Shown here: one piece after another, positions 1-64,000 of the stretch
Position numbering within the stretch: position 1 is the first letter of the stretch
Layout: each line of letters begins with the position of its first letter
Source of the DNA: Spirochaeta thermophila DSM 6192
GTDB lineage: Bacteria; Spirochaetota; Spirochaetia; Winmispirales; Winmispiraceae
DNA length: 64,000 bases
Reading direction: 5' to 3'
NCBI RefSeq assembly: GCF_000147075.1
Contig: NC_014484.1
Coordinates: 2,249,501-2,313,500, forward strand
Position numbers and translations under genes: made by a program
Notes under the pieces: generated by a model
Told to the model about the DNA's origin: nothing
The model's database searches: none
The model's input: the letters and a program-made list of their open reading frames with translations, nothing else

Positions 1-307
1 CCGCGGCAGGCCGCACCACGTCGGCGTAGATCTGGGGGATGCTGAGGCACCCCTCCTCAAAGGTGGTGAGCTCCGGTGAGGTCGCGGTGATCTCGGGGTT
101 TATGAAGACGAGAGGTTCCCCCTCGGGGACGTGACAGATGAAGAAACGCTGCGAGATCCCCACCTGAGGGGCGGCGAGCCCTATCCCGTTGGCCTCGTGC
201 ATGAGGTCGAACATCCCCTCGACCACCCGGGCGACCCGTCCGTCTATCTCCGGAACGAGGACCGCACGCTTCCTCAGGATCTCGTCTCCAAGATATCGCA
301 ACTCCAT
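1..307 (-). CDS. def: Peptide deformylase, N-terminal part (gene runs off the window)
   Basis: Removes the formyl group from the N-terminal methionine of new proteins in the cytoplasm, using a bound metal. The first 102 residues are present. Motif 1 (GIGLAAPQ) is at residues 41-48 and motif 2 (EGCLS, with metal ligand Cys87) at 85-89. The third motif (HExDH) would lie beyond position 1, so the gene is cut by the window and not necessarily broken. The ATG at 307 follows a good GGGAGGAG ribosome site. A promoter with ideal spacing lies just upstream, divergent from tRNA-Cys. Confidence 0.93.
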   Translation of the reverse strand, partial: MELRYLGDEILRKRAVLVPEIDGRVARVVEGMFDLMHEANGIGLAAPQVGISQRFFICHVPEGEPLVFINPEITATSPELTTFEEGCLSIPQIYADVVRPAA

Positions 308-327
308 ACTATATACTCCTCCCTGTT

Positions 328-356
328 ATAGTACGAAAAACGGCCATCACTGACAA
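328..356 (-). promoter_or_regulatory. Promoter of def
   Basis: On the minus strand TTGTCA (351-356) and TACTAT (328-333) are separated by 17 nt, a sigma-70-type match placed about 20 nt before the def start codon. Confidence 0.6.
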
Positions 357-365
357 CGCGGGGAG

Positions 366-394
366 TGGACAAAGCTCTCTTTTTTTAGTAATAC
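366..394 (+). promoter_or_regulatory. Promoter of tRNA-Cys
   Basis: TGGACA (366-371) and TAATAC (389-394) are separated by 17 nt and end 14 nt before the tRNA, as expected for a tRNA promoter. Confidence 0.55.
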
Positions 395-408
395 TCTATA
401 TCGAACGG

Positions 409-480
409 GGCGCCGTACCCAAGTGGTAAGGGAGGGGCCTGCAAAGCCCTTATTCGCCGGTTCGAATCCGGCCGGCGCCT
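409..480 (+). tRNA. tRNA-Cys (GCA)
   Basis: A 72-nt cloverleaf with acceptor stem GGCGCCG/CGGCGCC, anticodon loop CTGCAAA (anticodon GCA), T-loop TTCGAAT and discriminator U, which is normal for tRNA-Cys. CCA is not encoded. Confidence 0.95.
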
Positions 481-560
481 CTTTTCATCTCCACGGACAT
501 GCCCCTGCAACCCGAGAGAAAACCCTTGCGCAGAGAGAAAATCTGATACATCATATACCT

Positions 561-1553
561 ATGCGGAGGCTCTTCTTTCTATTTCTCCTCGTGTGCGTGA
601 TGGTGGCGGTCTTTCCCTCCTGCTCCCTCAACAAGATGATCACCCGCGCGGTGGTCTCTTCTCTCGGCACGGGAGGAGTCGACCCCTTCTCGACCGAGGA
701 AGATCCTCAGCTCGTAGCAGAGGCCCTGCCCTTCGCCCTCAAACTCTACGAGACCCTCCTCCAGTCGGATCCCGACAACCGGGAGCTGCTCCTCACCCTC
801 GCCCGGGGCTACGTCTCCTATGCGAAGGCCTTCGTGGAGGAACCGGCCCGTAGACTCCCCCTCTCCTCGTACGCCGCGCAGAAGAAGGCCTACCGGAGAG
901 CGAGGCTCCTCTACCTCCGGGGGACACGCTACGCCCTCCACGCCCTGGAGGAGGCGCACCCCCGGGCCTACACCGAATGGGAAGGGGGGAACCTCTCGGC
1001 CTTTCTCGGCACCGTACGAGAGGAGGACGTCGCCGCCCTCTACTGGGGGGCCGCAGGGCTCCTTTCAGCCATCTCCCTCGACCCGTCGGATCCGGAACTC
1101 TCGCTCTCGATACCCAAGGCCGTGAGCCTGGCTGCGACGATCCTGCTCTCCTTTCCCGATTCCCAGGAGGGGGCGGTCCACGAGATGTTCATCTCCCTCT
1201 ATGGGGGCCTCCCGGAGGCCCTGTGGTGGGGACCGAACCCTCCGGCGCTCCTCGTGGAGGGGCTCCGCCGTTACTACGAGAGCGAAGGTCTGGCCGACGC
1301 GACTCCCGAGGGAAAGGCCCGCCACCACTTCGAGCGGGCGGTGGCCTTGAGCGGGGGGAAGAAGCTCTCCCCCTACATCACGTACGCGGAGAGCATCGTG
1401 TATCCGAGGCAGGACAAGGATGCCTACCGGAACCTGCTCGAGAGGGCGCTTTCCATACCTCCCGGCGACACACCGGAGCACGCCCTGGAGAACGCCGTTG
1501 CACGGGAGAAGGCGGAGTGGCTTCTCGAGACCCTCGACGACCGATTCTTCTAG
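561..1553 (+). CDS. tatT: TRAP transporter T-component lipoprotein (TatT-like)
   Basis: A predicted lipoprotein of 330 residues with a signal peptide and lipobox ending FPSC, lipidated at Cys21. The body is helical and rich in Ala and Leu (for example around residues 50-90), matching the TPR-like TatT proteins described next to TRAP binding proteins in Treponema. The direct neighbours dctP and dctQM support this. TatT is thought to associate with the binding protein in the periplasm; the exact role is unsettled. The start is set by the signal peptide. There is no Shine-Dalgarno sequence before the ATG and only AT-rich sequence upstream, so a leaderless mRNA is possible. Confidence 0.82.
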   Translation: MRRLFFLFLLVCVMVAVFPSCSLNKMITRAVVSSLGTGGVDPFSTEEDPQLVAEALPFALKLYETLLQSDPDNRELLLTLARGYVSYAKAFVEEPARRLPLSSYAAQKKAYRRARLLYLRGTRYALHALEEAHPRAYTEWEGGNLSAFLGTVREEDVAALYWGAAGLLSAISLDPSDPELSLSIPKAVSLAATILLSFPDSQEGAVHEMFISLYGGLPEALWWGPNPPALLVEGLRRYYESEGLADATPEGKARHHFERAVALSGGKKLSPYITYAESIVYPRQDKDAYRNLLERALSIPPGDTPEHALENAVAREKAEWLLETLDDRFF

Positions 1554-1567
1554 AAAAAGGAGTGCCT

Positions 1568-2560
1568 ATGCGACACCTGGTCAAGCTCTTCTTCCTCTTC
1601 CTGGGGATCCCTCTGTGGGCTCTCACCATCAAGGTGGCGAGCCTGGCGCCAGTAGGAACACCTTGGGACGATGCCCTCAGAGAGGTGGCCCAAAAGTGGG
1701 CGGAGCTCTCGAACGGTGAGGTGGAGATGAAGATATATCCGGGAGGGATCGCAGGCGATGAGATCGACGTGATTCGAAAGATGAGGCTCGGCCAGCTGCA
1801 GGGCGCGGTTCTCACCTCGGTGGGTCTCAATAAGATTCACCCGGACATGATCACCATGGCGCTCCCTCTGGTCACTCGAACCGATGAGGAGGTCTCCTAT
1901 CTCCTCGAGAAGATGGGTCCTCGCTGGGAAGGGCTTCTCGTCCAGAAGGGCTTCGTCCCCGTGGTGTGGCAGGTGGCGGGATGGGTCAACTTTTTTACGA
2001 AGATCCCAGCCTATACTCCTGACGAACTGAAAAAACTCAAGTTACGCACCTACCCCGATGAACCGGAGATGAACCAGACGTTCAAGGAGTTCGGATTCCA
2101 CATCGTCCCCCTCACCCAGAACGAGGTGCTCGCAGGACTCCAGACCGGTATCGTGGAGGCGGTGTACGCCCCCCCCGTGCTGGTCGCTACGCTGCAGTGG
2201 TTCGCGCTCGCACCCCACTACAACACGCTCAAATTCGCACCGGTGGTGGGTGCGCTCGTGATAGAGGAACGTACCTGGAACCGGATCCCCGAACGCTACC
2301 GCGATCCCTTCAGGAGGGCGGCCGCCGAGGCGGCGGAGGCCCTGAACGACAAGGTGAAGGAGGTGGACGAGAAGGCACTTTCCATCATGAAACAGCACGG
2401 ACTCGTCATACACGAGGCCACCCAAGAGGAGATCGCCCAGTGGGAGGCCATAAGCAGGAAAGGGCTCGCCCGACTCGCCGGGACGCTCTTCTCCCGTGAA
2501 ATCTATGAACAGATCATCCGCCACATAGAAGACTATAGGGCCGACCATGAGGATCGATGA
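1568..2560 (+). CDS. dctP: TRAP transporter substrate-binding protein (DctP family)
   Basis: Periplasmic receptor of 330 residues that captures a substrate, usually a carboxylate, and hands it to the membrane subunits. A signal peptide covers about residues 1-18 and the mature protein begins LTIKVASLAPVG, a typical DctP opening. Arg160 in KLKLR sits where family members bind the substrate carboxylate. The ATG at 1568 follows AAAAGGAG. The gene lies 14 nt after tatT and overlaps dctQM by 14 bp, so the three are almost certainly one operon. The actual substrate cannot be read from the sequence. Confidence 0.9.
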   Translation: MRHLVKLFFLFLGIPLWALTIKVASLAPVGTPWDDALREVAQKWAELSNGEVEMKIYPGGIAGDEIDVIRKMRLGQLQGAVLTSVGLNKIHPDMITMALPLVTRTDEEVSYLLEKMGPRWEGLLVQKGFVPVVWQVAGWVNFFTKIPAYTPDELKKLKLRTYPDEPEMNQTFKEFGFHIVPLTQNEVLAGLQTGIVEAVYAPPVLVATLQWFALAPHYNTLKFAPVVGALVIEERTWNRIPERYRDPFRRAAAEAAEALNDKVKEVDEKALSIMKQHGLVIHEATQEEIAQWEAISRKGLARLAGTLFSREIYEQIIRHIEDYRADHEDR

Positions 2561-4439
2561 TACCTCCCCCCGAGACCTGTTTCGCAGGATAGAGAGCATC
2601 CTGGGAGGGGGTGCCCTCCTCCTCCTCACTACGCTCCCTCTGCTTGAAATGGGAGCCCGTGTCTTCTTCTCCACCGGCATCCCGGGGAGCGGCGACTTCC
2701 TCCATCACCTGGTGATCTGGGTCACCTTTTTCGGTGCCATGATGGGGAGCAGGACGAAGAGTCATCTCTCCATCGCCTTCTTTGAGAGCATCCTCCCCCG
2801 CAGGTGGAAGACCGTGCTCCTCGTCCTCATCTCCTGGTTCGCCGGCGTACTCACCACGGTGCTCGCCCTCAGTGCCGTCTCCCATTATGTGCTCGCCTTC
2901 GACCCCCATGCCCACATAGAGGGGGTCCCCTTGAGAGCGATCACCTGGGTGATCCCCCTGGGATTCTCGGTGATCGCAGCGAGGTTCTTCCTTCGGGCAC
3001 CCGTCTCCTCACCCTCGGCCCGCACCCTCCTCATGGGGGCCGGACTGTGTGCAGGTCTCGCCCTCGGCGCCCCCGCCATTTCCAACCTCCTCTCCGCGGG
3101 GGGCCTGGAACACCCGCTTCTCACCGCCGTCTCCGAGGCCATCGTGGCCCTCTCGGCGCGCCACGGGGTCTGGGTGGTCCTCGGCCTCGTCCTCCTCATC
3201 CTCCTGGGACTCCCCCTCTTCGTGGGCATCGCCGGGATCAGCCTCTTCCTCCTCCTCGGGAGCTGGGGCGTCCCCGAAGTGGTTCCGGACGAAGTCTACA
3301 CCCTCCTCACCGACACCCCCATTCCCCCTCTCCCGCTCTTTACCCTGGTGGGATTCCTCCTCTCGGTGAGCAAAGCCGGCGACAGGTTCATCGCCTTCTT
3401 CAGACGCCTCTTCCACCACCTCCCGGGAGGCGTGGCGATCGTGGCGATTCTCGTGTCGGCCTTCTTCACCACCTTCACCGGTGCCTCTGGCGTGGCCATC
3501 CTCGCCCTCGGTGGCGTACTGTCCTATGTGATGATCCAGAGCAGACAGTATTCGCGGCCCTTCACCCACGGGTTGCTCACCGCCTCCGGCACCATAGGAC
3601 TCCTCTTTCCTCCCAGCCTCCCTATCATCATCTACGGCTCGGTGGCCCATGTGAGCATCAAGGACCTCTTCATCGGCGGATTCATCCCCGGTCTCATCCT
3701 GGTGGGCTCCCTCATCGTCTACAGCATCGTGTGGAGCCTGCGGCACCCGTCTCCCGAAGGCGGGACCGGGACAGAGGACGAAACCAGGGGAAGGCTGGTC
3801 GACGTCGTATGGGAGGTGCTCCTCCCATGCATCATCGTAGTGGGCTTCTTCAGCGGCATCCTCACCCTGGTGGAGACCGCGGCCTTTTCGGTAGTCTACA
3901 TCTTCATCGTGGAGGTATTCATCACGAGGGAGGTCTCCTTCAGGGATGCCTGGAAGACCATCGAACGGGGACTCCCCATCATCGGAGGCATCCTCCTGCT
4001 CCTGGGAGCGGCGAAGGCCCTCTCCTACTACATCGTCGACACCCAGTTCCCCCTCGTGCTCACCGCCTGGATGAAGGCGCACGTCGGTTCGAAGTATCTC
4101 TTCCTCCTCCTGGTGACGATCATCCTCCTCATCACTGGGTGCCTCATGGACACCTTTTCGGCCATCATGATCGTCGCCCCGCTCCTCGTGCCCCTCTCGG
4201 AGGCCTACGACATCCACCCCGTCCACATGGGGGTGCTCTTCCTCGCCAACCTCGCCGTGGGATACCTCACCCCTCCGGTGGGACTCAACCTCTTCCTGGC
4301 ATCCTACAGGTTTGAGGAACATCTCCTCTCCATATACAAGCAGGTAATCCCCTTCTTCCTCGTCCTCTTCACGGCGGTACTGCTCATCACCTATGTTCCG
4401 GCCCTCTCCCTCGGGCTGCTCCACCTCCTGGGAGGATAG
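2547..4439 (+). CDS. dctQM: TRAP transporter permease, fused small and large subunits (DctQ-DctM)
   Basis: Integral membrane protein of 630 residues combining the four-helix DctQ subunit (about residues 1-160) with the large DctM channel (about 195-630), which uses an ion gradient to drive uptake. DctM features include the glycine-rich helix near GASGVAILALGG, the stretch TASGTIGLLFPPSLP and the C-terminal LTPPVGLNLF. Fusion of Q and M is common in TRAP systems. It overlaps the end of dctP by 14 bp, implying translational coupling. No clear hairpin follows it. Confidence 0.92.
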   Translation: MRIDDTSPRDLFRRIESILGGGALLLLTTLPLLEMGARVFFSTGIPGSGDFLHHLVIWVTFFGAMMGSRTKSHLSIAFFESILPRRWKTVLLVLISWFAGVLTTVLALSAVSHYVLAFDPHAHIEGVPLRAITWVIPLGFSVIAARFFLRAPVSSPSARTLLMGAGLCAGLALGAPAISNLLSAGGLEHPLLTAVSEAIVALSARHGVWVVLGLVLLILLGLPLFVGIAGISLFLLLGSWGVPEVVPDEVYTLLTDTPIPPLPLFTLVGFLLSVSKAGDRFIAFFRRLFHHLPGGVAIVAILVSAFFTTFTGASGVAILALGGVLSYVMIQSRQYSRPFTHGLLTASGTIGLLFPPSLPIIIYGSVAHVSIKDLFIGGFIPGLILVGSLIVYSIVWSLRHPSPEGGTGTEDETRGRLVDVVWEVLLPCIIVVGFFSGILTLVETAAFSVVYIFIVEVFITREVSFRDAWKTIERGLPIIGGILLLLGAAKALSYYIVDTQFPLVLTAWMKAHVGSKYLFLLLVTIILLITGCLMDTFSAIMIVAPLLVPLSEAYDIHPVHMGVLFLANLAVGYLTPPVGLNLFLASYRFEEHLLSIYKQVIPFFLVLFTAVLLITYVPALSLGLLHLLGG

Positions 4440-4442
4440 TAC

Positions 4443-4472
4443 TGGATGGACCACGCATCCCTGTGCTAGGAT
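4443..4472 (+). promoter_or_regulatory. Promoter of the reductase-spt pair, -10 box six bases from the ATG
   Basis: TGGATG (4443-4448) and TAGGAT (4467-4472) are 18 nt apart. The start codon follows at 4479, so transcription would begin at or next to the ATG. The -35 match is weak. Confidence 0.35.
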
Positions 4473-4478
4473 CAGGCT

Positions 4479-5297
4479 ATGAGATCATTCGAAAACAGGT
4501 GGGTTTACATCACGGGCGGCTCGAGCGGGATAGGGAAAGCCTGCGCCTGTCTCTTCGCCGGAGAAGGGGCGCACATCGTGCTCATCGCCCGGAACCAGGA
4601 GCGCCTCGCCCGAGCACAAGAGGAGGTGGCCGCCGCCTGCAGGACTTCGAACCAGGAGGTACTCACGCTCCCCCTCGACGTCTCACAGGGGGCTCGGATC
4701 CGTGAGACCCTCGGGGAGTGGATGAGGGAACACCCCGGCCCGGACGTGCTCATCACCTCGGCTGGCGTGGCCTATCCCAACTACTTCGAACGTATCCCCG
4801 ACGAGTGGTTCGAACGGACCATCGACACCAACCTCAAGGGCACCTGGTACACGGTGCACTCGCTGTACCCCGCCATGAAGCAGAGGGGGAGTGGCTACAT
4901 CGTGATGGTCTCCTCGATGGCAGGCTACATCGGCGTGTTCGGGTACACCGCCTACAGCGCCTCGAAGTTCGGCATCATCGGCTTCGCCTCGTGCCTCAGG
5001 AGTGAGGCGGAATTGCACGGCATCACCGTCTCGGTGCTCTGTCCCCCGGACACCGACACCCCCCAGCTCCACGAAGAGGAGAAGACCAAGCCGCCCGAGA
5101 CCAAGGCCGTGAGTGGTACGGTGAAACCCGTGCCGCCCGAATTCGTGGCCCGGGAACTCCTCAAGGGGATGAGGAAACGACGTTTTCTCATCACTCCGGG
5201 GCTCGAGGGCACACTCATAGAGAAGATCAACCGTCACTTCCCGAACCTCGTCTATACGATCAATCAGGCACAAGTGAAAAGAACAGCACATCACTAA
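4479..5297 (+). CDS. Short-chain dehydrogenase/reductase, 3-ketodihydrosphingosine-reductase-like
   Basis: NAD(P)H-dependent reductase of 272 residues. The cofactor motif TGGSSGIG is at residues 12-19, NxSAG-type LITSAG near 91-96, catalytic Ser near 145-146 and YSASK at 159-163. The overall layout (acidic loop after the catalytic helix and a long C-terminal tail) resembles 3-ketodihydrosphingosine reductases. The next gene, 12 bp downstream, is serine-palmitoyltransferase-like, which would make the 3-keto substrate. The reductase family is broad, so the specific substrate is inferred mainly from this neighbour. The ATG lacks a strong ribosome site. Confidence 0.72.
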   Translation: MRSFENRWVYITGGSSGIGKACACLFAGEGAHIVLIARNQERLARAQEEVAAACRTSNQEVLTLPLDVSQGARIRETLGEWMREHPGPDVLITSAGVAYPNYFERIPDEWFERTIDTNLKGTWYTVHSLYPAMKQRGSGYIVMVSSMAGYIGVFGYTAYSASKFGIIGFASCLRSEAELHGITVSVLCPPDTDTPQLHEEEKTKPPETKAVSGTVKPVPPEFVARELLKGMRKRRFLITPGLEGTLIEKINRHFPNLVYTINQAQVKRTAHH

Positions 5298-5309
5298 ACG
5301 GAGGAGAGC

Positions 5310-6524
5310 ATGGCACAGACCACACGCACGGATATCTTCAAAAAGTGCTACGAGTTCAAGGAAGCAGAGAAGGCCAGGGAGGAGGGGTGGTATCCTTACT
5401 TCAGACCCATCAACGAGAACCACGGCAACACAGTGATCATCGAGGGGAAGAAGTTCATCATGGCGGGATCGAATAACTACCTGGGTCTGTCGCAGGACCC
5501 GAGGGTGATAGAGGCTGCGAAGAAGGCCGTGGAACGCTACGGGACGAGCTGCTCGGGCTCTCGATTCATGAACGGCACCCTCGCCCTCCACGAGGAACTC
5601 GAACACCGCATCGCCAGGTTCGTCGGGAAAGAGGCGGCACTCTGCTTTACTACCGGGTATCAGACCAACCTCGGCGCCATTTCGGCCCTCATGGAGACGA
5701 ACGGCCATATCGTCACCGACAAGCTCAACCACGCCTCCATCATGGATGGAATCATGTTGGGCTCCGCCTTCACGCGCTGCCGGAACATACACCGGTTCAA
5801 GCACAACAACATGGACGATCTCAGGGAGGTGCTCTCCCGCATCCCGCCGGACGAGCCGGTGCTCATCGTGACCGACGGGGTCTTCAGCATGGAGGGGGAC
5901 ATCGCGAAGCTCCCCGAAATGAAGAAGATCGCCGATGAGTTCGGCGCCAGGATCTACCTCGACGAGGCGCATGCCATAGGGGTGCTGGGAAAGACCGGAC
6001 GGGGGACCCTCGAGCACTACGGAGATCCCAACCTCGCGGACCTGGTGATGTGCACCTTTTCCAAGTCATTCGGCTCCATCGGCGGGTTCATCGCCGGGGA
6101 TGCAGAGGTCATCGACTATATCAAGCACCACTCCCGGCCGCTCATCTTCAGCGCGAGCATGCCACCCGCCCAGATCGCCGCAGCCCTCGCGGCACTCGAC
6201 ATCATCGAAAAGGAGCCGGAACGCGTACACAGGCTTCAGGAGATCGGCCGGAGGATGATTCAGGGGTTCAAGGACCTCGGGTTCGACGTGGGGGACACCG
6301 AGACGCCCATCGTTCCCCTCATCATCGGCGACAACGAGAAGACCTTCAAGTTCTGGTACACCATGTACCAGGAAGGGCTCTACACCAACCCCGTGATCTC
6401 ACCGGCGGTCCCGCCCAACCGGGCTCTCATCCGTACCTCGTTCATGGCAACCCACACCGACGAGGAACTGGAGGCCACCCTGGAGATCGCAGGGAGGGTG
6501 GGCAAGGCCATGGGGCTCATCTAG
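5310..6524 (+). CDS. spt: Serine palmitoyltransferase-like PLP enzyme (alpha-oxoamine synthase)
   Basis: Alpha-oxoamine synthase of 404 residues that condenses an amino acid with an acyl-CoA. His141 (NHASI) should stack on PLP, Asp218 and His221 lie in DEAHAIGVLG, and Lys252 in TFSKSFGS should bind PLP. The N-terminal region (WYPYFRPINENHG, then MAGSNNYLGL) resembles bacterial serine palmitoyltransferases of the Bacteroides type more than 2-amino-3-ketobutyrate CoA ligase or BioF. With the upstream reductase it could form sphinganine. It has a good GGAGGA ribosome site. The alternative is a ketobutyrate ligase, but no threonine dehydrogenase is adjacent. Confidence 0.78.
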   Translation: MAQTTRTDIFKKCYEFKEAEKAREEGWYPYFRPINENHGNTVIIEGKKFIMAGSNNYLGLSQDPRVIEAAKKAVERYGTSCSGSRFMNGTLALHEELEHRIARFVGKEAALCFTTGYQTNLGAISALMETNGHIVTDKLNHASIMDGIMLGSAFTRCRNIHRFKHNNMDDLREVLSRIPPDEPVLIVTDGVFSMEGDIAKLPEMKKIADEFGARIYLDEAHAIGVLGKTGRGTLEHYGDPNLADLVMCTFSKSFGSIGGFIAGDAEVIDYIKHHSRPLIFSASMPPAQIAAALAALDIIEKEPERVHRLQEIGRRMIQGFKDLGFDVGDTETPIVPLIIGDNEKTFKFWYTMYQEGLYTNPVISPAVPPNRALIRTSFMATHTDEELEATLEIAGRVGKAMGLI

Positions 6525-6554
6525 CCGAAGGAGAAAGACACGTGGTGGAAACCG

Positions 6555-6580
6555 CACACCGTCCCGGCCGGGACGGTGTG
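6555..6580. terminator. Bidirectional terminator between spt and the chorismate mutase gene
   Basis: A perfect 26-bp palindrome (arms CACACCGTCC/GGACGGTGTG) lies between the convergent gene ends. Its T tract is short (TTT on the plus side). Confidence 0.7.
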
Positions 6581-6582
6581 TT

Positions 6583-7353
6583 TCATGTTCGGCCCGCCTC
6601 GGAAGATCCCCTCGCGAGGAGATAGCGCACCTGTCCTTCCTTGGTGAGGGGGATGATCACGTCGCGATAGAACGAGAGGATGAATTCGGGATCGACCACC
6701 TTCCGGATCCGCCTGTCCACCTTTGACTGGAGCCACTCAGCCTTCTCCCGCACGCGGGCGAGGATCCGCTGTTCCACTTCGGGCCTGGAGAGGAGGGCGA
6801 GGATGGCCTCCCGATCGCCCTTTTCGATAAGGGGCCGATAGAGGGCCGGATCTTTTCGATACTTGGCCTCGGCCACGAAGTACGAGCCGAAGTGCACCCT
6901 TCGTGAGATGGCCTGGAGCACCATCACGTCATGCTCCACACTCGAACCATACTGGCCGTCATCCCCTGGAGGACAGAACGAAGGGATGGCGGCGAGGTAG
7001 GCCTCCACGATGCGGGGCATGAGGTTGACGGTGTCGTAGTCGTCCACCCCCAGCCCGTAGTCCGGAAGGATGACCTTTCTCCTGGGCGCGGGGAGATCCC
7101 GGTAGAAGGGGCGCTCCTCGGGCACACAGAAGCGCCCGAATACCGCGTCCATCTCCTCCTGGTATCTGAGGCGCAATTCGAACAGAGAGGCCTCCCCACC
7201 TCCCTCGAAGCCGCTCTTCCCCTTCTCGTAGGCCACCTTGTTCTCGTGGAACTGGGCCCTGTCCAGGAAACGAGCGATGATGGTCTCCTCGAGACCCGAG
7301 AGCCGGGCCGCGATGAGGTCCACGTCAAACGAGATCGTCGGCACCATAGGCAC
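6583..7353 (-). CDS. Chorismate mutase, eukaryotic-like AroQ type
   Basis: Probably converts chorismate to prephenate on the way to Phe and Tyr. The protein has 256 residues, far longer than the roughly 90-residue bacterial AroQ domain. It carries the signature of yeast/plant chorismate mutases: LQAISRRVHFGSYFVAEAKY near residues 145-165, including the active-site Arg pair and Lys of AEAK. The N-terminal part includes the conserved IPFxxxD-like opening (TISFDVDLIAARLSGLEETI). It starts one base after the Nudix stop codon, so the two are co-transcribed. No ACT or prephenate dehydratase domain is fused. Confidence 0.85.
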   Translation of the reverse strand: MPMVPTISFDVDLIAARLSGLEETIIARFLDRAQFHENKVAYEKGKSGFEGGGEASLFELRLRYQEEMDAVFGRFCVPEERPFYRDLPAPRRKVILPDYGLGVDDYDTVNLMPRIVEAYLAAIPSFCPPGDDGQYGSSVEHDVMVLQAISRRVHFGSYFVAEAKYRKDPALYRPLIEKGDREAILALLSRPEVEQRILARVREKAEWLQSKVDRRIRKVVDPEFILSFYRDVIIPLTKEGQVRYLLARGSSEAGRT

Positions 7354-7354
7354 C

Positions 7355-7879
7355 TCACCAGTATCCGCATCGTTTGAGGAGGGAAATCTCCCGGGCGAGT
7401 CCAGGGGTCACGCGGTCGTCGCCGACCGAGGTCTCCACCTCCTCCTTCTTCCAGAATCTGAGCTCCTCTATCTCCTCTGGATCGGGAGAGAATGGCCCAT
7501 CGTGGACCGTGATGAACACCCCCACGAGTTCGGTCTCCCAGGGGGTCTCCACCTTCATGCGCCCCACCCATCCGAGGGGGAGCCCCTCCAGACCGAGCTC
7601 CTCCCTGAGTTCCCTCCGCGCGGCCTCCTCGTGGTCCTCTCCAGGCCGGACGTGACCGCCCACAGCGGTATCCCACCGCCCCGGGCACACGTCCTTCCGC
7701 ATGGAACGCCGCTGCAGGAGCACCTCTCCCCTCCGGTTCATGACCACCACGTGCACCGTGCGGTGCATGAGTCCCGGATCCCTGTGGCAGGCCTCTCTCG
7801 GAGCCGTGCCAACCACCCTGTCCTGGTCGTCCACCAGGACGCAGGTCTCACTCCCCCCCTGTTCGAGCCCGTGGTCCAC
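7355..7879 (-). CDS. Nudix hydrolase, IPP-isomerase-like subgroup
   Basis: Hydrolase of 174 residues for a nucleoside-diphosphate-linked or prenyl-diphosphate substrate. The full Nudix box is at residues 75-97 (Gly75, Glu81, Arg89-Glu90, Glu93-Glu94, Gly96). The opening LVDDQDRVVGTAPREACH and the HRTVHVVV strand match the group of Nudix proteins related to isopentenyl-diphosphate isomerase and Deinococcus DR0079. It overlaps the upstream small cysteine-rich gene by about 30 bp and touches the chorismate mutase gene. The substrate is unknown. Confidence 0.85.
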   Translation of the reverse strand: MDHGLEQGGSETCVLVDDQDRVVGTAPREACHRDPGLMHRTVHVVVMNRRGEVLLQRRSMRKDVCPGRWDTAVGGHVRPGEDHEEAARRELREELGLEGLPLGWVGRMKVETPWETELVGVFITVHDGPFSPDPEEIEELRFWKKEEVETSVGDDRVTPGLAREISLLKRCGYW

Positions 7880-8066
7880 GTTCCCTCCTTATCCTCGGGG
7901 ACTCCTCGAACACCGGGCATGCCCGGCCCGTGGCACGGAGCACCTCGAGACTCGGGAGTTCCCTGCTCTTGATCCCGAAGACCGTGCAGGCGCGGGGGAA
8001 CCGGGGATCCCAGCTCACCCTGAAGTGCCTGCACGCGGGACAGTACGGCACCCTGGCTCCCGCCAT
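7848..8066 (-). CDS. Small conserved cysteine-containing protein, function unknown
   Basis: A 72-residue protein containing CPACRHF near its start, then the conserved pattern WDPRFPRACTVFGIKSRELPS and a later Cys-Pro (ACPVFEE). I recognise this pattern from short bacterial proteins that are sometimes called uracil-DNA-glycosylase-like, but no glycosylase motif is visible. Four cysteines could bind a metal. The ATG at 8066 is chosen because of GAGAAG just upstream; an in-frame TTG at 8102 would add 12 residues. The 3' end overlaps the Nudix gene. Confidence 0.6.
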   Translation of the reverse strand: MAGARVPYCPACRHFRVSWDPRFPRACTVFGIKSRELPSLEVLRATGRACPVFEESPRIRRERGPRARTGGE

Positions 8067-8114
8067 ATCTTCTCTATACCCCGACACCACGGTATCCTTC
8101 AAGCCCCATACACG

Positions 8115-8138
8115 AAAAGGGCGGCCACCCGGCCGCCC
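8115..8138 (-). terminator. Terminator of hppA
   Basis: On the minus strand the stem GGGCGGCC/GGCCGCCC with a 4-nt loop is followed by TTTTCG, just after the hppA stop codon. Confidence 0.75.
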
Positions 8139-8161
8139 CGCTGATTCCGAAGCCCAGCCCC

Positions 8162-10198
8162 CTAGCGCAGGTTGGGAGCGATCACCAAAGCGACCACGCT
8201 CATGAGCTTGATCACGATGTCCATGGCGGGTCCCGCGGTATCCTTGAAGGGATCCCCCACGGTGTCACCCACCACCGCCGCCTTGTGAGACTCCGAACCC
8301 TTCCCGCCGTAGGCGCCGCCCTCGATGTATTTCTTGGCGTTGTCCCAGGCCCCTCCGGCGTTCGCCATGAACAGGGCGAGCATCACCGCAGAGACCATGG
8401 CCCCCACGAGCACGCCTCCGAGCATCTCGGCCCCTCCCAGGTACCCCACGAGAGGAGGTATCACCACCGCGGAGAGTCCCGGGATGATCATCTCTCGGAT
8501 CGCTGCCTTGGTGGCGATGTCCACACACGCCACGTAGTCGGGCTTCTCCTTGCCTTCGAGGAGCCCCTTGATGGAGCGGAACTGCCGGCGCACCTCCTCG
8601 ATCATCGCGAAGGCCGCCCGCCCTACCGCCCCGATCACGAACGAGGAGAACACGTAGGGGAGCATGGCCCCCATGAGCACGCCCACGATGACTTTCGGCT
8701 GGGTGATGTCGATCCCGGGAAGCCCTGCGGCCTCCTCGTAGGCCACGAAGAGCGAGAGGGCGGTGAAGGTGGCCGACCCTATCGCAAACCCCTTCCCGAT
8801 GGCGGCCGTGGTGTTGCCCACCGCGTCGAGCTTGTCGGTCCTCATCCGCACCTCGGGATCGAGCTTGGCCATCTCCGCCAAGCCGCCCGCGTTGTCGGCG
8901 ATGGGGCCGTAGGCGTCCACCGAAACCTGGTACCCCACGGTGGAGAGCATGCCCACCGCCGCGATGGCGATACCGTAGAGTCCGGCGGCGAGGTAGGCGA
9001 GGTACGTGGCCAGTCCGAGCACGATCACCGGGAGACCGGTCGATTGCATCCCCACCTCTATCCCCGCGATGATGTTGGTCGCCGTCCCGGTGTGCGAGGA
9101 GCGCGCCACCGCGAGCACGGGCTTCTTCCCGTCACCGGTGTAGTACTCAGTGATGATCCCCACGAGCACCCCGGCCACGAGCCCCGAGAGCACGGCGAGG
9201 AAGAGTCCCAGGGGCGTGACGACGACTCCCTGTTCCGGAGAGAGGATCCAGAAGACGGCAGGGTACGTGAAGAGGAGCATGAGCCCTGCGGCCACGAAGC
9301 TCCCCAGGTTGAGGGCCTTCTGCGGATGCCCCCCTTCCCTCGTCCGGACGAAGAAGGTCCCGATGATCGAAGCGATGATACCGACGCCTGCTATGAGGAG
9401 GGGGAGGATCGCGAGCCGGAAGGACCCGAGGGCACCACCGAGCACCACCGAACCGATGATCGCCCCGATGTACGACTCGCAGAGATCGGATCCCAGGCCC
9501 GCCACATCGCCCACGTTGTCGCCCACGTTGTCGGCGATCACCGCAGGATTGCGGGGATCGTCCTCGGGGATACCCGCCTCCACCTTTCCCACGAGGTCGG
9601 CGCCCACGTCGGCCCCCTTGGTGAAGATGCCCCCGCCCACACGGGCGAAGAGGGCGATGGAACTCGCGCCCATCGAGTACCCCGAGATGATGGGGATCAC
9701 CAGGCCGTTGAGCACCTGCACCTCCGAGCCGAAGACCCTCGAATAGATAAGGAAGAGTCCGGAGAGTCCCAGGATCCCAAACCCCACCACCGAGAGGCCC
9801 ATCACGCTCCCGCCGTTGAACGCCACCGTGAGGGCCGGGACCAGCCCCCTCTCGGCGGCGTGGGCGGTACGGACATTGGCCTGGGTGGCCGCCCGCATAC
9901 CCACGAAGCCCGCGAGGGCCGACATGAGGGCGCCCACGAGGAAGGACACCGCCACCAGTCGTTCGTACCCCTGTTCTCCGAGGACGAGCACCATCGTCAC
10001 CGCGGCTGCGAACAGGACGATCACCTTGTACTCACGGGCCAGGAAGGCCATCGCCCCCGCCCTGATGGCAGCGGCGATCTCCTGCAAGCGATCCGCCCCT
10101 GTCTCCTGTTTCTTTATCCAGAAATAACGGAAGAACGCAACTACAAGTGCCGCCAGTCCTGCTCCCAGGGGGAACAGGAGCAAGAGTTGATCCTGCAT
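8162..10198 (-). CDS. hppA: Membrane-bound ion-pumping pyrophosphatase, K+-dependent type
   Basis: Hydrolyses pyrophosphate and pumps H+ or Na+ across the inner membrane. The protein has 678 residues and about 16 membrane segments. The pyrophosphate site is visible as [11 protein letters not shown], followed by [12 protein letters not shown], and the C-terminal half has the second acidic motif [12 protein letters not shown]. The [10 protein letters not shown] stretch has Ala where K+-independent enzymes carry Lys, so the K+-dependent class is indicated. Whether it pumps Na+ or H+ cannot be settled. The ATG at 10198 follows GAGGAG; the longer upstream reading frame is rejected. Confidence 0.95.
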
Positions 10199-10413
10199 AC
10201 GTCGCTCCTCGTAAGGATGAATATTTATGCATACCTTGTAGCACCTTTGAAGAACCTTTTCAAGGGCATCCGGTGATCGATAGTCCACACCTTTTTTTAT
10301 TTTATTCCCCAAAAAAGAGATAATTATTCAAACCCCCAACCGAAAAACGCTCACTTTACTTTTCGGCTCCATTGATCTACACTTTTCAACAGCCACAAGA
10401 AAAAGGAGCGAGC
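10199..10413. other. Divergent intergenic region between hppA and the 10414 gene
   Basis: About 215 bp of AT-rich DNA containing runs such as CTTTTTTT and CAAAAAAG and a 7-bp inverted repeat CCGAAAA/TTTTCGG near 10340-10366. Promoters for both genes should be here, but I cannot pick convincing -35/-10 pairs. Confidence 0.4.
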
Positions 10414-11178
10414 ATGGTACGGTACTACCTTTCCATCTTCCCCACGGAGGGACTCATCGCATCACAGCTTTCACCCGAGGACTTCGGGGCCTACATGGCC
10501 ACCGGGACGAGGAAAGGGGCCTACGAGGGGATCATGTTCATCGAAGTAGAAGGCGGGTTCGGCAGCTTCTTCGATTGGGAGTACGCGCGAACGCGCTGTG
10601 TCCCCCATCCAGACGGGGAACCAAAGCACTCGGTGTACCTGGGGGTCTACAGAGTGCTCGAGCACATCCCCCTCGAAAACCTGAAGGAGCTCTACCTCAC
10701 CACCCGTGATGGTCGCACCCTCAAGCTGGAACAGGCTCCCTATCGCCCCGGTGCACCCCGGTCGTACTACCTCTACCAGGAGCTCTGTCCCATCACCCCC
10801 CTGGTGGTGAGCTCCCTTCCCCCTCGAGATTTCGCCGCCAAGATCTCCGACGGCTCGAGCAAGATCTACGTCCCCACCATCGCCTTCGCAGACATCAAGA
10901 CCATCGACTTCGACCACCCCGAGGAGACCGGGAACATAGGGGCGATCTACGACCGAAATATCGAACACCTCGAGGACTGTATCAGGACCGTGGTGGAGAA
11001 CAAAGAGAAACCCACCAAGACCATCGAACGGTCCCACATCGGGTCGTTCTCCTACCAGATCATCAACACCGGAGTCTACGTAGGGAACAAGGACGGGATC
11101 GTCTTCTACCCCATGAAATCGATGGACGAGCTGCGCCGCCACCACTACGACTGGGCGAAATCGGCTCTCATCATCTAG
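10414..11178 (+). CDS. Conserved hypothetical protein, probably spirochaete-specific
   Basis: A soluble-looking protein of 254 residues without signal peptide or membrane segment. I do not recognise a catalytic motif. It is rich in Tyr and acidic residues, with an aromatic start (MVRYYLSIFPTEGLIASQL) and an orderly mix of strands and helices. The ATG at 10414 follows AAAAGGAG. hflX begins 13 bp after its stop, so it is likely in the same transcript, though this says little about function. Confidence 0.75.
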   Translation: MVRYYLSIFPTEGLIASQLSPEDFGAYMATGTRKGAYEGIMFIEVEGGFGSFFDWEYARTRCVPHPDGEPKHSVYLGVYRVLEHIPLENLKELYLTTRDGRTLKLEQAPYRPGAPRSYYLYQELCPITPLVVSSLPPRDFAAKISDGSSKIYVPTIAFADIKTIDFDHPEETGNIGAIYDRNIEHLEDCIRTVVENKEKPTKTIERSHIGSFSYQIINTGVYVGNKDGIVFYPMKSMDELRRHHYDWAKSALII

Positions 11179-11191
11179 GAATGGAGGCACG

Positions 11192-12418
11192 ATGTACGAC
11201 ACGGGGCAAGAGGCCCCACGCTGCATCCTCGTAGGACGCAAAACCGGAAGGGAGGAGACATCCTCCCTTCCGGAGCTCTCCCTCCTCGTGGAAGAACTCG
11301 GCTATATCCCGGAGACGATCCTCTCCTTCCCTCTCCGAACACCAGAGAGGAAGTTCCTCTTCGGGCCCGGGCAGGCAGAGGTGGTAGCACGGGAGGCCCG
11401 TATGCGAGGGATCGAGCTCGTGGTCTTCGACGAGGACCTCACCCCGGCGCAACAGCGCAACTGGGAACACCTGGTGAAGAGCCGGGTGATGGATCGCACC
11501 GAGGTGATCATCGAGATATTCTCCCGCCATGCCCGGACCAAGCAGGCCCAGCTTCAGACAGAGAAGGCCCGTCTCGAGTATCTCCTCCCACGACTGAGGG
11601 GGGCCTGGTCACACCTCGACCGACAACGGGGCGGTGCCCGAGGTACGAGGGGTGAGGGTGAGCGTCAGATCGAACTCGACAGACGGATGATCCTCTCCAG
11701 ACTCGCGAGGATACGAAGGGAGATGGAGGCCATAGAGCGCCACCAGACCACCACCCGTTCCCGGCGTCTCGAGGCAGGCATCCCCCGCGTCTCGCTCGTG
11801 GGCTACACCAATGCAGGGAAATCCTCCCTCTTCACCCGCCTCACCGGCCAAGCCGTGCGTATACAGGACCGACCGTTCGTCACCCTGGACACCACCACCC
11901 GGACGTGCCTGATCCCGGGATGGGGGCGGGTGGTGGTGAGCGACACCGTGGGTTTCATCCAACATCTGCCCCACACCCTGGTCGATGCCTTCCACGCTAC
12001 CCTCGAGGAGGTGCGCGACGCCCACCTCCTCCTCGAGGTGGTCGACCTGTCGAGCCCGAACCTCCTCCTCCACCTCTCCACCACCGAGGAGGTCCTCACC
12101 GAGATAGGAGCCCACCACATCCCACGAATCAGGGTCTACAACAAGGCCGATCGATCCTCCCCCCACCCCCTCCTTCCCCCTTCGGATCATCCGGAGATCC
12201 TCGTCTCCGCAAAGACCGGGGAGGGGATCGAGGGACTCCTCTCCCTCATCGTCCGGGAGATGGAACGCCACTACCCCATAGAAACCCTGGAGCTTCCTTA
12301 TCACAGGCTGGGGGAATCCCACGAAGTCCTCTCCCGCGCCGTCATCATCCATCAGGAATACACCGATGTGGGACTCTTCGTGAGGTACGCCCCCTCCGTC
12401 CCATCTGTTCATGAGTAA
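11192..12418 (+). CDS. hflX: GTPase HflX
   Basis: Ribosome-associated GTPase of 408 residues that splits stalled 70S ribosomes, especially under heat stress. The HflX N-terminal domain covers about residues 10-125, followed by a helical segment with an RGxGE-like GTRGEGERQ linker. The G domain has G1 GYTNAGKS at 204-211, G3 DTVGF and G4 NKAD. An ATG with GGAGG upstream follows the 10414 gene closely. A C-terminal segment beyond the G domain is short. Confidence 0.95.
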   Translation: MYDTGQEAPRCILVGRKTGREETSSLPELSLLVEELGYIPETILSFPLRTPERKFLFGPGQAEVVAREARMRGIELVVFDEDLTPAQQRNWEHLVKSRVMDRTEVIIEIFSRHARTKQAQLQTEKARLEYLLPRLRGAWSHLDRQRGGARGTRGEGERQIELDRRMILSRLARIRREMEAIERHQTTTRSRRLEAGIPRVSLVGYTNAGKSSLFTRLTGQAVRIQDRPFVTLDTTTRTCLIPGWGRVVVSDTVGFIQHLPHTLVDAFHATLEEVRDAHLLLEVVDLSSPNLLLHLSTTEEVLTEIGAHHIPRIRVYNKADRSSPHPLLPPSDHPEILVSAKTGEGIEGLLSLIVREMERHYPIETLELPYHRLGESHEVLSRAVIIHQEYTDVGLFVRYAPSVPSVHE

Positions 12419-12442
12419 AAAGATGAGGTATATTTCCCAATC

Positions 12443-13573
12443 ATGATCCACACAAGTGAGCATCACACACCGTTTCAGGATATTCGTGACACACGGAGAC
12501 CCCGGCGTCTTGTAGTGGCGATGAGCGGGGGGGTCGACTCCTCCGTGACCGCCCACCTCCTCCTCTCGGCGGGGATAGAGGTGGTGGGCCTCACCTTCAT
12601 CCGCGTGAACACCCCTGCAGAGGTGGACCACGAGGGTTTTTCCGAAGAGGCGAGGGCCGCCCGGGAGGTGGCCTCACACCTGGGGATCGAACACCACGTG
12701 CTCAACCTCCACGACCTGTACACCTCGCGGGTACTTCGGCGTGCATGGGAGGAATACCGGTCGGGGCGCACCCCCAACCCCTGCGTGCTCTGCAACCGCA
12801 CCCTCAAATTCGGACATCTGGTACGATACGCACGGGAGGTGCTGCGCGCGGACGGCATCGCCACCGGTCACTATGCCCGCATCTACGTCGACGCGGAGGG
12901 AGGCGTCCATCTCATGAGGGGGAAGGCCGGAACCAAGGAGCAGAGCTACTTCCTCGCCCAGACGAGACCAGAGGATCTGCGGCACGCCTACTTCCCCCTC
13001 GGAGACCAGACCAAGGACGAGATACGGACCTACGCCCGGCACCATGGCATCCCTACGGCCGAGAGGCCGGAGAGCCAGGACGTGTGCTTCAACACCACGG
13101 GCCTCAGGTTCGGGGAGTTCCTTGAGGAGTTCTTCGAGGAAGGGGGAGAGCCCGGCCCCATCCTCGACGAACGGGGCAACGTCCTGGGGCGCCACAGAGG
13201 GATCCACGTCTTCACCATAGGCCAGCGGAGAGGGCTCGGGGTTGCGCTCGGCCGCCCGGTCTACGTGAAGGCCATAGATCCCGAACGGAACGCGGTGATC
13301 GTCACGGACCGGGAGGAGGCCCTCCTCCATCGGGTGGTGGAGGCCGCAGGGGTGAACTGGTTCGCACCGCCTCCATCGGGTCCGGTGGAGGTGCTCGCCC
13401 AGATCCGATACGCCCATCGCGCGGCGCCGGCCGTACTCACCCATGAGGGGGACCGGATCCGGGTGAGGTTTCACGAACCCCAGCGCGCCGTCACCCCGGG
13501 CCAGCTCCTCGCGGCCTACGTGGGCGACGAGGTCCTCTGCAGCGGGTTCATCATGCAGACGGAGGAGGGGTGA
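12443..13573 (+). CDS. mnmA: tRNA-specific 2-thiouridylase MnmA
   Basis: Adds sulfur to U34 of tRNA-Glu, -Gln and -Lys. The ATP-binding loop SGGVDSS is at residues 28-34. The catalytic cysteine pair is visible in NPCVLCN and SQDVCF, and the C-terminal beta-barrel region (GQRRGLGVALG) is intact; 376 residues is normal size. The ATG has no close ribosome site; TATATT (12429-12434) ends 8 nt before it, suggesting a leaderless transcript separate from hflX. An N-terminal extension of about 20 residues precedes the usual start region; a later start is possible. Confidence 0.94.
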   Translation: MIHTSEHHTPFQDIRDTRRPRRLVVAMSGGVDSSVTAHLLLSAGIEVVGLTFIRVNTPAEVDHEGFSEEARAAREVASHLGIEHHVLNLHDLYTSRVLRRAWEEYRSGRTPNPCVLCNRTLKFGHLVRYAREVLRADGIATGHYARIYVDAEGGVHLMRGKAGTKEQSYFLAQTRPEDLRHAYFPLGDQTKDEIRTYARHHGIPTAERPESQDVCFNTTGLRFGEFLEEFFEEGGEPGPILDERGNVLGRHRGIHVFTIGQRRGLGVALGRPVYVKAIDPERNAVIVTDREEALLHRVVEAAGVNWFAPPPSGPVEVLAQIRYAHRAAPAVLTHEGDRIRVRFHEPQRAVTPGQLLAAYVGDEVLCSGFIMQTEEG

Positions 13574-13588
13574 TCCTCTCCCAGCCCA

Positions 13589-14296
13589 TCAGGAACCCTG
13601 CCCGTAGTAGGCGTGAGGCCCGTGCTTCCGCTCCCAGTGCTTCCGGGCGATGTAGGAGGGGAGGGAGGAGGCCTCCGGATTGATCCCCCTCGTCCACAGG
13701 GCCATCTTGCATATCTCCTCGAGGATCACCGCGTGCCGGACCGATTCCTCAGGGCTGCTCCCCCAGGTGAAAGGGCCGTGGCCCGCGACAAGTACCATGG
13801 GGGTATGGAGAGGTTGAACCCCCCGTGCCTTGAAGGTCCGGACGATGAGTCGTCCCGTCTCCTCCTCGTAGGCCTCCTGCACCTCGCCCTCGCTCAGATA
13901 GGGGGTACACGGCACCGGCCCCACACAGTGATCCGCGTGGGTGGTACCGTAGAGCGGCACATCTTCACCCGCCTGGGCCCAGGAGACGGAGAAAGGAGCG
14001 TGGGTGTGGGTCACGCCCCTCAGGCCGGGGAACTCACGGTAAAGCACGAGATGCGTGGGCGTATCCGAGGAGGGCTTGAGCGATCCCCACACCTTCTCTC
14101 CCTCGAGGGAGACCACCACGATGTCCTCGGGAGTGAGCGCATCGTAGGGCACCCCGGACGGTTTGATGGCCACCACGCCTGCATCGGGGTCATAGCCTGA
14201 GACATTCCCCCACGTGAACAGCGCGAGCTTGTGCTCCGAGAGGAGAAGGTTGGCCTTCCACACCTCCCTTCTCAGTTCCTCATAAGAGTTCATCAT
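13589..14296 (-). CDS. araD: L-ribulose-5-phosphate 4-epimerase AraD
   Basis: Converts L-ribulose 5-phosphate to D-xylulose 5-phosphate, the last step of arabinose entry into the pentose phosphate pathway. The class II aldolase fold motifs are present: [15 protein letters not shown], the zinc ligands THTH and a later GHGPF. The protein has 235 residues. The start ATG overlaps the araA stop in an ATGA arrangement, showing translational coupling. This is the last gene of the operon; no strong hairpin separates it from convergent mnmA. Confidence 0.94.
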
Positions 14297-15798
14297 CCCC
14301 CCTGGTTCATTGAGGTGAGTGACCAGTACACCTCGTTCCACCTGAGCTCCCGTTTGAAGGTCTCGAGATCGTCGAGCCTTTCGTCGATGAGCACGTACTC
14401 CAGGCCCATCATCTCCGCCCAGTCCTCAAGATACTCCCTGGTGATGGACGTGGAAAACACGGTGTGATGTGCGCCTCCGGCGAGGATCCATGCCCCGGCC
14501 GCCGTGAGGAAGTCGGGTTTCGGACGCCAGAGCACGCGTGCCACCGGGAGCTTCGGCATGGGCTGAGGGATAGGAATGGATTCCACCTCGTTGATGAGGA
14601 GGCGGAACCTGTTGCCCAGGTCGATGAGGGAGGCGTTGAGCGCAGGGCCAGGAGCCGCCTCAAAGACGAGTCGCGCCGGATCGGCCTTCCCCCCGATGGA
14701 GAGCGGGTGCACCTCTATCCTGGGCGTGCGCCCGGCGATCGAGGGGCACACCTCCAGCATGTGGGCCCCCAGCACCGCTTCCTTTCCCGACTCGAGGTGA
14801 TACGTGTAGTCCTCCATGAACGAGGTTCCGCCGGGAAGGCCGGTCGACATGACCTTCACCGCCCTCACCAGGGCGGCCGTCTTCCAGTCTCCTTCCGCAC
14901 CGAAACCGTACCCATCCTCCATGAGGCGCTGCACGGCGAGCCCCGGGAGCTGGGGGAGTCCGTGCAGGTCCTCGAAGGTGGTGGTGAAGGCGATCCCCCT
15001 GTGCTCCTCGAGGAACCTCCTGAGGGCGCATTCGATCCGCGCCTGCTCGCGTATGGAGGCCAGGGCGCCCTCGTCCTCGGGGAACTCATACCGCTCCCTG
15101 TAGGCAGCGAGCGTCCTCTCCACCTCGCCCTCCGGGATCTCCTGGAGGAGCCTCGCGAGTTCCCCCACCCCCCATCCGTTCACGGACCATCCGAACCTGA
15201 TCTGCGCCGCCACCTTGTCGCCCTCGGTGACGGCCACCTCACGCATGTTGTCTCCGAAACGGACCACCTGTCCCTCCCGACCGTCCGCCACCGCGCAGGC
15301 CACACGCATCCACACCCCGATCCGCTCCCTCACGTGGGGGGCCTCCCAGTGGCCCACCACCACCTTTCGTGGAAGCCGCATCCGCGCGTGGAGGAAACCG
15401 TGCTCCCTGTCTCCATGCGCCGACTGGTTGAGATTCATGAAGTCCATGTCGATGGCATCCCACGGGATGTCACGATTGAACTGGGTGTGGAGGTGGAGGA
15501 GCGGTTTCCTGTTGATGGAGAGGCCGCCCACCCACATCTTGGACGGGGAGAAGGTGTGCATCCACGTGATCACTCCGGCACACGAGGGATCGACGTTCGC
15601 CTCTTCGAATACCCGACGTATCTCGTCGGGACTCTTCAACACCGGTTTCCATTCGATGGGACACGGCAGGAGTGAATCGGCGTTGAGCCCCTCTACCATC
15701 CGCTTCGCGTGCTCGTCGACCTTCTCGAGTGTCTCCATGCCATAGAGGTACTGACTGCCGGTGAGGAACCAGAAACGATACCTGGAAAGGTCTATCAT
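14293..15798 (-). CDS. araA: L-arabinose isomerase AraA
   Basis: Isomerises L-arabinose to L-ribulose in the cytoplasm. At 501 residues it is full length. Visible features are the opening [12 protein letters not shown], the catalytic region with [12 protein letters not shown] and the metal-binding Glu/His positions of the family (HMLEVCPS). The start overlaps the araB stop by 4 bp and the end overlaps araD by 4 bp. It sits in an operon with an ABC pentose importer and a LacI regulator. Confidence 0.96.
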
Positions 15799-17489
15799 GA
15801 CTCCCTCCCTTCTTCGGGATAAGTGGTAAACTCGGACTCCACGAAACGCCCGAGCATCCGGTACTTCTCATATCGAGGGCCGTACAGATCTGCCTTGCTC
15901 TTGTCCGGCACGTACGTGCGTTCCACGGGGGGCACCATGGCCTCCTGCGCCTCCTCCACCGAGGAGAAGACGCCCGCAGCCACTGCGCCGAACAACCCCG
16001 CCCCGATCGCCACGGTTTGATCGTTGGCGAGCACGTCGATCGGCGCTCCGAGCACATCCGCCATCATCTGCATGACGAGGGGGGATTTCCTCGCCACCCC
16101 GCCGATCCCCACGATGTTCTCGATCTCCACCCCTTCTTCCCTGAAGCGGTCCACGATGGCCTTCGAACCGAACACCGTCCCCTCTATGAGGATCCTGTAG
16201 AACAGGGCGGCATCCACGCCAAGATCCAGACCGGCCACCGCGCCGGTGAGGAGTTGGTTCGCGTAGGGGGTCCTGCGCCCGTTGAACCAGTCGATGGCCA
16301 CCGGATCCTCGGGATGAAGATCGAGGGCTGCGGCGGCCGCCTCGAGATCGACGAGAAGGGACTCCTCGATCCTGCTGAGGGCATCCCGGGAGAGCACACC
16401 TTTATCCGCATATACCTGGAGAGGCCAGAGGAGCATCCTCTTGAACCAGGCGTAGACATCACCGAAGGCACTCTGTCCCGCCTCGTATCCGATGAGCCCG
16501 GGAATCACCGACCCGTCCACTTGTCCGCAAATCCCTCCCACGGCGTGTTCCGGACCCTCGGGTCGGGGCCCCACGGTGATGTCGCACGTGCTCGTCCCCA
16601 CCACCTTCACCAGAACCCCCGGCCTCACCCCCGCCCCCGCTGCACCCATATGCGCATCGTAGGCACCCACCGCGACCGCGATACCGGGCCTGAGGCCGAG
16701 CCGCTTCGCCCATTCGGGAGTGAGCTCGCCCGCCTTCACATCGCTCGTCCATGTCTCCGTCCCCAGGGTCTCTCTGATCCGGGAAAGCTCGGGGTGGAAC
16801 AGGGAGAGGAACTCGGCCGAGGGATAGCCGCCCCACTCCCTGTGCCACATGGCCTTGTGCCCCATGGCACACCGGCTCCGCTTCACCGAGGCGGCCTCCT
16901 CCACACCGGTAAGGAGGGCGGGCATCCAGTCGCAGTGTTCGATGAAGGTGTAGGCCTCCCTCATGATCCGCTCGTTCGTCCGGAAGACGTGGAGGATCTT
17001 CGCCCAGAACCACTCCGCGGAGTAGATCCCGCCTATGAACTTCGTGTAGTCCGGCCCTCCCCACGTCCCCGCCTTCTTCGTGATCTCCACCGCCTCGAAC
17101 GCCGCGGTGTGATCCTTCCAGAGTATGAACATCGCATCAGGATCCTCCGCGAAGGAGGGATCCAGGGCGAGCGGCCTGCCTTTCTCGTCACACGCGCAGG
17201 GGGTGGACCCCGTGGTATCGATGCCGATCCCCACCACCCGGTCTCCCGCGCCGGATCCCGCCTTCTCCACCGCACCCCTCACCGCCTCCTCCATCGCCTC
17301 GACGTAGTCGAGGGGGTGTTGACGGAACCGGTTCTCCCGGGGATTGCAGAAGGCCCCCTCCTTCCAACGCCGGTAGTAGGCGACATGGGACCCCACCTCC
17401 CTGCCGTTCGAGAGGTCGATGAGCACCGCCCGACAGGAGTCGGTACCGAAATCCATCCCCAGGACGAGATCGCCGTTGCTACCTGTCAT
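15795..17489 (-). CDS. araB: Ribulokinase AraB
   Basis: Phosphorylates L-ribulose with ATP; FGGY carbohydrate kinase family, 564 residues. The N-terminal phosphate motif [15 protein letters not shown] begins at residue 10 and the C-terminal ATP-binding [18 protein letters not shown] is intact. It overlaps the upstream ABC ATPase gene by 11 bp and araA by 4 bp, so the transport and catabolic genes are one polycistronic unit. Confidence 0.95.
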
Positions 17490-18993
17490 GTACTTCCTCC
17501 CTTCCTCGGAGTATCGTGTTCATGATGTCCTCCTGAGAGAGGCTCCCGTCGTTCTCCAGGACGCCTCTCACCCTCCCTTCGTGCATCACGAGCACCCTGT
17601 CGGAGAGGGCGAGTATCTCGGGGAGCTCGGACGAGATGAGCATGATGGACACCCCGTTGTCCGCGAGCTCGGTGATGATCCTGTGCACCTCCGCCTTTGC
17701 ATTCACGTCAATCCCCCGGGTGGGCTCGTCGAGGATGAGGATGAGGGGTTCGGCGGCGAGGCAACGGGCGATCACCACCTTCTGCTGGTTCCCGCCCGAG
17801 AGATTCTTCACCCTCTGGGAAGGTCCCGAAGTCTTGACCTGGAGAAGATCGATGTACCGCCTGCACAGCTCGTCTTCCTTCTTCCGGTTGATCACGTGGA
17901 GGAACTCCGAGAGCCTGTCGAGCACACTGATACTCATGTTCTCACGGACGGACATCTCGAGGATGAGGGACTTGTTCTTCCTGTCCTCCGAAAGATAGAC
18001 CAGACCGCGCGAGACCGCATCGGCGGGGGAAGGGATCTCCACCCTTTCGCCGTTGAGTCGGATCGTGCCGGCAGTGGGACGAACGGCCCCGATCAGCAGG
18101 AGCGCCGTCTCGGTACGTCCCGCTCCGATCAGTCCGGCCACCCCGAGGATCTCCCCTCTCCTCAGGGTGAAGCCCACATCCTCGATGTACGGCGGTCCGG
18201 AGAGTCCCTCCACCTCGAGCACCACCTCTTCCTGCGGCTTCTTCCGCCGGTGCGAGAAGAAGTCGGAGAGTTCCCTCCCGACCATGAGACGGACCAGGGA
18301 CTCCTCGGTGGCCTCACGGGTGGGCGTCTCCCCCACCCGTTCACCATCCCTGAGCACCACGACCCGATCCGTGATGGCGAGCACCTCCTCCAGCTTGTGG
18401 GAGATGAAGATCACCGAGATCCCCTGTTCCTTGAGATCCCTTATCACCTGGAACAGCTTGGCGATCTCCTTCTCGGTGAGGGCCGAGGTGGGTTCGTCCA
18501 TGATGAGCACCCTCACCTTCATGAGAAGGGCCTTCGCGATCTCCACCATCTGCTGGAGGGCCACCGAGAGTTCGCCCACCGGCCTGTCGAGAGGAATGTC
18601 CACGTCGAGGTAGGAGAATATCCCCCGGGCCTCCTCCCTCATCTTCCGGTAGTCGAGAAACAGACCTCTGGAGACCTCCCTCCCGAGAAAGAGGTTGTCG
18701 AGCACACTCGTGTTGGGGCAGAGGTTGAACTCCTGGAAGATGATGGAGATACCCTGTCGCTGCGCATCGAACACGCTCTGGAACTGAACGGGCCTTCCCT
18801 CCCACAGTATCTCCCCCTCGTCGGGTGCGTACACACCGCTCAAGATCTTCATGAGCGTGGACTTGCCCGCACCGTTCTCACCCAGGAGACCCACCACCTC
18901 TCCCGGATGGATCTCGAGGTCCACACCCTTGAGGGCCTGAACCCCGGGAAACGATTTCTTTATCCCACGAAGGGAAACGACCGGACGGCTCAT
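17479..18993 (-). CDS. araG: Sugar ABC transporter ATP-binding protein (AraG/XylG type)
   Basis: Double ATPase of 504 residues energising pentose import at the inner membrane. The first half has Walker A GENGAGKST and a degenerate signature (LSVALQQ); the second half has a degenerate Walker A (GLIGAGRT) but an intact LSGGNQQKV signature and Walker B LILDEPTRGID. This asymmetry is normal in sugar ABC2 ATPases. The start overlaps the permease stop by 4 bp. Arabinose is the likely cargo because araBAD follow directly, but xylose or galactose cannot be excluded. Confidence 0.93.
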   Translation of the reverse strand: MSRPVVSLRGIKKSFPGVQALKGVDLEIHPGEVVGLLGENGAGKSTLMKILSGVYAPDEGEILWEGRPVQFQSVFDAQRQGISIIFQEFNLCPNTSVLDNLFLGREVSRGLFLDYRKMREEARGIFSYLDVDIPLDRPVGELSVALQQMVEIAKALLMKVRVLIMDEPTSALTEKEIAKLFQVIRDLKEQGISVIFISHKLEEVLAITDRVVVLRDGERVGETPTREATEESLVRLMVGRELSDFFSHRRKKPQEEVVLEVEGLSGPPYIEDVGFTLRRGEILGVAGLIGAGRTETALLLIGAVRPTAGTIRLNGERVEIPSPADAVSRGLVYLSEDRKNKSLILEMSVRENMSISVLDRLSEFLHVINRKKEDELCRRYIDLLQVKTSGPSQRVKNLSGGNQQKVVIARCLAAEPLILILDEPTRGIDVNAKAEVHRIITELADNGVSIMLISSELPEILALSDRVLVMHEGRVRGVLENDGSLSQEDIMNTILRGREEVHDR

Positions 18994-19961
18994 GCAGCCC
19001 TCCTGTTCTTGATCCTGTCGAGCACCGCGGCGAGCACGATGATGATACCGATGATCGCGGTCTGCCAGTAGGGAGACACCTTCATGAGCACGAGCCCGTT
19101 GCGGATCACTCCCATGATCGCCGCACCGATGAGCACCCCGAGCACGGTGCCGCTCCCGCCCGAGAGGGAGGTACCACCTATCACCGCCGCGGCGATGGCG
19201 TCGAGCTCCCATCCGGTACCGGTGTCGGGCTGAGCCGAATTGAAACGGGCCACCAGGATCACGCCCACCACGGCAGCGGCGAGCCCCGAGATCATGTAAA
19301 TGGCAAGCTTTATCTTTTTCACCCTCACCCCGGAGAGAAAGGCCGCTTCCTCGTTTCCTCCGATTGCGTAGAGCCGTCTCCCGAAGGAGGTGTACTGGAG
19401 CACGAAGTGAGCCACCACCGCAAGGACGATCATGACCCACACGGGGATCGGGATGCCGAGGAAATCACCCTGACCCACGACGAGAAAGGGCTTCGGTATC
19501 TCGGTGATGGGCCACCCCTTGGTGAGGATGAGGATGGTCCCCCTGGCGAACGAGAGCATACCCAGGGTCACGATGAAGGGGGCGATCCCCACATACGAGA
19601 TGAGCACCCCGTTTATGAGACCGAGGAGCACACCGCTCGCGAGGCCCACGAGCACGCTCAACCAGATGGGCAAGCCCATGGCCATGGCCCCCGCGGCGAT
19701 GATGCCGGACAACCCCATGATCGAGCCCACGGAAAGGTCGATCCCTGCGCTCAGTATCACGAAGAGTTCACCCATGGCCACGATGGCCACGAAGGATATC
19801 TGGCGGAACACCAGATAGAGGTTGCTCCCGGTGAGGAACGTAGGGGCGAAGAACCAGATCCCCGCCATGAGAAGGATGAGGGCGAGAAAGATGGCTGACT
19901 CCCTCAAGGCGAACACCCTCCGCACGATCCCTGTACGACTCTCCACGAGCGTCTCTTTCAT
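18990..19961 (-). CDS. araH: Sugar ABC transporter permease (AraH/RbsC type)
   Basis: Inner-membrane channel of 323 residues with about eight to ten hydrophobic segments. It carries the RbsC-family stretch AGIDLSVGSIMGLSG and the EAA-like GxxxAAxLSG loop (NEEAAFLSGVRVKKIK). It lies between the binding protein and ATPase genes, overlapping the latter by 4 bp. The start ATG follows GGAGGAATG-type sequence. Confidence 0.93.
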   Translation of the reverse strand: MKETLVESRTGIVRRVFALRESAIFLALILLMAGIWFFAPTFLTGSNLYLVFRQISFVAIVAMGELFVILSAGIDLSVGSIMGLSGIIAAGAMAMGLPIWLSVLVGLASGVLLGLINGVLISYVGIAPFIVTLGMLSFARGTILILTKGWPITEIPKPFLVVGQGDFLGIPIPVWVMIVLAVVAHFVLQYTSFGRRLYAIGGNEEAAFLSGVRVKKIKLAIYMISGLAAAVVGVILVARFNSAQPDTGTGWELDAIAAAVIGGTSLSGGSGTVLGVLIGAAIMGVIRNGLVLMKVSPYWQTAIIGIIIVLAAVLDRIKNRRAA

Positions 19962-19988
19962 TCATTCCTCCTCAACTAAAGGTAAAGG

Positions 19989-20018
19989 GGGTTCCACCCC
20001 ACCGTTGGGGCGGAACCC
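19989..20018 (-). terminator. Hairpin between binding-protein and permease genes
   Basis: Stem GGGTTCC-CCCC/GGGG-GGAACCC with a small internal mismatch and no real T tract. Such hairpins behind a binding-protein gene usually lower, but do not stop, transcription of the membrane genes and protect the upstream mRNA. Confidence 0.55.
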
Positions 20019-20034
20019 TCGAGGCGCCGTCGCC

Positions 20035-20991
20035 TCACTGCGCGGCGAATTCCTTTCTCATCTCTTCCATGTAGGTATCCACGTTCTCCTTGGTGACGAA
20101 CAGGACACCGGTGTCGATCACCTTGGGGATCTCCTCCCCCTTGAGAGCCTTGAGAAGCATCTCCACCGAGAGCCATCCCATCTTGTAGGTCTTCTGCACC
20201 ACACAGAAGGCCACCGAACCGTCTCTGATCCCTTCCAGGGTATCCTTGAGGTCGTCGAACCCTCCGAGGATGATCTTACCCGCCTTACCCTGCTGCTTGA
20301 GCACGCTCGCGGCTGCAGGGGCACCCTCGGCCGATACCGCGAAGATGGCCTTCAGGTTCGGGTAGGCCTGGAGCACCGCCTCGGTCTTGTTCACGGCCAC
20401 GGCGAAGTCTCCCTGCACGTCCACCACATCGAGCACCTTGATGTTGGGAGCCACCTCGACAATGGCACGCTTGAAGCCCTTGGTCCTGAGGTTGAGGTTG
20501 GTGGCGCCCAGTCCGCCCTGGAGGATGATGATCTCACCCTCGCCGCCCATGAGCTCGGCCATCTTCTTCCCTGCTTCGTAGCCGGCGCTCTCGTTGTCCG
20601 TGCCGATGTAGGTGAGGGCTGCACTGGAAGGAGCAGGGGCATCGAAGGTGATGACCTTGATCCCCGCCTTGGTGGCCTCGTCGATCACCGGTACGAGCCC
20701 CTTGTCGTCGAGCGCGGAGATGGCGATCCCATCCACTTTACGTGCGATGAGATCTTCGATAACCTTCACCTGAAGAGGAAGCTCGAACTTCTGGGGGTCC
20801 ACCTTCTCGGCTATGACGCCATACTTCTCGGCAGCGTCCTTAAAGCCCTCGAAGCACGGCTCATAGTAGGGGTGGACTCCTTTCGTCACCATCACGAGGA
20901 CGGGTTTCCCCGACTCCTCCTGTCCACCACGGGCGAAGGCCATCCCGGTGACGAGCACGAGGAGCATCAAGACACCAAGAATCCTTTTCAT
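20035..20991 (-). CDS. Periplasmic sugar-binding protein of the arabinose ABC importer
   Basis: Type I periplasmic binding protein of 318 residues (RbsB/XylF-like). A signal peptide spans about residues 1-21 (ending GMAFA), with no lipobox Cys. Typical features are the KPVLVMVTKGVHPYYEP opening strand and the GFDDLKDTLEGIRDG segment near the C-terminus. GAGGAGGG precedes the ATG. The position between a LacI regulator and the permease gene makes it the receptor of this importer; arabinose is inferred from the araBAD genes. Confidence 0.92.
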   Translation of the reverse strand: MKRILGVLMLLVLVTGMAFARGGQEESGKPVLVMVTKGVHPYYEPCFEGFKDAAEKYGVIAEKVDPQKFELPLQVKVIEDLIARKVDGIAISALDDKGLVPVIDEATKAGIKVITFDAPAPSSAALTYIGTDNESAGYEAGKKMAELMGGEGEIIILQGGLGATNLNLRTKGFKRAIVEVAPNIKVLDVVDVQGDFAVAVNKTEAVLQAYPNLKAIFAVSAEGAPAAASVLKQQGKAGKIILGGFDDLKDTLEGIRDGSVAFCVVQKTYKMGWLSVEMLLKALKGEEIPKVIDTGVLFVTKENVDTYMEEMRKEFAAQ

Positions 20992-21022
20992 ATTCCCTCC
21001 TCACAAGGGATAAAATATTGTG

Positions 21023-21037
21023 ACGCCCAACGGGCGT
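21023..21037 (-). promoter_or_regulatory. Inverted repeat in the lacI/binding-protein gap
   Basis: ACGCCC-AAC-GGGCGT is a perfect 6-bp inverted repeat with a 3-bp centre. It could be a regulator operator or a small transcript hairpin; no T tract follows. Confidence 0.4.
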
Positions 21038-21054
21038 ATCGCTCACATCTCGAG

Positions 21055-22128
21055 TCATTCCGATGCAAAAGCCAACCCTTCATACTCGAGATCGGGCACC
21101 GCTCCTGCCGGAAGGTTCTCTTTCATGTAGATATGGAGGGGCACGGGGATCGATGCGGGCACGTGCTGCTGAAGGACCACCTTCCGGTAGAGCTGGTACA
21201 CGGCCTGGTATCCCTGATAGGCAGGCCGCTGAGAGATGAGCGCGTCTATCTTCCCCTCCCGAAGAAGCCGTTCGTTCTCCGGAACGAGATCGTATCCCAC
21301 GATGGGAACGTGGCGGCCCCCGCTCCTGTTCACCACCTCCGCCACGCGGTGCACCGAGGCATTGGCCACGAAGATCCCCCTCGGGTCGGGGATCTCCTCG
21401 AACAACGTCGTGAGAAAGGCCTCCCGCGTCCTCTTGTGGTCGAGGTCTTCACAGGTACGCACCAGGATCCTGAAATCCCTCCCCTTCGCTTGCCAGAACG
21501 TCTGGAAGCCCTCGATCCTCCTCCTGATGTGGAAATCCTCTCCATGGGGACCTATCACACAGTAGGTCCCCGGCCGACCCATCCCGAACAGATAGAGGAG
21601 CTTTCCCGCAAGGAAACCTCCCGCAAACGGGTCCTGCATGATCGAGGTGAGAGGACGCACATGGGGGATGGTGGCATCGAAGAACACGAACGGAAGGTGA
21701 GAGGGAAGGCGTTGGAGAAGGGCGAGGGAATCGGCAGGACGGACGGGCGCGAGGAGGAGCCCGTCGCACCCTTCGAAGGGGATGGTCTCGGCGGCCTTGG
21801 AGAAGGAGGATCCGCTGTAACGATCGTATTCGACGAACCGCACCTGGATTCCGAACGGTCCCAGTTCCTCCGCCGCCCGATGCACCCCTTTACAGATGAG
21901 CCTCCAATAGCCTGAGTCCTCGTCCTTCCGGGGGAGGAAGACGTAGAAGAGATACCCCTTCCTCCGCTTGAGGTGGCGTGCGATGGGATTGGGTGTGTAC
22001 CCGAGCTCCTCGATGAGGGCCTCTACACGCTTCCGCGTCTCGGGCGCAACCCTCCCGCGATTGTGGAGCACCCGATCGACGGTCCCTATGGAGACTCCCG
22101 CCCGCCGCGCGATCTCGCGGATCGTCAC
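21055..22128 (-). CDS. LacI-family transcriptional regulator of the arabinose operon
   Basis: DNA-binding repressor of 357 residues. A LacI-type helix-turn-helix is at the very N-terminus (IREIARRAGVSIGTVDRVLH), followed by the YTPNPIARHLKRR hinge and a periplasmic-binding-protein-like sugar domain that resembles the RbsB type. I choose the GTG at 22128, which follows GAGGAG by 9 nt. The longer frame that begins with GTG at 22227 would place the gene's own promoter inside the coding region. The gene heads the arabinose operon and probably senses the pentose or a phosphorylated intermediate. Confidence 0.88.
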   Translation of the reverse strand: MTIREIARRAGVSIGTVDRVLHNRGRVAPETRKRVEALIEELGYTPNPIARHLKRRKGYLFYVFLPRKDEDSGYWRLICKGVHRAAEELGPFGIQVRFVEYDRYSGSSFSKAAETIPFEGCDGLLLAPVRPADSLALLQRLPSHLPFVFFDATIPHVRPLTSIMQDPFAGGFLAGKLLYLFGMGRPGTYCVIGPHGEDFHIRRRIEGFQTFWQAKGRDFRILVRTCEDLDHKRTREAFLTTLFEEIPDPRGIFVANASVHRVAEVVNRSGGRHVPIVGYDLVPENERLLREGKIDALISQRPAYQGYQAVYQLYRKVVLQQHVPASIPVPLHIYMKENLPAGAVPDLEYEGLAFASE

Positions 22129-22186
22129 CCGACCCTGCTCCTCGGGTGCTCTCTGTTGGTCCTCTGCGTTATCGTACACGCACACC

Positions 22187-22215
22187 AGTATACACCCACT
22201 CTTCCCTGTTGTCAA
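22187..22215 (-). promoter_or_regulatory. Promoter of the lacI-ara operon
   Basis: On the minus strand a perfect TTGACA (22210-22215) and TATACT (22187-22192) are separated by exactly 17 nt. The start codon is about 60 nt downstream. Confidence 0.75.
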
Positions 22216-22220
22216 ACTTT

Positions 22221-22240
22221 TTTTCACGCGACCGTGAAAA
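22221..22240. promoter_or_regulatory. Palindromic operator next to the lacI-ara promoter
   Basis: TTTTCACG-CGAC-CGTGAAAA is a perfect 8-bp inverted repeat that begins 5 bp upstream of the -35 box. Its position suits autoregulation by the LacI protein or binding of a global regulator. It also lies only 10 bp from the end of the next gene. Confidence 0.5.
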
Positions 22241-22249
22241 CCACCAGCA

Positions 22250-24526
22250 TCACTCCACCCGCCTCACCTTTCCTGCAAGGTGTTGCGTGAACTCAGGCAC
22301 GACCACTTCCAGGACATCATCCGAGGCCGAGGCCTCATCTTCCCCTATCAGCTCTCCGGTCCGCGGATCGTACCACTCCACCCGATAGCCTCCCGGCCCC
22401 AAGGGAAGGCGGAGTACCGTGGATGGGAGCGGCTCCCACGTCACGTTCTCAAGCCCCACTCCCATGGCCTTGGAGACGAGGCCCTCGAAGGAGAACGTCC
22501 GGTCCTTGATCCAGATCCACACCTCCCCGTCCCTCGTGAGCATGTGGATCTGGTAGGGGCCCAGGTACTCCACCTCGTGGGGCTCCATCCCCTCGAGGGT
22601 CTCGCCTTCGAGAAATCGCGAGATCCCCCGGTAGAGAGGAAAGAGATCGTGGTGCTCCAGATAGAGGTCCCACCACCACAGCATCCCGCTACCGGCGGCA
22701 CCGGAGAAGATACCTCCCCACAGACCGTCCAGCCAGTGGATCCCCTCCGGATCAGGCACGTCTCCCGATATGCCGAACTCTCCGAAGAGATAGGGTTTGT
22801 CGGTCTTCTCCCTCGCCCTCAGCACCCTTCCCACCATGTAGGGAGCCCACTCCTGGAGCCCATACCGGTGCTCCTGTACGACATCCATGGAGTACCACAG
22901 GGGATCCCCCGCATCCACCGGTACGCTGTAACTGGTGGTCACGAGGTGTCGTCCCAGATCCTCTCTCCTGATGTACTCCGCCACCTCCTCCAGCCAGCGC
23001 GGAAAGGCCTCATTCTGCAAGATCCCGGTGGCGAGATCTGTCTCGTTCCATATCTCCCATGCGAATATGTGGGTGCTGTATCCCCATCGGGCGATGATGT
23101 ACCGGAGCCGTCGAGAGAAATACTTCCATGCCTCGGCATCGCTCACGAACGCTCCCGGGCTCTCGAGCGGTCCACCGAGCGTACTGCTGTAGGGGTTCTC
23201 GGACCACTCGGGGTTCGTACTCGTACTGAAGGCACCGTGGTTGAGGAGACAGAGCATCACGTAGATATCGTTCTCTTCTGCGAGTCGCAGCACCCGATCG
23301 AGCTCCCAGGCCTGACGCTGCCTCCGATGATAATTTCCCAGACCCGTGTCACTCCACTCGATCCCGAACCCCCAGCTCGGCATCCAGACTCGGGCGAAGT
23401 TCGCGCCATAGCGGGCCATCTCGGAGAACCAGACATCGTAAGCGGCGATGCCTCGGTGATCGTACCAGGCCACATTGGAACCGACGGGGATGTAGGGCGT
23501 CCCATCCTGGAAGGAGAAGTATCGCGGATCCCTTTTGGAGCGTCCCACATACCCCTTTCCGGGAGCGGGGGCCTGAAAGGGTGGAAGCGGCTTCCGGGAT
23601 TCCTGACCCCGATAGTTGACCCGAACGTACCCGACCCATGTCCCCTCTTCCGGGGCTATGAAGCGCACTCTGAACTCGCCCGGACCAGCCATGCGGAGCA
23701 AGGTACCGAAGGACCTCCTGATGCTGCGAAAAGGCACATAGTAGAACCCCGCCACCCGGTACGAATCTCCTCCCGGCGAGACGAATACCGCCTCCACGTC
23801 CACCTCATCGGGGTCATAGGGGTTATCCGGTATCACCCCTAAAGGAATCGAGAGCTCCACGAGCGGGTCCTCAGGAGAAGGGGTGTGGACGACCCTGACC
23901 TCCGAGAGGAGTTCCCTCCCATCGGAGTCCCCTCCGACGAGAAACGTCCAGGGGGGAGGCTCGTCGCTCCTCGCACTCGCAATCCCCTCGAGCAACACGG
24001 TGCCTGCAGGGTTCTCGAGGCCGCCGATCCTCACTCCCAGCGCTTCCACGCTCGAAAGGGGGTTACTCCCCTCAGGAAGCTCCATTCCCGGAACGAAGAG
24101 TTCGCCCCACAGGTCGAACACCACCAGGTGGGTTCCGGACTCGAGGCTCTTCCCCGGGGTCTCCCACACCCTTCCTCCCTCATACAAGACCAGCGAGACC
24201 ATGAGCCGCGCCTCGATACGGCTCTCCAACCTGAGGGCAAGCGCCTCACAGGAGGAGAAATCCGCCCCTCCGAGCAGAAGCCTCGGTTCAACGAATCCCT
24301 CGCCCTGCTGGGCGAACGACACGGCGAGTCCCCCTCCTTCGGCACGGAGGGATGCCTCCTCCACCCCGCCTGATCGTACGAGTTCCCACCGGGCGACGTC
24401 TATCCAGGACTCCTCGGCCAGCAGTCCCTCAGGCCACTTCCCGCCCCCTGACGGGCTCACACAGGAGGAGAGTATCAACGATCCCAGACAAATGAGCGCA
24501 ACACCCCATCCCACCGAGCGATACAT
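22250..24526 (-). CDS. Glycoside hydrolase-like lipoprotein (DUF5060-type N-terminal, TIM-barrel core)
   Basis: Lipoprotein of 758 residues with lipobox ILSSC. An N-terminal beta-sandwich of about 190 residues may bind carbohydrate. A DUF5060-like domain follows, and a TIM barrel related to GH5-clan enzymes covers about 330-650 (VGSNVAWYD, then a WEIWNETD acid/base-type Glu and a FGEFGISGD nucleophile-type Glu). Substrate unknown; a beta-glycoside such as mannan or cellulose oligomer is plausible. GGAGG lies just before the ATG at 24526, so I prefer it over the ATG four codons upstream. A LacI-like operator lies in its promoter. Confidence 0.8.
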   Translation of the reverse strand: MYRSVGWGVALICLGSLILSSCVSPSGGGKWPEGLLAEESWIDVARWELVRSGGVEEASLRAEGGGLAVSFAQQGEGFVEPRLLLGGADFSSCEALALRLESRIEARLMVSLVLYEGGRVWETPGKSLESGTHLVVFDLWGELFVPGMELPEGSNPLSSVEALGVRIGGLENPAGTVLLEGIASARSDEPPPWTFLVGGDSDGRELLSEVRVVHTPSPEDPLVELSIPLGVIPDNPYDPDEVDVEAVFVSPGGDSYRVAGFYYVPFRSIRRSFGTLLRMAGPGEFRVRFIAPEEGTWVGYVRVNYRGQESRKPLPPFQAPAPGKGYVGRSKRDPRYFSFQDGTPYIPVGSNVAWYDHRGIAAYDVWFSEMARYGANFARVWMPSWGFGIEWSDTGLGNYHRRQRQAWELDRVLRLAEENDIYVMLCLLNHGAFSTSTNPEWSENPYSSTLGGPLESPGAFVSDAEAWKYFSRRLRYIIARWGYSTHIFAWEIWNETDLATGILQNEAFPRWLEEVAEYIRREDLGRHLVTTSYSVPVDAGDPLWYSMDVVQEHRYGLQEWAPYMVGRVLRAREKTDKPYLFGEFGISGDVPDPEGIHWLDGLWGGIFSGAAGSGMLWWWDLYLEHHDLFPLYRGISRFLEGETLEGMEPHEVEYLGPYQIHMLTRDGEVWIWIKDRTFSFEGLVSKAMGVGLENVTWEPLPSTVLRLPLGPGGYRVEWYDPRTGELIGEDEASASDDVLEVVVPEFTQHLAGKVRRVE

Positions 24527-24543
24527 GGGAACCTCCATGAATA

Positions 24544-24590
24544 GAAATCGGTTTCCAAGAAATATACCCTTTTCCTCCTCCCTTCCTCAA
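24544..24590 (-). promoter_or_regulatory. Promoter with LacI-type operator of the glycosidase gene
   Basis: Minus strand: TTGAGG (24585-24590), 18 nt, TATATT (24561-24566). Directly downstream, at the expected transcription start, is GAAACCGATTTC (24544-24555), a near-palindrome around a central CG of the kind LacI-family repressors bind. Confidence 0.55.
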
Positions 24591-24600
24591 CCCCCCTCCC

Positions 24601-24629
24601 TTGGAGGAAGCATCGTTCTCCTCTATACT
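24601..24629 (+). promoter_or_regulatory. Promoter of pyrK-pyrD
   Basis: TTGGAG (24601-24606) and TATACT (24624-24629) are 17 nt apart. The ATG is at 24640, so the 5' leader would be only about 4 nt and would not include the whole AGGAAAGG site. Confidence 0.55.
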
Positions 24630-24639
24630 CAGGAAAGGT

Positions 24640-25434
24640 ATGAACCACCCTCTTCACACAGCATATACCTCGGTTGAGATACTGGGGCAGCGGGAGATCG
24701 CCCGGGGCTACTATCTCCTCGAGTTCTCGTATCCTTCCACCGCACCGGCACCGAACCCCGGCCAGTTCTTCACCATGCGGATAGGCAACGGCCCGGTGCC
24801 CCTCCTGAGGAGACCGTTCGCCTTCTCCTCGTACACCGACGGCAAGGCGGCGTGCATCTACCAGCGGAGGGGCCGGGCCACCACGATGCTCACCACCTAC
24901 CGTCCGGGCGACGTGCTGGACATCATCGCCCCTCTGGGGAGGCCCTTCCCCCTCGAGGCCCCTTCCCCACACCCACCCGTCCTCGTCTCTGGGGGCATCG
25001 GGATAGGTCCCATCCTCTTCCTCTCGAGGGTCCTCGAGGCACAGGGGAGACCTCACCTGCTCCTCCTCGGGGCCCGGAGCGCCGACCTCCTCCCGCCACA
25101 CCGGCCCGGCCCCCGGACGGAGCTCGTCCTCTGCACCGACGACGGGAGCACGGGCTTCCATGGCACCACGGTGGACTACCTCTCCTCCGCGGAAAGGCTC
25201 GTCCCGAACACAGTGGTCTATGCCTGCGGGCCTACCCCCATGCTCAAGGCCCTCGCACGGCTGGCGGAGGCCGCAGGTGCGCAGCTGTGGGTCTCGGTCG
25301 AGCAGACCATGGCGTGCGGGGTGGGGGCCTGCCTCTCGTGCGTGGTGCCCACCACGGGGAGCACCCGCTACGCCCGGGTGTGCACCGAAGGCCCTGTCTT
25401 CGACGCAAAGGAGATCGCATGGACCTCTCTGTGA
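24640..25434 (+). CDS. pyrK: Dihydroorotate dehydrogenase electron-transfer subunit PyrK
   Basis: Iron-sulfur flavoprotein of 264 residues that passes electrons from PyrD to NAD+ in class 1B dihydroorotate dehydrogenase. The FAD motif RPFAFSS is at 58-64, the nucleotide-binding GGIGIGP at 118-124, and the [2Fe-2S] cysteines are Cys226, Cys231, Cys234 and Cys248. It overlaps pyrD by 16 bp, in keeping with formation of a PyrK-PyrD complex. The start at 24640 drops 13 residues from the longest open frame because the promoter lies there. Confidence 0.93.
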   Translation: MNHPLHTAYTSVEILGQREIARGYYLLEFSYPSTAPAPNPGQFFTMRIGNGPVPLLRRPFAFSSYTDGKAACIYQRRGRATTMLTTYRPGDVLDIIAPLGRPFPLEAPSPHPPVLVSGGIGIGPILFLSRVLEAQGRPHLLLLGARSADLLPPHRPGPRTELVLCTDDGSTGFHGTTVDYLSSAERLVPNTVVYACGPTPMLKALARLAEAAGAQLWVSVEQTMACGVGACLSCVVPTTGSTRYARVCTEGPVFDAKEIAWTSL

Positions 25435-26330
25435 AGATAGGCGGGAAGGCCCTTCCCAACCCGGTGGGGGCTGCCTCAGGCACCATCGGGTATGGGAGTG
25501 AGTACGAGGCACTCGTGGACTATCGCACCCTCGGCGCCCTCTACACCAAGGCCATCACCCGCGAGCCGAGGGAGGGCAACCCCATCCCCCGCATCGTGGA
25601 GACCACGGCCGGCCTGCTCAATTCCATAGGGCTCGCCAACGTGGGCATGGAGCGGTTTGTCACCGAGAAGTGGCCTTACCTCAAGACCCTCCCCTGCCCG
25701 GTCATCGGCAACATTGCGGGGAGCGATCCGGAGGAATATGCGGAGGTCGTCTCGTTCCTCGAGGCCCACACCGATCTCTGGGGGTATGAGATCAACATCT
25801 CATGTCCCAACGTGAAGAAGGGGGGCATCACCATAGGGACCGATCCCACCACCGTGGAGCGCCTCACCCGGACCCTGAGGGACCTCACCACCAAGCCCCT
25901 CATCGTGAAGCTCACCCCCAACGTCACCGACATCGCCGAGATCGCCCGGGCCGCCGAGGCCGGAGGGGCCGACGCCCTCTCGTGCATCAACACCGTGGTG
26001 GGAATGGCGATCGACATCAGGAAGAAACGGCCCGTCATCCCACAGAAGACGGCCGGACTCTCCGGGCCTGCCATAAAACCCATCGGGGTGGCCGCGGTCT
26101 ATCGGGTGCGCACCGCGGTACGGATCCCCATCATCGGGATCGGGGGCATCATGGAGCCCGAGGACGCCATCGAATACCTCCTGGCCGGCGCCACCGCGGT
26201 CCAGGTGGGCACGGCCCTCTTCGTGGACCCCCGCACCCCCTCTCGCATCCTCAAGGGGATCACCTCCTACATGGCGCAGGAGGGGTTCACCTCGCTCGAG
26301 GACTTCCACCGCTTCTGGCCGCAGTGGTAG
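25419..26330 (+). CDS. pyrD: Dihydroorotate dehydrogenase class 1B, catalytic subunit PyrD
   Basis: Oxidises dihydroorotate to orotate in pyrimidine synthesis, using FMN. The protein has 303 residues. Cys129 in NISCPN is the catalytic base of class 1 enzymes, and GIGGIMEPEDAIEYLLAGA is the FMN phosphate site. Pairing with PyrK identifies class 1B. Its 3' end overlaps the convergent nth gene by 44 bp. Confidence 0.95.
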   Translation: MDLSVKIGGKALPNPVGAASGTIGYGSEYEALVDYRTLGALYTKAITREPREGNPIPRIVETTAGLLNSIGLANVGMERFVTEKWPYLKTLPCPVIGNIAGSDPEEYAEVVSFLEAHTDLWGYEINISCPNVKKGGITIGTDPTTVERLTRTLRDLTTKPLIVKLTPNVTDIAEIARAAEAGGADALSCINTVVGMAIDIRKKRPVIPQKTAGLSGPAIKPIGVAAVYRVRTAVRIPIIGIGGIMEPEDAIEYLLAGATAVQVGTALFVDPRTPSRILKGITSYMAQEGFTSLEDFHRFWPQW

Positions 26331-27003
26331 GCCCGTCTCCTTCACCGCCCCGCCCTTCCTCACCCTTCAGGGCAACCCCACACCTCGGACAGAACGGTGC
26401 GAGCCTGCAGGAGGCGCACGCAGGTCTCCTCGCAGTGCAGACCGCCCGGCCGTGGCGGTTGACCCGCATGGAGAAGGGGTACTGCTTCTCGGGAGGAATC
26501 CACGAGGCCAGGTCCCGCTCGATCCGCTCAGGGCTATGCTCCTCGGTGAGGCCGAGCCTCCTCACCACGCGGCCGAAGTGGGTGTCCACGATGATCGCAG
26601 GTCTTCCATAGATGGTGCCCCTGATCACGTTCGCGCTCTTCCTCCCTACACCGGGCAGAAGGAGCAGATCCTCCATCCGCTCAGGCACGCGTCCTCCCCA
26701 CCGCTCATGCACGAGCCGCGCGGTCTCCTTTATGTTTCGGGCCTTCATCCGGAAGAAGCCCACACTTCTCACGAGGGCTTCGATCTCCTCCACCGGTGCC
26801 TCGGCGAGATCCCCGGGAGTGGGAAATCGTGCGAAAAGCTCCGGAAGGATGAGATTCACCTGCCTGTCCGTGGACTGAGCCGAGAGGATCACCCCCACGA
26901 GGAGCTGGAAAGGCTCGGCGAACGAGATGAAGGAAGAGGTGTCGGGATACTCCTCCTCGAGTATCCCATAGAGGCGCTCGAACCGCTTTCGTCTCTCGTG
27001 CAT
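26287..27003 (-). CDS. nth: Endonuclease III
   Basis: DNA glycosylase/AP lyase that removes oxidised pyrimidines. The protein has 238 residues. The helix-hairpin-helix LPGVGRKSANV carries catalytic Lys122, and Asp140 is in VDTHFGR. The [4Fe-4S] cysteines have spacing C-x6-C-x2-C-x5-C. About 25 residues beyond the usual C-terminus (Gly/Glu/Ser-rich) extend into the end of pyrD on the other strand, so that tail may be recent. The start ATG is preceded by an AT-rich promoter-like region. Confidence 0.94.
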   Translation of the reverse strand: MHERRKRFERLYGILEEEYPDTSSFISFAEPFQLLVGVILSAQSTDRQVNLILPELFARFPTPGDLAEAPVEEIEALVRSVGFFRMKARNIKETARLVHERWGGRVPERMEDLLLLPGVGRKSANVIRGTIYGRPAIIVDTHFGRVVRRLGLTEEHSPERIERDLASWIPPEKQYPFSMRVNRHGRAVCTARRPACASCRLAPFCPRCGVALKGEEGRGGEGDGPTTAARSGGSPRAR

Positions 27004-27051
27004 ACTTAACTGTTATAGTAAAGATCCTGAATGCACACAAGCGCAAGAAAA

Positions 27052-27073
27052 GGAGGGGGCGTACGCCCCCTCC
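27052..27073 (-). terminator. Terminator of the GH5 cellulase gene
   Basis: Stem GGAGGGGGC/GCCCCCTCC with a 4-nt loop; on the minus strand it is followed by TTTTCTT. Confidence 0.8.
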
Positions 27074-27099
27074 GCCTCTTTTCTCTAAGAGTCCCCGCC

Positions 27100-27351
27100 T
27101 CACTTTATCTCCACATGTCCCCACGAGACGCCGCTCTTGTAGTGGATGTACCAGTAGCCGTCCGAGGCAGCAGGGATCTGGTGTTGTGCCACCCACACGT
27201 TGGTATAGTCCGTCCCGTTAATCTCCAGCAGATCCAGGTTCCACGAGTTGACGTACCTGCTCCAGTCGTTCGGATCCGTGGAGAACTGGTCGGTCTTCCA
27301 GTAGTACTCACCAGCCCCATCGTAGCTGAAGGGAAGCGCGATCTCGGTGTA
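27100..27351 (-). repeat. CBM64-coding module, copy 1
   Basis: Codes 83 residues from YTEIALPFSYDG to WGHVEIK. It is close to copies 2-4 at the DNA level; see the mosaic finding for which parts match which copy. Confidence 0.9.
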
Positions 27352-28725
27352 CTCCCCGGAAGGTGTGGGAGTGGCGGTGGGGGTCGGAGTCGGCGTGGGA
27401 GTGGGGGTCGGTGTGGGAGTGGGCGTCGCTGTGGGAGTTGGTGTGGGAGTTGGAGTAGGCGTCGGCGTAGGAGTGGGTGTGGGCGTGGGAGTAGGTGTCG
27501 GCGTGCCGGTGGGCGTGGGTGTGGCCGTAGGCTGCGGCGGATTGGCCAGATAGGGCCTGATGAGGTTGTACTTCGCCTCGTTCACCGTCACCCAGTCGTC
27601 CTTGAGGATCCCCCCTGTATCCCCAGAGTTGGGATTCCAGGACCAAAACGTCCACGATGCCTTGTCCCCCACATAGGCCATGAAGGTCGTGAACCACTGG
27701 TAGGCCACCGAGGAGGGATCAGCCGCAGACGCCTCTTTGATGCCGAACTCCCCTATGAGCACAGGGGCGATGTTCTCCTTGTAGATGAACCAGAAGTGCT
27801 CATCCCAGATCGCAGGCATGTTGTCAGGAAAGGTAGGATCGCTGAACCAGGACTGGTTGTAGACCTCGGGTCCATACTCATGAGGGGAGTAGATGAGGTT
27901 CTCCGCAGGGATGGAGGTGATGGGATAGTCCCTCACGCCTTTGAGATTGCCGCCCCACCAGTAGGTATCGCCCTGATACTCCTCTACCCCTTCCACGATG
28001 ATGTAGAGATTCGGGTTCTCCGCGAGGATGGCCGCAGCACACCGCTCGGCAGCTGCCTTCCAGTCGGTATCGCCGTACTCGGGGAGGGTGTATCCCCACG
28101 TAGCCGGCGGCTTCATCCCGGTCCCAGTGTTCCCGTGCGGCTCGTTGTTGAGATCGGCCCCTATCACATTGGGGTAGTTCTTATACCGACGCACCATCAT
28201 CACCCAGTCCGAGATCCACCTCTCCTCAGGATACTCGTCGGTATACCAGAGGGTTTCGTTCATATAGCCATCAGCGGCACGGGAGTGGTTGTCGAGGATC
28301 ACGTAGAGGCCGAGACGGTTGGCCTCCTCTATGATCTTGTCAAGGACCTCAAGGGAGGAAAGCCCTTCGAGATCCAGGTTGAGTCCCTGCTCCCCGGTGT
28401 AGGGATCCACACCCGAGGGATTAATCTGAATGCTGTTCGGTGCCTTGTCTATCATCTCGTTGGCCCACGGGATTCTGATACAGTTGAACCCGAGATCCGC
28501 TATCTGCTTGAGCATGGACTTGTAATCCCTGGCCCAGAGCCCGTGCACCACATGGTTGCCGGTCTCGAACCCGAACCAGTTCACGCCGGTGAGTCTCCCT
28601 ACCCGGAGCTCCGTAGCCCGTGCGGCCGTCCCTCCCTTCCCCGACACATCGAGGAACGGAAGCGAACACCCCAGCGTGATGAGGAACACCAAAAGGCTAA
28701 GAAGGATCGTCCGTAGGTATTTCAT
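27100..28725 (-). CDS. GH5 endoglucanase with CBM64, lipoprotein
   Basis: Secreted cellulase of 541 residues. The lipobox ITLGC gives lipidation at Cys20. A GH5 TIM barrel covers about residues 45-392, with acid/base Glu195 in NNEP and nucleophile Glu326 in GEFG. A Pro-Thr linker (about 398-455) leads to CBM64 (459-541), whose aromatic residues bind crystalline cellulose. GGAGGG precedes the ATG. It is the last of four cellulase genes with the same module design. Lipidation would keep the enzyme on the cell surface if it is exported past the outer membrane. Confidence 0.93.
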   Translation of the reverse strand: MKYLRTILLSLLVFLITLGCSLPFLDVSGKGGTAARATELRVGRLTGVNWFGFETGNHVVHGLWARDYKSMLKQIADLGFNCIRIPWANEMIDKAPNSIQINPSGVDPYTGEQGLNLDLEGLSSLEVLDKIIEEANRLGLYVILDNHSRAADGYMNETLWYTDEYPEERWISDWVMMVRRYKNYPNVIGADLNNEPHGNTGTGMKPPATWGYTLPEYGDTDWKAAAERCAAAILAENPNLYIIVEGVEEYQGDTYWWGGNLKGVRDYPITSIPAENLIYSPHEYGPEVYNQSWFSDPTFPDNMPAIWDEHFWFIYKENIAPVLIGEFGIKEASAADPSSVAYQWFTTFMAYVGDKASWTFWSWNPNSGDTGGILKDDWVTVNEAKYNLIRPYLANPPQPTATPTPTGTPTPTPTPTPTPTPTPTPTPTPTPTATPTPTPTPTPTPTPTPTATPTPSGEYTEIALPFSYDGAGEYYWKTDQFSTDPNDWSRYVNSWNLDLLEINGTDYTNVWVAQHQIPAASDGYWYIHYKSGVSWGHVEIK

Positions 28726-28752
28726 CGCAACCCTCCATACATGGACATATAA

Positions 28753-28781
28753 GAGGGGGCGGTGGGGACCACCACCCCCTC
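28753..28781 (-). terminator. Hairpin after the first GH9 cellulase gene
   Basis: Nearly perfect stem GGGGG-C-GGTGG/CCACC-A-CCCCC closed by GGA, in the 68-bp gap before the GH5 gene. On the minus strand only TTATAT follows, so it may attenuate or protect mRNA instead of fully terminating. Confidence 0.6.
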
Positions 28782-28793
28782 GGGGTCAAACCT

Positions 28794-29045
28794 CTACTTT
28801 ATCTCCACGTGGCTCCACGGATAGGAGCCCTTGTAGTGGATGTACCAGTACCCGTCCGAGGCAGGCGTGATCTGGTGTTGTGCCACCCACACGTTGGTAT
28901 AGTCCGTCCCGTTAATCTCCAGCAGATCCAGGTTCCACGAGTTGACGTACCTGCTCCAGTCGTTCGGATCCGTGGAGAACTGGTCGGTCTTCCAGTAGTA
29001 CTCACCCGCCCCATCGTAGGTGAAGGGAAGGGCGATCGCGGTGTA
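28794..29045 (-). repeat. CBM64-coding module, copy 2
   Basis: Codes [12 protein letters not shown] to WSHVEIK, 83 residues, at the end of the first GH9 gene. Confidence 0.9.
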
Positions 29046-31211
29046 CTCACCGGAAGGTGTGGGACTCGGCGTGGGAGTCGGAGTAGTCGTCGGAGTGGGC
29101 GTGGGAGTAGGTGTCGGCGTAGGAGTTGGTGTGGGTGTGGGAGTCGGAGTAGGAGTTGATGTGGGTGTGGGAGTCGGAGTAGGCGTCGGAGTCGGTGTGG
29201 GAGTGGGCGTCGGTGTCGGCGTGCTGGTGGGCGTGGGTGTGGGAGTAGGCTGGGACCCATCAGGCTCCACGCCGAAGATGAGGGTGGTGCCGTCGTAGAC
29301 CGGGATATTGGGCGTCTTGGTGATCTCGCTTGAACTCTGAGGAAGTCCCTGGTAGGAAGGATCATTCGTCGGATCCCAGAAGCTGGTCCCGCTGGGAGCG
29401 GAGATCCTCAACTGGACTTCACCCGCATACTCGCTCTGCCCACCGGGATAGATCTGCGTCCCGTCGTTGAACTTCACCTCGACATAGTAGATATCTCCGC
29501 TGTAGTGCACCGGCCCTGTGATGGTAGCGGGAAATTCCACATAGTTGGTGCTGATGGTGATATCGTCCACGGTGTACCCTGCTGCAAAGACCTCGGAGAG
29601 ATCGATGTAGTACCTGAAGCGCAGGTCTTCGATCACCCTTGCAGGCCATGCCGACCTGTTGTTCACCAGGACCTTCACCTCGGTGTAGTTGCTCCCTGAA
29701 GCATTGAGGCAGGCCTCGGTGAAGAACTCATCATCTTCGTAGTGGGTACGCGGCTCAGGCGGCGGGAAGTCTGCGAGCGGCTGCCCACCGTAGAGCTGGT
29801 ACATCTTTGCGAGGGCTCCGACGAACCCCGCGTTGTAGTCGCACGCCACCTCGTTCGTCTGGTAATTGCTTATGTCGTCGGTGTAGTTCCCGCTCTGATC
29901 CGGCCCACCCACGAGCGCCCCGTAGAGGATGTGCCTATGATAGGGAGGAACACTCTGGCTGTCGGCCCACGAACCGTGGGAGGTTCTGTGGTGAGGATGC
30001 TGAGGCGCATTCTCGCCGAATCCTACCACATAGCTCCCGTTCCGTTCGTTCATACCGAGGGCGTAGTTGATCTGTTTCTCGGCAAACTCACGATACACCT
30101 GTGCCTTCTGAGGATCTGCGCCCGACCAGTCGGAATACACAAAGGCGAGGAAGGCCGCCGTAGTGGCGTATCGCAAACTCCCCCACTGATCGAGCCAGGC
30201 AAGACCACCGGGAGTGTACCCCTTGGCACCGTCCACCCACCAGTCGAGGTGCATGTGGATGAAATCGATGTACTCCTGTTTTCCTGTGAGCTTTGCGAGG
30301 AGGAGGAGTCCGCCGTAGTGGACATCGTCCCAGCAGTGACCCCACTGATACTCGATATCCTCGGTCTGACCTTGTCGGTTGAGGAGGGGTACGTAGCTCT
30401 CAGCCTTGGTGAGGTATGTACTATCACCCGTGGCGATGTAGAGCCAGATCGCAGCCCACATGAGCTCGTCGATGGGACCGCTCCAGGAATTGTAGTAACC
30501 CGAAGCTGCGGTATAGTTGTCGTCGTTCCTGTCCTCGTCCGCGCGCGCAAAGAGCTGCTCCGCCTTCTGGAGATACACAGTATCGCCGAAGATGTAGTAA
30601 CCGAGGGCCAGGGCAGCCGCAGTCTGCGCCATCACCGCAGAGAGGCCGTGGCTCGCAGAGTAGGCCGGACGGTTCCCCGCCTGCTGTTCGAGGTGGATCA
30701 CCTCGACCGGACCCCACCAGCTGTGATCGTTCCCGCCGTCTCCGATCTGGTAGATGTAGGTGTTCCCATCCCAGCAGTTGGCCAGGTAGTCGAGGGTGAA
30801 CTTCACGTTCCGCTTGAGGATCTCCAGCTGGCCCGCATCGGCAAGGGCATCGGCGTACTCATAGATGGCCCACTGGAGCATGCTCGCGGTGTAGGCCATG
30901 GGAAGGTTGAACTTCACGTGGTCACCGGCATCGTACCAGCCACCGAGTACCGCATCCTGCATGGTGGCATCGCCGCGCCACTCTACGCGGTTCCACTCGG
31001 GAAGGGGACCGGCCTGCTGGGCCTCATAGAAGTAGATGGCCTTCTGGAGCGCCTCTCCATAGTTGAAGTGGCCTCCCGCTTGGGCTACCCCTCGGGAGAC
31101 AGCCTTTGCACCTTTCACCTCTCCTTCAGGAGAGAAAAAGGCACACGAGGCGAGCAGGAGTACTCCCCCCGTAAGGAGGAGACCCAAAAATCTAAAAAAT
31201 CTCTGCTTCAT
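28794..31211 (-). CDS. GH9 cellulase with CBM3 and CBM64, lipoprotein
   Basis: Secreted cellulase of 805 residues. Lipobox LLASC with Cys23. The GH9 (alpha/alpha)6 barrel covers about residues 48-480: nucleophile-side DAGD at 94-97, the PHHRTSHG motif at 406-413 and acid Glu454 in [14 protein letters not shown]3 follows at about 492-650, probably the family 3c type that guides a chain into the GH9 site and makes the enzyme processive. Then a Thr-Pro linker and CBM64 (723-805). It has its own promoter at 31254-31281. Confidence 0.93.
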
Positions 31212-31237
31212 ATAAAACCTCCAAAATCTCTACTTTG

Positions 31238-31281
31238 CCCTAGGGCGTCTTTTATTATAGCATGCTGCTTGGTGTCGTAAA
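31238..31281 (-). promoter_or_regulatory. Promoter of the first GH9 gene with palindrome at the start site
   Basis: Minus strand: TTTACG (31276-31281), 16 nt, consensus TATAAT (31254-31259). A perfect 10-bp palindrome GCCCTAGGGC (31238-31247) sits where transcription should start, a good place for a repressor. Confidence 0.6.
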
Positions 31282-31300
31282 TAAACCAAATGGGTGATAT

Positions 31301-31327
31301 AAGGAGGGAGGCACCGCCTCCCTCCTT
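31301..31327 (-). terminator. Terminator of the second GH9 cellulase gene
   Basis: Perfect 12-bp stem AAGGAGGGAGGC/GCCTCCCTCCTT with ACC loop just after the stop codon. The following T tract is minimal. Confidence 0.75.
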
Positions 31328-31332
31328 AGCCC

Positions 31333-31584
31333 TCACTGTATCTCCACGTGGCCCCACGAGACGCTACTCTTGTAGTGGATGTACCAGTAGCCGTCCGAGG
31401 CAGCAGGGATCTGGTGCTGCGCCACCCACACGTTGGTATAGTCCGTCCCGTTGATCTCCAGCAGGTCCAGGTTCCAGGAATTCACGTACCTGCTCCAGTC
31501 GTTCGGATCCGTGGAGAACTGATCGGTCTTCCAGTAGTACTCACCCGCCCCATCGTAGGTGAAGGGAAGGGCGATCGCGGTGTA
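31333..31584 (-). repeat. CBM64-coding module, copy 3
   Basis: Codes [12 protein letters not shown] to WGHVEIQ, 83 residues, at the end of the second GH9 gene. Confidence 0.9.
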
Positions 31585-33621
31585 CTCCCCGGAAGGGGTG
31601 GGAGTAGGCGTGGGAGTGGGCGTGGGTGTTGGAGTGGGTGTGGGAGTCGGAGTAGGAGTCGTGGTCGCCGTGGGAGTAGGTGTCGGCGTGCTCGCCCCAC
31701 CTTTTGGTGGTTCCACACCAAAGATCAGCTCTCCATTTCTGTAGACGGGGATGTACTCTGTCATCACATCCGGCTCTGCTGAGGGGAGCCCCTGGAACGA
31801 ATAGTCGTTCGTAGGATCCCACACCGAGGCATTGTAGCAGGCGAGGGCGAACTGGAACTCCACCTTTCCATAGAGCTTTGAACCGGGCCAGCTCGCCTCC
31901 ACATAGTAGATGTGGTTGGCCTCGTCCCACGGCTGAATTTCAGAGAGGGTCCCATTTGCCGGTCCATAGTAGACCGAGGCGGTCACATCCTCCACGGTAT
32001 ACCCGGCATCGTAGAGCTCGGAGAGGTCGAAGAAGTACCTGAAGGAGAGTCCTGTCTCCCAGTGAGGAGGAAGGAGCGAGTCATTGTGGATGTAGGCCTT
32101 GATGACCGTGGCCTGATTCGTGCTCTCGTAGACATAGGCGCTCACAAAGTAGGGGACATGATCCTCAGGCTCGATGCCGGGCGTGGGTTCCGGGGTCTGT
32201 CCTGCGCCGTAGTACTTGACTATACCGGCAAGGGCACCCACGAATCCCGCATTGTAGTCAATTGCCACCTCGGAGTGGTCGTACTGCTCTATGTCGTCGA
32301 CATACTCGTCGTTCATGTCAGGTCCACCCACAAGGGCCCCATAGAGGAGGTGCTTCTCGGGATCCTTCTTGGACTCGTTCGCAGGAGGAGCCTCCAGCCG
32401 GCCACTCGCTGCCCTGTGGTGCGGGAACTTGGGGTAGTTCTCTCCAAACCCCACCTCATAGGAGAGCCCTGCGGGGTTATCGCCCAGGATGTAGTCGATC
32501 TGTGACTTGGCAAAATCGAGGTAGGCCTCGTCATGAGAGACCTTGTCATAGTAGACGAGGGCGAGCATCGCCTCGGCCGCGGCATATCGGAGCACTCCCC
32601 AGGAGTTGAGGTAGCAGAGTCCCCCTGGGGTGCGCGGTATATCGTTCATCCAGTAGTTGAGGTTCCACTCAGCAATCTGTCTATAGAGCGGTCTGTCACT
32701 GATCTCCGAAAGCTTGACGAATACCCCACCCCATACATCATCCCAGCAGTGGGTCCAGCTGTTGTTGTATCCATTCTGTTCGTTTATGCCCTTCTCCTCC
32801 AGAAACCCCTCCACATCCTGCATGTAGGACTCATCCCCAGTGGCGATGTAGAGCCAGATCGCCCCCCAGGTGAGCTCATCCAGATAGCCGGAAGATCCGT
32901 AGAACCCGCCGCTCTCGCTCAACCCGCGATAGGTCTTTCCGAACTCGTAGAGGCTTTGCGCAGCATCGAGGCACTGCTGGGCATAGGAGGGATCAACATC
33001 CTGGTAGTTGAGGTACATGAGGGCCAGGGCCGCCGCAGTCCCACCTGCGATATCCGAGGCAGGGGTCTCAGGCGTAGCCACATAGAGCGCAGGCCGATCG
33101 GTGTCCTGAAGCTCCGGAGGCCCCCAGTAGCTGTGATCGACTGTACCGTCACCCACCTGATAGTAAAACGTCGTGGGATTGGGGTAACACTTGAGGAAAT
33201 AGTCGGTGAAGTGCTTGAGGATCTTGAGGATGTACTGATCCTGGCCTGTCTCAACGAAGACATCCTTGAACTCGTAGTAGGCCCAGCCAAGGGTAGAGGC
33301 GGCATAGGCCTGAGGGAGTCCGAACTTTACGTGGTCCCCGGCGTCGTGGAACCCCCCCGTGAGGTCGAGCCCCACATCGGCCCCATCCTCCCAGTGACAG
33401 GGGCCACGCCACGCGAGGCGATTCTCCCCTGCATCAGGACCACACCAGTTCGCCTCGTAGAAGAGGATGGACTTTGCAAAGGCATCCACATAGTTGAACG
33501 AAGCTGCAGCACGCGAACGAACACCGGAAGAGCCCATCTCCCCCTCAAAGAACACCCCACAGGAGGCAAAGAGGAGGAGGAAGGCCCCCAGCATACCAAT
33601 GACGGTGACACACCGTTTCAT
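31333..33621 (-). CDS. Second GH9 cellulase with CBM3 and CBM64, lipoprotein
   Basis: Secreted cellulase of 762 residues with lipobox LFASC (Cys21). GH9 domain about residues 42-475, with DAGD at 93-96, PHHRAASG and acid Glu in SEVAIDYNAGF. CBM3 (about 490-640) resembles family 3c, and CBM64 is at 680-762. It shares design with the 28794 gene but is clearly divergent in the catalytic domain, so the pair may act on different chain ends or regions. The ATG follows GGAGGG. No promoter is evident in the 58-bp gap upstream, so it may be transcribed with the GH12 gene. Confidence 0.93.
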   Translation of the reverse strand: MKRCVTVIGMLGAFLLLFASCGVFFEGEMGSSGVRSRAAASFNYVDAFAKSILFYEANWCGPDAGENRLAWRGPCHWEDGADVGLDLTGGFHDAGDHVKFGLPQAYAASTLGWAYYEFKDVFVETGQDQYILKILKHFTDYFLKCYPNPTTFYYQVGDGTVDHSYWGPPELQDTDRPALYVATPETPASDIAGGTAAALALMYLNYQDVDPSYAQQCLDAAQSLYEFGKTYRGLSESGGFYGSSGYLDELTWGAIWLYIATGDESYMQDVEGFLEEKGINEQNGYNNSWTHCWDDVWGGVFVKLSEISDRPLYRQIAEWNLNYWMNDIPRTPGGLCYLNSWGVLRYAAAEAMLALVYYDKVSHDEAYLDFAKSQIDYILGDNPAGLSYEVGFGENYPKFPHHRAASGRLEAPPANESKKDPEKHLLYGALVGGPDMNDEYVDDIEQYDHSEVAIDYNAGFVGALAGIVKYYGAGQTPEPTPGIEPEDHVPYFVSAYVYESTNQATVIKAYIHNDSLLPPHWETGLSFRYFFDLSELYDAGYTVEDVTASVYYGPANGTLSEIQPWDEANHIYYVEASWPGSKLYGKVEFQFALACYNASVWDPTNDYSFQGLPSAEPDVMTEYIPVYRNGELIFGVEPPKGGASTPTPTPTATTTPTPTPTPTPTPTPTPTPTPTPSGEYTAIALPFTYDGAGEYYWKTDQFSTDPNDWSRYVNSWNLDLLEINGTDYTNVWVAQHQIPAASDGYWYIHYKSSVSWGHVEIQ

Positions 33622-33645
33622 ACAACCCTCCTTAAGAAAGAATCA

Positions 33646-33669
33646 GGGGAAGGGAAGACCCCCTTCCCC
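33646..33669 (-). terminator. Hairpin after the GH12 cellulase gene
   Basis: Perfect 9-bp stem GGGGAAGGG/CCCTTCCCC with a 6-nt loop in the gap before the second GH9 gene; only CTGATTCTTTCTT follows on the minus strand. Confidence 0.6.
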
Positions 33670-33679
33670 CTTGTCTGCG

Positions 33680-33931
33680 TTACTTTATCTCCACGTGGCT
33701 CCACGGATAGGAGCCCTTGTAGTGGATGTACCAGTACCCGTCAGAGGCAGGCGTGATCTGGTGCTGCGCCACCCACACGTTGGTATAGTCCGTCCCGTTG
33801 ATCTCCAGCAGGTCCAGGTTCCAGGAATTCACGTACCTGCTCCAGTCGTTCGGATCCGTGGAGAACTGATCGGTCTTCCAGTAGTACTCACCCGCCCCAT
33901 CGTAGCTGAAGGGAAGCGCGATCTCGGTGTA
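33680..33931 (-). repeat. CBM64-coding module, copy 4
   Basis: Codes YTEIALPFSYDG to WSHVEIK, 83 residues, at the end of the GH12 gene. Confidence 0.9.
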
Positions 33932-34996
33932 CTGCCCGGAAGGGGTGGGAGTAGGCGTGGGAGTGGCAGTCGGCGTGGATGTAGGTGTTGGAGTCGGTGT
34001 GGGCGTGGCGGTGGGGGTCGGAGTCGGCGTAGGAGTGGGGGTCGTCCCTCCACCACCTCCGAGGATGGGAGTGGTGGTGTACTCGAGCTGGAGGTCGTAC
34101 ACATGCCATGCGAGCTGCGCGTTGAGATAGTCGGGCGTCCCGAACTCAGTCCCCAGCTCCACACTGGTGAAGTAGAGATTCTCCCAGTCGGCCCTGTTGG
34201 AGAGGGATCGTGCCTTCTGGATGAAGGGAGCCCAGTTGAAGCGCACCGTTCCCTCACTTATGGGAGTGGTGGGCCTGAAGGCGAAGTACTCCCATCCTCC
34301 GTTCCCTACTGCATCCGACCGCCACACCTCGAACGTCATGTCCCGCATCTGACCGTTCACCTCAATAGGTACTGTGAGCGTATCAACCTGGGAACCTGCT
34401 CCTTGGAGGCCGTAGTAGTTGAACCAGATCATGATCTCGACCTCGTCCGAACGCACGTCCCTTCCCCGGCTGGTATCCCTGGTGAGCCAGGTCTCGAACG
34501 GGAAATTGAAGGGGAGCTGGGGATCGAGGCGCTGAATCGAAAAGTCGACCGTGGTGTAGAAGTCGTTGAGCTCGGAGAGCCGCCTGGGCAGAGGTACCGG
34601 CCCGTCCTGTGCAGGACCCACGGTATTCCAGATCTTGATCCCGTACCATATCTCGGGATAGGCGTGGACCCAACCGGACGGATCCTCCTGTTGGATGTTG
34701 GAGAGATCGATCTGCACGTCGAGATCGAACCCATCCGCATCGTCGAACGTCATGGTGACGCTTCCGGAACCTCCCACCACATTCCAGAGGTTAGGCTCAA
34801 TCACCCAGTTCGTCTGACCATCCCCGTCGGAATCGATAGTGGCCGAGGGATACCGGTTGCTACTCGTGGCGGTGACCGTAGTCACTGCTCGAGAGAGACC
34901 TGCGCGTTCCCCTGCCACATCTACGAGGCCAAGGGAACACCCAAGAAGGCTCAGAATGAGGACACTTAGGCATCCTCCATAGTAGAGCTGTCTCAT
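33680..34996 (-). CDS. GH12 endoglucanase with CBM64, lipoprotein
   Basis: Secreted endoglucanase of 438 residues with lipobox LLGC (Cys20). The GH12 jelly-roll covers about residues 40-325; the nucleophile strand is recognisable as DEVEIMIWFNYYG, with the expected Glu, and PEIWYGIKIW is another GH12 landmark. A short Thr-Pro linker precedes CBM64 (356-438). The ATG at 34996 follows GGGGAGG; the frame extends 11 codons further upstream without a ribosome site. First gene of the cellulase cluster. The promoter is not obvious. Confidence 0.88.
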   Translation of the reverse strand: MRQLYYGGCLSVLILSLLGCSLGLVDVAGERAGLSRAVTTVTATSSNRYPSATIDSDGDGQTNWVIEPNLWNVVGGSGSVTMTFDDADGFDLDVQIDLSNIQQEDPSGWVHAYPEIWYGIKIWNTVGPAQDGPVPLPRRLSELNDFYTTVDFSIQRLDPQLPFNFPFETWLTRDTSRGRDVRSDEVEIMIWFNYYGLQGAGSQVDTLTVPIEVNGQMRDMTFEVWRSDAVGNGGWEYFAFRPTTPISEGTVRFNWAPFIQKARSLSNRADWENLYFTSVELGTEFGTPDYLNAQLAWHVYDLQLEYTTTPILGGGGGTTPTPTPTPTPTATPTPTPTPTSTPTATPTPTPTPSGQYTEIALPFSYDGAGEYYWKTDQFSTDPNDWSRYVNSWNLDLLEINGTDYTNVWVAQHQITPASDGYWYIHYKGSYPWSHVEIK

Positions 34997-35112
34997 AGAA
35001 CACCTCCCCACGATGGTTTGTTGTATCATGTTACCATCCGGACGGGATAAAGAGAATAAACTTCGAGGGTGAGGGGCTAAACTTTCGGGTTGATCGCCTA
35101 TGAGTCATTGTC

Positions 35113-35142
35113 TTGACCTGAGAAAGAAGGTTTTTGTATACT
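35113..35142 (+). promoter_or_regulatory. Promoter of the tRNA-Pro/tRNA-Arg unit
   Basis: TTGACC (35113-35118) and TATACT (35137-35142) are 18 nt apart; the tRNA starts 10 nt later. Confidence 0.7.
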
Positions 35143-35151
35143 TTTGTGCAC

Positions 35152-35224
35152 CGGGATGTAGCCTAGTGGCTAAGGCGCCTGCTTTGGGAGCAGGAGATCG
35201 GAGGTTCGAATCCTCTCATCCCGA
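35152..35224 (+). tRNA. tRNA-Pro (TGG)
   Basis: Cloverleaf with acceptor CGGGATG/CATCCCG, anticodon arm CCTGC-TTTGGGA-GCAGG (anticodon TGG), T-loop TTCGAAT and discriminator A. CCA not encoded. The next tRNA follows after 6 nt. Confidence 0.95.
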
Positions 35225-35230
35225 GACCGT

Positions 35231-35304
35231 GCGCCCATAGCTCAGCTGGATAGAGCAGCTGCCTTCTAAGCAGCGGGTCAGAGGTTCGAATCCTCTTGGG
35301 CGTA
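35231..35304 (+). tRNA. tRNA-Arg (TCT)
   Basis: Cloverleaf with acceptor GCGCCCA/TGGGCGT (one G-U pair), anticodon arm GCTGC-CTTCTAA-GCAGC (anticodon TCT) and T-loop TTCGAAT. It shares a transcript with tRNA-Pro. Confidence 0.94.
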
Positions 35305-35306
35305 AC

Positions 35307-35329
35307 CCCGCCGTAGGGCGGGTTTTTTT
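35307..35329 (+). terminator. Terminator of the tRNA unit
   Basis: Stem CCCGCC/GGCGGG with GTAG loop followed by seven T. Confidence 0.9.
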
Positions 35330-35371
35330 CATACCCTCCTCTTTTTCCACGGTTTCTGCTACACTCCGACC

Positions 35372-36751
35372 ATGGACTACCGTATCGAGACCGATACCAT
35401 GGGAGAGGTGAGGGTCCCCGCCTCGGCCTACTGGGGGGCCCAGACCCAGCGTTCGCTCGAGAACTTCCCCATAGGGGAGGAGTCCTTCCCTCCCCTCTTC
35501 ATCAGGGCCTATGCGCACATAAAGAAGGCGGCTGCTCGGGCCAACCAGGCCCTGGGCGTGCTGGAGCCTCCCCTCGCCGGGGCCATCTCCAAGGCCTGCG
35601 ACGAGATCATCCAGGGGAAGTGGGAAGACCAGTTCCCCCTCAAGGTGTGGCAGACAGGGAGCGGCACCCAGACCAATATGAACCTCAACGAGGTCATCGC
35701 CAACAGGGCGAACGAGATCCTCGGCGCCCCCCGGGGTTCCAAGACCCCCGTACACCCCAACGATCACGTGAACAGGTCCCAGTCCTCCAACGACACTTTC
35801 CCCGCGGCCATGCACCTCTCCACCCTCATGGCCCTCAACGAGCAGCTCTACCCTGCACTCGACGCCCTTCTCACCACCCTTTCCCAGAAGGTAGAGGCCT
35901 TCAAGGAGGTGGTGAAGGTTGGGAGAACCCATCTGCAGGACGCGGTGCCGCTCACCCTGGGGCAGGAGTTTTCGGGGTATCTCCATCAGGTGAGGAGCGC
36001 GCGCGAGGCCCTCTCTGCCGCGGCCGAGGAACTGTGCGAGCTCCCCCTGGGAGGCACGGCGGTGGGAACAGGCCTCAATGCGCCGGAGGGGTTTGCAGAG
36101 AAGGCCTGTGCCTACCTGCGGGAGCAGACCCACCTCCTGGTGAGACCTGCGCGTAACCGGTACGCCCTCATCGCGGCCCACGACATCTTCGCCTCGCTCG
36201 CAGGCTCACTCTCCCGTCTCTCCGCTGCCCTCTACAAGCTCGCCTCGGACATCAGGCTCATGGGGTCCGGCCCCCGTTGTGGGATCGGCGAGCTCATCCT
36301 GCCCGCCAACGAACCGGGTAGTTCCATCATGCCCGGCAAGGTCAATCCCACCCAGGCAGAAGCCCTCACCATGGTGTGCTTCCAGGTGATGGGCCTCTCC
36401 CAGGCCGTCACCTTTGCCTGCTCCCAAGGCCACCTCGAACTCAACACCTACAAGCCCCTCATCATCCACGACATCCTCCTCTCGATCCGCCTCCTCTCCG
36501 AGGCGATGGAGAGCTTCAGGATCCGGTGTCTTGAAGGCGTGCGGCCGGATACCCGGCGCATCCAGGAGTATCTCGAGAAGACCCTCATGCTGGTCACCGT
36601 CCTCACCCCGCACATAGGGTACGAGCGGGCCGCGCAGGTGGCGAAAAAGGCCTACGAAGAGGGAAAGACCCTCAGGCAAGCCGCCCGCGAGCTGGGGTAC
36701 CTCACCGAGGAGGAGTTCGACCGGCTCGTGGACCCCAAGGGGATGGTGTAA
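35372..36751 (+). CDS. fumC: Fumarate hydratase class II
   Basis: Interconverts fumarate and malate without an iron-sulfur cluster. The protein has 459 residues. The superfamily signature GSSIMPGKVNPTQ is intact, as is the opening GEVRVPASAYWGAQTQRS. An aspartase is the main alternative, but the GRTHLQDAVPLTLGQEFSG stretch reads like fumarase. There is no Shine-Dalgarno sequence; TACACT (35360-35365) ends 6 nt before the ATG, suggesting a leaderless mRNA. Confidence 0.93.
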   Translation: MDYRIETDTMGEVRVPASAYWGAQTQRSLENFPIGEESFPPLFIRAYAHIKKAAARANQALGVLEPPLAGAISKACDEIIQGKWEDQFPLKVWQTGSGTQTNMNLNEVIANRANEILGAPRGSKTPVHPNDHVNRSQSSNDTFPAAMHLSTLMALNEQLYPALDALLTTLSQKVEAFKEVVKVGRTHLQDAVPLTLGQEFSGYLHQVRSAREALSAAAEELCELPLGGTAVGTGLNAPEGFAEKACAYLREQTHLLVRPARNRYALIAAHDIFASLAGSLSRLSAALYKLASDIRLMGSGPRCGIGELILPANEPGSSIMPGKVNPTQAEALTMVCFQVMGLSQAVTFACSQGHLELNTYKPLIIHDILLSIRLLSEAMESFRIRCLEGVRPDTRRIQEYLEKTLMLVTVLTPHIGYERAAQVAKKAYEEGKTLRQAARELGYLTEEEFDRLVDPKGMV

Positions 36752-36807
36752 CTTCCAAAAACTCTAGAACGTCTAAAATCTCTAACTATATATTTCAGAA
36801 ACAATTA
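36752..36807. other. Short AT-rich spacer between fumC and the first insertion sequence
   Basis: Contains two imperfect direct copies of a short motif (AACTCTAGAACGTCT, then AAATCTCTAACT). I see no gene, and no clear fumC terminator. Confidence 0.4.
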
Positions 36808-37007
36808 GAGCCTTTTGCGCTGTTTTCACGCAACGATAGGTAAAGGAATTACAAGCGGGTGGGGATTTATGTTACCCCAAAAACACGGTCTACAGGTGCG
36901 ATAGAAGGGGAAAAAGAGGTCGGAGTTGAAAAAGTGACCCCAAAAAAGAGGGCCCCCCGGTTTTTCCATGATAGAATCATGGTAGCAAAAGACCGACGGA
37001 GGGGCCC

Positions 37008-38331
37008 ATGGCACGTATAGCACAGAAATCACTTTTTTGCTGGCACGATGTAGAAGAATTGGGGGATTTACATCGGCTTCGGCTGGTGTTGGAGAACCTG
37101 CCGGATGAGGAACTGATGCAGCAGCTTGAACAGAGGCGAGGGAGAGGCCGGAATGAGTATCCGGTACGGGCGATGTGGAACTCGCTCGTTGCGGGGATCG
37201 TGTTTCAGCACCCGAGCATCGAGCAGCTACGCCGGGAGCTCTTGCGGAACGGGCAGTTGAGGGACCTGTGTGGATTTGATCCTACCCGGGGAAGCGATGC
37301 GGTACCCAGTGCCAGCGCGTACAGCCGGTTTCTTTCCACCTTGAGGAAGCGGACGATCCGAACGGCACTGGTGAAGGTGTGTACAGCCCTGGTGGATCAG
37401 TGCTACCGGGAGCTGCCTGGATTCGGGCGGCGGCTGGGAGCCGATGGGAAGGGGATAGCAAGTGTTGCCCGTCGAAGGGGGAAGGGTGCCGGAGACCGGC
37501 GAGGGGAGCACGATGCGGACTGGGGGGTGTCATGAGTATGTGTATCAGAATGAACGGGGGGAGGTGCAGAAGTCGGTAAAGAAATGGTTTGGGTTTACGG
37601 TGCACCTCCTTGCGGATACAGAGTATGAACTGCCGGTGGCCTTTACGGTGAGTCGGGCCTCAAAGCACGAGGTGCCGGTGATGCGAAAGCTGATTCGGTC
37701 CCTGGATCGCCATCGGCCGCATATACTCAAGGCGGCAGAAGTGTTCACGGCCGACCGGGGCTATGATGATGGCACGTTGATAGATCTGTTGTGGCACGAG
37801 CACCGGATCAAACCGGTCATCGATATTCGTAATGCATGGAAAGATGGAGAGGAGACGAAGCTGGTGGCAGGGACACCGAACGTGGTGTATGACTACCAGG
37901 GGACGGTGAGTTGTGTCTGTATGGCCACGGGGACGCAGCGGGAGATGGCCTACCGGGGGTTTGAAGAAAAGCGGGGAACGTTGAAGTACGGCTGTCCTGC
38001 GGTGCACTATGGGTATGAGTGTGCAGGCAAAGCCTCCTGTCCCCTGGCCTCCTGTATCCGGATCCCCCTCTCCACGGACCGCAGAGTCTTCACGCCTATC
38101 GCCCGATCTTCGTATCGGTGGAAGCGGGAGTATGCCAAGCGAACGGCCTTGGAGCGGATCCACAGCCGGCTGGATCGAAGCTTTAGCCTGGAACTCCACA
38201 CGATCCGGGGGCAGGAGAAACTCTCGGTTCACCTTACGCTGGTGTTCTCTGTCATGAGTGCCCTTGCCCTGGGACGAGTGCGAGAGAACCAGCCGAACCA
38301 GATGCGCTCCCTGGTCAGGCCTGCGGCCTAA
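37008..38331 (+). pseudogene. DDE transposase (IS4/IS5 superfamily), frameshifted
   Basis: The N-terminal part (37008-37535) ends shortly after DADWGV. The rest (to 38331) continues in another frame with the expected next segment, KKWFGFTVHLLADTEYELP. The change of frame falls at a run of six G (37522-37527), as if one G were gained. Catalytic positions are split: first Asp in GADGKG, second in TADRGYDDG and Glu in RTALERIHSRLDRSF. About 440 residues in total would be normal. Programmed slippage on the G run cannot be excluded. Confidence 0.82.
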
Positions 38332-38569
38332 CGAGCGGTCTTACCGAAACCGATCCCCAGCATCCACTTTCCCTTGAGGAATCCTGAGGGCAGGTGTGTC
38401 CGGTTTGAATACAGAACCGCCGTGCTGGAGAGAACGCGAGTGAACCATCGTGCATATTGTACCGTTCTGAGCACTATTCCGGATAAGAATACGGTAACGG
38501 TGACACCCTAAGCAGGCATTACAGAGCCTTGTCGCCCAGGATTCCCGTTGGCTTACTAAAAAAAGCAGT
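38332..38569. other. Non-coding right part of the first insertion sequence
   Basis: About 240 bp between the transposase stop and the right inverted repeat. I find no gene or RNA in it. It includes a small repeat of GGTAACGGTGAC type and a run of A before the inverted repeat. Confidence 0.4.
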
Positions 38570-38584
38570 ACAGCCCAAAAGGCT

Positions 38585-38593
38585 CGCAAAAGG
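38585..38593. repeat. Left target-site duplication of the IS256-type element
   Basis: CGCAAAAGG, identical to 39933-39941. IS256-family elements typically make 8-9 bp duplications. Confidence 0.75.
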
Positions 38594-39932
38594 GGCCTGT
38601 AACATCGAGTGTTGAAAAACGCGGGAAAAAAAGATAAGGGGTATCTCCCACCACCCTAATCCTTTATTTCAAGGAGGAGATACCCCATGAAGCGCGGCAA
38701 GACACGCGCACTGACTGAGACACAGTATACCCTCTCTGGCCTCATGAAGCAAGTGGAGGCCCAACTCCGGGAGGAGGTACGCCACACCTACAAGACGTAC
38801 CTGGAGCACCTCCTTGAGGCACTGAGAGAGGAGGCAGTAGGGCGACCGCGATATGCACGAGGGGAGGCTGAGAAGCCACCGTACTACCGGTACGGCTACA
38901 GGAAGTGGAAGAGTGTGCAGACCCCATGGGGGCCGATCGAGGAGGTACGCGTGCCCCGGATCCGCACCGGCGGGGGGAAGGAGGTGAAGTTGGTCGCCTA
39001 TGAGCAGAGGCTCGTGGCCCTCACCGAGCAGCTCCTCCTTGGGTATGTGGGAGGGATGAGCGCGCGGAGATATGCCATCCTGTTACGGGAGTGAGGGATA
39101 GGCGAGGCCCACCCTCAGACGATCTTACGGATCATAAAGCGTCTTCGTGAGGAGAAGGAGCGGTGGCGGAGGCGGCCGCTTAGTGGGGTGAAGGCGCTCG
39201 TGCTGGATGGGGTGTGGGGAAAGCTGAGGGGAAAAGGGAGGAGGGGGCTGGTGGTCTTGAGTGCCGTGGGGGTGAAGGAGGACGGGTCTCATGAGCTCCT
39301 CGACTGGGTCGTTGCGGAGCGGGAGGAGCGAGCGAGCTACGAGCGACTGCTTACCAGGCTCTATGAGCGGGGGCTTCATGAGGTGGAGCTGGTGGTGGCC
39401 GATGAGGCTGAGGGGATCTGGCAGGCCGTGGAGACGGTGTATCCTGAGGCGAAGAAGCAGGTATGCCTCTGGCACCTTGAGCGGACCCTTGAGCGGACGC
39501 TCCTCAATGAACTGAGAGGTAAGGAGAAGAGGCACGTACAGGAGATGCGGCGGGCATTTCGGGATGCCTACCGGAAGCTTTTGGCGGCACGAGAGAAGGA
39601 GGAGGCGGAGAAGGCCCTTGAGGGGTTCTGGAAGGAGTGGGGAGCCCGTGCGCCGCGGATGAGTGCCGCACTCCTGTGGCGGAAGGACCGACTGTTCTCC
39701 TATCTGGAGCTGCCCTATGAGTGGAAGGAGAAGGTGAGGACGAACGCCCTTGTGGAGAACCTCTTTCGGCACATGAGGACATTTCTTCGACGGTATCCTG
39801 GGTATATGAGCCGTGCCCATGCGGATGAGGCGGTAGGCCTCTACGTGGTGGGCATGCAGATACACACGCAGTGTGGGAGACGCACCCCTTATCAGCTCCA
39901 GCTCAATTTCAACACTCCTCCTTGACAGTGCC
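38594..39932 (+). mobile_element. IS256-family insertion sequence, transposase interrupted by a stop codon
   Basis: A 1339-bp element, a normal IS256 size, flanked by 9-bp direct repeats. The ends are imperfect inverted repeats: the left begins GGCCTGTAACATCGAGTG and the right, read inward, begins GGCACTGTCAAGGAGGAG; both contain GAGTGTTGAAA about 13-17 bp in. It carries one mutator-type transposase gene. It is inserted at or next to the right end of the first insertion sequence, so it is the younger of the two. Confidence 0.8.
38687..39925 (+). pseudogene. IS256-family (mutator type) transposase with internal TGA
   Basis: One reading frame of about 412 codons broken only by TGA at 39092-39094. 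The N-terminal part has the zinc-finger-like PYYRYGYRKWKSVQTPWGPI region. After the stop the same frame continues with the DDE core: VLDGVWG, the VVADEAEGIWQAV segment, the C-x2-H-type VCLWHLERT, and Glu near TNALVENLFRHM. A strong ribosome site (AAGGAGGAG) precedes the start. A single nonsense mutation is the simplest reading. Confidence 0.85.
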
Positions 39933-39941
39933 CGCAAAAGG
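39933..39941. repeat. Right target-site duplication of the IS256-type element
   Basis: CGCAAAAGG, matching 38585-38593. Confidence 0.75.
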
Positions 39942-39947
39942 CTCTGC

Positions 39948-39976
39948 TTGACTTCTTCTTCAAGAATCGATAAAAT
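39948..39976 (+). promoter_or_regulatory. Promoter of the outer-membrane protein gene
   Basis: TTGACT (39948-39953) and TAAAAT (39971-39976) are 17 nt apart. The -35 box begins only 6 bp after the insertion-sequence target duplication, so any control site further upstream has been displaced. Confidence 0.6.
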
Positions 39977-40028
39977 ATATATGTTAAGTATTCTCCACTT
40001 TCATTTCATTATTAAAAGGAGGTTGTAC

Positions 40029-41753
40029 ATGAAACGAAACGTATGCTTCGTACTGTTAGCCCTTATTCTAGTAAGTGGTTCTCTCTTCGCCCAGGAGAGG
40101 CTGCCCTTCTTCTCCTCCTTCGAGTCCTCTTTTAGCTTTGGCCTCTTTACCAACGAGATCGACGCTGCCTTCGACGCGAATGATCTGCGGAACGACCCCG
40201 GGATACAAGACCTCAATCGATCGTACATCTTCGCAGGACTTGCAAATCCCTATTGGTTGCAAACACTGGATTCTGCCAGTGCAGCCTTCATCGTAGGCGG
40301 ATACCTCCACCCTCTCGGCCTCTCTGCGGGGCTCGAGTTCTTCTCGGACCCCGAGATCTCTACCAGGGAGAACGGCACCACGGCAAATACTGCCACCAAA
40401 CCCGTCACGTCTGGGACTAAAACCACCAACTATACCTACGTCACCGACCAAACCGAAACGACCTACTCTGCGCTTCAAAAGGAAGACATCTCTCTCACGT
40501 TGGGCGGGCTCAAGAAGATGGGACCAATGGTACTAGCGGCGGCCTTGAATTTTGCGTTCGAAAGCGGTCGCTCCTTTGGAACAGCAGACAATTACGCCGA
40601 CCAAAACTATACGCAGACCACCACCTACTATAATGACATCGCTGGTGCAGCAGAAGCACCCAAGATGGAGGAGGACTACAAGGAGACAACGACATACACG
40701 GCTCCCAGCACTTACACGAATCTCTCGGTCATGGTCCCCTTCTTTATGCCCTTGGGAGGTCCCATAAAGGGCATCGGTGCCTCGGTGCGGCTCAGCTGGG
40801 AAAATTACAACTACTCCACGAGTTACAAAACAGAAATGACCACTCCCAAGTACACCGATCCCGGAGGCTCCTTCGTATTCCACGACGACTTCACTGAGGA
40901 CGTACTCAACGCGCTTGAACTCGGCATCGACTCCACCCTCTCCCTCCAGCCCCTCCTCGGAAGCGATCCAAAGAACAGGCTGGATGTGACCCTCTCCCTC
41001 GATACGCGGCTTCCCCTGCCCGGGAAGTATACAGAACAGGATGTGGACAAGGATGTGGATCCCAATATCGGGAGTCTCGCCACCATCAACAGCTACACCC
41101 AGACCGACCTCACTACGGAGCGGGCGGGGATATTCAAATACGGCCTCGATATAGGAGCGAACCACCCACTCTACTTCCCATTCGGAGACTGGGCGGAGCT
41201 GGCCCTCAATCCAGGAATCGGACTGGGGCTACGGTACTGGCCTTCAAGTGATTACTACTCGAAATCCTCCGAACAGACGGTAAAGAATGACGGAAACAAC
41301 GACGGGGACTTCAACGATGCTGTAGACAGCGTGACTACCACGACTACCACTTACTACAACAACAACGACGGGGATCCGGTGGAGATCTCCTTCCCTGTGA
41401 GCCTCGTTACGGCCTTCAAGTGGAAGCAGAAGGAGTGGATTTTCGGCGTCACCCTGGCAAGTGGGATGTTCATGACCCCCACCATCTCCTTCGAGTCGGA
41501 CAAACGATATACTTATGAAAGGAAAGTGGTTGTCAAGGATGGGACAGGTATGACCACGAGCGAAACCATCACCACGAAGGTAGAAGGCGCCTACGGCACC
41601 TCCCGAACCACGGCGGACTGGTCGTTTGGTATCCAAAACAGCTTCATCCTCAACTTCTACCTGCCTGACAACATCCGGCTGGACGTGCTGGTCAGCAGCA
41701 ACCTCTTCGACTTCGGATCACTCTTCATCCAGGCCATCATCCCGCTTCCGTAA
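40029..41753 (+). CDS. Probable outer-membrane beta-barrel protein, function unknown
   Basis: Exported protein of 574 residues with a clear signal peptide (cleavage after SGSLFA, about residue 21). The rest has no hydrophobic helix but many alternating amphipathic strands with Tyr and Thr-rich loops, as expected of a beta barrel. Loops contain Asp/Asn/Gly-rich stretches (NDGNNDGDFNDAVD near residue 420, NNDGDPVE near 447) that resemble Ca-binding loops. Codon use and base composition are less GC-rich than in neighbours. The ATG follows AAAGGAGG. I do not recognise a family. Confidence 0.75.
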   Translation: MKRNVCFVLLALILVSGSLFAQERLPFFSSFESSFSFGLFTNEIDAAFDANDLRNDPGIQDLNRSYIFAGLANPYWLQTLDSASAAFIVGGYLHPLGLSAGLEFFSDPEISTRENGTTANTATKPVTSGTKTTNYTYVTDQTETTYSALQKEDISLTLGGLKKMGPMVLAAALNFAFESGRSFGTADNYADQNYTQTTTYYNDIAGAAEAPKMEEDYKETTTYTAPSTYTNLSVMVPFFMPLGGPIKGIGASVRLSWENYNYSTSYKTEMTTPKYTDPGGSFVFHDDFTEDVLNALELGIDSTLSLQPLLGSDPKNRLDVTLSLDTRLPLPGKYTEQDVDKDVDPNIGSLATINSYTQTDLTTERAGIFKYGLDIGANHPLYFPFGDWAELALNPGIGLGLRYWPSSDYYSKSSEQTVKNDGNNDGDFNDAVDSVTTTTTTYYNNNDGDPVEISFPVSLVTAFKWKQKEWIFGVTLASGMFMTPTISFESDKRYTYERKVVVKDGTGMTTSETITTKVEGAYGTSRTTADWSFGIQNSFILNFYLPDNIRLDVLVSSNLFDFGSLFIQAIIPLP

Positions 41754-41775
41754 GTAGGTTCTCTTCTTGCACATA

Positions 41776-41804
41776 AGAGGCCCGGCACCTGGCGCCGGGC
41801 CTCT
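41776..41804. terminator. Terminator between the membrane-protein gene and acnA
   Basis: Perfect 11-bp stem AGAGGCCCGGC/GCCGGGCCTCT with a 7-nt loop and CTTTGTCTT after it. It can serve both convergent genes. Confidence 0.8.
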
Positions 41805-41832
41805 CTTTGTCTTCGCCACCTATGCGATACAG

Positions 41833-44448
41833 TTATCCCCCCAGCTTCCCCAGTACGTACGGCAGGAGGCCACCTGCGGCGAGGTAGGCGACCTCCACCT
41901 GGGAGAAGACCTGGGCCTCGGCCTCGAACCTCGCCACCTCGCGTCCGTCTCTCTCTGCCCTCACCAGGCACCGCTTCCGGGGAGTGAGCGCGCCTATCTC
42001 TATGGTGAGCTCCTCCTCGCCGGTGAGCCCGAGCTCCTCGGCCGACTTCCCCTCGGGGAAGCAGAGCGGGAGCACCCCCATCCCCACGAGGTTGCTCCTG
42101 TGTATGCGCTCGAACGACCGGGCGAGGACAGCCCTCACGCCGAGCAGGCGCGTGCCCTTCGCTGCCCAGTCGCGGGAGGAACCGGTACCATACTCCCGTC
42201 CTCCGAGCACGACGAGCGGCACCCCCCTTCGTCGGTACTCCATCGCGGCATCGTAGATGAAGGACTGCGTCCGCTCGGGGAAGAGGAGGGTGTAGCCGCC
42301 CGGTACATCGGGGGTGAGCCTGTTCTTCAAGCGGATGTTGGCAAAGGTGCCGCGCATCATCACCTCGTGGTTCCCCCTGCGGGATCCGTAGGAATTGAAC
42401 TCCTCGGGCCGCACCCCGAGTTCCTGGAGGTACCGGCCTGCAGGGTAGTCGGGAGGGATCGCCCCTGCGGGGGAGATGTGATCGGTGGTCACGGAATCAC
42501 CGAAGAACCCGAGGACACGGGCCCGCTCGATCCTCTCGGGAAGCCCCTCCAGTTCAAAGAAAGGCGGCTTTCTGATGTAGGTCGAGGCCTCGTCCCATGA
42601 GAACAGGATCCCCTCCCCTCCCTCGAGTCCCCGCCACCGTTCATCGCCCTCGAAGATCCCTGCGTAGCGCCTCTCGAAGTCCTCACCTATGACCACCTCT
42701 TCCACCAGACGTGCGATCTCCTCAGGGGAGGGGAGGAGTTCGTGCAGGAAGACGTCCCGTCCCTCCCTGTCCTTCCCCACCGGCTCCCTGGAGAGGTCCT
42801 TCATGACCGACCCTGCGAGGGCGTAGAGCACCACGTAGATCGGCGAGGCGAGTATGTTGAACCGCACCTTCTGGTGGATCCGCGCCTCGAAGTTGCGGTT
42901 CCCCGAGGCAACCGAGGCGAGGAGCAGGCCCTCGTCGGCCGCGCGCTCCAGGGCGGCAGGAAGCGGCCCGCTGTTTCCGATGCAGGTGGCACACCCGAAG
43001 GCCGCCACCGAGAACCCCAGCTCCTCCAACGCCCCCAACACCCCCGCACGCGCCAGGTAGTCCACCACCACCCGGGATCCCGGCGCGAGGCTCGTCTTCA
43101 CCCATCGCGGCACCCGCATCCCCCGTTCCACCGCACGCCTCGCCACCAACCCCGCCCCCAACATCACCGCCGGGTTGGACGTATTGGTGCACGAGGTGAT
43201 CGAGGCGATCGCCACCGCGCCATGCGGCACCAGGACCCGCTCCCCCCCGAGCTCCACCTCTCGCCCCTCTCCCTCTGCCCCGAGACGCCTGCACTCTTCC
43301 CCTACCCGTACCGGCACCTCCTCCCTCCTGAGCCGGTCCTGCGGCCGGTACGGCCCTGCGAGCGTGGGCTCCACCGTGGAGAGATCGAGCTCCAGGACAT
43401 CGGAGTACACAGGCTCCACCGAGGGATCGTACCAGAGCCCCACCTCCTTCAGGTAGGCCTCCGCCCTCGCCGCCGCCTCCTCACGCCCCGTCATCCGGAG
43501 AAAGGCCACCGTCCGCTCGTCGACCGGGAAGAACCCCATCGTGGCCCCGTACTCCGGTGCCATGTTGGCGATCGTCACCCTGTCCGGGACCGACAGCTGG
43601 GAAAGCGCAGGACCGAAGTACTCCACGAACTTCCCCACCACCCCCTTCTTCCGCAGGAGGTGCGTGAGGGTGAGCACCACGTCCGTGGCCGTCACCCCCT
43701 CAGGCATCCTCCCCACCAGCCGCACCCCGACCACCTCCGGGAGCGGCATCACGTAGGCCTCGCCCAGCATCACCGCCTCGGCCTCTATCCCCCCCACACC
43801 CCACCCCATCACCCCGAGCCCGTTCACCATGGTGGTGTGGGAGTCGGTCCCCACGAGCGAATCGGGATACCAGAGCACCATCCCATCCCGCACCTCCTCC
43901 CGCACCACCTGCGCGAGGTACTCCACGTTGATCTGGTGGCAGATCCCGGAATTGGGCGGCACCACCCTGAAGTTCGCCATACTCCTGCCCGCCCACTTGA
44001 GGAGCCGGTACCGCTCCCCGTTCCGCTCGTACTCCTTCTCCACATTCCGCTCGAGGGCATCCCTTCGTGCCCAGAAATCGAGCTGGACCGAGTGATCCAC
44101 CACCAGGTCCACCGGTATCTGCGGCGTCACCCGCGACGGATCGCCCCCCTTCTCGGCCACCGCATCCCGCATCACCGCCAGATCCACCACCGCCGGCACA
44201 CCGGTGAAGTCCTGCATGAGCACCCGGGCAGGGAAGTACGCCACCTCCGTGCCCACGTACCCCTGCCACGCTCCTACCCGAGCCGCCATCTCCTCCTCCA
44301 CCCGTCCCAGGGCCACACCCCTCGCCACATTCTCCAGGAGCACACGCATGCTGTAGGGCATCCGTTCGAGCCCCCCCTCGACCGGCAAGCCCCTCATATC
44401 CACCACGCGGACACGCCGGCCTCCGAGCATCCTCTCGACCAGGTCCAT
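41833..44448 (-). CDS. acnA: Aconitate hydratase, AcnA type
   Basis: Interconverts citrate and isocitrate with a [4Fe-4S] cluster. The protein has 871 residues. The cluster cysteines are in ITSCTNTSNP and GCATCIGNSG. The large domain carries VGTDSHTTMVNGLGVMGWGVGG and the swivelling C-terminal domain YGTGSSRDWAAKG. The ATG at 44448 with AAGGAG upstream is preferred; the open frame continues 35 codons further but without a ribosome site. The middle of the gene is rich in codons ending in G or C, giving long antisense open frames. Confidence 0.95.
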   Translation of the reverse strand: MDLVERMLGGRRVRVVDMRGLPVEGGLERMPYSMRVLLENVARGVALGRVEEEMAARVGAWQGYVGTEVAYFPARVLMQDFTGVPAVVDLAVMRDAVAEKGGDPSRVTPQIPVDLVVDHSVQLDFWARRDALERNVEKEYERNGERYRLLKWAGRSMANFRVVPPNSGICHQINVEYLAQVVREEVRDGMVLWYPDSLVGTDSHTTMVNGLGVMGWGVGGIEAEAVMLGEAYVMPLPEVVGVRLVGRMPEGVTATDVVLTLTHLLRKKGVVGKFVEYFGPALSQLSVPDRVTIANMAPEYGATMGFFPVDERTVAFLRMTGREEAAARAEAYLKEVGLWYDPSVEPVYSDVLELDLSTVEPTLAGPYRPQDRLRREEVPVRVGEECRRLGAEGEGREVELGGERVLVPHGAVAIASITSCTNTSNPAVMLGAGLVARRAVERGMRVPRWVKTSLAPGSRVVVDYLARAGVLGALEELGFSVAAFGCATCIGNSGPLPAALERAADEGLLLASVASGNRNFEARIHQKVRFNILASPIYVVLYALAGSVMKDLSREPVGKDREGRDVFLHELLPSPEEIARLVEEVVIGEDFERRYAGIFEGDERWRGLEGGEGILFSWDEASTYIRKPPFFELEGLPERIERARVLGFFGDSVTTDHISPAGAIPPDYPAGRYLQELGVRPEEFNSYGSRRGNHEVMMRGTFANIRLKNRLTPDVPGGYTLLFPERTQSFIYDAAMEYRRRGVPLVVLGGREYGTGSSRDWAAKGTRLLGVRAVLARSFERIHRSNLVGMGVLPLCFPEGKSAEELGLTGEEELTIEIGALTPRKRCLVRAERDGREVARFEAEAQVFSQVEVAYLAAGGLLPYVLGKLGG

Positions 44449-44551
44449 AGACACTCCTTTGGTACGTGATGAGGCCTCGCCACCCACGGCGAGTGCGTGG
44501 CTCAACCTTACCCGAAACCCGGCCTTCCTGTCCACGCCGCCCGCCACGCAC

Positions 44552-44576
44552 AAAAAAAGCTGCCCTGCCGGGCAGC
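44552..44576 (-). terminator. Terminator of tRNA-Val
   Basis: Minus strand: stem GCTGCCC/GGGCAGC with 4-nt loop, then seven T. Confidence 0.9.
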
Positions 44577-44577
44577 C

Positions 44578-44653
<76 letters not shown>

Positions 44654-44664
44654 CTTGAGTCGAG

Positions 44665-44693
44665 ATGATAGCACAATCTCCACGCTATGGCAA
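44665..44693 (-). promoter_or_regulatory. Promoter of tRNA-Val
   Basis: Minus strand: TTGCCA (44688-44693), 17 nt, TATCAT (44665-44670), ending 13 nt before the tRNA. Confidence 0.65.
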
Positions 44694-44757
44694 GCCCTTC
44701 GTCCTCCTTGGAAGCCTCCCGAGAACGAATCGCCCGCACCGCCCCTGGAGCCACAGC

Positions 44758-44805
44758 TTGCTTTTTTGCATCCTTATTATTATGATGAACTATGCATTTT
44801 GCATA
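44758..44805 (+). promoter_or_regulatory. Promoter and inverted repeat before the NtrC-type regulator gene
   Basis: TTGCTT (44758-44763) and TATGAT (44781-44786) are 17 nt apart. Right after the -10 box is the perfect inverted repeat TATGCA-TTT-TGCATA (44791-44805), overlapping the expected start site and suitable as an operator. Confidence 0.5.
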
Positions 44806-44843
44806 ACATCCATACATCGTGCATGGCAGAGAGGGGCGGACCA

Positions 44844-46265
44844 ATGGGAACGACCACGACCGAAAACAAAGAATACATCCTCCTCGTGGACGACGATGAG
44901 ACCATCCTCACCCGCTACCAGCTCATGCTCGAGCACGAAGGCTACACCGACTACATCCTCTGCAGCAATCCCCTCGAGGTGGAAGAGATCCTCGCCGCCA
45001 AGGCCATACAGGTCGTGCTCCTCGACCTGGTCATGCCCCACAAGGACGGATTCCAGATCCTCGCCTTCATCAAGGAACACTACCCCCACATCCCGGTCAT
45101 CATCGTCACAGGAGAGGACTCCCCCGACAAGGTGGTGAAGGCCATGAAGCTGGGCGCCCTCGACTACATCACCAAGCCCATCTCCTCCTCGAGGTTCTTC
45201 ACCTCGCTCAAGAACGCCCTCGAGATGCGCGAACTCCACCACGAGGTCGCCACCCTCTCCACCCGCGTCCAGCAACGCCCCGAGATCCCCCCCGAGTTCA
45301 CGAACATCATCACCCGCGATCCCGTGATGCTCTCCATCTTCTCCTATGCCAAGGCCATCGCCCCCAGCCCCAGACCCGTCCTTATCACCGGTGAGAGCGG
45401 CACGGGCAAGGAACTCCTCGCCCGTGCCATCCACGCCGCGAGCACACGAGAAGGCCCCCTCGTCACGGTGAACGTGGCGGGGCTGGACGACACCCTGTTC
45501 TCCGACACCCTCTTCGGCCACAGGAAAGGCGCCTACACCGGCGCCGAGAGCGACCGCCCGGGCCTCATAGAACGGGCCAAGAACGGAACCCTCTTCCTCG
45601 ACGAGATAGGAGAGCTGAGCATCCCCTCCCAGATCAAGCTCCTTCGACTCCTGCAGGAGGGCGAGTACTACCCCCTCGGAGACGACATCCCACGAAAGAC
45701 CAACGCCCGCGTCATCGCCGCCACCTGTGCCGACCTGGAGGCCAAGCAGGAAGAGGGCACGTTCCGGAAGGACCTCTACTACCGCCTCATGACCCACCAC
45801 ATCCACCTCCCCCCCTTGAGGGAACGCCGGGGTGACATCCCCCTCTTGGTAGAAGCCTTCATCACCCAGGCTGCCCGGGAACTCGGACGCACGCCCCCCG
45901 CCGTCCCACCACAACTCTACGACACCCTCTCATCCTACCCATTCCCCGGCAATGTACGAGAGCTTCAGTCCCTCGTCTTCGACGCGGTCTCCCGATCCAC
46001 CGAGCCCCTCTTGGCCATGCAACCCATCCTCAGGTACATACGGAACCGGCAGAAGGAACCCTACACACCCACCGCCCCGGTGCATGAGATCACCTACGAA
46101 ACCATCGTCTCGTGCTTCGGCAGGTTCCCCACCATCGAAGAGATGGAGAAGCTCCTCATCCGGGAAGCCCTCAAACGCACCGACGGCAACCAGTCGGCTG
46201 CAGCCCAGATACTGGGCATCTCCCAGTCCACCCTGAGCCGGCGGCTCAAGAAGGAACCTCTGTAA
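44844..46265 (+). CDS. Sigma-54-dependent response regulator (NtrC family)
   Basis: Activator of 473 residues. The receiver domain (about 10-125) has acidic LVDDDE and phosphorylation site Asp61 in LLDLVMPHKDG. The AAA+ domain has Walker A GESGTGKE and the sigma-54 contact loop as GAYTGA instead of the usual GAFTGA, a tolerated change. A Fis-type helix-turn-helix ends the protein (NQSAAAQILGISQSTLSRRL). No histidine kinase gene is adjacent. The ATG at 44844 is chosen for GAGGGG upstream; an ATG at 44823 would add seven residues. Confidence 0.9.
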   Translation: MGTTTTENKEYILLVDDDETILTRYQLMLEHEGYTDYILCSNPLEVEEILAAKAIQVVLLDLVMPHKDGFQILAFIKEHYPHIPVIIVTGEDSPDKVVKAMKLGALDYITKPISSSRFFTSLKNALEMRELHHEVATLSTRVQQRPEIPPEFTNIITRDPVMLSIFSYAKAIAPSPRPVLITGESGTGKELLARAIHAASTREGPLVTVNVAGLDDTLFSDTLFGHRKGAYTGAESDRPGLIERAKNGTLFLDEIGELSIPSQIKLLRLLQEGEYYPLGDDIPRKTNARVIAATCADLEAKQEEGTFRKDLYYRLMTHHIHLPPLRERRGDIPLLVEAFITQAARELGRTPPAVPPQLYDTLSSYPFPGNVRELQSLVFDAVSRSTEPLLAMQPILRYIRNRQKEPYTPTAPVHEITYETIVSCFGRFPTIEEMEKLLIREALKRTDGNQSAAAQILGISQSTLSRRLKKEPL

Positions 46266-46296
46266 GAACCCCTTCCCTCCTGCTATACTGGACCGC

Positions 46297-47484
46297 ATGA
46301 TGCATCCTTCCGTGATCATACGAAGCTCCAGACTCGATTCGATCCGCAGGCGCCACCCCTGGGTCTTCTCCGGCGCGGTCGCACGAACCGAAGGAGACCC
46401 TGCACCCGGCGACATCGTCACCCTCCGCAGCGAGGAAGGGCATTACCTCGGCATCGGCACCCACGAAGGCGGGAACATCGCGGTACGCATCCTCTCCTTC
46501 GACGAGGAGGAGATCGACGCATCGTTCTGGCACCGCCGCCTCGAGGCCGCCTTCGCCAGACGCCGCGCCCTCGGGCTCACCGACTCCCCGGAGACCACCG
46601 CCTACCGACTCGTACACGGCGGAGGCGACGACCTCCCCGGCCTCATCCTCGACTACTACGACGGTGTGGTGGTATTCCAGACCCACTCCATAGGGGTGCA
46701 CCGGCACCGGGAATCCATCGTGGAAGCCCTGCGGACCCTCTACGGGCACCACCTCAAGGCCGTCTACGACAAGAGCAGGGCCACCCTCCCCCCCTCCTAC
46801 GAGATGGAGAACGGCTACCTCTACCGGAACGGGGATCTCTCCCTCCCCTGGGAGATCCGTGAGCACGGGCTCCGCTTCCTGGTGGACTGGGAAGAGGGGC
46901 AGAAGACCGGCTTCTACCTCGACCAGAGGGACAACCGCGCCCTCGTGGCACGGCTCGCCGAAGGAAGACGCGTGCTCAACGGTTTCTCCTACACAGGAGG
47001 CTTCACCCTCAACGCCCTCGCCGGGGGAGCGGTCCACGTCACATCGGTGGACCGATCGGACAAGGCCCTCACACTCCTCGAACGCAACCTCGCGCTCAAC
47101 GACCTCCCCTCCGGACGCCATACCTCGATCTGCGCCGAGGTGCTCCCCTACCTCAAGGAACACGGCCACGAGTACGACCTCATCATCCTCGATCCCCCCG
47201 CCTTCGCGAAACACGTACAGCACCGGCACAAGGCCATCATCGCCTACAAACACCTCAACAAACACGCCCTCAGGACCGTCAGACCCGGGGGGATCATGAT
47301 CACCTTTTCCTGCAGCCAGGTGGTCGAACTCCCCCACTTCGTGGGCGCAGTGCGCGCCGCAGCCATCGACGTGGGCCGCAGAGTCACCATCATCGGTACC
47401 CTCCACCAGCCGCCCGACCACCCGGTGAACATCTACCAACCCGAGAGCGAGTACCTCAAGGGACTGGTCCTCTATGTGGAATAA
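46297..47484 (+). CDS. rlmI: 23S rRNA (cytosine-C5)-methyltransferase, RlmI-like
   Basis: SAM-dependent RNA methyltransferase of 395 residues. An N-terminal PUA domain (about 1-80, with RHPWVFSGAV) binds RNA. The Rossmann domain has the RlmI/RlmK signature GQKTGFYLDQRDNR, then LNGFSYTGGFTL as SAM motif I, and the catalytic motif IILDPPAF. SC in FSCSQ is the likely catalytic Cys. TATACT (46284-46289) ends 7 nt before the ATG and there is no ribosome site, so a leaderless mRNA is likely. Confidence 0.88.
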   Translation: MMHPSVIIRSSRLDSIRRRHPWVFSGAVARTEGDPAPGDIVTLRSEEGHYLGIGTHEGGNIAVRILSFDEEEIDASFWHRRLEAAFARRRALGLTDSPETTAYRLVHGGGDDLPGLILDYYDGVVVFQTHSIGVHRHRESIVEALRTLYGHHLKAVYDKSRATLPPSYEMENGYLYRNGDLSLPWEIREHGLRFLVDWEEGQKTGFYLDQRDNRALVARLAEGRRVLNGFSYTGGFTLNALAGGAVHVTSVDRSDKALTLLERNLALNDLPSGRHTSICAEVLPYLKEHGHEYDLIILDPPAFAKHVQHRHKAIIAYKHLNKHALRTVRPGGIMITFSCSQVVELPHFVGAVRAAAIDVGRRVTIIGTLHQPPDHPVNIYQPESEYLKGLVLYVE

Positions 47485-47528
47485 CATGGAATGTGTACGA
47501 GATACGAATCAGAACATTCGGCCAGGGG

Positions 47529-47556
47529 TTGACATTTCTCCTGAATGGGGTACATT
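47529..47556 (+). promoter_or_regulatory. Promoter of the leu leader and leuA
   Basis: Consensus TTGACA (47529-47534) and TACATT (47551-47556) are 16 nt apart. The leader-peptide ATG is at 47563, right at the expected transcription start. Confidence 0.65.
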
Positions 47557-47562
47557 ACTCAT

Positions 47563-47658
47563 ATGATGAACTCGGGACTCTCGCGGATCCTCGGCCTCCT
47601 CCTTAGCCTTCTCCTCCTTCTCGGCACCCGCGGTGCAGGGGGCCCGGAACCCGCGTGA
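47563..47658 (+). CDS. leuL: Leucine-rich leader peptide of leuA
   Basis: A 31-codon frame starting with two ATG codons and ending in TGA. Ten of its first 20 codons are for leucine, with runs of three and five (LLL, LLLLL), all CTC or CTT. It lies directly upstream of mutually exclusive RNA stems and a terminator before leuA, the classical layout of leucine attenuation: slow translation with scarce Leu-tRNA should favour the antiterminator. No ribosome site is visible because the mRNA seems to begin at the ATG. Confidence 0.85.
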   Translation: MMNSGLSRILGLLLSLLLLLGTRGAGGPEPA

Positions 47659-47711
47659 GGACACGGGGTTCGGAAAAGCCCGCTGCACCTTCCAGTGCAG
47701 CGGGCTTTTTT
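47624..47711 (+). promoter_or_regulatory. leuA transcription attenuator (protector, antiterminator, terminator)
   Basis: Three competing pairings are visible. GCACC (47624-47628) pairs with GGTGC (47632-47636) as protector. GGTGCAG (47632-47638) can pair with CTGCACC (47683-47689) as antiterminator. The terminator pairs AGCCCGCTGCA (47677-47687) with TGCAGCGGGCT (47696-47706), followed by a T run. The last Leu codon ends at 47622, where a stalled ribosome would cover the protector's left arm. Confidence 0.82.
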
Positions 47712-47739
47712 CATCATACCACATTCAAAGGAGACGGAT

Positions 47740-49401
47740 ATGAAGAACGCACACAAGTACCGGCCCTTCCCCTTCCGGGTCTCTCTCCCCGACAGGACGT
47801 GGCCCGACAAGCACATCACCGCTCCACCTGCATGGTGCAGCGTCGACCTGCGTGACGGCAACCAAGCCCTCCCTGTCCCCATGAACGTGGACCAGAAGCT
47901 CGAGTTCTTCAAGCTCCTCTGTGACACGGGGTTCAAGGAGATCGAAGTCGGCTTCCCCTCCGCCTCCCAGATAGAGTACGACTTCACCCGCCAACTCATA
48001 GAGGAACACCTCATCCCCGACGATGTGTACATCCAGGTCCTTACCCAGGCACGCCCCCACCTCATCGATCGTACCGTGGAGGCCGTGCAGGGGGCGAAGA
48101 AGGTCATTCTCCACATGTACGTAGCGACCTCGGTGATGCACAGGACCATCGTCTTCAAACGTTCTAAAGAAGAGGTGAAGAAGATTGCAGTGGACGGCAC
48201 CCTCTACATGAAGTCCCTCCTCCCCCGCCTCGCCGGTAGTGAGGTGGTCTACGAGTTCTCTCCAGAAGCCTTCAACATGACCGAACCCGAGTTCGCCCTG
48301 GAGGTATGCGAGGCCGTGGTGGAGGCATGGAATCCAAAGGAGACGGGCGGCAAGGTGATCCTCAACCTCCCCGCCACGGTGGAGGGCTCCACGCCCAATG
48401 TCTACGCCGACCAGATCGAGTGGTTCTGCCGGAACTTCTCGAGGCGGGACGAGGTGATCATCAGCGTACACACCCACAACGACCGTGGCACCGGTGTCGC
48501 GGCCACCGAACTCGCCCTCCTGGCCGGTGCCGAACGGGTGGAAGGCACCCTCTTCGGTAACGGCGAGCGAACCGGGAACCTCGACATCGTGGCGGTCGCC
48601 CTCAACATGTACGCGGAGGGAGTGGATCCGGGCCTCGACCTCTCGGACCTGCCTCGGATCCGGAGTGTGTACGAGCGCTGTACCGGCATGACCATCCACC
48701 CGAGGCACCCCTATGCAGGGGATCTCGTCTTCACCGCCTTCTCCGGTTCGCACCAGGACGCCATCAAGAAGGCCATGGACCTCCTCAAGACCGAGAAGAA
48801 GGACTACTGGGAGGTCCCCTACCTTCCCATCGATCCTATGGACATAGGCCGGAGCTACAAGGCCATCATCCGCATCAACAGCCAGAGCGGGAAGGGCGGG
48901 GTCTCCTACGTGCTCCAGGAGGAGTTCGGCCTCGAGATCCCCAAAGGCATGCACCCCGAGGTGGGGAAAAAGGTGAACGAGGTCTCCGACGCCCTCGTAC
49001 GGGAGCTCTCCCCTCAGGAGGTCTACGAGGTCTTCGAAAAGCACTTCCTCAATCTCTCCGATCCATACGACCTGGTATCCTACAGGATCGAGACCGAGGG
49101 GAAGACCGTCCAGATCACCGCCCGGGTGAAGGAACGAGGCGAGGAGAAGGTCCTCACCGGGACCGGGAACGGCCCCATCGACGCCTTTGTCCACGCGATG
49201 AAGGGCCAGGGGTGGAACGATTTCGAGATCACCGACTACCACGAACAGGCACTGGGCAAAGGTTCGGACACCGAGGCGGTGGCCTATATCCGGATCACGA
49301 GGGATGGACGGGACTACTGGGGCGCAGGTCGTCACACCGACACCATCGCCGCGAGCATCCACGCCCTCCTGAGCGCCTACAACAGAGTCTACACGAAGTG
49401 A
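47740..49401 (+). CDS. leuA: 2-isopropylmalate synthase, long (type 2) form
   Basis: Condenses acetyl-CoA with 2-ketoisovalerate, the first step of leucine synthesis. The protein has 553 residues. The opening RTWPDKHITAPPAWCS is typical of the LeuA2 branch found in actinobacteria and yeast. The catalytic DLRDGNQAL and metal site HTHNDRGTG are intact, and a C-terminal regulatory domain (about 430-553) should mediate leucine inhibition. AAAGGAG precedes the ATG. It is controlled by the attenuator upstream. leuC and leuD are 10 kb away on the other strand. Confidence 0.95.
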   Translation: MKNAHKYRPFPFRVSLPDRTWPDKHITAPPAWCSVDLRDGNQALPVPMNVDQKLEFFKLLCDTGFKEIEVGFPSASQIEYDFTRQLIEEHLIPDDVYIQVLTQARPHLIDRTVEAVQGAKKVILHMYVATSVMHRTIVFKRSKEEVKKIAVDGTLYMKSLLPRLAGSEVVYEFSPEAFNMTEPEFALEVCEAVVEAWNPKETGGKVILNLPATVEGSTPNVYADQIEWFCRNFSRRDEVIISVHTHNDRGTGVAATELALLAGAERVEGTLFGNGERTGNLDIVAVALNMYAEGVDPGLDLSDLPRIRSVYERCTGMTIHPRHPYAGDLVFTAFSGSHQDAIKKAMDLLKTEKKDYWEVPYLPIDPMDIGRSYKAIIRINSQSGKGGVSYVLQEEFGLEIPKGMHPEVGKKVNEVSDALVRELSPQEVYEVFEKHFLNLSDPYDLVSYRIETEGKTVQITARVKERGEEKVLTGTGNGPIDAFVHAMKGQGWNDFEITDYHEQALGKGSDTEAVAYIRITRDGRDYWGAGRHTDTIAASIHALLSAYNRVYTK

Positions 49402-49416
49402 TCCGATCCATCGGTC

Positions 49417-49439
49417 GGGCGCCGCAGCACGCGGCGCCC
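49417..49439. terminator. Hairpin between leuA and the convergent lipoprotein gene
   Basis: Perfect 9-bp stem GGGCGCCGC/GCGGCGCCC with AGCAC loop; no T run follows. Confidence 0.55.
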
Positions 49440-49491
49440 TCGCTCTCTCCGGGGATGTCGCTTTCGATGGGTGCTTCCCACCGGGGCACGC

Positions 49492-50280
49492 CTACTCCAG
49501 TGCCTTCACGAGGAGCGGTCTTGCATCCGTCCCGTAATCGAGAAGCTCACAGGTCACCCGCTCACCGTCACCGGTGGTGCCCGTCCACTTCACCACTCCG
49601 CCCGGCACGCTCTCCACGAGCCACCAGTCGCTCACATCCCTGCCCGGAACCGTGTACCTGAGGTGCCGCGCCGTGAAAGTCCCTGCGGAGACGGTGATCC
49701 GTTCCGTTCCTACCACTGCGCCCTCGATACTCTCTTCGGTGAGCTCCACAGTGCCCACCTGGACCCACGTCCCCTTCTCCACTGGAACCTCGCCTTCGGT
49801 TCCCTCGGGATCCCTCGCGAGGAGTCTCAGGAGCTCCTCCGCCTCAGGGTCCACGAGTCCTTCGAAGATCCACTCCTCACCCTCGACCTCGTAGCTCACC
49901 CGCCACCACTCCTTCCCGTCGTCCCTCTGCACGAGGAGGGCCCTCTGGGCGGTAAGTTCATCCCCCTCAGAGGTGGTAATACGAAACGATACCCACTCGC
50001 CGGGGGCGAACTCCCGCTGTCCCAGCCAGTATCCTCCGAGGCTGAAGGTGTAGGCGAAGGCCACCTGTGCCTGCATCGTAGCGAGACCATACCACTGGGG
50101 GCCGATCACCATCCCGGGCTGCTCTTCCTCGGCCTCCATCTCTCCGGTTTCCTCGGACCCTGCGATGCTGCGTGCGATACCCTCCGATATCCCCTCTCTC
50201 AGCGCGCTTCCCACTGTGGAACACGAGCCCAGAAGCAGGAGTACCAAGAAAAGGAGGCCCATCCTCACGCTCGATTTCAT
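49492..50280 (-). CDS. Hypothetical lipoprotein
   Basis: Predicted lipoprotein of 262 residues with lipobox LLGSC. After an acidic spacer (EETGEMEAEEEQPG) comes a beta-rich domain with many Trp and Val; no catalytic motif is recognised. The repeated pattern of strand-turn-strand with GDE/GDG turns suggests a beta sandwich or half barrel. GAGGAGG is 6 nt before the ATG at 50280, so the GTG two codons earlier is rejected. Confidence 0.7.
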   Translation of the reverse strand: MKSSVRMGLLFLVLLLLGSCSTVGSALREGISEGIARSIAGSEETGEMEAEEEQPGMVIGPQWYGLATMQAQVAFAYTFSLGGYWLGQREFAPGEWVSFRITTSEGDELTAQRALLVQRDDGKEWWRVSYEVEGEEWIFEGLVDPEAEELLRLLARDPEGTEGEVPVEKGTWVQVGTVELTEESIEGAVVGTERITVSAGTFTARHLRYTVPGRDVSDWWLVESVPGGVVKWTGTTGDGERVTCELLDYGTDARPLLVKALE

Positions 50281-50343
50281 GCTCACCTCCTCTATTCGGA
50301 AAGAGATTACCGGTTCCAGTATACCACGGGTTCAGGGAGTCCG

Positions 50344-50880
50344 CTACGCTTGATCCTCACCAGGAGTGGCAATCTTGATCTTCTTCTGCTTCACCTTCTG
50401 CGCCACCATGGGAACCTCGACCCTGAGGATGCCCTGATGGTAGAAGGCCTTCACCCTGTCATGATCGAAGACGTCGGAGGGGATGTAGTAGCGGGCTTCC
50501 ACCGGCTGTCCGAGGGAAAACCCCTTGCGATAGAAGTAGGCCCTCTCCTTCCGGGGATCGTCCTCCCTCTTGCCCACCGAGAGTACGAGGTATTCGCCCT
50601 TGAACTCGAGATCGATGTCCTCCTGGCCGCACCCGGGGACGAGGAACTCGAGGACCAGCGTGTTCTCCTCGGTGAGATAGATGTTGGACAGGAGCCCCTC
50701 CACCCTGGGAAATCTGAGATCGGGACGGTCCGCTGCCTCCTCTCCATGGAGGTGGGAAAAGGTACGCTGGACCTCCTCGGCCCCTGTCTTGAGGTTCTCC
50801 TCGAGCACCTCCATGAAGACCTTCGTGGCCTTCTTGATGTCCTCGGCCACCTTGTCGAAGTCGATCTCTATCTTGGCCAT
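50344..50880 (-). CDS. Small heat-shock protein, Hsp20 family
   Basis: ATP-independent chaperone of 178 residues that holds unfolding proteins. The alpha-crystallin domain covers about residues 75-165 and ends with the typical GILRVEVP, where GxLxV-like residues dock the partner. The N-terminal 60 residues are helical, charged and longer than usual. The C-terminal tail has KKIKIATP, which could act as the IxI anchor of oligomers. The ATG follows GGGAGG, and a good promoter lies 30-60 nt upstream. Confidence 0.85.
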   Translation of the reverse strand: MAKIEIDFDKVAEDIKKATKVFMEVLEENLKTGAEEVQRTFSHLHGEEAADRPDLRFPRVEGLLSNIYLTEENTLVLEFLVPGCGQEDIDLEFKGEYLVLSVGKREDDPRKERAYFYRKGFSLGQPVEARYYIPSDVFDHDRVKAFYHQGILRVEVPMVAQKVKQKKIKIATPGEDQA

Positions 50881-50911
50881 AGGCCCTCCCTTGTGTGGAT
50901 CCTCTCCTAAT

Positions 50912-50940
50912 AAGATAGCGAGGAAGGAGGGAAAGAGCAA
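50912..50940 (-). promoter_or_regulatory. Promoter of the Hsp20 gene
   Basis: Minus strand: TTGCTC (50935-50940), 17 nt, TATCTT (50912-50917). No CIRCE-type inverted repeat is seen next to it. Confidence 0.5.
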
Positions 50941-50946
50941 ACCTTT

Positions 50947-52722
50947 TCAGGAGAGTGCGGTCACCGGGATCGTCTCCTCGTCCATGTCGACCGCCACCCT
51001 GAAGCTCATGAGGAGGGGCGAGAGGTCCTCCACCGCGGATCTCGTCTCCTCGACCACATCCCTGGTGCGCGAGAACGAGTCGAGGCTCTCCCTGAGGGCC
51101 TGTTCGGTCTCCCGGGAAATCCGGGAGAGATCCACGGAGGCCTGTTCCAGGTCCTTCACCTCTTCAAGGATCCTCCGCGCCTGAGCAGCGATGATCCCGG
51201 CCCCTTCCGACACCTGCAGTGAATCCTGTTCCACTCGAGCGGAAGCGGCGCGTATCGTCCCGATTTCAGACGCCACCCGTTGGGTCTCTTCAGAGAAGGA
51301 CTCGAGGGCCCCGAGGAGTCCACGCACCCGGTCTCCAATGCGTTCGAACAGGTCGTACCCCCGACGTGCGGCCGACGTGGTCTCTTCCATTCGACCGAGG
51401 AGACGGGAGACGGTGTCCTTGATCTGCGACGAGTGCTCTCCCACCTTTTCAGCGAGCGCCCTGATCTGCCCTGCAACCACCGCGAATCCCCTCCCCGCCG
51501 CCCCGGCATGGGCGCTCTCGATCGCCGCATTGATGGAGAGGATGTCCGTCTGCCGGGCGATGTCGTCTATGACATCCACCACCTCCAGAACCGCGGAGAG
51601 TTCTCTGTGGGTTTCCTCAGCGAGGGATCTCGACGAGAGAAAGGTTTCCTCCCCCTCCTGCAGGAGCCTGCGCACCTCCTCGACCCGTCGACGTTCCACC
51701 CCGGCCCGCTCCTCCATACGGGTGAGGATCTCGTGCGAGGCCCTCACCACCTCCTCGATCCTCCGGATGTGTTCGTACTGGGATGAGGTGTTCATCGAGA
51801 GGCCGCTGGTCCGGGCCTCTATCTCCTCCACCCGCTTCACCACCTCCCTGAAGTGGGATTCGAGCGCCGCGGCCATGGCCCTGAGGGTGGGAAGCTCCTG
51901 TTCTATCTGTGAGAGCATCGAGAGGGTCCGCTCCTCCCCTTCTGAGAGTACGTGGTGGAGGGAGACGACCTTCCCGGTGGTCACCTGTGCGTCGTAGACC
52001 AGCTCCCTGAGGCTTTCGAGCGTGGCGGCGAGGTGGCGGGAGATCTCCCCGAGTTCGTCGCGGGAACGGTCGGCGGGGCGCAGGGTGAGGTCGCGCCCGC
52101 GCACCGCCCTGAGCACCTGCTCGAGGGCGGTGATGCGTCGTGCGAGCCGTACCCCCACCGAGAGGGAGAGGAGGATGCTCAGTGCCAGGAAGACCACGAG
52201 GACCGCGAAGAGGGCGAGTCTCACCCTCGTCCCTGCGGCGAGAAGACCTTCCACGCGCCAGGAGAGGGAATGGAGAAGGGTGTCGAAGCGGTAGAGGAGC
52301 TCGGCCTGGGTGCTTCTCGTGGTCATGACGTAGGCCGGCTCCACGCCACCGAGAGGGAACACCCTCTCGAGCTCGAGGAGGGAGGTTCGATAGGTCTCCC
52401 AGGAACGGGAGACCTGCGCCACGAGCTCCTGCTCCAGCGTCGTGTCCAGATCGGGGAGCACCCCCTCGAGGTCCCGGGTTGCCTCGGTGAGGGCCTTGCC
52501 CCACTGCCTGAAGGTCATCTGCGGGCTCACGAGGTCGGGGGAGAGGAGGGCCTCGGTGAGCGAGGCGAGCCTCACCACGCGCGAGAAGGCCCGGTAGGCC
52601 GAGGTCTCCATGGCGCCGGCCTCCCAGATCCGCTGATCGAGGAGGGCCAGGGAGAGACACAGCAGGAAGGAGAGCCCTCCCAGTCCCCAGGAAAGCAGAC
52701 CGAAGGTGGTGCGAAGCTTCAT
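50947..52722 (-). CDS. Methyl-accepting chemotaxis protein
   Basis: Transmembrane receptor of 591 residues. Hydrophobic segments at about 7-28 and 165-190 flank a helical periplasmic sensor of about 135 residues, followed by a HAMP domain (to about 245) and a long coiled-coil signalling hairpin. The CheA/CheW tip is recognisable in DIARQTDILSINAAIESAHAG with slight differences from the usual E-x-T-N-LLALNA. No C-terminal CheR-binding pentapeptide is present. The ligand is unknown. The gene is transcribed alone. Confidence 0.92.
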   Translation of the reverse strand: MKLRTTFGLLSWGLGGLSFLLCLSLALLDQRIWEAGAMETSAYRAFSRVVRLASLTEALLSPDLVSPQMTFRQWGKALTEATRDLEGVLPDLDTTLEQELVAQVSRSWETYRTSLLELERVFPLGGVEPAYVMTTRSTQAELLYRFDTLLHSLSWRVEGLLAAGTRVRLALFAVLVVFLALSILLSLSVGVRLARRITALEQVLRAVRGRDLTLRPADRSRDELGEISRHLAATLESLRELVYDAQVTTGKVVSLHHVLSEGEERTLSMLSQIEQELPTLRAMAAALESHFREVVKRVEEIEARTSGLSMNTSSQYEHIRRIEEVVRASHEILTRMEERAGVERRRVEEVRRLLQEGEETFLSSRSLAEETHRELSAVLEVVDVIDDIARQTDILSINAAIESAHAGAAGRGFAVVAGQIRALAEKVGEHSSQIKDTVSRLLGRMEETTSAARRGYDLFERIGDRVRGLLGALESFSEETQRVASEIGTIRAASARVEQDSLQVSEGAGIIAAQARRILEEVKDLEQASVDLSRISRETEQALRESLDSFSRTRDVVEETRSAVEDLSPLLMSFRVAVDMDEETIPVTALS

Positions 52723-52790
52723 CCGTACCTCCTGGGCAGAGGGTAGCCCGCAGCGTATGAGAGGAGTGTGAGCCTGGGGTAAGAAGTGTG

Positions 52791-53366
52791 TCAGGCCTCC
52801 TCACCAAAAGACCGGGTGGCGAGGGGGGTGAAGATCGAACCCGCCGGGGTGAGGGTGCTCTGCATGAGCGTGATGGACTCGGGGGAGAATCTGCCGAATC
52901 GGAAGGGAGGGAGGGAGAGGATGATCTCCCTCGCCTCCTCCCGTTCCCCGGGGGAGAGGGATCTGTGCAGGTAGGCGAGGGTGAGGTGGGCCTTGAAGGG
53001 CTTGGGATCGAAGGAGTGGCCCGTGTCCAGGAGGGCCTCGCGCAGGGAGGAGGCGAGGTCCTCGAGTCCACCCCCGGGGTTGCCCACCTTGAGGGTGAGG
53101 ACCGAGATGCGGCTGAGCGAGGGGAGGGCGAGGGGACGGCCCGCGGTGAGCACAAGGCGGGAAGGGAGGGGGAGGTCCATGAGGAGGCGGGAGAGGTGAG
53201 GCACCTCCTCCTCCGGGGTATCCCCGAGGAAGGCGAGGGTGATGTGGAGGTTTTCGGGCTTGAGGGGCCGGAAGAGGGAGCGGGGAAGGGTGCGCTGATA
53301 CCGGGAGAGGGCCTCCTTGAGCCGGGCGGGGAGGTCGAGAGAGAAGAAGAGGCGCAGGTCAGCCAC
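52791..53366 (-). CDS. thpR: RNA 2',3'-cyclic phosphodiesterase (2H family, 2'-5' RNA ligase-like)
   Basis: Opens 2',3'-cyclic phosphates at RNA ends; 191 residues. The two HxTx motifs that define 2H phosphoesterases are at His41 (HITL) and His127 (HLTL). It begins LRLFFSLDLPA, as in ThpR/LigT proteins. The start is a GTG at 53366 placed 8 nt after GGAGG and overlapping the end of the Nudix gene by 8 bp. It is the last gene of a three-gene overlapping unit with KamA and Nudix proteins. Confidence 0.88.
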   Translation of the reverse strand: MADLRLFFSLDLPARLKEALSRYQRTLPRSLFRPLKPENLHITLAFLGDTPEEEVPHLSRLLMDLPLPSRLVLTAGRPLALPSLSRISVLTLKVGNPGGGLEDLASSLREALLDTGHSFDPKPFKAHLTLAYLHRSLSPGEREEAREIILSLPPFRFGRFSPESITLMQSTLTPAGSIFTPLATRSFGEEA

Positions 53367-53937
53367 GGCGTTCCTCCTTCCACCTGCGATACCAGTGGAG
53401 GGCCACCACCATGAGGGCATGCTGAAGCGGCGGGTCTCCCATGCTCCGCTCCACCTCTTCCACGGGAATGAGGACCGGATCGATGTGTTCGTGCTCGTCG
53501 AGCCGCTGGGCCCCCTCCAGGGTGAGGTCCGTGGCGAGAAAGGTGTAGGTCCAGTTGTCGAGGAATGCGGGGTTGGGGCGGATTCGTCCGAGGAGGACGA
53601 GCGTGCCCGCCCGATAGCCCGTCTCCTCGCGGAGCTCGCGGGCAGCTGCCTCTTCCGGCTGCTCGCCGCGATCGATGACCCCGCCGGGGAACTCGAGGCA
53701 CAGATCTCCTATGCCGTGACGGTACTGCCACACCATGAGAAAGCACTCCCTCCCCTGCGGGTCGCGCACGAGGGGCACGACGTTCACCCAGTCGGGCACC
53801 TCGAGGAGGTAGAAGTCCGCCTCCTGATCGTGAGGCCCCCTCCTCCTCGATTTCACGGCGGTGAAGACCGGGGTGGTGAACACAGGGGTTCGGCTGTGTT
53901 CCTTCCAGACGAGGTGGGGTCGTGTGTGTTCGCTCAT
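53359..53937 (-). CDS. Nudix hydrolase, ADP-ribose pyrophosphatase-like
   Basis: Protein of 192 residues cleaving a nucleoside diphosphate sugar, probably ADP-ribose. The Nudix box at residues 86-108 is complete (Gly86, Glu92, Arg100-Glu101, Glu104-Glu105, Gly107), and a Pro lies about 15-17 residues after it (NPAF), as in ADP-ribose pyrophosphatases. Overlaps the KamA gene by 4 bp (ATGA) and thpR by 8 bp. Confidence 0.88.
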   Translation of the reverse strand: MSEHTRPHLVWKEHSRTPVFTTPVFTAVKSRRRGPHDQEADFYLLEVPDWVNVVPLVRDPQGRECFLMVWQYRHGIGDLCLEFPGGVIDRGEQPEEAAARELREETGYRAGTLVLLGRIRPNPAFLDNWTYTFLATDLTLEGAQRLDEHEHIDPVLIPVEEVERSMGDPPLQHALMVVALHWYRRWKEERRG

Positions 53938-54908
53938 GAAGGATCGTCCTCTCGCTCGTACAGGTGTTCTTCGCGGGGGTAGCGGTAGAGTCCGCCGTCG
54001 GGCCCCTGGAGATAGTACCATGTCTCGTCGGTCCGTACCACCGAGGAGCGGTGAAGGCGTACCTTGCCCCCACCGTCGGGGAGGTCCACGGCGAGGACAG
54101 GGAGGGCGAGGCCGGAGAGCATGGAGGAGAGGCGGTCGTAGAGGTCGAAGGTGCGGGAGAGGGGGGTGCGGAAGTGCGAGGTACCTGCGGCGAGGTCGCC
54201 CTGGAGGAGGTAGTAGGGTTTCACCCCCCAACGGAGGAGGCCTCGGAAGAGGGCGGCAAGCGTCTCCTCGTGGTCGTTGACGCCTCGGAGGAGTACGGTC
54301 TGGTTCACGACCGGGAGGCCGCAGGTGAGGAGGGCCTCCACGGCGGCGTGGGCCTCTGGGGTGAGTTCGGCGGGGTGGTTGAAGTGGGTGACGACCCAGA
54401 GCGGCCGGGCGGCGGCGAGGATGCGGGCGAGCCGGGCGGTGATCCGCGCGGGGAGGACGACCGGGATGCGTGTGCCCAGGCGGATGACGAGCCCGGGACG
54501 CAGGGCGCGGAGCCCGGAGAGGAGGGCGGCGAGTCGGGTGTCGGGGAGCATGAGGGGGTCTCCGCCCGAGAGGAGGACCTCCTCCACCTCGGGATGTTCC
54601 CGAAGGTAGGCGAGGATGGCCTGCTCCTGGCCGGGGGTGAGGGACGACGCCCCGGAGGCGGTGAAGTGCCGCCTGAAGCAGAAGCGACAGTAGGCGGCGC
54701 AGCGATCGGTGACGAGGATGAGGGCGCGGTCGGGGTAGCGGTGGACGAGCCGGGGGAGGGGGGAGTGGGCGGCATCGGCGAGGGGGTCGGCCGTCTCGTA
54801 GGGGAGGGTGCGGGCCTCGAGGGGCGAGGGGGTGATTTGGCGGGCGAGGGCGGGGTGGGCGTCGGCGAGCCTGCGGTAGTAGGGGGTGACGAGAAACGGC
54901 AGCGACAT
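53934..54908 (-). CDS. Radical SAM aminomutase of the KamA/EpmB family
   Basis: Enzyme of 324 residues that probably isomerises lysine or a lysine side chain. The [4Fe-4S] cysteines that bind SAM are Cys70, Cys74 and Cys77 (CAAYCRFC). The GGDPL motif follows, and PLP Lys is likely the one in DLPDGGGK near residue 284. At this length it is closer to EpmB, which modifies elongation factor P, than to the roughly 420-residue lysine 2,3-aminomutase. No epmA or efp gene is nearby to support it. It is the first gene of the operon with Nudix and thpR. Confidence 0.82.
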   Translation of the reverse strand: MSLPFLVTPYYRRLADAHPALARQITPSPLEARTLPYETADPLADAAHSPLPRLVHRYPDRALILVTDRCAAYCRFCFRRHFTASGASSLTPGQEQAILAYLREHPEVEEVLLSGGDPLMLPDTRLAALLSGLRALRPGLVIRLGTRIPVVLPARITARLARILAAARPLWVVTHFNHPAELTPEAHAAVEALLTCGLPVVNQTVLLRGVNDHEETLAALFRGLLRWGVKPYYLLQGDLAAGTSHFRTPLSRTFDLYDRLSSMLSGLALPVLAVDLPDGGGKVRLHRSSVVRTDETWYYLQGPDGGLYRYPREEHLYEREDDPS

Positions 54909-55021
54909 GAGGCCTCCTCTTTACGATTCTGCCATCACCGTACCGGGCTGGACAAGATACGGCCTTGTCACGGGAGGCCTTTTTCTCCACTATAGGGGTA
55001 TATGCACAGCAGGGAGGTCTC

Positions 55022-55498
55022 ATGAAGAGATCGGTCGTCCTGGCAGGCGGTATCCTCTTCTTCGCTTCGCTCCTTCCCGCACAGGAATCGGGCCTTGGCC
55101 TGGGGGTGATACTGGGAGAGCCCACAGGGCTGAGCGGGAAGCTCTGGGTCTCCGAGATCATGGCCTTCGACCTCGCGGCCTCGTGGTCGTTCATGGGAGA
55201 GGGCTCCTTCTACCTCCATGGTGACTACCTCCTTCACGTACACCATCTCATCCCCATGGATGAGGAGTACGGTTCCTTCACCTTCCACTACGGCATAGGC
55301 CCCCGGGTGGAACTGAAAGACGATCCCAGAGTGGGCATCCGTTTCCCCTTCGGACTCTCCTACTACTTCGCCCGGATCCCGCTCGAGCTCTTCCTCGAGA
55401 TGGCGCCGGTACTCGACCTCCTTCCGGCCACCACCTTTGCCGCGAACGCGGGACTGGGGATCCGGTACTATTTCCCTCTCTCGCCGAGGAGCCCCTAG
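55022..55498 (+). CDS. Small exported beta-barrel-like protein (DUF3996-like)
   Basis: Protein of 158 residues with a signal peptide ending SLLPAQ (about residue 21). It is made of short amphipathic strands with the pattern GVILGEPTGLSGKLWVS and ends in an aromatic RYYFPL-type strand, which resembles an eight-stranded outer-membrane barrel. I associate it with spirochaete DUF3996-type proteins such as those of Borrelia, but only by this pattern. The ATG follows GGGAGG. It is followed 59 bp later by the aldo/keto reductase gene. Confidence 0.68.
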   Translation: MKRSVVLAGGILFFASLLPAQESGLGLGVILGEPTGLSGKLWVSEIMAFDLAASWSFMGEGSFYLHGDYLLHVHHLIPMDEEYGSFTFHYGIGPRVELKDDPRVGIRFPFGLSYYFARIPLELFLEMAPVLDLLPATTFAANAGLGIRYYFPLSPRSP

Positions 55499-55557
55499 GA
55501 GGTCCCACCGAGAGGAAATATCAGTATCTTTGAATAAACGACACTACAGGAGGGAGC

Positions 55558-56511
55558 ATGGAGAAAAGACGCTTGGGAAACTCCGACATGGAGATCACCC
55601 GTATAGGGCTCGGCGCCTGGGCCATAGGAGGGAGTTGGAGGTGGGGATGGGGCCCCCAGGACGAGCGGGATTCCATCGCCACCATCCACAAGGCCCTGGA
55701 CATGGGAATCAACTGGATCGACACCGCACCGGCCTACGGCCTCGGGGTCTCGGAGGAGGTGATAGGGAAGGCGCTCAAGGAGCGATCCGACAGGCCCTAC
55801 ATCTTCACCAAGTGCGGGATCATCTGGGACGAGGCGGGCAATGCCCGCCAGTACATCTCCCGCAAGACCATCCTCAAGGAGATCGACGAGAGTCTGCAAC
55901 GTCTCAAGGTGGATGTCATCGATCTGTACCAGATCCACTGGCCCACCCCCGACGACCGCATAGAAGAGGCGTGGGAGACCCTCGCGGAACTCAAGGAGAA
56001 GGGGAAGGTCCGTTACATAGGGGTCTCCAACTTCTCGGTCGCCCAGATGGAACGGGCGGCGAGGATCGCACCCATCACGAGCCTCCAACCCCCCTATTCA
56101 CTTCTCAGGAGAGAGATAGAAAAGGAGATCCTCCCCTACTGCGCCGAACATGGCATCGGGGTGATCGTGTACTCGCCCATGGGTTCCGGGCTCCTCACCG
56201 GGAAGATGACCAGGGAACGGATAGCCCGACTTCCGGATGACGACTGGAGGAGGAATTCCGACGAGTTCAATGAGCCCAGACTCTCCCGCAACCTCGCACT
56301 CGTGGAGATCCTCAAGGAAATCGCGGAAAGACACGGGTGCACTCCCGGCGAGGTGGCCATCGCCTGGGTACTCAGGCACCCGGCTGTCACGGGGGCCATC
56401 GTAGGGATGCGCCGGCCCGATCAGGTGGACGGGGTCATCCATGCCCCCGAGGTGAGCCTCGACGAAGACGATATCTCCCGCCTCGAGAGATTCCTCACCG
56501 AGAACCCATGA
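55558..56511 (+). CDS. Aldo/keto reductase
   Basis: NADPH-dependent reductase of 317 residues with a TIM barrel. The catalytic tetrad is visible as Asp55, Tyr60, Lys85 and His127 (DTAPAYG, FTKCG, QIHWP). The C-terminal NADPH site is present in VAIAWVLRHPAVTGAIVGMR. It resembles the AKR11/YhdN group of general stress or sugar reductases. The substrate is unknown. GGAGGGAGC precedes the ATG. Confidence 0.92.
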   Translation: MEKRRLGNSDMEITRIGLGAWAIGGSWRWGWGPQDERDSIATIHKALDMGINWIDTAPAYGLGVSEEVIGKALKERSDRPYIFTKCGIIWDEAGNARQYISRKTILKEIDESLQRLKVDVIDLYQIHWPTPDDRIEEAWETLAELKEKGKVRYIGVSNFSVAQMERAARIAPITSLQPPYSLLRREIEKEILPYCAEHGIGVIVYSPMGSGLLTGKMTRERIARLPDDDWRRNSDEFNEPRLSRNLALVEILKEIAERHGCTPGEVAIAWVLRHPAVTGAIVGMRRPDQVDGVIHAPEVSLDEDDISRLERFLTENP

Positions 56512-56530
56512 GACCGGGCTCCATACCGGG

Positions 56531-56549
56531 AGGGCCGCAGAGCGGCCCT
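56531..56549. terminator. Hairpin between the aldo/keto reductase and the convergent 56552 gene
   Basis: Perfect stem AGGGCCGC/GCGGCCCT with 3-nt loop, then CTTCATTTG. Confidence 0.7.
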
Positions 56550-56551
56550 CT

Positions 56552-58354
56552 TCATTTGTTCTGTCGGGCGCTCTCCCTCAAGGCCTTCGCAAACTCGTTC
56601 CAGACCCGTTCCTGTTCTCTGGGCGAATAGGCCCTCTTCTCCTTGATCTGGGATCCCATCGGCCGCTGGCGGATCACCCTGGAGGGAGGCACGGCGCTCC
56701 TCCCTTTCCTCGCGGGAAGAGGGGGAGGAACGGTCGCCGAACGAGGCGAACGAATGGTGAGCTGGGACTTCTCCTGGGCGGGAGCGCCCAAGGAGACCAT
56801 GCGGGGGGTGAACCCTTCGAAGCGCTCCTTGTAGGTGCGATACCGACCGGTGATGTACCACCACAATTGCCTGAAGATCCCCATACGACCGAAGGCCCTC
56901 TCGAAGATGATCTCCATGTCGAGATCGAACATCCTCGACAGGGGGAGATAGCGCATGGTATTGGGGTAGAAGAAGCGCTCGAGCACCCGCTTGAGGCGCT
57001 GGACATCGCGGGCCCCTTCCTGATCCTTGAGGGTGTAGATGATCACCTCGGCGAGGAGTCGGGGGCGGGACAGGAGCTCGGCGAGAAACGGATCGAGGTG
57101 GGAGACCCGCTCCCGTATGTCGTCTTCGAACTGCTGGGGCGAGAGGAAGGCGGTATGCCCCGCACGGTTGCCGGTTCTCAAGACCTCCTCCATGAGGTCC
57201 ACGTACTCCTCTGCCAGACGCCGGGCCACGAAATCGAAGCGTGCGAGGGCGTAGCCGTAGAACCGGTCCCGGTGGAGGTACTTCTTGGCGATGAAGATGA
57301 GGGGGGGGAGGTCCGCAGGGTCCTTTATGGTGGAATACTCCTCCAGGAACTCCCGTTTGACCTCCTCGAACCGTTCACCGTATTTCCTCTCGAGCACGGA
57401 GAAAAGGCGTGAAAGCGTCTCCCCGGAGATCGGCTCAGGGTACTGTTCCTTCACCTGCTCGCAGATAGCGGTGAAGTCGTTCTTCTTTTCCTCTTCCTCC
57501 TGTTTCTTCCGTTTCGTGTCTTCGATCTGATTCTCGAGGGCAGTCCTGAGCATCCGTGCCGCGAGGAACACCACGGGTGAGATGTAGACCCGCTTGTTTT
57601 CCCCCATCACCTCGTCGTACTCCACGAGGGAGCGTACCACGTCGAACCACAGGAGCGGGGAACGGGAGGAGAGGCTACTTCGAACGGCTGCGAGCGAGGT
57701 GCCCTTGAACCGAGCGAACTCCGCGAGCACGTTGGTGTTCTCCATGGTGAGCTGGACCATGGACCGGCAGTGGTTGAGGAGCACGGTGAAGCCATCGGGC
57801 ACCAGATAGATGAGGGCCTTGCCGTCGAGCGAGATGCTCACGGCATGGAGAGGGGGGATCTTCTCCTCGAGATACTCCTTGAGGAGTGCATCGGGCTCGA
57901 GGGGGATGATCTCCTCCTCCGGTAGAACGAGCCCCTTCTCCTGGAAGTAGGAGGCGGTGGGGAGGATGCTCTTCCTCTCGGCAGCCGCCTCGTAGATGGT
58001 GTTCCTGACGACATAGTAGCAGAAGCGGTGATCGTGCTGCTCGGTGAGCACGATGTACTTCTGGACAAGGGCATTCTCTTCCAGCGTGAACACGAAGAGG
58101 GCGTACCCATGGGCATACAACTTGCCCACCAGAGACTCCAGTTCGGGACGCACGTGCTTCATCCGGCTGCTCTGGAGCTCCACGAACTGTCCGTAGTGGA
58201 TCTCGGGTCGCCATCCCATGCAGAGGGAGTGGAAGAGCTCCCGTTCCACCGGACTGAAGGTCCCGAGCTGGGAGAGGAAGGCCTCTCGCTCGTGTTCCTT
58301 GAGCCTCACATACGCGGGCGGGTACACCGTGGAGACGGCCGGCGTCTTTCCCAT
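56552..58354 (-). CDS. Large conserved hypothetical protein, probably spirochaete-specific
   Basis: A 600-residue soluble protein with no signal peptide and no motif I recognise. It seems to have an N-terminal mixed domain (about 1-260), a strongly charged helix (KRKKQEEEEKKN near 285-297), a helical central domain (to about 510) and a basic, Pro/Arg/Ser-rich disordered tail (about 515-600). The tail resembles regions that bind nucleic acid or membranes. A GAGGAAGGTGG site precedes the ATG. The neighbour ychF is divergent and gives no clue. Confidence 0.72.
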   Translation of the reverse strand: MGKTPAVSTVYPPAYVRLKEHEREAFLSQLGTFSPVERELFHSLCMGWRPEIHYGQFVELQSSRMKHVRPELESLVGKLYAHGYALFVFTLEENALVQKYIVLTEQHDHRFCYYVVRNTIYEAAAERKSILPTASYFQEKGLVLPEEEIIPLEPDALLKEYLEEKIPPLHAVSISLDGKALIYLVPDGFTVLLNHCRSMVQLTMENTNVLAEFARFKGTSLAAVRSSLSSRSPLLWFDVVRSLVEYDEVMGENKRVYISPVVFLAARMLRTALENQIEDTKRKKQEEEEKKNDFTAICEQVKEQYPEPISGETLSRLFSVLERKYGERFEEVKREFLEEYSTIKDPADLPPLIFIAKKYLHRDRFYGYALARFDFVARRLAEEYVDLMEEVLRTGNRAGHTAFLSPQQFEDDIRERVSHLDPFLAELLSRPRLLAEVIIYTLKDQEGARDVQRLKRVLERFFYPNTMRYLPLSRMFDLDMEIIFERAFGRMGIFRQLWWYITGRYRTYKERFEGFTPRMVSLGAPAQEKSQLTIRSPRSATVPPPLPARKGRSAVPPSRVIRQRPMGSQIKEKRAYSPREQERVWNEFAKALRESARQNK

Positions 58355-58421
58355 TCACCACCTTCCTCACCGTGTATTCTATCCCATCCCCCGGCTCCAG
58401 GCAACCAGTTTCCATCCCCCT

Positions 58422-58449
58422 TTGCGTGAGGGGACCTTCTCGTTATACT
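58422..58449 (+). promoter_or_regulatory. Promoter of ychF, leaderless type
   Basis: TTGCGT (58422-58427), 16 nt, TATACT (58444-58449). The ychF ATG follows 7 nt after the -10 box. Confidence 0.6.
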
Positions 58450-58456
58450 TCCCCGT

Positions 58457-59566
58457 ATGGCACTCAACTGTGGCATCGTGGGACTCCCCAATGTGGGCAA
58501 GTCGACCATCTTTTCGGCCCTCACCGCCGCGCCGGCCGAAGCCGCGAACTACCCCTTCTGTACCATCGACCCCAATGTGGGGATCGTGGAAGTGCCCGAT
58601 CCCCGGCTCTACAGGATCGCGGAGATCATACACCCCCGCAAGGTGGTACCCGCCGCCATGGAGTTCGTCGACATCGCAGGTCTCGTGAAGGGGGCATCGA
58701 AGGGGGAGGGGCTCGGCAACCAGTTCCTGGCCAATATCCGGCAGGTGGGTATCATCGCCCACGTGGTGCGTTGTTTCGAGGACCCCGACGTGGCCCACGT
58801 GAGCGGCAAGGTGGATCCGGCCGAGGACATCGCCACGATCACCACGGAACTCTGCCTCGCCGATCTCGAGACCGTGGAAAAACGTCTCGCCCGCCTCGAG
58901 AAACAGCGGAAGTCGCACGACAGGATCCAGGCGAAACAGGCCGAAGAGGCGATCCCCCTCCTCCAGAGGGTGGGCTCCCGGCTCTCCGAGGGCGTCCCGG
59001 TGAGAGCCCAGGGCATCGAGAAGGAGGAACTGGAGCGTCTCTCCGACCTCTTCCTCCTGACCGCCAAGAAGCAGATCTACGTCTGTAATGTGGACGAAGA
59101 GGGGATCCATACCGAGAACGACTACGTGAAGGCGGTGAGGGACATCGCGGAAAACGAAGGGGCCGCCGTGGTGGTCCTCTGCGGAAAGCTGGAGGCCGAG
59201 ATCGCGATGCTGGAAGATCCGGAGGAGCGGCGGGCCTTCCTGGAAGACGCAGGGCTGTCGGAGCCGGCCCTCAACGTGCTCATCCGCGCGGCCTTCCACA
59301 CCCTCGGGCTGCGCACCTTCTTCACCGCAGGGGAGAAAGAAGCGAGGGCCTGGCCCTTTCCGGAGGGCATCACCGCCCAGGAGGCGGCCGGACTCATCCA
59401 CACCGACTTCATGAAAGGCTTCGTGCGCGCAGAGGTCTACCGGTGTGACGACCTCTTCGAGCTGGGTTCCGAGCAGAAGATCCGGGAAGCCGGCAGGCTG
59501 CGCCTCGAGGGCCGGGACTACATCGTACAGGATGGAGACGTCGTCTACTTCAGGGTCAACGTGTAG
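58457..59566 (+). CDS. ychF: Ribosome-binding ATPase YchF (Obg family)
   Basis: P-loop ATPase/GTPase of 369 residues that binds ribosomes and responds to oxidative stress. The P-loop GLPNVGKS is at residues 9-16, followed by switch DIAGLVKGASKGEGLGN. A coiled coil (about 130-200) and a C-terminal TGS domain complete the fold. No ribosome site precedes the ATG, which lies only 7 nt from a -10 box, so translation is probably leaderless. Its end is 5 bp from convergent leuD. Confidence 0.95.
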   Translation: MALNCGIVGLPNVGKSTIFSALTAAPAEAANYPFCTIDPNVGIVEVPDPRLYRIAEIIHPRKVVPAAMEFVDIAGLVKGASKGEGLGNQFLANIRQVGIIAHVVRCFEDPDVAHVSGKVDPAEDIATITTELCLADLETVEKRLARLEKQRKSHDRIQAKQAEEAIPLLQRVGSRLSEGVPVRAQGIEKEELERLSDLFLLTAKKQIYVCNVDEEGIHTENDYVKAVRDIAENEGAAVVVLCGKLEAEIAMLEDPEERRAFLEDAGLSEPALNVLIRAAFHTLGLRTFFTAGEKEARAWPFPEGITAQEAAGLIHTDFMKGFVRAEVYRCDDLFELGSEQKIREAGRLRLEGRDYIVQDGDVVYFRVNV

Positions 59567-59571
59567 TCCCC

Positions 59572-60099
59572 TCAGTAGTGCGCATCGGCGTACTCGACCC
59601 AACCACCCGCCTCGACCAGGGTCCGCTCGAACGGCCCGAGCTCGAACGGAACGGTCTTCTCCTTCTCCCCCCCTCTGATCGTCACCTCGCTCTTCGCGAG
59701 ATCGATCGTGGCGAGGGCCTCGCCGGCGGAGAACTCCCTGAAGAGATCGTCGATGAGTTCAGGGGCGAGGGTGATGGCGAGGAGTCCGCAGTTGAACATG
59801 TTCTGACGGAAGATGCGGGCGAATCCGGCCGCGATCACCGTGGTGATCCCGTTCACTTCCAGGGCCCACACCGCATGCTCCCTCGAGGACCCGCACCCGA
59901 AGTTCTCCCTGGTGACGATCACCTTCACCCCCTCGAGATCCCGCTTCGGATCGAACCCCTCCAGTTTGAGATCCTCGAGGAGGTAAGGCGCGAGGGCTTC
60001 CTTGGAGATCTCGGTGAGATACCGTGCCGGGATGATCTCATCGGTGTTGATGTCGGACCTGTCCAGAAAGAGGACTTTTCCTCCAAAGCCGTAGGCCAT
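59572..60099 (-). CDS. leuD: 3-isopropylmalate dehydratase small subunit
   Basis: Swivel subunit of isopropylmalate isomerase, 175 residues. DINTDEIIPARYL and FGCGSSREHAVWAL are family motifs for substrate binding. The short length and the NTDEIIP variant fit the archaeal-type LeuD/homoaconitase small-subunit branch. It starts one base after the leuC stop. The alternative, a homoaconitase part, is less likely because no lysine-pathway genes are seen. Confidence 0.92.
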   Translation of the reverse strand: MAYGFGGKVLFLDRSDINTDEIIPARYLTEISKEALAPYLLEDLKLEGFDPKRDLEGVKVIVTRENFGCGSSREHAVWALEVNGITTVIAAGFARIFRQNMFNCGLLAITLAPELIDDLFREFSAGEALATIDLAKSEVTIRGGEKEKTVPFELGPFERTLVEAGGWVEYADAHY

Positions 60100-60100
60100 C

Positions 60101-61387
60101 TCATCCCTCCCTGAAGAGCGGTGAATTGGTGATGTACCCTGCGATCGCCGTGGCCGCAGCGGTGGCGGGACTCATGAGGTGGACCATCCCCCCCTTCCCC
60201 ATCCTCCCGTTGAAGTTCCGGTTGGTGGTGGAGGCGCACACCTCTCCCGGTGCGAGCACCCCGTTGCTCATCCCCAGACAGGCCCCGCACGTGGGATTCG
60301 TCACACAGAAGCCCGCCTCCATGAATATCTCGAGGAGACCTTCCTTGAACGCCTGGGCATAGGCCCCCGGGCTCGCAGGAGAGACGATGCCACGCACATG
60401 GTCGGCGATCTTCTTCCCTTTGAGGATCTGGGCTGCGATACGGAGGTCCTCTATCCGGCCGTTGGTGCAGCTTCCGATGTAGACCTGATCCACCCTGGTG
60501 CCTTCCATCTCGCGCACCGGCTTCACGAGGTCGGGCTTGTACCCGTACGTGACGAGGGGTTCGAGATCGGAGACATCGTGCACGATCACCTCCTCGTACT
60601 CGGCATCCTCGTCCGGCCGCCACCGCCCGAAGTCCTCGAGGGCGGCCTCCTTGTTCGGATACTCGTCCTCGATGAACGGCCAGAGGTACTCCACCGTCAC
60701 CATGTCGGGATAGCAGATCCCGGAAGTGGCCCCTGCCTCCACGGCCATGTTGCAGAGCGTCATCCGGCTCTCCATGGAGAAGTCCTCCACCACCGGACCT
60801 GCGAACTCGATGATGCGATCAGTGGCCCCGTTCACCCCGAGCCTGTGGATGATGGAGAGGATCACATCCTTCGCGAAGACACCGGGTTTAAGCCTCCCGG
60901 TGATCTCGACCTTTATGGTGCGCGGTCTCTTGAAGGCGCATACCCCTTTGAGGATCCCCACCTCGAGGTCGGTGGTACCCACACCCGCGGCAAAGGCCCC
61001 GAAGGCGCCGTGCGTACAGGTGTGGGAGTCGCCCATGATCACCGTGAATCCGGGACGGACGAATCCCCGCTCCGGGAAGAGGGCGTGGCACACCCCGTTT
61101 CTCCCTATGTCGAAGAACTCGATCCCATGCCTCCGGGACCATTCCCGCAGGATCTTTCCCTGGATCGCGGTCTTCGAGTCCTTCGCCGGGGTGACGTGGT
61201 CGATCACTGCCTTGATCCTGGCGGGGTCGAATACCCGGTCCTTGCCCCGCGCCACGAGGTCGTTGATCGCGATGGGTGTGGTGATCTCGTGGCAGAAGAC
61301 CCTGTCGAGGGAGAGGACATGAACGCCCTCATAGGGCTCCTCCACCAGATGGGCGTCGAAGATCTTCTCTGCAACGGTCTTTCCCAT
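60101..61387 (-). CDS. leuC: 3-isopropylmalate dehydratase large subunit
   Basis: Aconitase-family enzyme isomerising 2- to 3-isopropylmalate in leucine synthesis; 428 residues. Cluster cysteines are in GSCTNGR and TNPTCGACLG. At about 430 residues it belongs to the shorter LeuC2/HacA branch, in contrast to the roughly 470-residue enterobacterial LeuC. It overlaps or abuts leuD and forms a two-gene operon separate from leuA. The ATG is preceded by GGAGTGG. Confidence 0.93.
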   Translation of the reverse strand: MGKTVAEKIFDAHLVEEPYEGVHVLSLDRVFCHEITTPIAINDLVARGKDRVFDPARIKAVIDHVTPAKDSKTAIQGKILREWSRRHGIEFFDIGRNGVCHALFPERGFVRPGFTVIMGDSHTCTHGAFGAFAAGVGTTDLEVGILKGVCAFKRPRTIKVEITGRLKPGVFAKDVILSIIHRLGVNGATDRIIEFAGPVVEDFSMESRMTLCNMAVEAGATSGICYPDMVTVEYLWPFIEDEYPNKEAALEDFGRWRPDEDAEYEEVIVHDVSDLEPLVTYGYKPDLVKPVREMEGTRVDQVYIGSCTNGRIEDLRIAAQILKGKKIADHVRGIVSPASPGAYAQAFKEGLLEIFMEAGFCVTNPTCGACLGMSNGVLAPGEVCASTTNRNFNGRMGKGGMVHLMSPATAAATAIAGYITNSPLFREG

Positions 61388-61466
61388 GGCCCACTCCGGA
61401 TGTCGATCTCGTCGTTTCTATGGGTTATACCACGATGGCATCGTCCGAGAAAACCCCTCTCCATCC

Positions 61467-61495
61467 TTGAAGGCCTCTCCATCACGATCTATACT
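61467..61495 (+). promoter_or_regulatory. Promoter of the threonine aldolase gene, leaderless type
   Basis: TTGAAG (61467-61472), 17 nt, TATACT (61490-61495). The ATG at 61502 follows after 6 nt. Confidence 0.65.
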
Positions 61496-61501
61496 CCCGG
61501 T

Positions 61502-62518
61502 ATGAAATCTTCCCTGTTCGCGAGCGACAACACCGCACCCGTCCATCCCAGGATCGTGGAGGCACTCCTCGCCGCAAACGAGGGGCCCGCCCTCGCCTAC
61601 GGCGAGGACCCCCTCTCGGCACGAGCCCGATCCCTTCTCAGGGAACAGACAGGGGCGCGGCACGTCTTCTTCCTTCACACCGGCACCGCGGCCAACGTGG
61701 TGGGCATGGCGCCCTTCCTCCGTCCCTACCACGCCGTCATCACATCCCACATCGCCCACCTCAATACCCACGAGTGCGGAGCCCTCCAGCGGGCCACCGG
61801 AGCCCGCATCCTCCCCGTCGTCACCCCCGACGGCAAGCTCACCCCCGAGCACGTGGAACCCTTCCTCCACGCATCAGGGAACCCACACGAATCCCAACCC
61901 GCCATCGTCTCCATCACCCAACCCACGGAACGCGGCACGCTCTACTTTCCCCATGAGATACGGGCCCTCGCAGACCTCACCCACAGGCACGGCCTCCTCC
62001 TCCACGTCGACGGGGCCCGGCTTCCCCAGGCCGCCGCGGCCCTGGGGCTCTCGCTTAGAGCACTCACCGCCGAGTGCGGCGTCGACATCCTTTCACTCGG
62101 GGGAGCGAAGTGCGGTCTCATGTACGGAGAGGCGGTGCTCCTGTGGGTGGACACGAAGGAGATGCCCTTCCACCTCAAACAGACCATGCAGCTCGCCCCG
62201 AAGATGCGCTTCATCGCCGCCCAGTTCCTCGCCCTCTACGAGGACGACCTGTGGCTCGGCCTGGCCCGTACCGCCAACACCAGGGCCCAGCACCTCGCAC
62301 GGGAACTCGCAGCCCTCGGGATCACCATCGCCTACCCCGTGGAGACGAACGCCGTCTTCCCGCGGCTGCCCGCCCCGGTGGCACGGAGGCTCCTCGCTCA
62401 CTACACCTTCTATCAGTGGGAAGACGATATCCACCGCCTCATGACCTCGTACGCGACCCGGGAGGAAGATATCGAGACATTCGTGAGAGAGCTTCGATCC
62501 ATCCTCGAAGCCGTCTAG
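61502..62518 (+). CDS. ltaE: Low-specificity L-threonine aldolase
   Basis: PLP enzyme of 338 residues splitting L-threonine into glycine and acetaldehyde. FASDNTAPVHPRI is the typical opening; HVDGARLPQAA carries the PLP-contacting Asp and the Schiff-base Lys is in SLGGAKCGLM. There is no ribosome site and the -10 box sits 6 nt upstream, so the mRNA should be leaderless. The last 4 bp overlap the convergent FTR-like gene. Confidence 0.93.
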   Translation: MKSSLFASDNTAPVHPRIVEALLAANEGPALAYGEDPLSARARSLLREQTGARHVFFLHTGTAANVVGMAPFLRPYHAVITSHIAHLNTHECGALQRATGARILPVVTPDGKLTPEHVEPFLHASGNPHESQPAIVSITQPTERGTLYFPHEIRALADLTHRHGLLLHVDGARLPQAAAALGLSLRALTAECGVDILSLGGAKCGLMYGEAVLLWVDTKEMPFHLKQTMQLAPKMRFIAAQFLALYEDDLWLGLARTANTRAQHLARELAALGITIAYPVETNAVFPRLPAPVARRLLAHYTFYQWEDDIHRLMTSYATREEDIETFVRELRSILEAV

Positions 62519-62847
62519 GGACAACGCTCCGGCGGCCTGCGTTCGGGGATGCTCCCCGCCTCCCTCCCCTCCCGGGCCGCCTCCCTGGAGAAGAAGAGGC
62601 CGCAGAAGCACTGGCCGTACTCGGCGATGTCCGCCTCGGCGTAGACGCACGGACAGACCACATCCCTGTCCTTCTCCCTGTCCTCCCAGCTCTCCCTGCA
62701 GGGGCAGAGGTAGTAGCCGTGGCGGTCCCTCTGCCTCGCGAGCCCCTCCACCAGGAAGGAGACGAACCGCTCGTCGGGATTGATCGCCCACCCCCTCTTA
62801 CGGGCCGCCCGCTCCACGAAACGCCGTGCCTCCTCAATTCCGCTCAT
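62515..62847 (-). CDS. Ferredoxin:thioredoxin reductase catalytic-subunit-like protein
   Basis: Iron-sulfur protein of 110 residues. Six cysteines in three CxC pairs match the FTR catalytic chain: Cys48-Pro-Cys50, Cys65-Pro-Cys67 and Cys80-Phe-Cys82. In chloroplast FTR the last is CHC and the His helps catalysis; here it is Phe, and spacings are 14 and 12 residues instead of 16 and 8. It probably transfers electrons from ferredoxin to a disulfide. The upstream glutaredoxin-like gene overlaps by 4 bp and is the obvious partner. No variable subunit is present. Confidence 0.82.
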   Translation of the reverse strand: MSGIEEARRFVERAARKRGWAINPDERFVSFLVEGLARQRDRHGYYLCPCRESWEDREKDRDVVCPCVYAEADIAEYGQCFCGLFFSREAAREGREAGSIPERRPPERCP

Positions 62848-63146
62848 AGGAGAAGATCCTCCCAATCGGCACGGATGAATCCCACCCTGAACTCCCTCCG
62901 CCCCTCGGGCCACTCCACCACCAGGAAGGGGAACCCCACCCGGACCTCGAACTCGTTGGCGAGCGAGGCCTTCAGGGACAGACGCTCCTCCCTGGGGAGC
63001 AGGTCGACCTCCAGGTAGTCGAAGGGGATCTCGTGCTCCTTGAGGAACTCCACCGCCCTCCGGCAGAACCCGCAGGTGGAAAGTCCGTACACCGTCACCT
63101 TGTAGGGGACGTCCCGTCCCTCGAACCGAGTGAACTCGTAGGCCAT
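62844..63146 (-). CDS. Glutaredoxin-like protein
   Basis: Thiol-disulfide protein of 100 residues with thioredoxin fold. The active site is Cys25-Gly-Phe-Cys28 (STCGFC), not the usual CPYC. A cis-Pro segment is probably GFPFLVV. The first 15 residues before the first strand are an extension. It ends with ATGA overlapping the FTR-like gene, so the two should work together, probably with ferredoxin as electron source instead of glutathione. Confidence 0.85.
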   Translation of the reverse strand: MAYEFTRFEGRDVPYKVTVYGLSTCGFCRRAVEFLKEHEIPFDYLEVDLLPREERLSLKASLANEFEVRVGFPFLVVEWPEGRREFRVGFIRADWEDLLL

Positions 63147-63190
63147 GTGATCACCATAACAGAACCCCGCCCCCTCCGCAAGCGCAGACC

Positions 63191-63991
63191 TCAGCCTCCC
63201 TCGGCCATCGCCTGCTCGAGCAGGGCGTTGATCTCCTCGAGCCGCCTGGAGAGGTTCTCTATGGTCCGCTCGATCCTCATCTTCTCCTGCTGCAACCGTT
63301 CGAGCGGATCGGGAGGCGCCTTCTCCTTCCGGAGTTCGGTCTTCACCACGTGCGAGGGCACCCCCTTGAGCAGGGCATCCTCGGCTCTCTTCCGCTCCTC
63401 GGGCTTCGCAAAGGAGACCACGGTCTTCATGTTCTCGTAACCTATCTCAGGAGAGACGTCGTAGGAATAGGCCTTGATGAGGGTATGGGCCACGGTCCTC
63501 CCGAGTCCCAGGACCCGTTCCACATAGTCCTCGAACCGAGCCCCGTACTTCTCACAGAGGGACTCGGCACGAACCAGAAGACGACCGAGATCCTTCATGA
63601 GCTTCCCGTTGGCGCCGATATAGTCCCTCTTGATCGTCTCGGTGAGCTGCTGGAACTCCTCGTTGTGTTCGAAGATGTTCTGATAGATCCCCATCTCTTC
63701 CGCCCGTTCGAGCAGACCGTGGAAGAGGGTCCAGAACTCCTGGGTGTGCGCCCTGTTCGTGACCGGGAGCGGCGAGGTGGTGTAGTAGATGTGGTGGGCG
63801 AACTCGTGGATCGCGGTGTACATGAGATCGTTGTCGTTGGAGAAGTTGCGATTGTGGATGATGATCTCCCGCCTGTCGGGATAGTAGACCCCGTTGGCCT
63901 TCTTGCTCTGTTTGCCGGAGAAGATCACGGTAAAATCGATCACGTCGGGTTCCAACCTGAGGAGCTGCTGTTTCACCTGGTCCTGGTTCAT
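63191..63991 (-). CDS. Zinc-metallopeptidase-like protein, function unknown
   Basis: Protein of 266 residues with an HExxH zinc site at 62-66 (HEFAHH), preceded by a strand pattern (REIIIHNRNF) as in small SprT- or ImmA-like domains. No signal peptide or membrane segment is seen. A helical region follows, and a coiled coil (RLQQEKMRIERTIENLSRR, about 232-252) ends it. The third zinc ligand is not clear; a Glu or His around 83-92 (HTQEFWTLFH) could serve. I know such proteins from spirochaetes only as hypotheticals. The ATG is 10 bp from the window end. Confidence 0.72.
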   Translation of the reverse strand: MNQDQVKQQLLRLEPDVIDFTVIFSGKQSKKANGVYYPDRREIIIHNRNFSNDNDLMYTAIHEFAHHIYYTTSPLPVTNRAHTQEFWTLFHGLLERAEEMGIYQNIFEHNEEFQQLTETIKRDYIGANGKLMKDLGRLLVRAESLCEKYGARFEDYVERVLGLGRTVAHTLIKAYSYDVSPEIGYENMKTVVSFAKPEERKRAEDALLKGVPSHVVKTELRKEKAPPDPLERLQQEKMRIERTIENLSRRLEEINALLEQAMAEGG

Positions 63992-64000
63992 AGGCCCATG

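Follow-up and report, generated by a model that had tools for sequence, protein, structure and literature searches.

Four consecutive cellulase genes of Spirochaeta thermophila DSM 6192 carry C-terminal CBM64 modules whose coding DNA forms a mosaic of three blocks, with the four copies falling into different pairs in each block. This very likely reflects recurrent ectopic, non-reciprocal homologous recombination (gene conversion), leading to concerted evolution that is restricted to one domain. The genes lie on the minus strand at 27100-35029 of the window (the whole 64,000-nucleotide stretch of DNA that was analysed), and every one of them has a 3' threonine-proline linker and a CBM64 module:

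27100..28725, minus strand: GH5 cellulase gene, 541 aa, with C-terminal (TP)n linker and CBM64 (copy 1)
28794..31211, minus strand: GH9-CBM3-linker-CBM64 gene, 805 aa (copy 2)
31333..33621, minus strand: GH9-CBM3-linker-CBM64 gene, 762 aa (copy 3)
33680..35029, minus strand: GH12-linker-CBM64 gene, 449 aa (copy 4)
27103-27351, minus strand: CBM64 module copy 1, 249 bp
28797-29045, minus strand: CBM64 module copy 2, 249 bp
31336-31584, minus strand: CBM64 module copy 3, 249 bp
33683-33931, minus strand: CBM64 module copy 4, 249 bp

All four modules match the CBM64 profile (PF18666) over its full length (1-74) at 121.9-124.7 bits, the curated cut-off being 25 bits, and the copy 1 module is identical, residue for residue, to PDB chain 5e9p. 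Compared with copy 1, the last 300 bp are 91% identical in copy 2, 91% in copy 3, and 89% in copy 4. The genome (a single contig of 2,472,645 bp) contains seven CBM64 copies, four of which are in the cluster. The catalytic domains had been called unrelated in the original prediction; this holds in that GH5 and GH12 belong to families different from GH9, but the two GH9 regions (copies 2 and 3), both followed by a CBM3, are distant paralogues (54% DNA and 45% protein identity). Strong terminator-like hairpins are found 3' of the GH5, GH9 (copy 2), and GH12 genes (window positions 27052-27073, 28753-28781, and 33645-33670, respectively), and the GH9 gene of copy 3 is followed by a palindrome similar to these hairpins; in the region, 17 terminator-like sites were observed vs 3.7 expected. 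The cluster genes may be transcribed separately. Two transposase-like ORFs are located a few kb from the cluster (window positions 37462-38331 and 39188-39925).

In module coordinates, position 1 is the first base of the 249 bp, and sites were counted through the stop codon. When every variable column was listed, 23 two-against-two sites were found, and these form three unbroken and mutually incompatible blocks with no exception inside any block, namely, a start block that joins copies 1 and 4 against copies 2 and 3 (here written 14/23, and likewise for the other pairings) and in this genome rests on three sites (8, 15, and 26), a 12/34 middle block of eight sites (63, 102, 105, 108, 120, 132, 165, and 168), and a 13/24 end block of 12 sites (178, 180, 181, 195, 217, 221, 223-226, 232, and 251). 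The probability of three unbroken blocks under random ordering is 2.7e-8 for the 23 sites, and 2.2e-7 when one site per codon is taken. In window coordinates, the blocks are as follows:

27313..27351, minus strand: copy 1 start block, module positions 1-39, pairs with copy 4
27178..27312, minus strand: copy 1 middle block, positions 40-174, identical to copy 2 (0/135 differences)
27100..27177, minus strand: copy 1 end block, pairs with copy 3, closest to the orthologue in the congeneric genome G001 (3/75)
29007..29045, minus strand: copy 2 start block, identical to copy 3
28872..29006, minus strand: copy 2 middle block, identical to copy 1
28794..28871, minus strand: copy 2 end block, pairs with copy 4 (1/75 differences)
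31546..31584, minus strand: copy 3 start block, identical to copy 2
31411..31545, minus strand: copy 3 middle block, identical to copy 4 (0/135 differences)
31333..31410, minus strand: copy 3 end block, pairs with copy 1 (5/75 differences)
33893..33931, minus strand: copy 4 start block, pairs with copy 1, equally close to the orthologue (1/39)
33758..33892, minus strand: copy 4 middle block, identical to copy 3
33680..33757, minus strand: copy 4 end block, pairs with copy 2

The three different pairings along the four modules, as well as the motifs and the two sets of silent bases quoted for them in the original prediction, are thus present as described. Its statement that copies 2 and 4 agree at the C-terminus and copies 1 and 3 resemble each other is right as a pattern, with one base difference remaining in the former pair and five in the latter. 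The middle-block sites are synonymous in all eight cases, and the end-block sites are mostly protein-changing. In the linker, the single clean site at -12 is of the 12/34 type, which suggests another switch immediately 5' of the start block.

A single tree was rejected by the PHI test for the cluster modules of this genome (p = 0.0005, the floor of 2000 permutations) and likewise for the G001 cluster (p 0.0005). In a run-length test with 10,000 column shuffles, the identity runs between copies 1-2, 2-4, and 3-4 exceeded those in nearly all shuffles (p 0.0003-0.0009). For the AU tests, the cluster modules were aligned with ten further modules of this genome and G001, and every segment rejected the trees of the other two segments and the full-length tree (all p-AU < 0.007, values that are somewhat generous as the segment limits were taken from the same data; the order test given above is independent of that choice). 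With the end segment, AU rejects the full-length tree (0.006), but the SH test does not (0.077). The PHI, run-length, and AU tests agree that, as had been proposed, no single tree explains the pairings, and the phylogenetic incompatibility along the sequence that is taken as a sign of interlocus gene conversion is found here beyond chance.

The layers of the mosaic can be dated by an outgroup comparison with synonymous counts per segment, as suggested in the original prediction and made here with the congener G001. There, these four genes are likewise present, ordered and oriented as in the window and all with CBM64. Between the two genomes, the catalytic regions of the cluster are 86-93% identical, with dS of 0.32, 0.33, 0.62, and 0.77 for the orthologous pairs. 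In the middle block, orthologous modules differ by 10, 9, 14, and 7 bases, vs 0/135 within the pairs 1/2 and 3/4. At the synonymous sites of this block, both pairs differ at 0/26, copies across the divide at 8, and orthologues at 4-9; even at the lowest orthologous catalytic dS, the probability of finding no difference is 4e-4 per pair. Within this bounded tract, paralogues are thus more alike than orthologues, silent sites included. The 12/34 pairing was not found in the G001 cluster. For six of the eight sites in the middle block (102, 105, 108, 132, 165, and 168), one pair has a base that is absent from the four G001 cluster copies, and those at 102, 105, and 132 are also absent from the six other modules of the two genomes; similarly, A178 is common to copies 2 and 4 and occurs in no other module of the two genomes. 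Most simply, the pair-specific middle bases would have arisen in this lineage and then reached two loci, and they may be read as a direct mark of copying. Because the congener lacks the pairing and the shared bases are particular to the cluster of this genome, the exchange in the middle postdates the split.

The other two pairings have a longer history. In the start block, copies 2 and 3 are identical here and 11-12 bases away from their orthologues, and the same pair differs at 3/39 in G001; the two copies have therefore been homogenised separately in each genome. The 14/23 start pairing itself is also present in G001, and the end-block sites 217, 221, 223-225, and 232 are the same in both genomes, so that the core of the 13/24 pairing is inherited. 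Both pairings are thus partly older than the split, with a part of the mosaic inherited and only later reinforced. A mosaic produced by repeated recombination, as proposed in the original prediction, is hence supported, with the refinement that the congener, too, has the start pairing and the core of the end pairing. Flanking markers were not exchanged: the 3' flanks of copies 1 and 4 match those of their G001 orthologues, and since gene order and orientation are equal in both genomes, the exchange left the flanks in place.

Exchange was predicted to occur within the cluster, which is correct for the cluster itself and is too narrow as a limit. A module at genome position 1,936,098 (L009), 347 kb from copy 4, differs in its middle from its orthologue at 11/132 positions and from the cluster copies at 33-34. 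Its last 75 bases show six differences to copy 4 and 18 to its own orthologue, and its tail contains 50 consecutive bp identical to copy 4, over which its own orthologue has 12 mismatches. As a module 347 kb away took part, exchange is not limited to the cluster. The cluster-type tail of this module covers its last 56 bp, and its catalytic part is GH10-like by eye.

Similarly, the module had been proposed to move or be homogenised alone. This holds in so far as neither the catalytic nor the CBM3 domains took part; in two other genomes, however, conversion also included linker DNA, and in one of these it reached into the 3' untranslated DNA. In G001, the GH5 and GH12 copies also share adjoining linker DNA. 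In a third genome of the same family (G002), three modules on GH9, GH5, and GH9 enzymes share an identical tract that extends from the linker up to around module position 180. In two of them, the identity continues across the stop codon and for another 43 bp, the hairpin included, save for one 3-bp deletion; after these 43 bp, their similarity is lost abruptly. Two G002 modules (L020 and L026) end in PSSH at a point where other modules have a tryptophan (PWSH, SWGH, or AWAH), i.e., the fourth cellulose-binding tryptophan has become a serine in both, inside the shared converted tract. Thus, a possibly weakening change has been spread as well in G002. No homogenisation was found among the nine CBM64 copies of a more distant spirochaete (G035), which are diverged from each other (50-70% DNA identity), and these rule out homogenisation as a property of CBM64 as such. 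They also indicate that high starting similarity is probably needed for exchange, and perhaps a repetitive linker as well. A further CBM64 gene region (L015/L025; at 1,356,227 in this genome, G000, and at 1,437,668 in G001) shows about 96-99% identity between the two genomes over most of ~3 kb, which is far above the values for the catalytic regions of the cluster, and a recent transfer between lineages is therefore likely.

In the proposed mechanism, the CBM64-coding 3' ends, which are direct repeats of ~90% identity, would serve as substrates for homologous recombination of the RecA type. Short stretches, from tens of bases up to a whole module with part of the (TP)n linker, would be copied between the copies without exchange of the flanks. 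Repeated events after the split from the congener would have homogenised the module middle in pairs (1 with 2, and 3 with 4), and other events, some of them before the split, would account for the pairings of the start (1 with 4, and 2 with 3) and of the end (1 with 3, and 2 with 4). The catalytic and CBM3 domains would be excluded from exchange by too great a divergence, and the unique DNA past each stop codon would usually set the 3' limit of the tracts. Resolution presumably took place without crossover, because the gene order is unchanged, and crossing over between direct repeats would have led to loss or duplication of the gene that separates them.

Several other origins of the mosaic were considered. 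An assembly or consensus artefact that mixes near-identical repeats is very improbable: repeats of ~300 bp at ~90% identity can mislead a short-read consensus, but the independent genomes G001 and G002 have mosaics of their own, and the copy 1 module equals an independently studied protein chain exactly, a match that says nothing about silent bases. Stepwise duplication of the module (domain shuffling) without later exchange, with the mosaic stemming from different donor modules, would fit the start and part of the end pairings, as these are common to the congener and hence some of the pattern is old. It predicts one tree, however, and this is rejected for each segment; moreover, CBM64 is found on all four genes in both genomes, so the modules predate the split, whereas the pairwise-identical middle exists only here. 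This account is also highly unlikely. Parallel change at the same positions by selection or codon bias, without exchange of DNA, could draw on the strong conservation of the CBM64 protein sequence among the modules, but it is scarcely conceivable for a perfect two-against-two block whose sites are all synonymous, and in which the two pairs use different synonyms of the same codons and thus follow no common optimum.

A donor from outside the genome is unlikely too, though less so than the foregoing. Here, incoming DNA of another strain would have recombined ectopically, its fragments pairing with the wrong locus, and DNA imported in this way from an unsampled strain would give the same pattern; the high identity of the L015/L025 region suggests that lineages do exchange DNA. 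Nevertheless, the middle haplotypes of this genome are found in no G001 cluster copy, and the required donors exist in the same genome, a few kb away. For the gene conversion favoured here, the analysis demonstrates the mosaic, its age relative to the split, its confinement to the module, the preserved gene order, and one long-range event; we infer an origin internal to the genome, non-reciprocal transfer, and dependence on RecA.

The binding face of copy 1 has four coplanar tryptophans, W488, W495, W511, and W535 (PMC7867066). By sequence, the four binding tryptophans are present in each of the four copies; by position, W488, W495, and W511 fall in the middle block and W535 in the end block, which means that conversion keeps most of the binding face uniform and distributes two versions of the last strand among the enzymes. 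These two variants around the fourth tryptophan, KGSYPWSH-like and KS.VSWGH, are separate in both genomes; selection may maintain them, or they may simply be located close to where the homology ends, a place at which tracts tend to stop. That CBM64 is a shuffled cassette under selection, in which the three core tryptophans are kept uniform and tails are passed between catalytic types to tune the seating on cellulose, is a doubtful idea.

The process itself, gene conversion, is known; the present case stands out by its clarity and by affecting a domain instead of a gene. It shares with concerted evolution of the tufA/tufB type (Wang and Chen 2018, PMC6053082) that paralogues are closer than orthologues, at silent sites too, and that flanks stay in place. 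That survey dealt with full-length genes, whereas the unit here is an 83-residue accessory domain in enzymes of different families, and the CBM64 copies remain mosaic rather than uniform. The glucan degradation locus of Caldicellulosiruptor is likewise a cluster of multimodular cellulases with repeated regions, for which diversification by recombination after duplication has been proposed (PMC7142884); there, repeats of ~1 kb are mentioned and the proposal deals with how the locus expanded, whereas here the gene order is static and fine-scale patches move. The CBM64 of S. thermophila has been the subject of previous work (PDB 5e9p and 6ffq; PMC7867066), in which the module of copy 1 was studied for structure and binding, not for the evolution of the copies. 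No earlier report of conversion in CBM64 was found in the literature searched, which covered the main CBM64 papers incompletely. The analysis adds relative dates for the layers, an exchange over long range, similar cases in two further genomes, and one genome in which homogenisation is absent. The cluster provides a clean natural case of domain-scale conversion, in which a small accessory module is homogenised and reshuffled across different or long-diverged catalytic parts; phylogenies that rest on CBM64 alone or on complete multimodular cellulases will mislead for this reason. The tryptophan loss shared by two G002 enzymes implies that possibly harmful changes, and not just useful ones, can spread by conversion.

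CBM64 copies close to the spirochaete type were also seen in a Brevinematales MAG and in a MAG labelled Actinomycetota (L050/L053, L051/L054, and L055); the linkers of the Brevinematales copies are serine-rich instead of TP.
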